38,334 bases of DNA from Candidatus Chisholmbacteria bacterium RIFCSPLOWO2_01_FULL_49_14 (GTDB taxonomy: Bacteria; Patescibacteriota; Microgenomatia; UBA1400; Chisholmbacteraceae), in assembly GCA_001816915.1 (NCBI GenBank), contig MHCL01000011.1:14462-52795 (forward strand). Direction: 5' to 3'. Of the stretch, positions 1-38,334 are shown piece by piece. Both the position numbers and the translations under genes were made by a program. The notes beneath the pieces were generated by a model. It was not told where the DNA came from. It saw only the letters and a program-made list of their open reading frames with translations, and searched no databases. Position 1 is the stretch's first letter. Each line of letters starts with the position of its first letter.

Positions 1-144
1 GCTTCGCGCTGACTGCTTACCCGCTTCGACTCGAATCGAGGCGAGTTCAGCCGTATCGCGAGCCGGTCACTTCGGCGGACAGGCGTACGCGCCCGCCTGC
101 TCCCGAACATAGGGAGGGCGGGCAGGCCCGACCGACATGACTTG

Positions 145-228
145 TGCCAGAGGTGGGAGTCGAACCCACACATCCTTGCGGATACACGGTTCTAAGCCGT
201 GCCTGTCTACCGGTTCCAGCACTCTGGC
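145..228 (-). tRNA. tRNA-Leu(UAG)
   Basis: Minus strand GCCAGAG...CTCTGGC-A acceptor, anticodon loop CTTAGAA (UAG), variable arm, T-arm GTGGGTTCGACTCCCAC; no encoded CCA. Confidence 0.93.
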
Positions 229-281
229 ATGTCGGGCGGGGCGCCAAGCTTGCCCTGAAGTGAGCTTTGCTCTACTTTAGG

Positions 282-315
282 GTTCCCTGCCTGCGCAGGC
301 AGGCGCCACCCCGGC
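282..315 (-). pseudogene. tRNA-Leu-like 5' fragment interrupted by a palindrome
   Basis: Minus strand GCCGGGGTGGCG + CCTGCCTGCGCAGGCAGG + GAAC; removing the palindrome leaves GCCGGGGTGGCGGAAC, a tRNA-Leu 5' end. Confidence 0.6.
286..303. repeat. 18-bp perfect palindrome CCTGCCTGCGCAGGCAGG
   Basis: Read directly; identical to 3695-3712. Confidence 0.9.
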
Positions 316-386
316 ATGAAATTGCTTGCGCGTCACCAGCGTATTTTATCGTTTTTCCGAGGTGAAATGAAGATGATGAGTGATTT

Positions 387-998
387 TTAAAAATTTCCGG
401 TTGTGAGCTCTTCGTGGAACTGTTCAACTCCTTGAGCCCAAGAACCGTTGGAAGCAGGGGTGTACACTGCCATGATGTCAGATGGCTCGATAAGACCTCT
501 TGATACAAACTTTTCTTCCAAGCCTTTCATTACGGTTTCTATGCCCTCTTCCCAGGAATTAAAACAGAGCGTTCCTCTGGAATGGATCCCGTATCCCCAG
601 GCGTTGTGGCAGTTTTCTGACGGCATCTTTTTACCGAGATTGGATTCTTGCTGAGCGATGGCGATAAAGAGGTACGGATCAATATGATATTTTTCAGCCA
701 TATCAAGGATATACTGTCCGTATCCGGCCATTGGTGAATTATATCGGGAGAGATACAGGTCGATGATTACCGGTCGGGCATCCCCGGTTTGCACTGCAGA
801 TCTGATATTTTGAGCCGCTTCCGGGAGAGCCGCATACGCAAGATATGGTGAGGGGGATAAAGATATCCCATGTACCTCCGCTGTCAAGAGAAGCTTCATT
901 TCCCGGGTTTGTGCAAGTTGTGAATAAGTCTGCAGGCTTACCAGAAGGGTTGCGAGTGTAGCGGGCAACCAAATCATTATCGTTAATAATCGCTTCAT
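387..998 (-). CDS. Secreted/anchored lysozyme-like (transglycosylase-type) protein
   Basis: N-terminal hydrophobic segment, then YHIDPYLFIAIAQQESNLGKKMPSENCHNAWGYGI...CFNSWEEGIETVMKGL, typical of a lysozyme-like fold. Confidence 0.65.
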   Translation of the reverse strand: MKRLLTIMIWLPATLATLLVSLQTYSQLAQTREMKLLLTAEVHGISLSPSPYLAYAALPEAAQNIRSAVQTGDARPVIIDLYLSRYNSPMAGYGQYILDMAEKYHIDPYLFIAIAQQESNLGKKMPSENCHNAWGYGIHSRGTLCFNSWEEGIETVMKGLEEKFVSRGLIEPSDIMAVYTPASNGSWAQGVEQFHEELTTGNF

Positions 999-1109
999 AT
1001 GGTTTTATACTGCGATACGAAGACCTCCTGCATCATGAATTTGAAGCGCAAATCGTTGCCTAATAATCCTGACACATTTTGATGTTGAATGTCAAGGGAA
1101 AAGACTTCT

Positions 1110-1415
1110 TTACAATCCGAAGAATTTTTTGATAAGAGTCGTCAATGTTGAAGGATTCTGTTCAAGCTTCTTTTTGATGGATTTAGACCATACTGAAACG
1201 ATAATCCATTCTCGTTTTTCGTTCTGTTTCGCGAGTACCTCCACTTTCTGATTTCCGATTGTACGGTAATATATCCAAGAGTCTTTGTTTTTCGCGTATC
1301 GAGACTGATCCGGCCTTTTCCAGGCAGCCCAGGCATCACCCTGCTTAATGCCCCGATCTCTAAGGCGATTGAGCGCGTGATTCGTCCAGATTACGCCTCC
1401 GAAGTGTTTATTCAT
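1110..1415 (-). CDS. DUF4258-like small protein
   Basis: WTNHALNRLRDRGI...WIYYRTIGNQKVEVLAKQNEKREWIIVSVW pattern resembling DUF4258. Confidence 0.5.
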   Translation of the reverse strand: MNKHFGGVIWTNHALNRLRDRGIKQGDAWAAWKRPDQSRYAKNKDSWIYYRTIGNQKVEVLAKQNEKREWIIVSVWSKSIKKKLEQNPSTLTTLIKKFFGL

Positions 1416-1585
1416 GAATGTTTTTCAAAAAACGGATAGAATGCCTTATCCCAGCCCCTGTATCGAAATGATCTTATCAAACTCCTCAAGTCATAGCGAG
1501 CATTCGATCTGACTCAGAAAAATTGTTAATCGAATTGTGTTGTCGTTGAACCGATGGATGCCCCGTAATCTGATACCATGGATTT

Positions 1586-2248
1586 GTGAGGAAGAAAAAA
1601 TCTGTAACCGGACTTCAGAAGGCTGCATTCGGAACTGTGGTTGCGGGAGTGATAGCCGGTACGTTATGGCTCACTTTCGGGAAAGGAATGCCGTTTCAGG
1701 TTCCCGCATACAGCGTCTCCAGGGTCATCGACGGAGATACGTTTGAGACGGTGGAGAAGCAGCTCATTCGACTTGCATCAACAGAGGCCCCGGAGGAGGG
1801 TTTATGCGGGAGTCAGGAAGCTAAAAACGCTCTAGAAGGCTTCGTAATGGGAAAACCGGTCTATCTCAAGGTATTGTATCGGGATCCGTACTATCGTCTC
1901 GTGAGCCAGGTTTATACCGAGGGCGGATACGTCAACGAACGCATGATTGCAGAAGGTTTTGCGTATTATTACAACCGGGATAAGAATGTAGCCGAGAAAC
2001 TGAAATCAGCCGGCGAGCAAGCGCGGAAGGAGAAAAAAGGGATCCACGGTCCCCCGTGCACCCAGACTAATCCGATAACTCCTCGATGCGAGATCAAAGG
2101 GAATGTGCGGGAAGAAAAAATTTACTTTACCCCACGGTGCCAGCAATACAAAATCACCGACGTTCAGCTCTACTTGGGTGACCGCTGGTTTTGTACCGAG
2201 AGAGAGGCGTTTGACGCGGGATTTCGAAAAGGAAAACAGTGCCCGTAA
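1586..2248 (+). CDS. Thermonuclease (SNase) family protein
   Basis: RVIDGDTFETVEKQLIRLASTEAPE...YVNERMIAEGFAYYY; GTG start. Confidence 0.85.
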   Translation: MRKKKSVTGLQKAAFGTVVAGVIAGTLWLTFGKGMPFQVPAYSVSRVIDGDTFETVEKQLIRLASTEAPEEGLCGSQEAKNALEGFVMGKPVYLKVLYRDPYYRLVSQVYTEGGYVNERMIAEGFAYYYNRDKNVAEKLKSAGEQARKEKKGIHGPPCTQTNPITPRCEIKGNVREEKIYFTPRCQQYKITDVQLYLGDRWFCTEREAFDAGFRKGKQCP

Positions 2249-2334
2249 GACAATATTATTTTAACATCTCATCCTCTCGGAACAATTCGCCAACCTCAGC
2301 GGATTGATACTTTTACACTGAGCTTGTCGAAGTG

Positions 2335-2406
2335 TGAGCCCGGGAGGATTCGAACCTCCGACCTATTGCTTAAGAGGCAACCGCTCTACCGCTGAGCTAC
2401 GGGCCC
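2335..2406 (-). tRNA. tRNA-Lys(CUU)
   Basis: Minus strand GGGCCCG...CGGGCTC-A, anticodon loop CTCTTAA, T-arm GGAGGTTCGAATCCTCC. Confidence 0.93.
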
Positions 2407-2429
2407 ATGCTTCCTCATGCCCAATTCAG

Positions 2430-2504
2430 TGCGCCCGGGAGGATTCGAACCTCCGACCCTCTGTTCCGAAGACAGATGCTCTTATTCCGCTGAGCTACGG
2501 GCGC
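2430..2504 (-). tRNA. tRNA-Arg(UCG)
   Basis: Minus strand GCGCCCG...CGGGCGC-A, anticodon stem-loop TCTGT CTTCGGA ACAGA. Confidence 0.92.
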
Positions 2505-2642
2505 CAGATAGGATATGCGAATTCTTTTTTGTTATCCAGTTCACCAATGGACTAGTGACTAGGGTTTATTCCGTTCCTGAATACTCTGAGTATCGCTCAA
2601 ACTACAGGAATAATTTTACGATGTTTATTATATCAAACCTGA

Positions 2643-3452
2643 TTGAAAAAGATGTATGTCTGCATCATTGACCAAATAGAAAAATGTGTGTATCGTTTGA
2701 TCAAGATGTCGAGTTTGTACGATAGACTCGTTAACAAGGTGATGCAATCAAGAGCTCTTGGACGAGTACATAGGATCAATACAGAAGAAATTGACTCTTC
2801 CCAAGATCGATTCAGTGAGCCGTTCATTACCGTTTCCCGGGAGCCAGGCAGCGGAGGAAAACCCGTTGCCCAAATGGTGGCAAAAAAATTAAATTTCGCC
2901 TTTTACAATAAACAAATCGTTGAAGACCTCTCGAAAAGTGTTCATCAGCGCACGGTACTTCTGGAAAGCGTCGATGAAAGAGGACGGACAGCGATAGAAG
3001 ATATTATCCACGGTATTTTTAATCCAGACTACGTATCTGACATCAGTTATATCGAACATCTTTCAAGAGTGATTTTATCTGCAGCTTATAAAGGAGAGGT
3101 TGTCATCCTGGGAAGAGGAGCGAATTTTATTACCCCATTTGAGAGTGGACTTCATGTTCGCATCTGTGCTCCTTACTCTGTGAGAGTAGAGAGAGCTATA
3201 AAATATGAAAAAATATCAAAAGAGAAAGTAATACAAATAATAAAAGAAACGGACACCAAGAGACAAGAATTTATTCGACAATACTTTGGAAAAGATATTG
3301 CTAATCCTGATTACTACGATTTAGTTATTAATACTGCAGATATGAGCATCGAAGATGCCGCAGAGCATGTGATGCTGGCTTTGAAAAATAAATTTCCTGA
3401 ATATGCGAAAAAGAGACGGAAACTATTTGAGAAGCTTATTTTGACCTTCTAA
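2643..3452 (+). CDS. Cytidylate kinase-like family protein (start may be 2706)
   Basis: FITVSREPGSGGKPVAQMVAKKLNF P-loop region, GEVVILGRGANFI, ADMSIEDAAEHV. Confidence 0.75.
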   Translation: MKKMYVCIIDQIEKCVYRLIKMSSLYDRLVNKVMQSRALGRVHRINTEEIDSSQDRFSEPFITVSREPGSGGKPVAQMVAKKLNFAFYNKQIVEDLSKSVHQRTVLLESVDERGRTAIEDIIHGIFNPDYVSDISYIEHLSRVILSAAYKGEVVILGRGANFITPFESGLHVRICAPYSVRVERAIKYEKISKEKVIQIIKETDTKRQEFIRQYFGKDIANPDYYDLVINTADMSIEDAAEHVMLALKNKFPEYAKKRRKLFEKLILTF

Positions 3453-3557
3453 GGGAGTGTTTTAAGCACTTCGAGCTCGTAAATCATGATATAATCTTCC
3501 TCGACTGGTTAACTTTCTCTCTGAAGAAATTAAGGTGTATGAAAAGGAAGTTATCTG

Positions 3558-3642
3558 GCAGGTGTGGCGGAACTGGCAGACGCGTACGGTTCAGGACCGT
3601 ATGGACATAACGTCCTTGGAGGTTCGAGTCCTCTCACCTGCA
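3558..3642 (+). tRNA. tRNA-Leu(CAG)
   Basis: GCAGGTG...CACCTGC-A, anticodon stem-loop TACGG TTCAGGA CCGTA, long variable arm. Confidence 0.94.
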
Positions 3643-3682
3643 CAACGATCGATTTTGTGAACAATGGAAGTTGTTTTGATTG

Positions 3683-3770
3683 GCCGAGGTGGCGCCTGCC
3701 TGCGCAGGCAGGGAACTGGCCCGCCTCGAAGTGCCCCGCTGGCAAGGCGGGCTCGCGATACTCGTATAAG
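3683..3770 (+). pseudogene. tRNA-Leu-like 5' fragment interrupted by two palindromic inserts
   Basis: GCCGAGGTGGCG (as in tRNA-Leu(GAG) at 3842) + 18-bp palindrome + GAACTGGC + CCGCCTCGAAGTGCCCCGCTGGCAAGGCGGG hairpin + CTCGCGATACTCGTATAAG; no tRNA 3' half. Confidence 0.6.
3695..3712. repeat. 18-bp perfect palindrome CCTGCCTGCGCAGGCAGG
   Basis: Identical to 286-303. Confidence 0.9.
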
Positions 3771-3841
3771 AAAAAATCAAAGGTGAAGGAATTCGGCTGA
3801 TGAATCACTTTACATAACTTGAAAAGCAATCTAATAAACAG

Positions 3842-3925
3842 GCCGAGGTGGCGGAACTGGCAGACGCGCAGTCTTGAGGTGGCTGTGGGAGAAATCCTGT
3901 GGAGGTTCGAGTCCTCTCCTCGGCA
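3842..3925 (+). tRNA. tRNA-Leu(GAG)
   Basis: GCCGAGG...CCTCGGC-A, anticodon stem-loop CAGTC TTGAGGT GGCTG. Confidence 0.93.
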
Positions 3926-3950
3926 CAATTCCTGTTTGTAATCGAAAGAA

Positions 3951-4023
3951 GACCGCTTAGCTCAGTTGGAAGAGCGCTTCGCTTACATCGAAGAGGTCGG
4001 GGGTTCGAGACCCTCAGCGGTCA
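3951..4023 (+). tRNA. tRNA-Val(UAC)
   Basis: GACCGCT...AGCGGTC-A, CTTCG CTTACAT CGAAG. Confidence 0.94.
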
Positions 4024-4045
4024 CAAATGCCTGGGATAATAATAT

Positions 4046-4118
4046 GCCGAGGTAGCCTAGTCGGTCATGGCACGTGTCTGAAAAACACGGGATACAGGTT
4101 CGATTCCTGTCCTCGGCA
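4046..4118 (+). tRNA. tRNA-Phe(GAA)
   Basis: GCCGAGG...CCTCGGC-A, CGTGT CTGAAAA ACACG. Confidence 0.94.
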
Positions 4119-4136
4119 CTCATCTACGAAGTTTTT

Positions 4137-4208
4137 GCGAGGGTAGTTCAGTGGTAGAACGTCTCATTGCCAATGAGAAGGTCGCGGGTTCAATTCCCGT
4201 CCCTCGCT
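4137..4208 (+). tRNA. tRNA-Gly(GCC)
   Basis: GCGAGGG...CCCTCGC-T, TCTCA TTGCCAA TGAGA. Confidence 0.94.
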
Positions 4209-4260
4209 CACGAGTCAAACTCGCTTGCGAGATTGAGGAGCGGCAAGTCAGACTTGCCCG

Positions 4261-5292
4261 TTATCTGTAAAGATGAATCCCAAGTCGTTTGCGTGCAATA
4301 TAAAGAATATTTTTTAAAAGATCTTCGTAGCTCATACCGGAATTTCTTGCTTGGACAGGAAGGTAGCCGGTCTTGGAAATTTCCGGTGGAATCAGACCGG
4401 GTGGTGAATTGACTTCTAAAATATAGGGATTCCCTTGAAGATCACATCGTACATCCATTCGGCAGAAATCTTGGATATTTAAGGCATTCCAAAGGGACAA
4501 ACACATCGATTCAAGCTTCTCGCGGAGCGATGGCGGTATTTTTGCAGGACAGATCAAGTGGTTTGAAGACGCTTGCTCTTCAACGATCCACTTGACCTCC
4601 AATGAGTCGAGTGGCTCGTAGCCTTTGGGGAGGGTGGAGTGATCGGCTTCAATGATTGGTAATATCTTGGGTGGGTTTCCGAGTAATCCTATTGAGAATT
4701 CCCTCCCCCGGATGAACGGTTCAACAAGTGCAGGTTCATTAAATGTATCGAGGATAAATGTGATCTGCTTTTTAAGCTCCAGTTTGTTTTTGACTACGCT
4801 TTTATTGGTGATTCCTGCAGATGAACCTTGGGCGATGGGCTTAACAATCAAAGGAAATTCAAGTTTTGCTTCCAGATCCTGCGTTTCACGTTCGAACACT
4901 TGCCAAGGTAAAGTTGGAATTCCAAATGCCTTGCAGACTGTTTTAGTTTGGGCTTTGGTCATGATCGTTGCCTGAGTAAGCGGAGAAGATCCGGTATAGG
5001 GAATTTCCAGCATTTCACAGATTGCAGGTATGTGGGTATAGCGATCTTTGCCGTTGATGCCAAGGGAATAATTGAACACCAGGTTGATATCTTTGCGATG
5101 TTGTTTAAGGATTTCGTACGCATCTTCATTCGCCTCCACAGGAAGTACATCCTCTCCTATTGATTTAAGGTGGGAAATCATTGCTGTAATTGTCCCGGGA
5201 TCATCAAAATCCGCTTCCTTGTGAGATTGTTGATCGCTAGGATCCGGATAGCGGTGGCGGACGTTATAGAGGAAGGCTAAGCGATGCTTCAT
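4261..5292 (-). CDS. D-alanine--D-alanine ligase-like ATP-grasp protein
   Basis: LEIPYTGSSPLTQ...FPLIVKPIAQGSSAGI...ALVEPFIRGREFSIGLLG...DVRCDLQGNPYILEVNSPPGL. Confidence 0.85.
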   Translation of the reverse strand: MKHRLAFLYNVRHRYPDPSDQQSHKEADFDDPGTITAMISHLKSIGEDVLPVEANEDAYEILKQHRKDINLVFNYSLGINGKDRYTHIPAICEMLEIPYTGSSPLTQATIMTKAQTKTVCKAFGIPTLPWQVFERETQDLEAKLEFPLIVKPIAQGSSAGITNKSVVKNKLELKKQITFILDTFNEPALVEPFIRGREFSIGLLGNPPKILPIIEADHSTLPKGYEPLDSLEVKWIVEEQASSNHLICPAKIPPSLREKLESMCLSLWNALNIQDFCRMDVRCDLQGNPYILEVNSPPGLIPPEISKTGYLPVQARNSGMSYEDLLKNILYIARKRLGIHLYR

Positions 5293-5337
5293 GTTTTTAA
5301 AGAGGATATTTTCAATTACCTCAGGAAAATCACAGAA

Positions 5338-6414
5338 TTATTGAATTTCACCATTCCCCTCTGGTGTTGGATAGACTTTTGTTCCGATTCCGGTTGCATC
5401 GCGCATCGTATTGAGCATGAGCCTCTTGAGGATTTCCGTAAAAGATATTCCATAGAGATCCAAGATATTGGATAACGCGCAATCGGTTTCCTTCGGACCG
5501 AATGCGGGGTTACTATTACAATCGATAAAATAGTAACGACCTGAAATATCGAGCCTCGTGTCGAACTTCGCATAATCGGCCATTTTGGTGATCTCAAACG
5601 CCTTGCGGACATATTCTTTGAGCAGGCGGTCGTCGAACCTTTGGTAATGAAACGCTTCTTCTCCTTCTTCCAACCACTGGTCTTCAAACGTTGCAAAGAT
5701 ATATTTTTCTTCCGCTTTTGTGAAGACTTTTTCGGCAAGATAAATTTTCTTATTCAAACCCTCCAAAAGCATAGCGGTAATTTCCCGACCGACGATAAAC
5801 TCTTCCACCAGCACAGGCTGTTCGTAGGTTCTAATGAGATACTTCAAGCGTTCCCGCAGGTGGGTTTCATTTTCAGACACGGAGTTTTGGGTGATTTCTA
5901 CTGCCCCATGGATTTCGTTGAGTTTGGTGATAAGCGGGTAACGCAAGGTGGGATCAAGCGGATCGGTCGCGGAATTCATGAGTTGATAGTTTGGCACAGG
6001 GACTCCATTTTGCTGAAGGAGTTTTTTAATCAGAAACTTATTGTAGGAGAGTGATTCTCCAAGGATGCCGGCTCCCGTGTAGGGAATTTCAAGTAACTCA
6101 AGCACCGCGGGTATGGTTGAGGCTAAATATTCATTTCCTTTTACAGAACCAACCAAATTGATCGCAAGATCCGGTTTGTGTTTTCGAAGCCGTTCCGGGA
6201 GTTGCGGATCCCCGGGATACAAGAAGGCCTTGATGCCCATTGCCTCCAAATATTTCGCTATGATTTGCGCATCATCAAGCGCATCTTTCTCCGTCAGGTA
6301 TTGTACTTCGGTGGGAAAGTATTCCCGTTTAACCTCGCTATAAATGAGGCCAACCTTTTTGGGAAGCGACAAAAAAGCTTCTGAAGCCAATTGATGATCT
6401 TTTAAATTATTCAT
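5338..6414 (-). CDS. Second D-alanine--D-alanine ligase-like ATP-grasp paralog
   Basis: LEIPYTGAGILGESLSYNKFLIKKLL...PVLVEEFIVGREITAMLLEG...FDTRLDISGRYYFIDCNSNPAFGP; AAGGAT ribosome-binding site 5' of ATG. Confidence 0.8.
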   Translation of the reverse strand: MNNLKDHQLASEAFLSLPKKVGLIYSEVKREYFPTEVQYLTEKDALDDAQIIAKYLEAMGIKAFLYPGDPQLPERLRKHKPDLAINLVGSVKGNEYLASTIPAVLELLEIPYTGAGILGESLSYNKFLIKKLLQQNGVPVPNYQLMNSATDPLDPTLRYPLITKLNEIHGAVEITQNSVSENETHLRERLKYLIRTYEQPVLVEEFIVGREITAMLLEGLNKKIYLAEKVFTKAEEKYIFATFEDQWLEEGEEAFHYQRFDDRLLKEYVRKAFEITKMADYAKFDTRLDISGRYYFIDCNSNPAFGPKETDCALSNILDLYGISFTEILKRLMLNTMRDATGIGTKVYPTPEGNGEIQ

Positions 6415-6488
6415 GAACGATGATCCTTAAAAAATAAAAGCATATTTACTGATGATATTTCAAGCTCAATCCTTATTTTGATTCTCAT

Positions 6489-6683
6489 TCAGTCAGAAAA
6501 AAACTTAGTTTCTTCGATCACCGGAATTTCCCGTTCGTGCCAAGCGCGCCATTTCCTTCTTTTTCCAATAGGACCGATACTTCCGTTTGCATCGGAAGTA
6601 TCCGGTTGTGGTAGTTCTGCGCTCTCCTGAGAAAGATTGTTTGACAGTCTACCGGGAGGTTTATCTTCTTCGTCCTGATCCAT
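6489..6683 (-). CDS. Small hypothetical peptide (64 aa) upstream of the ATP-grasp pair
   Basis: ORF only, same strand and order as the ATP-grasp genes; no clear Shine-Dalgarno. Confidence 0.35.
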   Translation of the reverse strand: MDQDEEDKPPGRLSNNLSQESAELPQPDTSDANGSIGPIGKRRKWRAWHEREIPVIEETKFFSD

Positions 6684-6809
6684 GGATAGCAGTTAAACCT
6701 TCAATATCATCCTTCGAATTTCAAAAATGTCAAGTGGATGACCAACCTTTCTGAAGGTCGCCCCTTTGGATCCTTGGTGAATACTGATAAAATACCTTTA
6801 TAAGATTGA

Positions 6810-6883
6810 TGCGGGGTCGTCTAATGGTAGGACACAGGCCTTTGAAGTCTGGTATGATGGTTCGAATCCATCCCCCGCAGCCA
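6810..6883 (+). tRNA. tRNA-Gln(UUG), CCA apparently encoded (6881-6883)
   Basis: TGCGGGG...CCCCGCA-G-CCA, CAGGC CTTTGAA GTCTG; U1-A72 and G73 as in bacterial tRNA-Gln. Confidence 0.92.
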
Positions 6884-8377
6884 GTAAGAAGATGAAAGCC
6901 GCAAAGAGGTAGCGCTTTTCGCGCCCGCCTCCGCGGAAAGCGCGTCAAATCCGCCTTTTTTGAAACTTGCGGACAGCCGCCGATCAGTTAAAAAGAAGTT
7001 CGAGCCGACAGTTTTTGCCATGATTGATAAATCATGGCAACTATTTTTTGCGCGCGCGATTTTGTGCGCTGAAAGCGCGCTATTTACGAATTCCTGGAAA
7101 GGTTCGAGCCACTCAACGCCGTTTTGGGAAATTTCCTTAATTTTGGAGTTGAGAAGTGATTTTTTTTCTACCATTTCGTTTTTCTTCTTTTGATAATCTT
7201 CAGGGTTGATAATTTTGTCTAAATAGCCCTCGAGCAATCGGTCTAGTTTTTCTTCGGTTTCTTTCAATTGGAATTGATAAGTCGAGACAATCCCTGATGA
7301 TTTATCTTTTTCCTCATTTGCGTCTTTATCCGCCCATTCAAGAAACTTTTTGGCGGCGTGCGGGGGCAAAGAAGCTCGCAAAACAAGTTCTTTTAGTTGT
7401 TCCTCAATTTCCTCTTTATCAATATATTTTTGCGAGCAATTACCCATTTTTTTCGAGCAACGGTAGTAGATATACTCAACTTTTCTATTTGTCCGCTTGT
7501 AATACTTGGTATGTTTTTCTGCCGTGATTGCGCCGCCGCATTCGCCGCACTTAACTAATCCCAGAAAATCAAAAAAGTGTTTATTGTTTTTGACTTTGCG
7601 GCTTTTGAGTTTGACGACCGCTTGGCACTTATCAAAAAGTTTCTTGGAAATTAAGGGTGGATGTTTTCCTTCGTAGAGTTCGCCGCAAAATTTCATCACT
7701 CCATAGTAAAACGGATCAGTCAAAATTCTTTTGACTTTATCAAGGTGGAGTTCGTGACCGGACTTGTTGAAACTTTTATTTTGGTTGAAAAATTTGCGTA
7801 TATCCGCATATCCATAGCCGCCGGTTGCAAAAAGCTGAAAAGCTTTTTGCACATACTTGGCTCGTTTTTTATCAATTTCAATTTTCTTGTTGATGTTTAG
7901 ATAACCAAATGGGGCTTGATTCGGCCACTCGCCTCGGCGGAGTTTTTGGCGATTGCCACGCTTTACATTCTCGGAAAGATTATCAACATAATACTTAGAC
8001 TGATTAAATGCCATCCCTAACATAAACTTGCCTTGCGGTGTGTTCTCAAACCAGAAGCTAGGAAATTTCAGGTCAAGTAATTTTCCTGTATCTAATAAAT
8101 AGATAATCTTACCGCCATCAACAGAATTTCTGGCTAAACGGTCTGGATGCCACGAGATGATACCGGCGGCTTCGCCTCTTTCTATCATCTCTAAAACTTG
8201 AACAAATATTTCCCTTCCGGGTTCTTTAGCGGTTTTACTCTCGGTAATAAAAGAAACGATTTTCAAATTTTCTTTTGCGGCGTGTTCTTCGAGTTCTGCA
8301 ACTTGTGCCTCAATAGACAAAATTTGTCTGTCTGGTTCGTCTGTAGATTTCCTGCAATAAGCGATGTATTTAATCAT
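6821..8377 (-). CDS. Large serine recombinase (resolvase domain, recombinase domain, Zn-ribbon)
   Basis: IAYCRKSTDEPDRQILSIEAQ...IISWHPDRLARNSVDGGKIIYLLD...GEWPNQAPFGYLN...GLVKCGECGGAITAEKH; C-terminal end reads through an inverted repeat into the antisense of tRNA-Gln. Confidence 0.93.
   Translation of the reverse strand: MIKYIAYCRKSTDEPDRQILSIEAQVAELEEHAAKENLKIVSFITESKTAKEPGREIFVQVLEMIERGEAAGIISWHPDRLARNSVDGGKIIYLLDTGKLLDLKFPSFWFENTPQGKFMLGMAFNQSKYYVDNLSENVKRGNRQKLRRGEWPNQAPFGYLNINKKIEIDKKRAKYVQKAFQLFATGGYGYADIRKFFNQNKSFNKSGHELHLDKVKRILTDPFYYGVMKFCGELYEGKHPPLISKKLFDKCQAVVKLKSRKVKNNKHFFDFLGLVKCGECGGAITAEKHTKYYKRTNRKVEYIYYRCSKKMGNCSQKYIDKEEIEEQLKELVLRASLPPHAAKKFLEWADKDANEEKDKSSGIVSTYQFQLKETEEKLDRLLEGYLDKIINPEDYQKKKNEMVEKKSLLNSKIKEISQNGVEWLEPFQEFVNSALSAHKIARAKNSCHDLSIMAKTVGSNFFLTDRRLSASFKKGGFDALSAEAGAKSATSLRLSSSYWLRGMDSNHHTRLQRPVSYH
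6878..6982 (+). repeat. Inverted repeat 1, left arm (~105 bp)
   Basis: CAGCCAGTAAGAAG...CTTGCGGACAGCCGCCG matches the reverse complement of 8479-8583 with few differences. Confidence 0.9.
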
Positions 8378-8427
8378 ATTTTTTTATATTATCTCCTAAA
8401 AGTTCTTTAAGCGAATGATAGTGAGCA

Positions 8428-8460
8428 GGGCTTCTTTCCAAGAAGCCCAATTTTTGCGTT
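8428..8460 (+). terminator. Hairpin plus T-rich tract (possible intrinsic terminator)
   Basis: GGGCTTCTT tcc AAGAAGCCC followed by AATTTTTGCGTTTTTT. Confidence 0.4.
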
Positions 8461-8478
8461 TTTTCTTCTTTCTTTTTC

Positions 8479-8583
8479 CGGCGGCTGTCCGCAAGTTTCA
8501 GAAAAGGCGGATTTGACGTGCTTTCCGCGGAGGCGGGCGCGGAAAGCGCTACCTCTCGACGGCTTTCTTCTCTTTACTGGCTG
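8479..8583 (-). repeat. Inverted repeat 1, right arm (~105 bp)
   Basis: Reverse complement of 6878-6982; contains hairpin GCTTTCCGCG/CGCGGAAAGC. Confidence 0.9.
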
Positions 8584-8676
8584 GCCGTTTACAAAAAATG
8601 TCGAACTTCAATGTGTTAGCTCGCCGCTTCGCGGCTCGCTTGCTCCGGCGCGGCGCCCCCACCCGCCGCGCCTCCG
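8580..8676 (+). repeat. Inverted repeat 2, left arm (~97 bp)
   Basis: GCTGGCCGTTTACAAAAAATGTCGAACTTCA...CCGCCGCGCCTCCG matches the reverse complement of 10091-10185. Confidence 0.9.
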
Positions 8677-8740
8677 AAACTGTCGACTCGTATCCTAAAA
8701 GAAAAAACGCAAAAAATTTAAAGAACTTTTTATTAACTCA

Positions 8741-8823
8741 AATGGCCGCCCCGGTTGTAGTCAAACCCTTTCGGATCTGCCCGAGACGGCCATTAAAAAA
8801 TCCGAAAGTTGGTTTGACTACAA
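8741..8823 (+). promoter_or_regulatory. Interleaved inverted repeats A-B-A'-B' upstream of the trpD-like gene
   Basis: A AATGGCCGCCCCGG (8741-8754) with A' CCCGAGACGGCCATT (8780-8794); B TTGTAGTCAAACCCTTTCGGAT (8755-8776) with B' ATCCGAAAGTTGGTTTGACTACAA (8800-8823). Confidence 0.6.
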
Positions 8824-8930
8824 ATACACTATACTAATTTTCAACCAAGAAAACAATAGTAGTTGTGCTACTCAACTTTTAAGAAAAGCGGTATAATTTA
8901 GTAGGAAGATCTAAATTAATTGTTTAACCT

Positions 8931-10022
8931 ATGCTTTCAGATATCATACCCCTTATCCAAAAAGTAACAGAACGAGAAAATCTTACTGTCGCTGAAACGG
9001 AAAGAGCTTTTACTATTCTTACGAAAGAGGACCTAGAGGGGTACTACTTTTTTGTTTTTCTTGCAGCGTTACACGCAAAAGGCGAAACTTCTGATGAACT
9101 TCTTGGCTACATACGCCGTACAGAAAAACTTGCTCCGCCACACAGCATCAAACTTGGAGATGATGTCATTGAAATAGCCGGAACTGGAGGTGATAAGTTA
9201 AAAACACTGAATGTTAGCACTGCGGTAGCTTTTATCTTGGCAAGTCTTGGAATTTACGTACCGAAACAATCTTTCTTTGCTGTAGCAGGTGTGACTGGAA
9301 GCGGTGATTTATTGGGTGCTTTTGGAGTTGACGTTATGAAAATTTCATTGAGCGGTATAGACAAAATTACGGAACTTTTACAGAAAACAAGGGTTGCTAC
9401 TTTTGTTGTTAACTTTATGGCTGACCCAAAAGAAATTAGGGGTATTTTAACCTGGGCAAAAAAACGACAAGAGCTTAATTTAAACCATTTGACGATTTTT
9501 CATTTAGCCGCAAATGTTTATAACCCATTTCCGATGAAAAGCAGAATATATGGAGTATTTGACTACAAGTATCTTCGTGTACTTGCAGAACTATTTCAGA
9601 AACTCAAATTCGAGCGCGGTCTTGTATTTCATGGCGAGGGTGGATTAGATGAGGTATCCAACATTGGGGAAACTCAGTTTATTGAATTTTCTCAGTCAGG
9701 ATTAAAAGAATATAAGTTATCACCAAAGGATTTTGGAGTGCCCGTGGCGAAACAGGAAGAAATACAAGCAACAAGTAGAGAAAAAAATATTCAGGATTTT
9801 CTTAAAATTATTTATAACAAAGAGCGGGGTCCCAAACGTGATTTAGTAGCGATAAATACTTCAGTCGCTCTCTATACTTTAGGTAAAATAAAGTTGTGGA
9901 AAGATGGAACTGAATTGGCGAAAAAACAACTCGAATCTGGAAGGGTAGCGCAAGTATTTGAAAACTATATTAGCGTAGCTGGCGACTTTAGCCTTTTACA
10001 GAAATACCTTGCTAACTTATAA
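8931..10022 (+). CDS. Anthranilate phosphoribosyltransferase-like (TrpD/glycosyltransferase family 3 fold), divergent
   Basis: VIEIAGTGGDKLKTLNVSTAVAFILASLGIYVPKQSFFAVAGVTGSGDLLGAFGVDV resembles the TrpD core; the usual KHGNR motif is not conserved. Confidence 0.75.
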   Translation: MLSDIIPLIQKVTERENLTVAETERAFTILTKEDLEGYYFFVFLAALHAKGETSDELLGYIRRTEKLAPPHSIKLGDDVIEIAGTGGDKLKTLNVSTAVAFILASLGIYVPKQSFFAVAGVTGSGDLLGAFGVDVMKISLSGIDKITELLQKTRVATFVVNFMADPKEIRGILTWAKKRQELNLNHLTIFHLAANVYNPFPMKSRIYGVFDYKYLRVLAELFQKLKFERGLVFHGEGGLDEVSNIGETQFIEFSQSGLKEYKLSPKDFGVPVAKQEEIQATSREKNIQDFLKIIYNKERGPKRDLVAINTSVALYTLGKIKLWKDGTELAKKQLESGRVAQVFENYISVAGDFSLLQKYLANL

Positions 10023-10090
10023 AGTTAAGGGTTGTTCTCAACTTTCTTGGTGATTGTGAAGCAATCGCAAATCGCGCGCGCAAAAAATAG

Positions 10091-10185
10091 CGGAGGCGCG
10101 GCGGGTGGGGGCGCCGCGCTGGAGCAAGCGAGGCCGAAGGCCGAGCTAATTAAATGAAGTTCGACATTTTTTGTAAACGGCCAGC
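10091..10185 (-). repeat. Inverted repeat 2, right arm (~95 bp)
   Basis: Reverse complement of 8580-8676 with compensated differences in an internal hairpin. Confidence 0.9.
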
Positions 10186-10220
10186 ATGAAGAAGACTGTT
10201 TTGAAGAATGTTAGATCTAC

Positions 10221-10613
10221 TTATTGCTCGTGTTCATACGCCCATTTGGCTTCTGCGGCTGTTTTATGTACGGTTCCTTCCGGATGTTCAGGTGGCGAGT
10301 AAATCGTATAGAGTCTCAGCGGCATATCCGATGATGTGTTGATGATGTTGTGATTCTCTCCTGCCGGAATAATCACCGAATCTCCGTCTTTTACAACGTA
10401 TTCATCTTGGCCGATGATCGCTTTCCCCTCTCCTGATTCAAAGCGAAAAAACTGGTCGTGATTTTCATGGACCTCGGCTCCAATTTCTTCACCTGGTTGA
10501 AGCGTCATCAGGACCAGTTGGCAATTCGGTCCGGTGAACAGCACTTTGCGGAAGAAATCATTCGCAAGGGTATCTTCCTCAATATGTCCAAAATAACCTT
10601 TCATAGTATTCAC
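10221..10613 (-). CDS. Cupin domain protein
   Basis: GAEVHENHDQFFRFESGEGKAIIGQDEYVVKDGDSVIIPAGENHNIINTS; ribosome-binding site AAAGGAGG. Confidence 0.88.
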   Translation of the reverse strand: MNTMKGYFGHIEEDTLANDFFRKVLFTGPNCQLVLMTLQPGEEIGAEVHENHDQFFRFESGEGKAIIGQDEYVVKDGDSVIIPAGENHNIINTSSDMPLRLYTIYSPPEHPEGTVHKTAAEAKWAYEHEQ

Positions 10614-10821
10614 CTCCTTTAAAAATAATTTACTTCTCTCTTATTTTACTGTTTTCAGCTCTCATTTTACAGAAGATGGTATTTACTTTATTACACCGGA
10701 TAAGATTAATATTGGCCGAGTAATATGATAAAATTAAGTAAACAGCCGCGGTGCTGGGAGCGACTTGGTAGACATGGAGGACAAGGTTGCAAAAGCGTTT
10801 GCCAAATGGTAGGCTCGGATC

Positions 10822-11289
10822 GTGAAGACCAGAACCTGGACAGAATCACAATTACGTCGAGCAGTAAAGAACTCGAGAAGTATTCGGCAGGTTCTAAAAG
10901 CACTGAAACTTCGAGAGGCCGGAGGCAACTATGCACAGATCAAGAAGTATTTGCACTTTTATAAAGTGGACACATCTCATATTAAAGGTAGGGGTTGGAA
11001 TAAAGGGTTAAGAGGAACTGGACATCCAAAACTTTCGCTTGCGGAAATACTCGTACGCGGGAGCACTTTTCAGAGTTATAAATTAAGAAATCGCTTATTC
11101 TTGTCAGAAATCAAAGCGAAGCATTGTGAAAAGTGTGGTTGGGCTGAGAGGTCTTTGGATGGCCGTCTTCCTCTTGAACTTGATCATATCAACGGAGATA
11201 GCACCGATAATCGTTTGAGCAACTTACGGATTCTCTGTCCCAATTGTCATAGCCTTCAGCCTACCCATCGCGGCAGAAACAGAAAATAA
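10822..11289 (+). CDS. HNH endonuclease
   Basis: WTESQLRRAVKNSRSIRQVLKALKLREAGGNYAQIKKY...KHCEKCGWAE...LPLELDHINGDSTDNRLSNLRILCPNCHSLQPTHRGRN; GTG start. Confidence 0.9.
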   Translation: MKTRTWTESQLRRAVKNSRSIRQVLKALKLREAGGNYAQIKKYLHFYKVDTSHIKGRGWNKGLRGTGHPKLSLAEILVRGSTFQSYKLRNRLFLSEIKAKHCEKCGWAERSLDGRLPLELDHINGDSTDNRLSNLRILCPNCHSLQPTHRGRNRK

Positions 11290-11292
11290 TGT

Positions 11293-11378
11293 GGTCCGGT
11301 GGTGAAACTGGTATACACGCAGCACTTAAAATGCTGTCCCTTATAAGAGGGGTGTGGGTTCGAATCCCACCCGGACCA
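11293..11378 (+). tRNA. tRNA-Leu(UAA)
   Basis: GGTCCGG...CCGGACC-A, CAGCA CTTAAAA TGCTG, long variable arm. Confidence 0.94.
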
Positions 11379-11409
11379 CTATTGGAGATTGACTCAAATC
11401 CAACTGTTA

Positions 11410-11528
11410 TGAAATCAAAAGAAATTCTACAAGTCGACGCTGAGGGTAAAAAAAGCCCTGCGTCGAAGCTCTTAAAAATAGCCGTCATTGCCGTCGGTGC
11501 AGCTGTCGTGATTAATCTCTTGGCATGA
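11410..11528 (+). CDS. Possible 39-aa membrane peptide
   Basis: MKSKEILQVDAEGKKSPASKLLKIAVIAVGAAVVINLLA; ORF plus hydrophobic tail only. Confidence 0.3.
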
Positions 11529-11567
11529 CTTCTCGGGGTGAGAACATGCTGGTTGTATATTCGAGTA

Positions 11568-11639
11568 CGGAGCGTAGTTCATCGGTAGAACGCTCGGTTT
11601 GGGACCGAGAGGTACAGGGTTCAATTCCCTGCGCTCCGA
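11568..11639 (+). tRNA. tRNA-Pro(UGG)
   Basis: CGGAGCG...CGCTCCG-A, CTCGG TTTGGGA CCGAG. Confidence 0.94.
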
Positions 11640-11719
11640 CAGAATAAATTTGCGTAGTGAGAGACCGTTTAATGTAAAATTGACTAGCAGTTTACACTGA
11701 GAAAATAGAGTTTCGAAGT

Positions 11720-11790
11720 GCGGGATTAGTTGATCGGCTCAACATTTGCTTTCCAAGCAAAAAAGAGGGGTTCGACTCCCCTATCCCGCT
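11720..11790 (+). tRNA. tRNA-Gly(UCC)
   Basis: GCGGGAT...ATCCCGC-T, TTTGC TTTCCAA GCAAA. Confidence 0.93.
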
Positions 11791-11822
11791 CCCGTCTTTC
11801 GCTAAAGCTACAGACGGTAGCA

Positions 11823-12071
11823 ATGTATTACGTTTATATACTAAAGAGTTTAAAATCTGGTGTTCTTTATTACGGTTATACAGAGGATCTTAGAAAAAGA
11901 GTTAGAGAACATAACACTGGTAAATCTAAGTTTACAAAAGGTCTTATGCCTTGGAAATTAGTATGGTATTCTGCTTTTAAAGGCGTACGGAAGGCTAAAG
12001 ATTTTGAACTCTACATTAAATCAGGATCCGGCAAAGCCTTTGTGTATAAAAGATTAGTGGATGTAACTTGA
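11823..12071 (+). CDS. Single-domain GIY-YIG nuclease
   Basis: MYYVYILKSLKSGVLYYGYTEDLRKRVREHNTGKSKFTKG...KAKDFELYIKSG. Confidence 0.9.
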   Translation: MYYVYILKSLKSGVLYYGYTEDLRKRVREHNTGKSKFTKGLMPWKLVWYSAFKGVRKAKDFELYIKSGSGKAFVYKRLVDVT

Positions 12072-12093
12072 AAGAAAAACGGCAGTGAAGATA

Positions 12094-12136
12094 GAGGTGT
12101 TCCGAAGCTTTAGCGAAGGACTCCCCTATCCCGCTC
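12094..12136 (+). pseudogene. Partial duplicate of tRNA-Gly(UCC) 3' end with an insert in the T-loop
   Basis: GAGGTGTTC + CGAAGCTTTAGCGAAG + GACTCCCCTATCCCGCTC; the last 18 nt are identical to 11774-11791. Confidence 0.75.
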
Positions 12137-12154
12137 ACAAGTGGGGTCAAGCAT

Positions 12155-12595
12155 ATGACTTGGACAAAAGACCAAATAGCTCCTTATCTTGGACAACAAA
12201 TATCCGAATGGCGTTCTAGCCAATTACATGAACGCGGAAAAAAATATTTGGGGCGTGATGTTCCAGATGAGTACTTTAAAATTCAGGATTTTTGTGCTGC
12301 ACAAGGAACTTCCCAAGATTCACTAGTACCTGATTTAACAGTTACATTGCAGGGAGTTGAATATATTATTCAAGCGGGAACCGGCAAACACCCAGAGATG
12401 TTAACTCAAGAGACGCTCCGCCAAACAATGAGTTATCTGAACCGGGAAGATTTATTTGAAAGGGGTGCTCTACGTCAATATCCCAATTTTTTAGAAATCG
12501 TAAAAGAGGAATTAGTTAAGCTACCAAGTGGTAAGACAGTACTTGATATGTTAGGACAGATTCCGGAATATCAAGATTTATTTGGAAATCTCTAA
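12155..12595 (+). CDS. Hypothetical protein (146 aa)
   Basis: Long ORF; family not recognised. Confidence 0.6.
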   Translation: MTWTKDQIAPYLGQQISEWRSSQLHERGKKYLGRDVPDEYFKIQDFCAAQGTSQDSLVPDLTVTLQGVEYIIQAGTGKHPEMLTQETLRQTMSYLNREDLFERGALRQYPNFLEIVKEELVKLPSGKTVLDMLGQIPEYQDLFGNL

Positions 12596-12763
12596 AAAAT
12601 TCATAAATCGCGCATAAGAAAAGCGGAGGCGAGGCCACATTCGGCTTCGCTCAGTGTAAACTAGGCCGAGCCGGCTTGTCCCGAGCGAAGTCGAGAGAAG
12701 CTGCGACACTACGGGTTTTAGCGAAAGGAGGTTATGATTTTTTCGAAAGTCAGCTCTAATAAA

Positions 12764-13351
12764 CTATCTCGATCCCAACTCCAATTTGGCCAGCATCTCC
12801 TCGAGAGTAGCTTCCAATTCTTTAATTTGCGAACCACCTGCAAAGGCCATCACTCCATACACCTGGCCATCAATTGTGGTGTAATAATAAGTGAGACAAC
12901 CCAAACCACAGGTATAAACTTTCTTAAAATTTCTTCCGTTTAAGGAAACGTCGCTCACAACAGACGGATTTTCTCCTGGTAATGCTTTGTGTCTTTCGGC
13001 GATCCAATCAGACAAATCACCGTCGGTCTTTTGGGGAATCATCACCACGAGGCGAGCGCCGTCATAAAATTCAGTCTGGTCCTTTTGGGTCGGGCCGATA
13101 AACTCAACTGTTATCAAATCACCGCTTTCAAAAACCCATGTGGTGGTATTCATGGACCAAGATAGTGGGTAGGGGAAAACAATCTGATACTTGGTATTTA
13201 CATACCTGCCCCACTTAAGCTGGGTGGCATAATCATCAAATTTACCCCCCTCCGGCAATTGCAGTTTTGGCTGCCCGGTAATTCTTATTCTTACCAATAC
13301 TAAAACAATCACTGCCAATGCTAAAAAAACCAATTTGGTTTTTGTGTTCAT
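12764..13351 (-). CDS. Hypothetical membrane-anchored protein
   Basis: N-terminal TM segment, then YQIVFPYPLSW... with a PsbP-like feel (weak). Confidence 0.6.
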   Translation of the reverse strand: MNTKTKLVFLALAVIVLVLVRIRITGQPKLQLPEGGKFDDYATQLKWGRYVNTKYQIVFPYPLSWSMNTTTWVFESGDLITVEFIGPTQKDQTEFYDGARLVVMIPQKTDGDLSDWIAERHKALPGENPSVVSDVSLNGRNFKKVYTCGLGCLTYYYTTIDGQVYGVMAFAGGSQIKELEATLEEMLAKLELGSR

Positions 13352-13390
13352 GTTTTAAATACTAACACAGTGTGTGCTACCATACCATTG

Positions 13391-14671
13391 ATGGCCAAAC
13401 TCAAACACTTCCTGGTTGTTCTGCTCACCTCAATTGCCTTTGCCGGTTCAACTTTAGCCGCTGAAAACGCTCCCGCCGAAAACGCCGCAGAATTTTACAA
13501 CCGTCACATCCAAGAGGCTGAAACGCTTAAACAGGAGGCGGAGAGACAGATACGCTACGCTGATGCTGCAAAAAAATATCGTGAGCTGGTGGATAAAGCA
13601 GTTCAATGGGAGACAGAGGGTCTTGACCGCTACGGCTACGAAAGCCCGGATCTGCCCAGACTGGGCGACGATGCCTACTTTAAATCTAAAGCTTTGACCA
13701 AATATGCCGAATACTTGACGTTAGACTATAGTCAGCAAATAGACGTAACAAATGACCCTTATGAAAATTTTTCCCTGCTGCAGGAGTGGAACGATAAAGC
13801 TTTTGATTACGTTGGTGAAGTTTTTAATGACACCTGGGATGAGCGTGTTGTCAACTACAGGGATGTCATGGACGAATTAAGCCAGGCTTTTGGCACTGAA
13901 CTGTACAGTATCGGTGGTTGGGACTTTGACATCCCCATCCAAAGGCGGCCAGGTGTGGCCCGGCAAATCCTTAATGCTCTTGATAATAAGATGAGACAGG
14001 AGGTAGATCCTGAATGGCGTTTTGAACTGCTGCGAGACCGGATCGAAAAAACAGACTGGGTGCTTAAAACCGCCCACTCCAACCCCACCTTTGATGAGCG
14101 ATCAATCGCGAATCTGGGTGGAAAGGGTCTGGGTGAGTCAAAAATCCTTCAGGAACAGTCGATCACTCTTATTCGAGACCTTAAAGACTTGATTGATAAA
14201 GAGTCAGATCCACCAACCAAAGGACAACTGGCAGAAAAACTGGTGGAGATTGTAAAATGGCTCAAAGAAAAGTGGAATAGTTCCGCCTATGACGACTACT
14301 ATCGGCCGGACATGAGTGGTTGGCCCGATTCGATTGAAGATATCTTGGGTGAGCCTACTCTACCAATCGGACCAAGGTTGCCTAGCGGCAGGACCACTAC
14401 CCCGCAAGAACCAGCGACGGTTGCCAAACAATGCGATTTTGACGGATTCATCCGCTGCCGGGATACATTCAATTTGCAGGGGTGCATTGATGCGTGCCCG
14501 TTTGTTGCGGCTGATTGTCCGCCGGGTACTCCGCCTGACACCGACTGCAAGCAAACCGACCAGAAGTGTTCCGATACCTGCTGGGATCAGGGTACATCCC
14601 ACGGCTCCCAGTGTGCAATCCAAAATCACTGCACTCTGCAAGAGATAGATAGCAGTTTACGCAGTCAATAA
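13391..14671 (+). CDS. Hypothetical secreted protein with Cys-rich C-terminus
   Basis: Signal peptide MAKLKHFLVVLLTSIAFAGSTLAAE; C-terminal cysteine cluster. Confidence 0.7.
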   Translation: MAKLKHFLVVLLTSIAFAGSTLAAENAPAENAAEFYNRHIQEAETLKQEAERQIRYADAAKKYRELVDKAVQWETEGLDRYGYESPDLPRLGDDAYFKSKALTKYAEYLTLDYSQQIDVTNDPYENFSLLQEWNDKAFDYVGEVFNDTWDERVVNYRDVMDELSQAFGTELYSIGGWDFDIPIQRRPGVARQILNALDNKMRQEVDPEWRFELLRDRIEKTDWVLKTAHSNPTFDERSIANLGGKGLGESKILQEQSITLIRDLKDLIDKESDPPTKGQLAEKLVEIVKWLKEKWNSSAYDDYYRPDMSGWPDSIEDILGEPTLPIGPRLPSGRTTTPQEPATVAKQCDFDGFIRCRDTFNLQGCIDACPFVAADCPPGTPPDTDCKQTDQKCSDTCWDQGTSHGSQCAIQNHCTLQEIDSSLRSQ

Positions 14672-14778
14672 TAATTCCTGGTAAAATACGTTAGAGCAAT
14701 TTTGTAGATTGCCTCAATTTAGCTTATGGTCGTTTGTCTTTGGCTATTGGCTAATGACAAAAGTCTGAGAGCTAATAT

Positions 14779-14880
14779 GCGCCCATAGCCCCGCGTGCCA
14801 TTGCCTGAGGCATGGACTTTGGCGGGCAGGTCAGTGGATAGAGCACCTGTCTTCCCCGCCTGCAAGTGCCTTGAGCGAGG
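14779..14880 (+). pseudogene. tRNA-Arg-like fragment interrupted by palindromic inserts
   Basis: GCGCCCATAGC + CCCGCGTGCCATTGCCTGAGGCATGGACTTTGGCGGGCAGG + TCAGTGGATAGAGCACCTGTCTTCC + CCGCCTGCAAGTGCC...; TAGC/TCAGTGGATAGAGC is tRNA D-arm sequence. Confidence 0.6.
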
Positions 14881-14882
14881 AA

Positions 14883-14954
14883 GCCGCCATAGCTCAACGG
14901 ATAGAGCAACCGCCTTCTAAGCGGTAGATGAAGGTTCGATTCCTTCTGGTGGCA
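14883..14954 (+). tRNA. tRNA-Arg(UCU)
   Basis: GCCGCCA...TGGTGGC-A, ACCGC CTTCTAA GCGGT. Confidence 0.94.
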
Positions 14955-14992
14955 CAGCGATTGGCGGGCAGGGATTCCTTACTGGAGGTACT

Positions 14993-15184
14993 ATGGGATA
15001 CGATGATCCGGCGACAGACGCCTACTATGACCGCAAGCTTGCCAATGACATCAAGTGGCAGGCAAATCAGGCAACCCGAAAAGGCTACCACAGGGTGGCA
15101 AAAGAGCTATGGGATGCCTACTACGCTCTTCTTGAAGAGGCAAAAATTGAGGAGAGTAAAACAAGTGAAGAACAAGCAGAATAA
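14993..15184 (+). CDS. Small hypothetical protein
   Basis: GGAGGT Shine-Dalgarno 5' of ATG; 63 aa. Confidence 0.5.
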   Translation: MGYDDPATDAYYDRKLANDIKWQANQATRKGYHRVAKELWDAYYALLEEAKIEESKTSEEQAE

Positions 15185-15206
15185 ATATATTCAGAAAGGA
15201 GGTCAA

Positions 15207-15455
15207 ATGTCTGATTTTGATGAGTCCGATGATGATCAGGATGAGCTGGAGACCCCGGCGGAGGAAGGAGAACACTCCGTCAGCGGATCGGCTCCGTCAA
15301 CGACGAGCGATGATGATGTTTCGGATATGGTGGAGGACGTGATCGGAAATAAGCCAAAACCCGGAAAGCCGTTCAGCATTGCCGAAGAAGTCGAGAAGGA
15401 TGAGAAGGCGATGCATGATATCCCTCCGGATGAGGCGGATGTCGATCGCGACTAA
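15207..15455 (+). CDS. Acidic hypothetical protein (82 aa)
   Basis: AAAGGAGG ribosome-binding site; MSDFDESDDDQDELETPAEEGE...; ORF-track version is longer at the N-terminus. Confidence 0.6.
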   Translation: MSDFDESDDDQDELETPAEEGEHSVSGSAPSTTSDDDVSDMVEDVIGNKPKPGKPFSIAEEVEKDEKAMHDIPPDEADVDRD

Positions 15456-15502
15456 TTCGTTTTAGAACAAAACGCTCCATTACTACCGTTTACCAATCTG
15501 AT

Positions 15503-16009
15503 ATGAGAAATGCGTCATGGAAAGATATCCATCGGTTTCAAGAGAAATCGGGTTGGTGCGGTCCCGCGGTTATTCAGATGGCGCTGTCCAAAGTTCAGAT
15601 TGATAAATCTCAAGAGGAAATCGCCCATGATGTCTATAAACACTGGTGGGGAACGAGTTATTCTCTGATGGTCGCCTACTTCAGCCGGTATTTCAGACGG
15701 GTGAATTTTAAAAGCAATGCGACAATCCAGGATTTAAAGAGACTGGTAGACAACGGGAATATCGTGATCGTCGACTGGTGGGATGATTTGGATGCTGAAG
15801 ACCCGGATGGTCATTATTGTATCGTTGCGAAAGTCAGTCGGGAGAAAAAAACCATAACACTGGTCGATCCCTCAAATGCCCGAAAAGGAATATGGGAAAT
15901 AAAGATAAAAGATTTTCGGGATCGATGGTATGACTATCTGGATGTTCATGGTTCAACTTGGGTAGATGGATTGCTGATTTGGATTGACGCGAAATCAAAA
16001 ATTTCCTAG
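15503..16009 (+). CDS. C39-like papain-fold peptidase domain protein
   Basis: FQEKSGWCGPAVIQMALSK...GNIVIVDWWDDLDAEDPDGHYCIVAKVSREKKTITLVDPSN. Confidence 0.8.
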   Translation: MRNASWKDIHRFQEKSGWCGPAVIQMALSKVQIDKSQEEIAHDVYKHWWGTSYSLMVAYFSRYFRRVNFKSNATIQDLKRLVDNGNIVIVDWWDDLDAEDPDGHYCIVAKVSREKKTITLVDPSNARKGIWEIKIKDFRDRWYDYLDVHGSTWVDGLLIWIDAKSKIS

Positions 16010-16157
16010 TCCTCCTTCGCCAAGTCTATATTGGCTTCGGCAGGATTTCAGCTTTAGGATATGGAAAGAACTCTCGTGATACTAATCAGATAATCCGAGA
16101 GCTGAGAGACCTCGGAGCTTCAATCTGGTAAAATATACCTTAGATTGAGATGAGTAT

Positions 16158-16204
16158 GGTGGCCGTAGCCCTGCCTGCCGGCAGGCAGGTCAGCGGTAGA
16201 GCAT
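16158..16204 (+). pseudogene. Duplicate tRNA-His 5' end interrupted by a palindrome
   Basis: GGTGGCCGTAGC + CCTGCCTGCCGGCAGGCAGG + TCAGCGGTAGAGCAT; compare intact GGTGGCCGTAGCTCAACGGCAGAGCAT at 16455. Confidence 0.85.
16170..16189. repeat. 20-bp perfect palindrome CCTGCCTGCCGGCAGGCAGG
   Basis: Read directly. Confidence 0.95.
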
Positions 16205-16451
16205 GAGATATTACGCTTACATTCTGAAAAGTCTTAAAGACGGCAAGTGTTATACAGGAATTACGAATGATCTAATAAGAAGGATCAATCAACATCAATT
16301 GGGTGATGAAGCCACGCCATCGACACTGAATAGAGGTCCATTTAAGTTAATTCATGCAGAGGAGTGCGAAAATCGGCTGGTAGCAAGAAAAAGGGAGAAG
16401 TACTGGAAAAGTGGATATGGAAGAGAGTTAAGAGAGAGACTGTTTGGTTGA
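16203..16451 (+). CDS. Single-domain GIY-YIG nuclease
   Basis: MRYYAYILKSLKDGKCYTGITNDLIRRINQHQLG...RLVARKREKYWKSGYGRE; start codon lies in the tRNA-His fragment. Confidence 0.9.
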   Translation: MRYYAYILKSLKDGKCYTGITNDLIRRINQHQLGDEATPSTLNRGPFKLIHAEECENRLVARKREKYWKSGYGRELRERLFG

Positions 16452-16454
16452 TAT

Positions 16455-16527
16455 GGTGGCCGTAGCTCAACGGCAGAGCATCGCCCTGTGGAGGCGAATG
16501 TTGCGGGTTCGATTCCCGTCGGCCACC
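16455..16527 (+). tRNA. tRNA-His(GUG)
   Basis: G-1 GTGGCCG...CGGCCAC-C73, TCGCC CTGTGGA GGCGA. Confidence 0.95.
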
Positions 16528-16637
16528 CAAAAATTGAATTTAGAATCCTCTGCTTTTAGAATGTTAATTTAAAATAATGACTAAATACATATCATTGTAA
16601 AAGTAAAAATGAATTACTTTTTTTTAACATAAAAACT

Positions 16638-17231
16638 ATGTCAAACGTTGAAACAAAAAAGGAGTTGTCACCAGAACAACCTGCCTTGCCGGCAGGCAGG
16701 CGTGAGGAACTGATCAACGCATTAAAAGCCCGTTTTGAGAAAAACATGAACCGTCATAAAGGTCTTGAATGGGCTAAAGTACAAGCAAAGCTGGACGCCA
16801 ATGCCGGGAAACTGTGGTCGCTCTATGAAATGGAAAGAACCGGCGGTGAACCAGATGTTGTAGGTCGTGATTCTAAGACAGGCGAATACATTTTTTATGA
16901 CTGCTGCGCGGAAAGTCCTAAAGGCCGCAGAAGTGTTTGTTACGACCGCGAAGCGCTGGAGTCACGGAAAGAACATAAACCGGAAAATAACGCTATTGAT
17001 ATGGCTGCTGCCATGGGCATTGAACTTTTATCGGAAGAACAATATCGAGAGTTGCAGAAACTCGGAAAATTCGATACGAAAACGTCGAGCTGGGTGAAAA
17101 CACCTTCTGATATTAGAAAACTCGGCGGCGCTATCTTTGCTGATTTCCGCTACGGCAATGTCTTCGTGTCTCACAACGGTGCAGAATCTTACTATGCCGT
17201 TAGGGCGTTCCGTGGCTCGCTAAGGGTCTAA
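16638..17231 (+). CDS. DUF4256 family protein
   Basis: KALKARFEKNMNRHKGLEWAKVQAKL...ERTGGEPDVVG...YIFYDCCAESPKGRRSVCYDREALESRKEHKPENNAIDMAAAMGIELL. Confidence 0.85.
   Translation: MSNVETKKELSPEQPALPAGRREELINALKARFEKNMNRHKGLEWAKVQAKLDANAGKLWSLYEMERTGGEPDVVGRDSKTGEYIFYDCCAESPKGRRSVCYDREALESRKEHKPENNAIDMAAAMGIELLSEEQYRELQKLGKFDTKTSSWVKTPSDIRKLGGAIFADFRYGNVFVSHNGAESYYAVRAFRGSLRV
16680..16700. repeat. 21-bp near-palindrome CCTGCCTTGCCGGCAGGCAGG inside the DUF4256 ORF
   Basis: Encodes PALPAGR in frame. Confidence 0.9.
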
Positions 17232-17409
17232 ATTTGGACTTTTAATTTTAGCATTTCTTTGATATTTGTGGCGCGTAATCATTACACAAAATACAAAGAA
17301 GCAAATGAAGTTCTAAAAAAGCTACGTCCTTACGCGGTAATCTAGTATAATAGGCACAGACATCATGGGGTAGGCTACCCCAGTTCGCTAGATTTAACTT
17401 TAGGTTTTA

Positions 17410-18024
17410 TTACTCCCTGATGAAGGCAAGCCCTGATTGCATTCGATGTTGTGTCCAGCCAAAAATATCCGCTTCGTGTCGGGCGTTATTCAGATAATCA
17501 GGCCATCTTCCTTTTTTGAGATCATCCCAATGGTCACCTGTTCGCCTCAGGAATATCTGAGCATTATAGGGAACTTGTGGAGTAAACCATTCTGTTTCAG
17601 GTATGTAATCGTCCCGCTTTTGATAATCTCCTTGCAGCCAATACGACGTCAGCGCCCCGTCAGCATTCACAGCAATGAGAATGGGATTTACCCTTGAGGT
17701 TTTTTGACAAATGTCCTTCACCAGATGGTAGTCGAAACAGTTGGCAAGCAGTAACGGCGGATTGGCACCGATGATGCTTTCCAACATCTGATCAGGCAGC
17801 GTGGTCTTTATTGATTCGGACTGCCAGCTTGCCAGATCCACTCCGACATACAACGCAGACGGGAAAACATCCGCAATTACCCGTCTCAATGCTTTTCCGT
17901 AACCGACGACGCCTTCGATGACGAGATCCACCTGCTCAAGTACCGGATGTTTGGATTGCATTTCGCTCAACTGGGCAGTGAAAAAAACTGCCCATAGCTG
18001 CTCACTCGAAGCTTCGTATTCCAT
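17410..18024 (-). CDS. Hypothetical protein, possibly methyltransferase-like
   Basis: DLVIEGVVGYGKALRRVIADVFPSALYVGVDLASW suggests a Rossmann-type motif; weak. Confidence 0.5.
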   Translation of the reverse strand: MEYEASSEQLWAVFFTAQLSEMQSKHPVLEQVDLVIEGVVGYGKALRRVIADVFPSALYVGVDLASWQSESIKTTLPDQMLESIIGANPPLLLANCFDYHLVKDICQKTSRVNPILIAVNADGALTSYWLQGDYQKRDDYIPETEWFTPQVPYNAQIFLRRTGDHWDDLKKGRWPDYLNNARHEADIFGWTQHRMQSGLAFIRE

Positions 18025-18170
18025 GCCGTTAAAATGTTCTTAAGGAGGGAATTGTAACATAGTAGTGAAAAGTTTGAACGACAATTGACGTACCGGGTTC
18101 ATGAGATAGTTTATTTCAAATGAATATTTGCTGGTATTTAATTAATACTCATTCGTATCAGGGAAAAAAG

Positions 18171-18629
18171 ATGCATTTCGGTTATATCATTCCCAAACCG
18201 AAGACTCCGGATAACGATCATGAATATTTGGAGGTACTCGCAAAAAATATCTTCCGCATGGGATTTAACTGGATCGTCGTCGAAGAGCGCTGGCCGGAGA
18301 TTCGCAAGGCATTTGATGAGTTTCGCGTTGAGAAAGTTGCAGGATATACCGAGTCGGACGTTATGCGTTTACTTGATGATAAGCGGATGATCCGACACCG
18401 GAAGAAAATTGAGGCAATAATTTCCAATGCTACACTTGTGAGAGCCATCGCAAACCAGTTCGGATCTTTTAAGGAGTACCTAAAAAGCTTCCGCGATGAG
18501 CCTTACCACAGGAGAAGGGATAGAATTGCGTTGAGTTTCAGGAATTTGGGAAAAACCGGTGCTTTTTGTTTTCTCTACACAATCAATGAAGAAGTTCCCA
18601 AATGGGAAGAGCGTCTTTCGGAACTCTAG
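18171..18629 (+). CDS. DNA-3-methyladenine glycosylase I-like
   Basis: MGFNWIVVEERWPEIRKAFDEFRVEKVAGYTESDVMRLLDDKRMIRHRKKIEAIISNA resembles Tag. Confidence 0.7.
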   Translation: MHFGYIIPKPKTPDNDHEYLEVLAKNIFRMGFNWIVVEERWPEIRKAFDEFRVEKVAGYTESDVMRLLDDKRMIRHRKKIEAIISNATLVRAIANQFGSFKEYLKSFRDEPYHRRRDRIALSFRNLGKTGAFCFLYTINEEVPKWEERLSEL

Positions 18630-18635
18630 AGATCA

Positions 18636-19061
18636 CTATTGATTCGAAGGAAGAGATGTTTTCGATTGCGGAGACTGTTGAGTTTGGGCGGAATCATCGG
18701 CTCTGATCACTTCTTCCTCGTTGGCATCCTTGGAAATACCCGCGAGGAGTTTTGACCTCTTCAGCACTCCGATGGTATGATTCACCTCAAGTCCAGGATC
18801 CATCTTTTTATCCTTATACGCGTCTTTTTGTATTTCAAGATCGTCGATGAAATGCGTGATGTTGTCCGCAGTAAAGACCGCTTTCTTCAATTCTTCGTAC
18901 CTAGTCATGATGGTTCTGGCAAGCGTCGAGTACTTGTAGAAAAGCGCAATCAACCCGGTCAGTACGAGTACTGAAAGCAGCATTCCCTTTTGTGCCGTAT
19001 CACCAACGATAAAAACAAAAAGACTGTACAACGCAATAAGTACGATAATGATGATTTTCAT
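18636..19061 (-). CDS. Hypothetical membrane protein
   Basis: Two N-terminal hydrophobic segments. Confidence 0.55.
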   Translation of the reverse strand: MKIIIIVLIALYSLFVFIVGDTAQKGMLLSVLVLTGLIALFYKYSTLARTIMTRYEELKKAVFTADNITHFIDDLEIQKDAYKDKKMDPGLEVNHTIGVLKRSKLLAGISKDANEEEVIRADDSAQTQQSPQSKTSLPSNQ

Positions 19062-19073
19062 ATTCGGGTCAGT

Positions 19074-19337
19074 TTATGATGATGATTCGTTTCCCTTCTC
19101 TTTTGCCTTCTCCAATTTATCTATCCGGAATTCTATTTCTTCAATCCGTTCATTCATACGCTGTTTCATCTCATCATGGTCACGCTTCTGCGCGGAAACA
19201 CGAATGAGAGCGGAAATGCCGACAATGCCGGCAAGAAAATAGAAGATATCGGCAAGTGATCTTCTTCCGAGCAGGAGAAAGACGATTGCCGATACAATAA
19301 CCCCCAGGACAATCAGATTCTTTCGGTTTTTTTCCAT
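19074..19337 (-). CDS. Small membrane/coiled-coil hypothetical protein
   Basis: Two TM segments then a charged coiled coil. Confidence 0.5.
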   Translation of the reverse strand: MEKNRKNLIVLGVIVSAIVFLLLGRRSLADIFYFLAGIVGISALIRVSAQKRDHDEMKQRMNERIEEIEFRIDKLEKAKEKGNESSS

Positions 19338-19429
19338 CTGTATACTACCATCCTATTGTTTTTTCACCCACGACGCAACTTTCCGACGCGATTTTTCATC
19401 ACAAAAGGCGTTTGTGATAGGATTCAGCT

Positions 19430-19675
19430 ATGAAAGGAAGAAAGCGGGATTTTGTCACAGATGCTCGCAAGATGATGTCTGCCCATTTCGGGAAATTCAC
19501 TAAGGGACGACGGAAATTCATCCCGATGGCGCTCCTGTTGGCGCTTCTTATCCTCTTTGGCGTTGGCGCATCAGTGATCATGATTATGGGACTTGTTGGG
19601 ATCTATGCCATCATTGTGGTCTTCCGCATGAATTCCGAATGGATCAGGAAAGAAGAAAAGCGAATGAAAAAGTGA
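19430..19675 (+). CDS. Small membrane hypothetical protein
   Basis: Two hydrophobic segments in 81 aa. Confidence 0.5.
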   Translation: MKGRKRDFVTDARKMMSAHFGKFTKGRRKFIPMALLLALLILFGVGASVIMIMGLVGIYAIIVVFRMNSEWIRKEEKRMKK

Positions 19676-19693
19676 AGCAGGGGGAATTCGCAT

Positions 19694-20956
19694 CTATGAA
19701 GAACGCAGGCTGTTGCGAAGAACTTCGTCGATCGTGGTCACACCCCGTTCGGCTTTTTCAATACCATCTTGGAGCAAAGTCAAAAATCCATGGGATTTGA
19801 GCGTATCACGCAAAATATCTTCACTCGCTCTTGATCGGACGAGATCGCGGACTTTGGAATCCATTTTCAACACTTCATAAATGCCGGTTCTGCCTTTGTA
19901 GCGGAGATTTTGGCAGGATGGACAGCCTTTGCCGACCATGAATTGTTTCGGACTGCGGCCAGTGGTCTTTAAAAAATATTCACTCTGTTCAGGAGTTGGC
20001 GATACCGGTATCTGGCACTCCAGGCAGTTTTTTCGCACCAGACGCTGAGCAACGATCCCCAAGAGCGCGGCGTTTAAGAGGTACGATTCAACACCAAGAT
20101 CGAGGAGGCGAAACAGCGCTCCAACTGAGTCTTCCGCATGAACAGAAGAAAGAACGAGTTGACCGGTTAATCCGGACTCCACCGCGATTTGGGCAGTTTC
20201 CCGATCGCGAATTTCTCCCACAAAGATCACGTCCGGACTCAGGCGCAGGATTGTCCGCAAACCTTCGGCAAAAGTGAATCCCATGTCGTTTTTCGTCTGC
20301 ATCTGATTTACTCCCTGCAATTGATATTCAACGGGATCTTCAATGGTCATGATATTGTAGGTTTGATTCTCGTTGAGTTGATTGATCGTTGAATACAAGG
20401 TCGTCGTCTTCCCGCAACCGGTCGGTCCGCAGACGAGAATCAATCCGCTCATTGATCGCAGCATGTCCCGATAAATTTCGTCGGTCTTTTTACTGAAACC
20501 CAAATCGGACAGCGGCATGACGATTGATTGCTTCTCGTGGATTCTGATGACGATCAATTCCCCATGGATTGTTTGGGCAATTTCTACACGCAGGTTGACG
20601 ACCCGGCCTTCCAGGTTCAGAGTAAACTGACCTTCCTGGATACGGCGTTTTTCCGTCGGATCCAGTTGAGAAAGAACTTTAATCCGAGAGGAGATCTGCG
20701 GAAACTCGTCAAGCGAAAATTCCCCGAGATAATACATCACCCCGTCTATTCGGGATCGGACCCGTACCGTATTTTTCGCCGGTTCAAAGAAGATGTCGGA
20801 CGAAGCAAGTCCTACGGCTTCACGAATAATCGTGTTGACAAAAGGTGTTGCGTCAACTTTGGTCTGGGAAAAAAGGTCCTTTAAAAATCTTGTGCTTACT
20901 GTTTTCGGCTCGGATGCCGGTGCGTTTGAATTTCCATCATCCATTATGGACGGCAT
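19694..20956 (-). CDS. PilB/GspE-type secretion/pilus ATPase
   Basis: LILVCGPTGCGKTTTLYSTINQLN, IMTIEDPVEYQLQGVNQMQ, DVIFVGEIRDRETAQIAVESGLTGQLVLSSVHA. Confidence 0.93.
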   Translation of the reverse strand: MPSIMDDGNSNAPASEPKTVSTRFLKDLFSQTKVDATPFVNTIIREAVGLASSDIFFEPAKNTVRVRSRIDGVMYYLGEFSLDEFPQISSRIKVLSQLDPTEKRRIQEGQFTLNLEGRVVNLRVEIAQTIHGELIVIRIHEKQSIVMPLSDLGFSKKTDEIYRDMLRSMSGLILVCGPTGCGKTTTLYSTINQLNENQTYNIMTIEDPVEYQLQGVNQMQTKNDMGFTFAEGLRTILRLSPDVIFVGEIRDRETAQIAVESGLTGQLVLSSVHAEDSVGALFRLLDLGVESYLLNAALLGIVAQRLVRKNCLECQIPVSPTPEQSEYFLKTTGRSPKQFMVGKGCPSCQNLRYKGRTGIYEVLKMDSKVRDLVRSRASEDILRDTLKSHGFLTLLQDGIEKAERGVTTIDEVLRNSLRSS

Positions 20957-21010
20957 ATAGGACTACCGTAACACAGCGCAAAGCATCCGGTCAATTTTGC
21001 TGAGCCTTCC

Positions 21011-22366
21011 TTATGAGCGAGTGATGGTAAACGTGCGGTGGTGAAAGAGGAAGGCGGCAGGACTGTCTTCAACAAGGAAGCGCTGAAAATCCTGATAGAT
21101 GAGAATTCTTTCCTTCTTATCGATCGTTTGCCTACCGTCTTCAAGAAGCTTATCAACTTTCGGACTGTTATATCGGGTGAGGTTTGTTTGCTGGGTTGAA
21201 TGCCAGAGACTGTATTGGTCAGGATCCGGAGGAATTTCCTGTGCGATGAGGAGGACTTGAAAATTCTCAGGGAGGAAGGTTGCAACCTTCATGGTGGTGT
21301 TGATGCCCAAGGTTGACCATACCTCCTTGATGTTTTCCGCGATATCAAGATATGGGAGCGTGGTGGTGAGTTCAATCACCTGGGGAATACTGTTCCCTTG
21401 TTCCCGTTCGGAATCAAGAAGCCGTTTGGCGGCTTCCGGATCATAATCATATGGTTTGACCTGCGGGTTGTGAGCCCATGAGTCGGGATTGATCGGACTC
21501 ACTGCCCGTACACTTTCACTGCCTTTATCGGGAATGGCATAGGTGAGCGCTTGACGCAGGCTTTTACTCGAAAGGTTGGGATCCTCAACATTAAAAAAGA
21601 GCGCGACGTAGCGGTCGGGATGAATCACTTCGGAAACGATCGTATTCGGCCAGTTCACCAATTCTCCGGGAGAGGATAGCTCGAGGATCTCATCGACTTC
21701 GCCGAGTTTAAAGGCAGTCACCGCGGCTTCCTGATTATTATAGAAACGATAGAGCAGTGAATCTTGATCCGATTTGATAGAAAGCTCTGTGATGTATTGG
21801 GCGTTGCGAACGATATTTTTTACCCGCATCGGACCCAGGCCGAGCAGAGCCCTCCTTCCCGGGAAGAGCGAGGATCTTGAAGAACGAAAGAGCGGTTGAC
21901 TGACGACCGTGGGAAAAGGAGAAAATGGTTCCTTGAGGTCGAAGACCACCTCGGTATCCGAAACCACCGTGATCGTCACATCGGAGAAGTTATAGTTAAC
22001 GTCATCGGCTTTGAATGGCTTTCCGTCATGCCAGAAAAGATCATCCCGCAACACGAATCGATACCGCCTACCGTCTTCCTCTATGCTCATGGATTTTGCC
22101 AGGGAAGGCTGTGCTTCCCCGGAAGGTGTGATGGAAGTTAACCCATAGCTTATTTGATTTTGGATAAAGAGGGGCAACTCGGAAAGGATCGGTTTGCCGA
22201 TGATGGCGATTTTCTTGAGCGGTTCAGTCTTCGGGAGCAGAGAAAATATTTTGGGTACCAAGAGGGCGCTGACTAAGCCCGCAAAGATGGCGATGAACAG
22301 AAGCTTGTTATGCCTCTTGAAAAAACCACGAAGCATCCAATATGCGAAGCGAATTTTTTTGAGCAT
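21011..22366 (-). CDS. ABC transporter substrate-binding protein, family 5, N-terminally anchored
   Basis: YRFVLRDDLFWHDGKPFKADDVNYNF; RYNSPKVDKLLEDGRQTIDKKERILIYQDFQ. Confidence 0.88.
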   Translation of the reverse strand: MLKKIRFAYWMLRGFFKRHNKLLFIAIFAGLVSALLVPKIFSLLPKTEPLKKIAIIGKPILSELPLFIQNQISYGLTSITPSGEAQPSLAKSMSIEEDGRRYRFVLRDDLFWHDGKPFKADDVNYNFSDVTITVVSDTEVVFDLKEPFSPFPTVVSQPLFRSSRSSLFPGRRALLGLGPMRVKNIVRNAQYITELSIKSDQDSLLYRFYNNQEAAVTAFKLGEVDEILELSSPGELVNWPNTIVSEVIHPDRYVALFFNVEDPNLSSKSLRQALTYAIPDKGSESVRAVSPINPDSWAHNPQVKPYDYDPEAAKRLLDSEREQGNSIPQVIELTTTLPYLDIAENIKEVWSTLGINTTMKVATFLPENFQVLLIAQEIPPDPDQYSLWHSTQQTNLTRYNSPKVDKLLEDGRQTIDKKERILIYQDFQRFLVEDSPAAFLFHHRTFTITRS

Positions 22367-22369
22367 GTT

Positions 22370-22588
22370 TTATACAATGCGTAAGTTGATTATCGCCAGG
22401 ATGAGAAAAAGAAGCGTGAGGGCAACCGTACCATACAAAAGAATTTTCTCAACTCCTCTTTTTGAGCGATACGACTCCCCTCCCCCTCCCCAAGCGCTTC
22501 CCAATCCGGTGCCTCGAGCCTGAAGCAGGATTGACCCGACGAGGAGAACGGAAATAACAATTTGAACAACCAACAATACGATTTTCAT
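22370..22588 (-). CDS. secG: Preprotein translocase subunit SecG
   Basis: VQIVISVLLVGSILLQARGTGLGSAWGGGGESYRSKRGVEKILLYGTV. Confidence 0.9.
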   Translation of the reverse strand: MKIVLLVVQIVISVLLVGSILLQARGTGLGSAWGGGGESYRSKRGVEKILLYGTVALTLLFLILAIINLRIV

Positions 22589-22620
22589 CGGTTAGCAAAG
22601 TATACCATAAGAGACCGGTC

Positions 22621-23025
22621 TCACTCTCTGGCGACCCAGAAGAGAAAGGAGTTGGTGATGCTTAGAGACAGCGAGGAGAGTACAAGCGTCCAAAATCTTG
22701 AAAATTCTACGATCGGGATGACGAATCCATGATAGGTGAAACCCTGGAACGAGAACTCGTTGACGCGGATGTCCTTCACGATTGATGTCAGGATGGCGAG
22801 CATGATGACGTTTACGAGCCAGCGGAACATGCCGAGCGTTAAGAGATTGATCGGCAGGAGGAGGAGAGAGACGATCGGCCGGATGAGGAGGTTGATGATT
22901 GCCAGGACAAACAGGGCAATCACCAATGTTTTTGCGCCTCCCTGATTCGTGAAGCCGGGAATGACGGAGACCGTGATGGAGAGTGCGGCCAAGTTAATGA
23001 TAAAGGACCTCAGGAGGGTTTTCAT
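22621..23025 (-). CDS. Phage holin family 4 / membrane protein
   Basis: LFVLAIINLLIRPIVSLLLLPINLLTLGMFRWLVNVIML. Confidence 0.8.
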   Translation of the reverse strand: MKTLLRSFIINLAALSITVSVIPGFTNQGGAKTLVIALFVLAIINLLIRPIVSLLLLPINLLTLGMFRWLVNVIMLAILTSIVKDIRVNEFSFQGFTYHGFVIPIVEFSRFWTLVLSSLSLSITNSFLFWVARE

Positions 23026-23299
23026 ACTCGTTTCTCGACTCGATGTTCCACCTTCGCGGAAAACCGAGGCGTTCTAGACCGCGGATGGATAGCGACTTGT
23101 GAAATTCGGTGATTTCCGCTTCGGCGGATTTCAGCTCTCATTGTGGTCGGCATAACAAACATTGTTATTCAAGATTCCACGTCCTAAGAGGCCGTGGAGC
23201 TTCAACCTGCATATTATAGAGAATTCTGAAGTGCCGCGTCCACGGGTTTACAGTAAGTTGCCACTGTAGCCCTGGCAGTATTTCCGGAAATGCCAATTT

Positions 23300-24676
23300 T
23301 TAATTATTGATCAGGGTCTTCTCTCGTAACAACGTGTGGTAGCGTTTGGCAAAGCGGTGGGCTTCATCCCGAATATGCATGATGAGCAGCAAGGAGGCGG
23401 AATCTTTCGGGAGACGGATGAAATGAAATATCTGTTTAAAGATTACCAATTCCTCAAACCGTTTGGCGATGCCGATCACCGGAATCGAATGCTGGAGGCC
23501 CTTTGATGCAAGCGCCTGCCTGGCAGCCTTCACCTGTTCCGTTCCGCCGTCGACGACGATGAGGTCGGGAATTTGCCATTCACGATGAGCGATTCTTCGC
23601 TGAATGGTCTCTTCCATCATCTTCGGGTCATTACCCTGCGAAATTTGCCTGATCCTGAACCTTCTATACTGGGAGATATCGGGTTTTCCCTGAGTAAAAA
23701 CGACCATTGAACCGGCTGATTGTTTTCCGCCAAGATTTGAAATGTCGTAGGCTTCGATGCGTGCAAAGGGCTTTTGCGGAAAGCGGGCGGATATTTTCTC
23801 AATAAAGGGCGCCAATGTTTTCCATAAATTCATTCTGGATTGAAAGTGATCAGAGTCCGCGGCGCCCACCCCGTCAAGCCAAGTGATTGCAACCGGCGCC
23901 TGGGTTACATGCTCAAGCATCATGAGTTGGTCGCGGATGGTGCGCGCGCGTTCGAAATTCAATTCCTTCGCCGCAGATTGCATTTCTCCTTTTAACGATT
24001 TGGCAAGACTTTTTCTCCTCCCCATGAGGAATTGCTTCAGACCATTAATATTGCGGGCATACTCCTGAGGTGATATTCGGCCGGTACAGGCGCCGGGACA
24101 ACGATTGATGTGTGAATAAAAACAGGCAATATGATGTTGCTTTTGTCTGGGTGTGGCATTACAAAAAGGGAAAATCCTTCTCACCAGACGTACGACGATT
24201 TTGGTTTGATAGGCAGAGGTGTACGGCCCGAAGATGCGGAATCGACCGGGGTAATCAGGAAGTTGGGTTTTACGAAGCATGAGAACGCGCGGGAACTCTT
24301 CTTTCGTTAAGAGGATGTAGAGGGGGGTTTTATCGTCTTTGAGGCGCAGATTGAATTTCGGTTGATGGGTGCGGATGAGTTCGGCTTCGGAAATGATTGC
24401 GTCAAGGTCACTCTCGACTATTGTCCATTTCAGCAACTTCGCTTGGGAAAGCAACAGTTTTGTTTTCGGATCGTGACCATTCTGACCGCGATATGATCGG
24501 AGCCGACGGCGAAGATTACCCGATTTGCCGATGTAGAGAACCTCTTTTTTTGCGGAAAGAAAGAAATAGATTCCGGGTTCGGAGGGAAGCGAAGGCAAGA
24601 CCCGTTCCCAAGCCCAGTGCCAGCGCGAGGGCCGGGATTTCGTTGTAGATTGGTTTGATGTTGAGTTTTTGCTCAT
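23300..24676 (-). CDS. uvrC: UvrC-like excinuclease subunit (no C-terminal HhH)
   Basis: LPSEPGIYFFLSAKKEVLYIGKSGNLRRRLRSY...FGPYTS...KPFARIEAYDISNLGGKQSAGSMVVF...IVVDGGTEQVKAARQAL...HIRDEAHRFAKRYH. Confidence 0.9.
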   Translation of the reverse strand: MSKNSTSNQSTTKSRPSRWHWAWERVLPSLPSEPGIYFFLSAKKEVLYIGKSGNLRRRLRSYRGQNGHDPKTKLLLSQAKLLKWTIVESDLDAIISEAELIRTHQPKFNLRLKDDKTPLYILLTKEEFPRVLMLRKTQLPDYPGRFRIFGPYTSAYQTKIVVRLVRRIFPFCNATPRQKQHHIACFYSHINRCPGACTGRISPQEYARNINGLKQFLMGRRKSLAKSLKGEMQSAAKELNFERARTIRDQLMMLEHVTQAPVAITWLDGVGAADSDHFQSRMNLWKTLAPFIEKISARFPQKPFARIEAYDISNLGGKQSAGSMVVFTQGKPDISQYRRFRIRQISQGNDPKMMEETIQRRIAHREWQIPDLIVVDGGTEQVKAARQALASKGLQHSIPVIGIAKRFEELVIFKQIFHFIRLPKDSASLLLIMHIRDEAHRFAKRYHTLLREKTLINN

Positions 24677-26387
24677 AGCGTTGTCCCGCTACCGAGACCG
24701 TCAACGCGCCTTGTGACTGCGTGAACCATTTTTTGGCTTTGATTTTTACCGGTATTTCGTGCACCGAGTACGGGAGCAGTGTTTGGAGCGGTACTGTTGA
24801 TTTGGTTAGTATATCAAAATCAGGGGAGGTGAGCTTCAGTTCTGTCTGAGGAACTGCGGTATTGCCGATTGATTTGACAATGATTTTTCCATTCTGGTTT
24901 ATGGCCGTTGGAATTTCGTTGGGCAGATCGAAAACAACTTCGATTTCTCCCCGAATCTCAGGATCCAGCGTACTGGGCATGATGTTGATGTCTTTCCCCT
25001 CCGTCTGGGAAATTTTATAGAATCCGGCCGGATAGGGAAACTGGGCACTTTTCCCATGAATAACGAAGACAACGTGATTGAGGTCAAATCGGGAAAAATA
25101 ATCGATGCCTTGCGTCGTATTTCCCCAAGTCGGGTCAACCGGTATCCAGATTCCCCGTTCTTGGTCATAATATTCCGGCCAGGCGTGCAGGATGTCCTGT
25201 TTGAGGCTCACCGGACGAAGCTTCGAATTTTGGGTGTAGGCAAAGCCGTTGAGTTCACGAGCCGGTATGCCTGCCGCGCGTGCCAGAGCTACAAAGAGAT
25301 CCGTAAATTCAGTACAGATGGCTTGATCCGGATTCGAGAGAACACCGACTGCCCCCAGCCTGACATTCCCGGCCTGAACGCGATCATAGTTATAGGTCAG
25401 TGTGGAGACGACATAGTTATAGATATTTTCCGGCGTTTTAAGTTTCTGAGCCAAGTCCTGGATGGTCGGGTCATCCACTTGCCAGGGGAGATCGGATTTC
25501 AAGTAGTTTTGATCCGGCTTCCCGGGTTCAGCCGTTTGTTGCGGAACCAGTGTCAGGATGACAAATCCGATTGCATGAATTTCAAGGGATTTTCCGCCTT
25601 CGACTTTGAAACTTGCCAACCAATTGCCATCTTCATCAATTTCGACGTTTTGCGGTTTTGGAGTGATCTGGTTGTAAATCATTCGTTGATAGGTCGTATC
25701 CGGCGGAAGTGCCACTTTCGCGAGCTTTCCGATCGGCGATGGGTTTTCTATCGAATAGCGAAGATCGAAACTCATAACCTGCGTATCTCCGAAAATGGCA
25801 GTGACCCCGCGCTGCTGGAGCAGTTCTTTATCGAACTCAAAGCCCAGGACGCCTTTCTGTTTCGTAGTCCGCGACGGCTGGGGGTTCATTTGCACCGGTT
25901 CGTGGAACTCCTCAGGGACCAGGAGGACGACCTGGTAGTTTGTGAATTCGGTGATGTCTTCGGGCCTCGGGATATTGACTTCCCAGATTCTTCCGTTTTG
26001 TTGAGCAATATCTTCATCTTGATATCCAAGCGAAAATGAAAGCGTTTGGCCCAGGCCGACGGATTTCTCCTGAAAAACAAAGTCGATATTCGTCGAGTTC
26101 TCATTGGTTGACGAACCGGGCGTTAAAAATCCCTGTCCGTCCCTTGCCCAAGCACCGCTGACTCTTGTCGATCCGACGGAAAGCGCATAGTGCGTTGGGT
26201 AGATGTCGGCAAATTTATTGGTGAGACCGATCTCGTGTTTCACGGTTGTCTTGCCGTCCGGACCGACGCTGTAGAATGATTTTGAGTTGATATCAAATTC
26301 CCGAGCGGCCCAGGCGCTAGAGGGCAGGGATAGAGAAGAAAAGAGAAGGATGACTGCCAGAAAGGGGACTTTTGAGAAGAATGACAT
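24516..26387 (-). CDS. Secreted transglutaminase-like protein, C-terminally membrane anchored
   Basis: NPDQAICTEFTDLFVALARAAGIPARELNGFA...ILHAWPEYYDQERGIWIPVDPTWG; signal peptide and C-terminal TM. Confidence 0.85.
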   Translation of the reverse strand: MSFFSKVPFLAVILLFSSLSLPSSAWAAREFDINSKSFYSVGPDGKTTVKHEIGLTNKFADIYPTHYALSVGSTRVSGAWARDGQGFLTPGSSTNENSTNIDFVFQEKSVGLGQTLSFSLGYQDEDIAQQNGRIWEVNIPRPEDITEFTNYQVVLLVPEEFHEPVQMNPQPSRTTKQKGVLGFEFDKELLQQRGVTAIFGDTQVMSFDLRYSIENPSPIGKLAKVALPPDTTYQRMIYNQITPKPQNVEIDEDGNWLASFKVEGGKSLEIHAIGFVILTLVPQQTAEPGKPDQNYLKSDLPWQVDDPTIQDLAQKLKTPENIYNYVVSTLTYNYDRVQAGNVRLGAVGVLSNPDQAICTEFTDLFVALARAAGIPARELNGFAYTQNSKLRPVSLKQDILHAWPEYYDQERGIWIPVDPTWGNTTQGIDYFSRFDLNHVVFVIHGKSAQFPYPAGFYKISQTEGKDINIMPSTLDPEIRGEIEVVFDLPNEIPTAINQNGKIIVKSIGNTAVPQTELKLTSPDFDILTKSTVPLQTLLPYSVHEIPVKIKAKKWFTQSQGALTVSVAGQRYEQKLNIKPIYNEIPALALALGLGTGLAFASLRTRNLFLSFRKKRGSLHRQIG

Positions 26388-26462
26388 GACCTCATTGTAC
26401 TCAAACTCCACGGATGTGGAAACCTGCAAGCCGGTCAAATGGATATTTTTCGTTAAAGACAA

Positions 26463-29408
26463 TCAGCGTGCGCTTTTAGAATCCTGCGCTCCATGAAGCA
26501 CGGACAGAAGATACTGTCCCGTATAGGAAGCGGAGTCGCTAGTTAGCTCGAGCGGGGTACCTTGCGAGACTATCTTGCCTCCTTCATCTCCCCCCTCTGG
26601 GCCCAAATCGATGATCCAATCCGCATTTTTGATGACATCCAGATTGTGTTCGATAATAATCGCGGTGTTGCCGGCGTCAACGAGTCTTCGCATGACCTGC
26701 AAGAGCTTCTCCAAGTCCGCAAAATGCAGTCCGGTGGTCGGTTCGTCTAAGAGATAGACGGTGTGGCCGGTGCTCTGCACAGAAAGCTCTTTGGCGATTT
26801 TTATCCTTTGCGCTTCCCCGCCGGAGAGCGTCGGAGCCGCCTGTCCGATTTCAATATATCCCAAACCGACGTCTTCCAATGTTTTCAAACGGTTATTTAA
26901 ACCCGGGACGTGCGAGAAAATTTCAGACGCGTCTCTGACCGACAGATTCAATACTTCGTCGATCCGTTTCCCCCGGTAGCGGACCTCCAGCGTTTCATCG
27001 TTGTACCTGGAGCCGTTGCAGACTTCGCAGGTCACGTAGACGTCGGGTAGGAACTGCATCTCGATTTTTACCTGTCCGCCTCCCTGGCACGCCTCGCACC
27101 GCCCGCCTCGGACGTTAAATGAAAAGCGGCCGGGCCTATACCCTCGTATGGCTGCTTCCTTGGTGTTGGCAAAGAGTTTGCGTATGAAGTCAAACGCCTT
27201 GGTGTAGGTCGCGGGATTTGATCTCGGAGTTCTGCCGATGGGGCTCTGGTCGATGAGGCTCACGCGGTTTACCTGTCCAGCCCCCTGGATGCTGTCAAAC
27301 GCCCCCGGGCGTTCGCGATGCACCAAACTGAGTTCACGCAGCAGGGCATGATAGAGGATGTCGTGGACCAGAGTTGATTTTCCGGACCCGGAAACACCGG
27401 TGACGCAGATTAATTTTCCCAAGGGGAAGGCAACCGTAATATTCTTGAGGTTATGTTCCCTGCAGCCAACGAGTACGAGATCTCCCAGTTCCACGCTTCT
27501 CTGTCCGGCGGTCTGCATAGAGATCCGTTTTTTTCCGGACAGATATTGACCGGTCAGCGAGCGGTTATTTTTCTTGATTGCCTGGGGAGTAGCCACGGCG
27601 ATGACCTTGCCGCCATCCTTTCCGGCGCCGGGACCGAAGTCGATAATCAGATCGGAATTCTCCATGGTTTCGCGGTCGTGTTCGACGACGATGACGGTAT
27701 TTCCTAAATCCCGCAGATTTTTTAAAGTTGTAAGCAATTTTTTATTATCGCGCTGATGCAAGCCGATTGACGGTTCATCCAAGACGTACAAGACGCCCGA
27801 AAGGCCGCTTCCGATTTGTGAAGCGAGGCGTATTCTTTGGGCTTCTCCTCCTGCCAAGGTTGATGCCTCTCTCTCCAACGTGAGGTAGGACAACCCCACC
27901 TCATCGAGGAACTGGAGGCGATTGACGAGCTCTTTGATGATCGGACGGGCAATGAAGAGCTCACGCGCGGAAATGATTGCCGTGAGCGCTTGCGCCCAAG
28001 CCTTTGCAGAGTGGATCTGCATTCTTGTGACATCGATGATATTTTTCCCGTCTATGGTGATGGAGAGCGCCTCCTTGCGCAATCTTTTTCCATTGCAGAG
28101 CGGGCAGATCTCTTTGCGCATGTATTTTTCTATTTCACTTCTGATAATTTCCGATTGCGTTTCTTTGTACCGGCGGCTCAAATTTTCCACCGCCCCCTCG
28201 AAAGTGGAATCAAAGGATGTGTCATGTCCGTAGCGGTTCGTTCCGTAGACGGTAAACACGCGGGCGGGATCACCGAACAGCAAGAGGTCGCGGAGGGAAC
28301 TTGAAAGCAGTTTCCATGGCTTGTCCATCGATTCGTTGTATGCCTCGAAGATGGATTTGAGCTTTCTCAATAACCAGCTGTCTTTTCCGGTCATTCTGGA
28401 AAACGGCAGGATCGCGCCTTGAGCCAGTGTGAGGTCCTGGTTCACTAAAAGCTCCGCGTCGACCTTCAAGAGTGTGCCGATTCCGTTGCATTCCGGGCAG
28501 GCGCCGTGCGGTGAATTGAATGAAAAGCTTCGAGGTTCAATCTCCGGAAGGCTCACGTTATCCACCGGACAGGCAAACTCTTCGGAAAACAAATGGTCTT
28601 CAAAACGGACAGGATTCTGGGGAAATTCAAATCCCTTGTCTTTTACCTTGGCGGCGATCAATAATCCGTTTGACAGATCAAGTGTTTGTTCGACGACTGC
28701 AGATAGCCTGCTTTTGAGATTGGCGACGGAGACTTTATCCGACGATTGTCTTTTTGAGAATGCGATCCGGTCCATGACCACGTCGATTGAATGTTTATTG
28801 GTTTTAATGAGGAGTAAGTCATCATCGAGACCGAATACCCGCTTGTCGATGCGCACGCGTTGGAAGCCTTTGCTGCGCAAGTTATCAAAAAGCGAGCCGA
28901 ATTCACCTTTGCGGTCGCGCACCACGGGCGAGAGGATCATCACTCTTACCTGTTGCCTCTGCTTTGCGTCTTCAACGATCAAGTCGAGAAGCGCATTGGT
29001 AATTTGCTGGGGAGATTGTTTTGCAATTTCGCGGCCGCATTTGGGGCAATGCGGGTGGCCGATTCGGGAAAACAGGAGCCGCAGGTAGTCATAAATTTCG
29101 GTGATCGTGCCGACCGTCGACCGCGGATTGTGGCCGGTGGCTTTTTGGTCTATGGAGATCGAGGGTGATAAGCCTTCGATTGATTCGACGTCCGGTTTAT
29201 CCATAATGCCCAGGAATTGGCGGGCATAGGAGCTCAAGGACTCAACGTAGCGGCGCTGGCCCTCGGCATAAATTGTGTCAAACGCCATTGAGCTTTTTCC
29301 GCTTCCCGATATTCCGGTAAATACCACCAGCTTGTTTTTCGGAATATTGACGCTCACGTCTTTGAGGTTATGTTGTTTTGCGCCCTTGATGATGAGTTCG
29401 TTTGGCAT
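26463..29408 (-). CDS. uvrA: Excinuclease ABC subunit UvrA
   Basis: VFTGISGSGKSSMAFDTIYAEGQRRYVESLSSYARQFLG, CPLCNGKRL, YVLDEPSIGLHQRDN, VYLLDEPTTGLHFAD. Confidence 0.98.
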   Translation of the reverse strand: MPNELIIKGAKQHNLKDVSVNIPKNKLVVFTGISGSGKSSMAFDTIYAEGQRRYVESLSSYARQFLGIMDKPDVESIEGLSPSISIDQKATGHNPRSTVGTITEIYDYLRLLFSRIGHPHCPKCGREIAKQSPQQITNALLDLIVEDAKQRQQVRVMILSPVVRDRKGEFGSLFDNLRSKGFQRVRIDKRVFGLDDDLLLIKTNKHSIDVVMDRIAFSKRQSSDKVSVANLKSRLSAVVEQTLDLSNGLLIAAKVKDKGFEFPQNPVRFEDHLFSEEFACPVDNVSLPEIEPRSFSFNSPHGACPECNGIGTLLKVDAELLVNQDLTLAQGAILPFSRMTGKDSWLLRKLKSIFEAYNESMDKPWKLLSSSLRDLLLFGDPARVFTVYGTNRYGHDTSFDSTFEGAVENLSRRYKETQSEIIRSEIEKYMRKEICPLCNGKRLRKEALSITIDGKNIIDVTRMQIHSAKAWAQALTAIISARELFIARPIIKELVNRLQFLDEVGLSYLTLEREASTLAGGEAQRIRLASQIGSGLSGVLYVLDEPSIGLHQRDNKKLLTTLKNLRDLGNTVIVVEHDRETMENSDLIIDFGPGAGKDGGKVIAVATPQAIKKNNRSLTGQYLSGKKRISMQTAGQRSVELGDLVLVGCREHNLKNITVAFPLGKLICVTGVSGSGKSTLVHDILYHALLRELSLVHRERPGAFDSIQGAGQVNRVSLIDQSPIGRTPRSNPATYTKAFDFIRKLFANTKEAAIRGYRPGRFSFNVRGGRCEACQGGGQVKIEMQFLPDVYVTCEVCNGSRYNDETLEVRYRGKRIDEVLNLSVRDASEIFSHVPGLNNRLKTLEDVGLGYIEIGQAAPTLSGGEAQRIKIAKELSVQSTGHTVYLLDEPTTGLHFADLEKLLQVMRRLVDAGNTAIIIEHNLDVIKNADWIIDLGPEGGDEGGKIVSQGTPLELTSDSASYTGQYLLSVLHGAQDSKSAR

Positions 29409-29432
29409 ACTCTTTCTCCGGGATAAAGCTCA

Positions 29433-29461
29433 ATTATATGAAATAAGTCGGCTTCTGTGAA
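29433..29461 (-). promoter_or_regulatory. Sigma70-like promoter of uvrA
   Basis: Minus strand TTCACA-N17-TATAAT just upstream of the uvrA ATG. Confidence 0.55.
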
Positions 29462-29572
29462 GATGGTGAAGCTGGTAAGCGGGTATTCAGGCAATCGGAA
29501 AACTAATGAAAAATTTAAAGTTAATAATTACAAATTGAGATTATAAATTTGGCATTTGAAATTTTGAACTCT

Positions 29573-31594
29573 TCATGGCTCAAGATCGGCAATCAAATCC
29601 CGCAGCGTCGCTGCCAGTTCAAAATCAAGCTCGTGGGAGGCTTTATTCATCGCGCGCTTGAGACCCAGAACCAGTTTTTTTTTATCCAGTGGAGTGAGAG
29701 AGCTTCTATCAATTTTCGTGATGTCCACCGATTCTTTTTTTGAGAGCTGAATAATGGAAGGCGTTTTTTCTGATTTTTCCTCACGCAGGATGAGCTTCTC
29801 CCGGATCGGTTTGATGATGGAATGCGGTTTGATATCAAACTTGGCATTATACTCAAGCTGGATGTTTCTCCTCCTCGTGACCTCGTCGATTGCCCGGCGC
29901 ATTGATCCGGTGAGCGCATCGGCGTACATGACGACCGTTCCATGCTGGTGGCGGGCGGCCCTGCCCATGGTTTGGATGAGCGATGTTTCCGAACGCAGGA
30001 AGCCTTCTTTGTCGGCATCCAGTATTGCGACCAACGAAACTTCCGGCAGATCGAGGCCTTCACGCAGCAGATTGATGCCGACCAGCACGTCAAATTTGCC
30101 TGCCCGCAAATCGTCAAGGATATCGCTTCGGTCGAGCGTTTCCACATCGCTGTGCAGATACTGCACACGCACGCCTTTTTCCTTTAAAAATTCGCTGAGG
30201 GCTTCGGCGGTACGCTTGGTCAGGGTGGTGACCAGCACGCGCTCGCCCCGTTTGACGCGGAAGCCGATTTCCCTCTCCAGGTCATCGATTTGGTGCTTGG
30301 ACGGCCGAAGCACAATTTGAGGATCAAGAAGCCCGGTCGGTCGGATCAGTTGTTCGACGTGTCGGATTGACTGTTTTTTTTCCCAAGGACCGGGAGTGGC
30401 GGATGTCCCGATCAGGCGTGAGGTCCGGCCGTAAAATTCCTGAAAGGTGAGCGGGCGGTTATCCTGCGCGGCCGGCAGGCGGAAGCCGTACCGGACGAGC
30501 GTTTGCTTGCGTGATTTGTCTCCTTCATACATGCCTCGTATCTGCGGGATCGTGATGTGCGATTCGTCGACAAACACGAGAAAGTCGGGATCGCAGGATT
30601 GAAAATGGTCAAGCAGGGTGAAAGGAGGTTCTCCCGCTCCCCTCCCCTCAAAATACCTGGAATAATTTTCGATGCCGTTGACGTAGCCGAATTCTTTGAT
30701 CATCTCCAAATCATAGGTAACGCGCTGATTGAGCCGATGCGCTTCCAGTTCTTTTCCGCTGCCTTTCAACACACCAACGCGATCTTTCAGGTCTTTGCGG
30801 ATCATTGAGAACGCGTTTTCAAACGTATCTGGATCGGTCATATAGTGTTTCGCAGGATAAAGAACGAAGCTCTCATTCTGTTTGGAGGCCTCCTGAACGA
30901 TGGAATTTCCTGAACGCGGATCAAACCGCGAGATCAATTGAATCCGGTTATCGAGAAATTCAACACGCAATCCATGGTCGTCATACGCCGGCCAAATTTC
31001 CAGGCTGTCACCCCGCAGACGGAAGCCCCCGCGGACAAATTCATACTCGGATCTCGTGTAGCGCAAATCGATCAGGTGCTCCATGACCAGGTTTCGGTCG
31101 ATTTCTTCGCCCTGGGACAGTTTGAGGATATAGCGGCCGTATTCCACGGGCGAGCCGATATTGTAAATGCAGGATACCGAGGCAACGACGATCACGTCTT
31201 TACGGGTCATGAGATGGGTCGTCGTTTGCAACCGCAGTTTATCGATTTCCTCGTTGATATCCGTCTCTTTTTCAATATAGGTATCGGTTTGCGGGATGTA
31301 AGCTTCCGGCTGGTAATAGTCATAATAAGAGACGAAAAAGCTGACGGCGTTGCCGGGAAAGAAATCGCGGAATTCCTGGTACAGCTGCGCGGCGAGGGTT
31401 TTATTGTGGGAGATGACCAAGGTCGGTTTCTGGAGATTGGTAATCACATTGGCCATGGTGAAGGTTTTTCCGCTGCCGGTGACGCCCAGAAGCTCCTGGA
31501 ATTTATCTCCACGACGCAAGCCGTCAGTCAGCGCTTGTATTGCCTGGGGTTGATCGCCGGTTGGTTTGAAATCGGAAACAAGCTTGAATCTCAT
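29573..31594 (-). CDS. uvrB: Excinuclease ABC subunit UvrB
   Basis: MRFKLVSDFKPTGDQPQAIQALTDGL...LLGVTGSGKTFTMANVI...SYYDYYQPEAYIPQTDTYIEK...GRAARHQHGTVVMYAD; ORF track starts at 31621. Confidence 0.98.
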   Translation of the reverse strand: MRFKLVSDFKPTGDQPQAIQALTDGLRRGDKFQELLGVTGSGKTFTMANVITNLQKPTLVISHNKTLAAQLYQEFRDFFPGNAVSFFVSYYDYYQPEAYIPQTDTYIEKETDINEEIDKLRLQTTTHLMTRKDVIVVASVSCIYNIGSPVEYGRYILKLSQGEEIDRNLVMEHLIDLRYTRSEYEFVRGGFRLRGDSLEIWPAYDDHGLRVEFLDNRIQLISRFDPRSGNSIVQEASKQNESFVLYPAKHYMTDPDTFENAFSMIRKDLKDRVGVLKGSGKELEAHRLNQRVTYDLEMIKEFGYVNGIENYSRYFEGRGAGEPPFTLLDHFQSCDPDFLVFVDESHITIPQIRGMYEGDKSRKQTLVRYGFRLPAAQDNRPLTFQEFYGRTSRLIGTSATPGPWEKKQSIRHVEQLIRPTGLLDPQIVLRPSKHQIDDLEREIGFRVKRGERVLVTTLTKRTAEALSEFLKEKGVRVQYLHSDVETLDRSDILDDLRAGKFDVLVGINLLREGLDLPEVSLVAILDADKEGFLRSETSLIQTMGRAARHQHGTVVMYADALTGSMRRAIDEVTRRRNIQLEYNAKFDIKPHSIIKPIREKLILREEKSEKTPSIIQLSKKESVDITKIDRSSLTPLDKKKLVLGLKRAMNKASHELDFELAATLRDLIADLEP

Positions 31595-31632
31595 TTTCCA
31601 ACAATTATACCCGTTTTTCATAAAATTCGTGC

Positions 31633-31662
31633 TTGACAGTCGGGAAATGTTTGGGCTAATAT
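31633..31662 (+). promoter_or_regulatory. Sigma70-like promoter of lexA
   Basis: TTGACA-N18-TAATAT. Confidence 0.7.
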
Positions 31663-31720
31663 GACCCTAATTAAAAGAAAACATATACCGAACGAACAAA
31701 ACTTCGGAGAAAGGAATTCC

Positions 31721-32338
31721 ATGCCGGTAACACTCTATAAACGACAGCGACAGATTGTCGATTTCATTTCCCAATACATTCAAAAACAAGGGTACTCTCC
31801 CACGCTACAGGATATCGCCGATGCGATTGGTGTGTCCTCACTGGCCACGATCCACGAACATTTACAGGCCTTGGTAAAAAAGGGCGTCATCCGCAAATAT
31901 GACGGTGCGGTGCGCGGGATTGAAGTTTTGGATCGCAAATTGGGAAGGATGACGAGCAGCATGGACGTTCCGATCCTGGGATTTATCGCCGCAGGAAGCC
32001 CGATTGAGCCTCATACCGATCCCAATGCCGTCTTCAAAGTCTCGCCGTCGATGGTCAGCGGTAAAGCCAGAGCTTTCGTTCTGCAGGTTAAGGGCGAAAG
32101 CATGATCGAGGAGGGCATATTGGACGGCGATTTCGTCGTCATCGAAGAACAGGAAGAGGTGCGCAACGGCGACATCGTCGTCGCCCTTCTTGAAAACGGT
32201 TTGGCAACTTTAAAACGCTATTTTCAGGAAGCTACCCGCATCCGGCTTGAGCCGGCAAATTCGCAAATGAGCCCGATCTTTGCCAAGAACGTGAAGATTC
32301 AGGGAAAAGTGGTCGGAGTCATTCGCAAATTTCAGTAA
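31721..32338 (+). CDS. lexA: LexA repressor
   Basis: RQRQIVDFISQYIQKQGYSPTLQDIADAIGVSSLATIHEHLQAL...FIAAGSP cleavage site...VKGESMIEEGILDGDFVV...LATLKR; GGAGAAAGG ribosome-binding site. Confidence 0.96.
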   Translation: MPVTLYKRQRQIVDFISQYIQKQGYSPTLQDIADAIGVSSLATIHEHLQALVKKGVIRKYDGAVRGIEVLDRKLGRMTSSMDVPILGFIAAGSPIEPHTDPNAVFKVSPSMVSGKARAFVLQVKGESMIEEGILDGDFVVIEEQEEVRNGDIVVALLENGLATLKRYFQEATRIRLEPANSQMSPIFAKNVKIQGKVVGVIRKFQ

Positions 32339-32448
32339 AGAAACAAGAAGAAAGTAATGAGTCCTTCGACTTTGCTCAGGATAAATAGGAAGTAAGGAGT
32401 AATGTTTAAGGTTTAAGGTTTAATGTTTAACCCTTAAATCTTCAATCT

Positions 32449-33111
32449 TTATCTCTTCTCAGTTTTTCCATGCGATTTTGAATAGGCATGGATTTTTTTG
32501 AGCTTATAGCGGATGTACCAAAGCCCTCCAAGAATCGTGAAGATGGCAATAGCGGTATCGAATTTATGAAACCATGGACCGAGTGTCTGCCAGTTTTCGC
32601 CCAGGATTACCCCGACGTAGGCGAGCACAGCACACCAGATGATCGTACCCAGAAAAGCGTAGGTCAGGAATGAGCGCAGGTTCATCTTGGCAATACCGGC
32701 CGGCAGTGAGATGAAGGTCCTGACGACCGGCAGGAGGCGTGAAAAAAAGGTAATCGCTTCTCCGTGTTTGCGAAACCAGTGCTCGGCTTCATCGAGTTCA
32801 TATTCATGGACGAGCACGAACTTTCCGTACTTGCGTATGAGCGACCGAACCAGCGTTTCTCCGCCGTAGAAACCCACTGCATAGGCAGCCAGAGAACCGG
32901 CGGTACCTCCGATGCCGGCGGATAAGACGACCAGCCAAAAATTCAAGACACCCTGAGAGACGAGGAACCCTGAAAAAGGCATGATGATTTCCGAGGGCAG
33001 CGGGATGGAAGCCGATTCAATCGCCATCGCCAATGCCACTCCCAAGTATCCGAGCGCGGAAATGAGTGAAATGATGAACTTTGCCAGCGGCGCGATGATG
33101 AAATCAATCAT
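32449..33111 (-). CDS. DedA family membrane protein
   Basis: ESASIPLPSEIIMPFSGFL...FFSRLLPVVRTFISLPAGIAKMNLRSFL. Confidence 0.93.
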   Translation of the reverse strand: MIDFIIAPLAKFIISLISALGYLGVALAMAIESASIPLPSEIIMPFSGFLVSQGVLNFWLVVLSAGIGGTAGSLAAYAVGFYGGETLVRSLIRKYGKFVLVHEYELDEAEHWFRKHGEAITFFSRLLPVVRTFISLPAGIAKMNLRSFLTYAFLGTIIWCAVLAYVGVILGENWQTLGPWFHKFDTAIAIFTILGGLWYIRYKLKKIHAYSKSHGKTEKR

Positions 33112-33123
33112 GGCGGATTCTTT

Positions 33124-34041
33124 TTATTGAAAGTCTTTTACCAGTGAAGCAAGGTCCACGGAAGCAATATTTTTGTTAACCAAGGGACCGGTCGCAAGCT
33201 CGCTGACCTGTTGATGATATGCGGGTTTTTCCTCCTTCACGAAGAGTCCGATGGGAAGCTTGTCGCTGCGAGTGGCTTGCTTCCAGGCTTTGAGGCGGTC
33301 GGAAGGATCATGGCCTTCATCTTCGAGTTGTATCATATGCTCCCGGTACCAGTCATAACTTTGCGCGGGATTGAATACTGGACACGGCTGGAGCACGTCG
33401 ATCAACGAAAAGCCGACGTGGTTCAAGCCTTCCGTGATGCGGGATCCGAGTTTGGGAATATTGCCGGCAAATTCCCTGGCTATGAAGGTCGCGTGGTTGG
33501 AGATGGCGATTGCCATGGGATTCATGGGTTCCTCGATTGAGCCCTCGGGAGTTGATTTGGTTTTGATGCCTTTGTCCGTCGTCGGACTCATCTGTCCGGT
33601 CGTCAGGCTATAGCGGTGATTGTCGTGAACAAGAATGCAGATATCATGGTTGCCGCGCATGAGATTGAGGAAGTGGGTTCCGCCTTCGCCGTAACAGCCG
33701 CCGTCCCCGATCACAACCAGGATTTTTAATTCATGATTTGCAAGTTTGGTACCCACGGCGGCAGGCAGCGCCCTGCCATGCAGGGAGTGAAAACCGTAAT
33801 AGGCGTTGAAGTCAGCCATATTTCCGGAACAGCCGACGTCGTAGCAGATGACTGTTTTTTCTTTGGGATATTTGGTTCCTTCAAGACCGAGTTTGATGGC
33901 TCCCCAGATTGCATAGTTTCCGCACCCGGGGCACCAGGTCGGGTGTTTCGGGACCTTGAGGCCCGCGGCCGATCGTCCGTAACGATCCTGAACTTGCGGT
34001 TCTGATTGAGCTCCAGCGGTGGCCATATGTTTTAGGCTCAA
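33124..34041 (-). CDS. 2-oxoacid:ferredoxin oxidoreductase beta subunit
   Basis: HPTWCPGCGNYAIWGAIKLGL...DVGCSGNMADF...GDGGCYGEGGTHFLNLMRGNHDICILVHDNHRYSLTTGQMSPTT. Confidence 0.95.
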   Translation of the reverse strand: MSLKHMATAGAQSEPQVQDRYGRSAAGLKVPKHPTWCPGCGNYAIWGAIKLGLEGTKYPKEKTVICYDVGCSGNMADFNAYYGFHSLHGRALPAAVGTKLANHELKILVVIGDGGCYGEGGTHFLNLMRGNHDICILVHDNHRYSLTTGQMSPTTDKGIKTKSTPEGSIEEPMNPMAIAISNHATFIAREFAGNIPKLGSRITEGLNHVGFSLIDVLQPCPVFNPAQSYDWYREHMIQLEDEGHDPSDRLKAWKQATRSDKLPIGLFVKEEKPAYHQQVSELATGPLVNKNIASVDLASLVKDFQ

Positions 34042-35759
34042 ACGAGCTTTTTTACCTCACTGGCAATATCTTCGGCGTAAAACGGCCTGCCGTCATAACG
34101 CCTGATATAGTCATTGATCATCATTCCGGTTTCCTGCGCAATCAGGCGTGCCAGTTGCCCTTGTTTGTTACCTTCTACGACGATCGGGCGACCGTTGCCG
34201 ATGATGTCCTTCACCTGATCTTTGGGAAAAGGCCAGATCCAGGAGAGATTGAGGGTATTCGTGGGAATTCCGTCTTTTTTCAGTAATGTCCTTGCCGCCC
34301 GAATAACGCCTTTTGTCGAACCGAAAGAAACGAGCGTGACCTCGGCTCCTGCCTCCCTTTCCTCATACTGTCGGGGAACTTCAGACCTCATCGCATCGAA
34401 TTTGCGGAAACGCTTATCCATCTGTTCCAGGCGAATGGAGCCCTCTTCCGCGGCCAAACCATACTTATCGTGTTCGTAGCTGTTGGCAATGTAGGTTCCG
34501 CCCGCAGTTCCGGGAATTGTCCGTGGACTGACGCCGTTTTCCGATTCAAGATAGCGGGGGAAAAATCCTGATTCATCCGGTTGCGGATTGCCATTGAATG
34601 CCTGGCGCTTATTTTTAAAAACGGTTGACTCGAGTTTAAACGTCAGACGGCTTTCGGAGAGATATTTGTCGGAAACCAGCATTACCAAGGTTTGATATTT
34701 CTCGGCAAGCTCCAAGGCGATCCTGGTCAGCTCAAAGGCTTCCTGCGCGTCTCCGGGTGTGAGGACGAAGCGCGGAAACTCGTCCTGGCTGGCATTGAGG
34801 ATAAACCCGAGGTCTCCCTGGGCGGTCCAGGTCGGCATCCCCAAAGCAGGTCCGGGGCGCATGCCTTCAAAGACAACCAACGGGAGTTCGGCTATACCCG
34901 CAAGTCCCAAGCCTTCAGTCATATAGCAGAAGCCGCCACCGGAAGTGCCGACCATGGCTCTTGCACCGGCAAACGACGCGCCGCAGGCCATGTTGATGGC
35001 GCTGATTTCATCTTCCGCGTGTTTGACGACGATATTAGTTTGTTTGGCTGTTGCGGAGAGGTAGTGAAGAATTGAGCTTGAAGGGGTCATCGGATAGGCC
35101 GCATAAAACTGCAGGCCTCCCGCAAGCGCCCCAAGACTGATGGCTTCGTTCCCCGTGGCCGTCAGGTACTGTTCAAATGGTCCCTTGTCGATTTGCATGA
35201 TCGGCTTGGCATGCGCTTTGGCGTATTCATAACCGGCAAGAGCGGCGCCCGCATTGAGCTTGACGACCGATTCCCCTTTATCCTGAAAGACAGCGGTGAT
35301 TACCGTGAGCAAAATGTCTAGGCTCATTCCGAAAAAGTAGACCGACGCGCCGAGGATCACGTTGTTAGCCATGAGGCGCTGTCCGCCGGAGTCGATGGCC
35401 AATTTGACCATCGGCAGGTTGAAGACCTGGCAGGGAAGAGCGTAATCGTTGATATCGACCTTGTCATCATCCTGGTCGTAGATGACCAAAGAATCAGAAG
35501 AGAGTTCGTCTTTATGGAACGAGAGCGAGTTGCGGTTTAAGGCAACCAGAACGTCGACCATTTTTCTCTGAGCAAACGCACCGCTCGTGTTGGCGTAGAC
35601 CTGATAGGTGTTGTGGCCGCCGCGGATCAGGGAGGGATATTCGGTATAGTCAAAGATGCTCATACCGTGACGGGCGCAGGTTTTGCTGAAGAGAAGGCCG
35701 GTGGTCATGATTCCTTCACCGGCGAAGCCCGCGACTTTCCAATTGAGCTCGTTTGCCAT
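34038..35759 (-). CDS. 2-oxoacid:acceptor oxidoreductase alpha subunit (gamma-alpha fusion)
   Basis: GFAGEGIMTTGLLFSKTCARHGMSIFDYTEYPSLIRGGHNTYQV...GNEAISLGALAGGLQFYAAYPMTPSSSILHYLS. Confidence 0.95.
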   Translation of the reverse strand: MANELNWKVAGFAGEGIMTTGLLFSKTCARHGMSIFDYTEYPSLIRGGHNTYQVYANTSGAFAQRKMVDVLVALNRNSLSFHKDELSSDSLVIYDQDDDKVDINDYALPCQVFNLPMVKLAIDSGGQRLMANNVILGASVYFFGMSLDILLTVITAVFQDKGESVVKLNAGAALAGYEYAKAHAKPIMQIDKGPFEQYLTATGNEAISLGALAGGLQFYAAYPMTPSSSILHYLSATAKQTNIVVKHAEDEISAINMACGASFAGARAMVGTSGGGFCYMTEGLGLAGIAELPLVVFEGMRPGPALGMPTWTAQGDLGFILNASQDEFPRFVLTPGDAQEAFELTRIALELAEKYQTLVMLVSDKYLSESRLTFKLESTVFKNKRQAFNGNPQPDESGFFPRYLESENGVSPRTIPGTAGGTYIANSYEHDKYGLAAEEGSIRLEQMDKRFRKFDAMRSEVPRQYEEREAGAEVTLVSFGSTKGVIRAARTLLKKDGIPTNTLNLSWIWPFPKDQVKDIIGNGRPIVVEGNKQGQLARLIAQETGMMINDYIRRYDGRPFYAEDIASEVKKLV

Positions 35760-35761
35760 AA

Positions 35762-37504
35762 CTAAAATTTTTCCAGTGTCGAAGTATCTCCGATCGGCAG
35801 GCCGAGTTCTTGCGCCTTAAGCATTCTGCGCATGATTTTACCGGATCGGGTTTTGGGCAGGTTGTCTTTGAATTCAATTTCGCGCGGGTAGGCGTGGCCG
35901 GCAAGATGATGTTTGATAAAGGATTGGATTTCTTCTTTGAGTTTTTCCGTCGGCTTGATGCCCGGCTTCAACGTGACGAACGCCTTGATGATTTCTCCCC
36001 GCAGCGGGTCGGGTTTTCCGATGACGCCGGCTTCGATGATCGAGGGATGTTCAACGAGCGCGGATTCGACCTCAAAGGGGCCGACCCGTTCTCCGCCCGT
36101 CTTGATGACGTCGTCGGCTCGCCCGATGAACCAGAAATAGCCGTCTTTATCCGTAAACGCCCGGTCTCCCGAGATGTACCAGCCTTTGAGGAAATAACTT
36201 TTGTATTTATTCGGTCTTCTCCAAATTGTCTTCATCATGGAAGGCCAGCCGGGCTTGATGGCCAAATTCCCTTCCTGGTTGGGACCGAGTTCTTTTCCTG
36301 AATCATCGACAATTCCCGCGGTGATGCCGGGCAGCGGCTTGCCCATCGAACCCAATTTAATATCGAGCGCGGGATAATTGGCGATGAGTATCCCACCGGT
36401 TTCGGTTTGCCACCAATTGTCATGAAACGGCAGGCCGAACGTCTTTATTCCCCAGCGTATGGGTTCGGGATTTAAGGGTTCACCGACGCTTGCCAGGTGC
36501 CTGAGGGAAGAAAAATCGTATTTCTCTTTTGGGTTACCTTTGGCGGCGGCCAGCATGCGGATCGCGGTGGGAGCGGTATACCAGACGTTGACACCATAGT
36601 CCTGAATGATCCGGTACCAGATGTCGGGGTCGAAACGGCCGCTGTAGACAACCGAAGATGCTCCGTTGGACCAGGATCCCAAGATTTCATAGGCAATGCC
36701 GGTCACCCAACCGGGATCCGCCGTGCACCAATAGACGTCTTCTTCACGAAGATCAAGAACCCATTTGGCGCTCATGTGCTCGTGAAGAATCGAACGGTGT
36801 GCGTGAATGACGCCTTTGGGCTTTCCGGTCGTCCCTGAGGTGTAGAGCATGAATGCGGGATCCTCGGGATCCATCAGGCGCGCTTCATACTGGTCGGATT
36901 GTTTGGAAAGTTCGTTCTCAAGCGAGAGCACGTGGGCGTGGCCTTCTTTTCTGTCAAGCTTGGAATCAACCAGTAGGATGTTGGTCAGTTCCGGCAGGTT
37001 CTTGAGCACTTTGAGCACCCTGGGCAAAAGTTCGCTGTTGGTCACCACCAGCTTGGCGCTCGAGTTTCCCAGTCTGTCTTCAATGGCCTGCGGGCCGAAG
37101 GCGGAAAACATGGTGCCGGCGATCGAACCCCGCTTGACCGCCCCCAAAAAACCGTAATAGAGCTCGGGAACGCGGGGCAAAAAGAAGAACACCCGGTCGC
37201 CAATTCCGACATCAAAATTGTGGAGGAGATTTGCGAACCTGCTCGAGAGTTTGGCAAGATCGGAAAAGGTAAAACGAAGCTTCTTTTCCTCATCGCCTTC
37301 CCAATAGAGCGCGATTTTATTTTTTCGAAAGTTGACTGCATTGCGGTCAATCGCGTTATAGGCGGCATTGAGCTTTCCGTCGACGTATTCGATTTCCTGC
37401 TGCGCATCCTTCCAGGAGAAAGTCCGGTTTGTCTTTTCGTAGTCCACGAGGTTGGGCGGTTTTTTGAAGTAGTCCTTGGTTTTTTTGTAGATTTGAACTT
37501 TCAT
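35762..37504 (-). CDS. AMP-forming acetyl/acyl-CoA synthetase
   Basis: PAFMLYTSGTTGKPKGVIHAHRS...VYWCTADPGWVTGIAYEILG...WWQTETGG...SGDRAFTDKDGYFWFIGRADDVIKTGGERVGPFEVE...LPKTRSGKIMRRML. Confidence 0.95.
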   Translation of the reverse strand: MKVQIYKKTKDYFKKPPNLVDYEKTNRTFSWKDAQQEIEYVDGKLNAAYNAIDRNAVNFRKNKIALYWEGDEEKKLRFTFSDLAKLSSRFANLLHNFDVGIGDRVFFFLPRVPELYYGFLGAVKRGSIAGTMFSAFGPQAIEDRLGNSSAKLVVTNSELLPRVLKVLKNLPELTNILLVDSKLDRKEGHAHVLSLENELSKQSDQYEARLMDPEDPAFMLYTSGTTGKPKGVIHAHRSILHEHMSAKWVLDLREEDVYWCTADPGWVTGIAYEILGSWSNGASSVVYSGRFDPDIWYRIIQDYGVNVWYTAPTAIRMLAAAKGNPKEKYDFSSLRHLASVGEPLNPEPIRWGIKTFGLPFHDNWWQTETGGILIANYPALDIKLGSMGKPLPGITAGIVDDSGKELGPNQEGNLAIKPGWPSMMKTIWRRPNKYKSYFLKGWYISGDRAFTDKDGYFWFIGRADDVIKTGGERVGPFEVESALVEHPSIIEAGVIGKPDPLRGEIIKAFVTLKPGIKPTEKLKEEIQSFIKHHLAGHAYPREIEFKDNLPKTRSGKIMRRMLKAQELGLPIGDTSTLEKF

Positions 37505-37508
37505 CGGA

Positions 37509-38334
37509 TCAGAGTAGGCCGCGACCGGTCATCTGCTGCGGTTTCGGGATTTGTAATAGTTGTAACATAGTTGGTGCTATATCGGCAAGTATGCCTGACG
37601 GAAGGACCACGGGATTACCCATGCTTTCGCTGTCGACATAGATGAAGGGCACCGGAAAGGAAGAATGTTCCGTATCAACGGCGCCGGTTTCAATATTCAA
37701 CAGCTCCTCGGCATTCCCGTGGTCCGCGGTAATCAGCGCCGCTCCGCCGACTGACATGGCTTGCTGGGCGATTTGGCCGACACAGCTGTCGGTTACCTCG
37801 CAGGCTTTGATGGTTGCCTGCAGGTTGCCGGTATGGGCAACCATGTCGGGGTTTGCCAGGTTAGCGATGATGACGTTGTATATGCCGGTGTCGATTCTTT
37901 CCAAAATGGTCTCGGTAATCTCCGGAGCCGACATCTGCGGATAGAGGTCATAGGTCGGTACTTTCTGCGAAGGAATGATGATCCTGTCTTCTGCGGGAAA
38001 CGGATCTTCCCGGAGGCCGTTGAAATAGTAGGTGACAAATCGTTCTTTCTCGGTTTCGGCGATGCGCAGCTGCCTCAAATCGCGTTCGGCAATCACTCTG
38101 CCAAACGGCATAACGACGGGTTGAGGGGGATAAGCAACGGCAACCGGAAGCGCCCGTTCGTACTCGGTCATGGTGGCGAAGAACAGGTTTTTTATCCGCT
38201 GTCCACGGGTAAACGGTTTTGAAAGAAACTGCGGATAGGCTTCGTGGCGGCGGAAATACTTGACGGCATAGGGATCAAATTCGGGGCGCTTCTCCGCCGC
38301 ATCCTCAAAATTGGGCAGGACAAAGGCTTTCGTC
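37509..38334 (-). CDS. gpmI: 2,3-bisphosphoglycerate-independent phosphoglycerate mutase (5' end beyond window)
   Basis: ANPDMVAHTGNLQATIKACEVTDSCVGQI...LITADHGNAEELLNIETG; the frame continues open to the window edge. Confidence 0.93.
   Translation of the reverse strand, partial: TKAFVLPNFEDAAEKRPEFDPYAVKYFRRHEAYPQFLSKPFTRGQRIKNLFFATMTEYERALPVAVAYPPQPVVMPFGRVIAERDLRQLRIAETEKERFVTYYFNGLREDPFPAEDRIIIPSQKVPTYDLYPQMSAPEITETILERIDTGIYNVIIANLANPDMVAHTGNLQATIKACEVTDSCVGQIAQQAMSVGGAALITADHGNAEELLNIETGAVDTEHSSFPVPFIYVDSESMGNPVVLPSGILADIAPTMLQLLQIPKPQQMTGRGLL

Follow-up and report, generated by a model that had tools for sequence, protein, structure and literature searches.

A free-standing GIY-YIG nuclease gene of Patescibacteria that probably moves among tRNA genes and restores the tRNA half that it breaks

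Why should the gene for a small nuclease begin within a broken copy of a tRNA gene and end just before an intact copy of that same tRNA? The question was raised by the window, a stretch of 38,334 nucleotides from contig C11; the genome concerned (G000, 1.2 Mb) has Patescibacteria as its relatives. A preliminary description of this DNA had reported a repeated stretch, a palindrome, a continuation of the D-arm beyond it, and a start codon that shares the AT of the tRNA sequence; all four were confirmed at 16155–16528. The parts of this unit follow one another as leader, tRNA-His nucleotides 1–11, palindrome, 15 further tRNA nucleotides, nuclease open reading frame (ORF P0001), four nucleotides, and the whole tRNA-His gene (Table 1). 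The gap between the nuclease stop codon and the tRNA, described earlier as 3 nt, has that length if the usual G−1 of tRNA-His is counted, and is otherwise 4 nt.

Table 1. Positions in the window of the two nuclease-bearing units and of two nuclease-free half-copies
Feature	Position	Strand	Basis and remarks
Abandoned 5' part of tRNA-His: TATG leader and tRNA nt 1–11 (the latter 16159–16169)	16155–16169	+	TATGGTGGCCGTAGC, present twice in the window; exact repeat of 16452–16466; missing in the empty relative G001
Perfect 20-bp palindrome CCTGCCTGCCGGCAGGCAGG, splitting the abandoned tRNA-His after nt 11	16170–16189	.	Sequence; same split and similar palindrome in L034
Abandoned tRNA-His D-arm continued, nt 12–26	16190–16204	+	13/15 nt match the intact copy; reads TCAGCGGTAGAGCAT, intact copy TCAACGGCAGAGCAT
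82-aa GIY-YIG nuclease ORF P0001 (ATG 16203–16205, borrowing the AT of the tRNA; stop codon 16449–16451)	16203–16451	+	PF01541, 59.7 bits; catalytic residues conserved
Intact tRNA-His(gtg), 5' part restored	16456–16528	+	ARAGORN and Rfam, 68.2 bits
Complete tRNA-Gly(tcc) in the mirror (type II) unit	11720–11792	+	ARAGORN and Rfam
Left inverted-repeat arm, second nuclease	11794–11814	+	Inverted repeat found in the window
Second GIY-YIG nuclease ORF, 82 aa	11823–12071	+	PF01541, 59.4 bits
Right inverted-repeat arm, second nuclease	12101–12121	+	Inverted repeat found in the window
Abandoned copy of the tRNA-Gly 3' end	12119–12136	+	Exact repeat of 11774–11791; cognate test
Abandoned tRNA-Arg 5' half with palindrome (14790–14830), without nuclease	14779–14855	+	By inspection
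Intact tRNA-Arg(tct), with palindrome arms apparently on both sides (about 14855–14882 and 14956–14972)	14883–14955	+	By inspection
Abandoned tRNA-Leu(gag) 5' part with two palindromes (3695–3751), without nuclease	3683–3751	+	Intact tRNA downstream, 3842–3926

The product of P0001 matched the GIY-YIG domain with an E-value of 3.4e-16, its 59.7 bits standing against a curated cut-off of 22.6, and the catalytic Tyr, Tyr, Arg, His/Tyr and Glu were all present. Across 160 aligned rows, Y6, Y17, G19 and E65 were invariant and R27 and H31 nearly so, in all layout classes; decay was also seen, as some nuclease matches contained internal stops. The nearest solved structures were the UPF0213 proteins 1zg2 (E 1.3e-13) and 1ywl (E 2.8e-13), followed by SLX1 and, weakly, I-TevI. 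A search of NCBIfam gave no informative match, and phage GIY-YIG families matched weakly in profile similarity (phrog_5123, E 0.0015). Transport by phages was considered and rejected, as a viral set of 2.9 million contigs held a single relative. Genome G000 contained three GIY-YIG matches: P0001, one after tRNA-Gly(tcc), and one inside a 462-codon frame that is taken to be UvrC.

An Rfam scan found no intron family at the tRNA-His locus, and the complete tRNA-His needs no splicing; a group I intron carrying a homing endonuclease was therefore rejected. No integrase gene was found: on the coding strand between the two copies of tRNA-His, the nuclease is the sole ORF that reaches 60 aa. We compared the locus with the tRNA-His site of the nearest relative compared, a member of the same family (G001). 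There, tRNA-Arg, an ORF and tRNA-His lie in the same order, and identity in the tRNA-His region reaches 94% across 16449–16531 of the window, but neither the nuclease nor the 5' fragment is present. This empty site, together with the recurrence of cognate halves described below, supports the earlier proposal that the nuclease inserted in tRNA-His while an intact tRNA was restored downstream; the nuclease-free relative does not carry the fragment. As in free-standing homing endonucleases, the gene is encoded outside introns and inteins and has gene-free orthologous alleles in relatives.

The closest nuclease found (L034) shares 56% identity with P0001 and comes from another family of the same class. 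It too was located in a tRNA-His that is split at the same nucleotide, and its palindrome starts with the same 16 nt. When L034 was aligned to the window by BLASTN, only 16155–16531 matched, that is, from the leader to the end of the tRNA, whereas the neighbouring genes did not align. These comparisons show that the element is mobile and restores the half of the gene that it displaces.

Independently, further empty sites were found at tRNA-Asn in a different genus from that of the window, where one occupied locus (L005, in G040) had three empty counterparts in as many species (G046, G052 and G036). The empty tRNA-Asn genes were preceded by a promoter-like stretch ending in TAAAAT and a leader ending in ATAT or TTAT. 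In G040 the matching promoter and leader preceded the abandoned fragment, and nuclease coding sequence preceded the intact tRNA-Asn. That is, because promoter and leader stand before the abandoned fragment, the insertion took place inside tRNA-Asn, downstream of the promoter, and the intact 5' part is the newcomer. In three other species of the same genus (L157, L158 and L159), an intron-like insert (CTG^TAATACATAACTTGCAGCG..) interrupted the anticodon arm of this tRNA-Asn instead.

Related nucleases were then gathered by protein similarity alone, within the order, within the phylum, in a GTDB-wide scan and, for the second nuclease, within the class; the census is thus a sample of the nearest relatives of three queries and not a random draw, and most of the genomes were metagenome-assembled. 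Among 164 distinct nucleases, 87 preceded an intact tRNA on the same strand (type I), 30 followed one (type II), 47 did neither, and none lay antisense to one. A same-strand tRNA therefore adjoined 117 of the 164. Single-domain GIY-YIG genes flanked by tRNA halves, like that of the preliminary description, were found at many tRNA genes, and the family stood overwhelmingly beside tRNAs with duplicated cognate halves. Type I targets comprised 26 anticodons, and the tRNA started from −46 to +116 nt relative to the nuclease stop. The nuclease stop codon coincided exactly with tRNA nucleotides 8–10 at 17 of 92 type I loci, as a TAG or TGA that made use of the near-universal U8.

We used a palindrome-aware score to compare the copy at each type I locus with the tRNA beside it. 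Results showed that the 5' copy of the locus's own tRNA beat all 25 non-cognate tRNAs at 62 of 87 type I loci (about 3 by chance), with the cognate half not detected by this test at 25 of 87. For type II, the cognate 3' copy was better than any non-cognate tRNA at 12 of 30 loci. Chance proximity to tRNA genes was ruled out by these non-cognate controls and by the 117 tRNA-linked cases against none antisense. A rank test that ignored the palindrome did not single out the tRNA-His locus of the window, whereas the palindrome-aware test did. Its layout is more than chance: the copy is that of the cognate tRNA, both are oriented alike, and dozens of genomes show the same arrangement.

The abandoned 5' fragment was split by an insert at 60 of the 62 loci. 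These inserts were 19–102 nt long (median 41.5), could mostly form hairpins, were often shaped CCCGCCYGC...GCGGGCRGG, and had ends with self-complementarity of at least 0.7 in 24 of 60 cases, versus 2 of 300 random pieces. Beyond the insert the tRNA sequence ran on for a median of 9 nucleotides, and the copy ended at tRNA nucleotides 12–33. The position of the split varied from tRNA nucleotide 6 to 25, unlike what one constant homing site would give, and a constant cut site within the D-loop is not supported for this reason. Tandem double units were seen at two loci (L140 and L102), the first with two different nucleases in one tRNA-Thr, a repeat invasion.

The preliminary description had not recognized the regular place of the palindrome in this layout, the nuclease-free scars at several tRNAs, or the mirror unit at tRNA-Gly in the window (11720–12136). 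In the latter, inverted repeats of 21 nt flank the nuclease, and an exact 18-nt copy of the 3' end of the tRNA lies beyond them. The tRNA-Gly unit is the mirror image of that at tRNA-His: its 3' part was restored and its old 3' part abandoned. A comparable position was found next to tmRNA, which was present at 6 of 40 scanned non-tRNA loci (L021, L022, L249, L260, L116 and L264). At the first four of these, tmRNA closely preceded the nuclease in the same orientation, so that the nuclease stood in the type II position, downstream of the tRNA-like 3' end.

We consider it probable that these genes belong to a free-standing GIY-YIG element that is mobile in Patescibacteria, resides in tRNA (and tmRNA) genes and makes good the half that it breaks. 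This reading builds on what the compared sequences show: presence and absence at orthologous tRNAs, restoration of a half, a cassette shared to the exclusion of its flanks, half-copies of the cognate tRNA, a junction that carries an insert, and intact catalytic residues. The nuclease would cut an uninvaded tRNA gene, either in the 5' part (type I) or near the 3' end (type II, tmRNA included). The break would then be repaired from an occupied copy, with the tRNA sequence on either side of the break serving as homology, and the unit copied in by such homing would bring a complete substitute for the severed tRNA half together with the palindrome and the nuclease gene. The host would keep a working tRNA, and the old half would be abandoned, still interrupted by the palindrome. 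The nuclease gene would end up between the tRNA promoter and the tRNA, and may be expressed from that promoter. Later decay or loss of the nuclease would leave half-tRNA scars as late stages. The element would survive because the essential gene that it invades is kept intact.

That the nuclease itself drives insertion by cutting is a step that we infer. Against the reading as a whole stand the varying split position, the 47 nucleases away from tRNAs and the 25 type I loci without a cognate half in the test, and the intact tRNA seems to keep a cleavable sequence. As for recoding of the intact tRNA as protection, single-base differences at most were seen. The palindrome could be an end of the element, a barrier to re-cutting or to recombination with the intact copy, or a block on competition in tRNA folding by the abandoned half.

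Scars were sought by inspection in G000, where nuclease-free half-copies were seen for Ile(tat), Ile(gat), Gln(ctg), Thr(cgt), Thr(ggt), Tyr(gta), Leu(gag) and Arg(tct). Together with the two nuclease-bearing loci, 10 of 36 tRNA genes had half-copies by inspection, a figure that is a lead and not a measurement because a strict automatic test found fewer and a modest excess (5/43 and 5/33, versus 2/34 in three non-Patescibacteria genomes). In both control cases, two complete tRNAs of the kind in question stood in tandem at the locus. Five loci on other contigs of G000 (L266, L270, L275, L292 and L293) showed Ile, Thr, Gln and Tyr half-copies beside the intact tRNA, mostly with palindromes. At 14779–14991 of the window, tRNA-Arg(tct) is apparently nested inside a split older tRNA-Arg, without a nuclease; similar nesting was seen for tRNA-Gly in G001 (L161, about 840–1010) and for tRNA-Gln(ttg) in G239. 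A nuclease-free locus in G006 (L178, about 1340–1500) held a tRNA-His 5' fragment, hairpins, a repeated leader of ~20 nt, and an intact tRNA-His.

By inspection, half-copies with palindromes were commoner without than with a nuclease in G000, and duplication may therefore not need the nuclease. Frequent solo scars fit a cycle of gain, decay and loss, and they also fit palindrome-driven duplication with the nuclease as a passenger. Ordinary segmental duplication, for example by template switching at palindromes, could make the half-tRNAs, and the nuclease could merely occupy a safe gap before tRNAs. Nuclease-free half-copies in both G000 and G239 would suit such an origin, as would the repetition of part of the leader in L178, but a passenger would not be expected to sit beside tRNAs so often and never antisense. 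We regard this explanation as improbable.

Our first methods of stem scoring missed imperfect hairpins, and folding energy was added. Upstream of the nuclease ATG, the median energy was −36.3 kcal/mol for type I and −38.0 kcal/mol for type II, compared with about −20 (−20.7) kcal/mol in controls. Such strong structure, along with the UPF0213 proteins as closest solved relatives, would be in keeping with a tRNA half and hairpin that form the regulatory leader of a resident, UPF0213-like housekeeping nuclease and are not debris of invasion. The target isotype, its position and the side concerned (5' or 3') vary, however, orthologous sites are empty in relatives, and scars occur without a nuclease, all of which makes a resident leader very hard to credit. 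Still less weight can be given to an artefact of assembly or binning. The prevalence of metagenome-assembled genomes invites that suspicion, but the pattern came from many independent genomes and studies, including G239, of the same class as G000, as a single contig of 1.02 Mb.

A quick maximum-likelihood tree of the nucleases (160 rows, 87 columns) left many forks unresolved, but contained one group of 71 rows with 65 type I members from many named phyla of Patescibacteria. Rows from Bacteroidota, Aminicenantes, Ignavibacteria, Campylobacterota and Thermodesulfobacteriota fell outside this group, and none of them lay at a tRNA. The amino acid of the target tRNA required 51 changes on the tree, versus 63.3 when shuffled (the least of 300 shuffles being 56), suggesting that target specificity is partly inherited and often switched.

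The nucleases away from tRNAs bear on the role of the palindromes. Tight inverted repeats surrounded the ORF at 22 of the 47 such nucleases, versus 5 of 141 controls, with ends such as TCCCGTTAGAG../..CTCTAACGGGA. Because arms so often flank the ORF tightly at non-tRNA loci, the mobile unit may end in the palindromes. Seven loci (L043, L045, L046, L048, L056, L058 and L255) held units of ~300 bp with inverted repeats CCCGTTAGAG../..CTCTAACGGG (a variant in L255). In several of the ~300-bp units the ORF ends within the right repeat, and the stop (TGA) overlaps an ATGA or GTGA that may be the start of the next gene.

At one further locus (L084, 2446–2840) the element was found in a protein gene, which reads as NAD-epimerase-like from the start of its sequence. 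A 28-nt piece of the 5' end of this gene is repeated, and palindrome arms (CCCGCCCGC../..GCGGGCGGG) enclose the nuclease within the duplicated 5' end. The restored gene begins with codons unlike those of the abandoned copy. It is thus not a plain local copy, which counts against segmental duplication as the source of the half-copies.

These loci raise the question of whether the palindromes are themselves the mobile unit, REP- or transposon-like, with the GIY-YIG nuclease as their mobilising enzyme, as the RAYT is for REPs. Insertion would then strike genes anywhere, and at tRNAs only insertions with a restored copy would survive. The tight repeats, the enclosed ORF of L084, the palindrome-split half-tRNAs without nuclease, and the dispersal of the same kinds of palindrome through the genome of G239 all agree with this. 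At type I tRNA loci, in contrast, the ORF stands outside a closed palindrome. Moreover, the exact core of the tRNA-His palindrome occurs once in G000, where a genome-wide repeat was rejected on this ground, dispersal in G239 notwithstanding, and solo CCCGTTAGA palindromes are scarce (two of nine genomes, with a single one in each). This explanation seems rather unlikely to us. A degenerate copy of the tRNA-His palindrome (CCTGCCTTGCCGGCAGGCAGG) was seen at 16680–16700 of the window, within a DUF4256 gene (16638–17231) whose frame is kept.

More broadly, the mobile element inside tRNA genes that we favor may be one form of an undescribed class of ~0.3-kb mobile elements, with palindromic ends and a single GIY-YIG nuclease of ~80 aa, spread across Patescibacteria. 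Such elements would move with dispersed palindromes and mobilise them, and would persist in essential RNA genes (tRNA and tmRNA) by means of a replacement half or, when nested, a whole tRNA. We offer this wider class tentatively, as a possibility that we take seriously but do not favor.

The Patescibacteria comprise a very large and mostly uncultured bacterial diversity, and the mobile content of their small genomes is poorly known. If our reading is true, selfish elements on essential tRNA and tmRNA genes, and not housekeeping nucleases, would account for a large part of the free-standing GIY-YIG genes in this group. Host tRNA halves would be swapped for incoming ones, leading to mosaic tRNA genes and to misled tRNA annotation. 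The unit also offers a simple, testable system for the intron-free invasion of an essential RNA gene, with a nuclease of 82 aa, a tRNA gene as target, and sequenced empty alleles. Lastly, the palindromic repeats of Patescibacteria genomes, for which we know of no named mover, would gain a candidate enzyme.

Several known systems resemble parts of this one. In fungal mitochondria, homing elements likewise combine partial gene duplication with an exchange of gene ends, and atp6 of Allomyces is a case in which a homing element carries a replacement gene end. The fungal elements concern introns and protein genes, whereas those described here concern bacterial tRNA genes and palindromes. Integrative elements and islands at tRNA 3' ends resemble type II, with an intact tRNA on one side and a direct repeat of its 3' fragment on the other; unlike these islands, our units are ~0.3–0.4 kb long and lack an integrase gene, and type I restores the 5' end.

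Phage T4 encodes SegB, a free-standing GIY-YIG homing endonuclease whose gene lies in a tRNA cluster and which cuts within tRNA genes (PMC2988022, PMC13096335), and some T4 homing nuclease genes have upstream hairpins (PMC2988022). The nucleases of Patescibacteria are likewise free-standing GIY-YIG proteins encoded beside tRNA genes, without an intron. SegB, however, lies between phage tRNA genes, and the passages covered in these accounts describe no abandoned, palindrome-split tRNA half (PMC2988022, PMC13096335). Unlike SegB, the present nucleases are chromosomal, ~80 aa long, and found at many tRNA isotypes. Insertion sequences in the rRNA genes of CPR bacteria carry GIY-YIG ORFs outside group I and II introns; they are sparse, and the authors judge them to lie outside spread by homing (PMC11270868). 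That system shares with ours the bacterial group and the use of structural RNA genes, but is confined to rRNA, and the words tRNA and palindrome are absent from the text of that paper.

In the portions of the open-access literature that were covered, we found no account of Patescibacteria in which GIY-YIG genes accompany restored tRNA halves, nor any that links GIY-YIG genes to REP-like palindromes. The REP/RAYT systems share with our units the pairing of short dispersed palindromes with one small nuclease gene; RAYTs, however, are Y1 (HUH) transposases, whereas the gene that adjoins the palindromes here encodes a GIY-YIG protein. Free-standing homing nucleases are known, and there is a real chance that the unit of palindrome and nuclease is a new kind of element.
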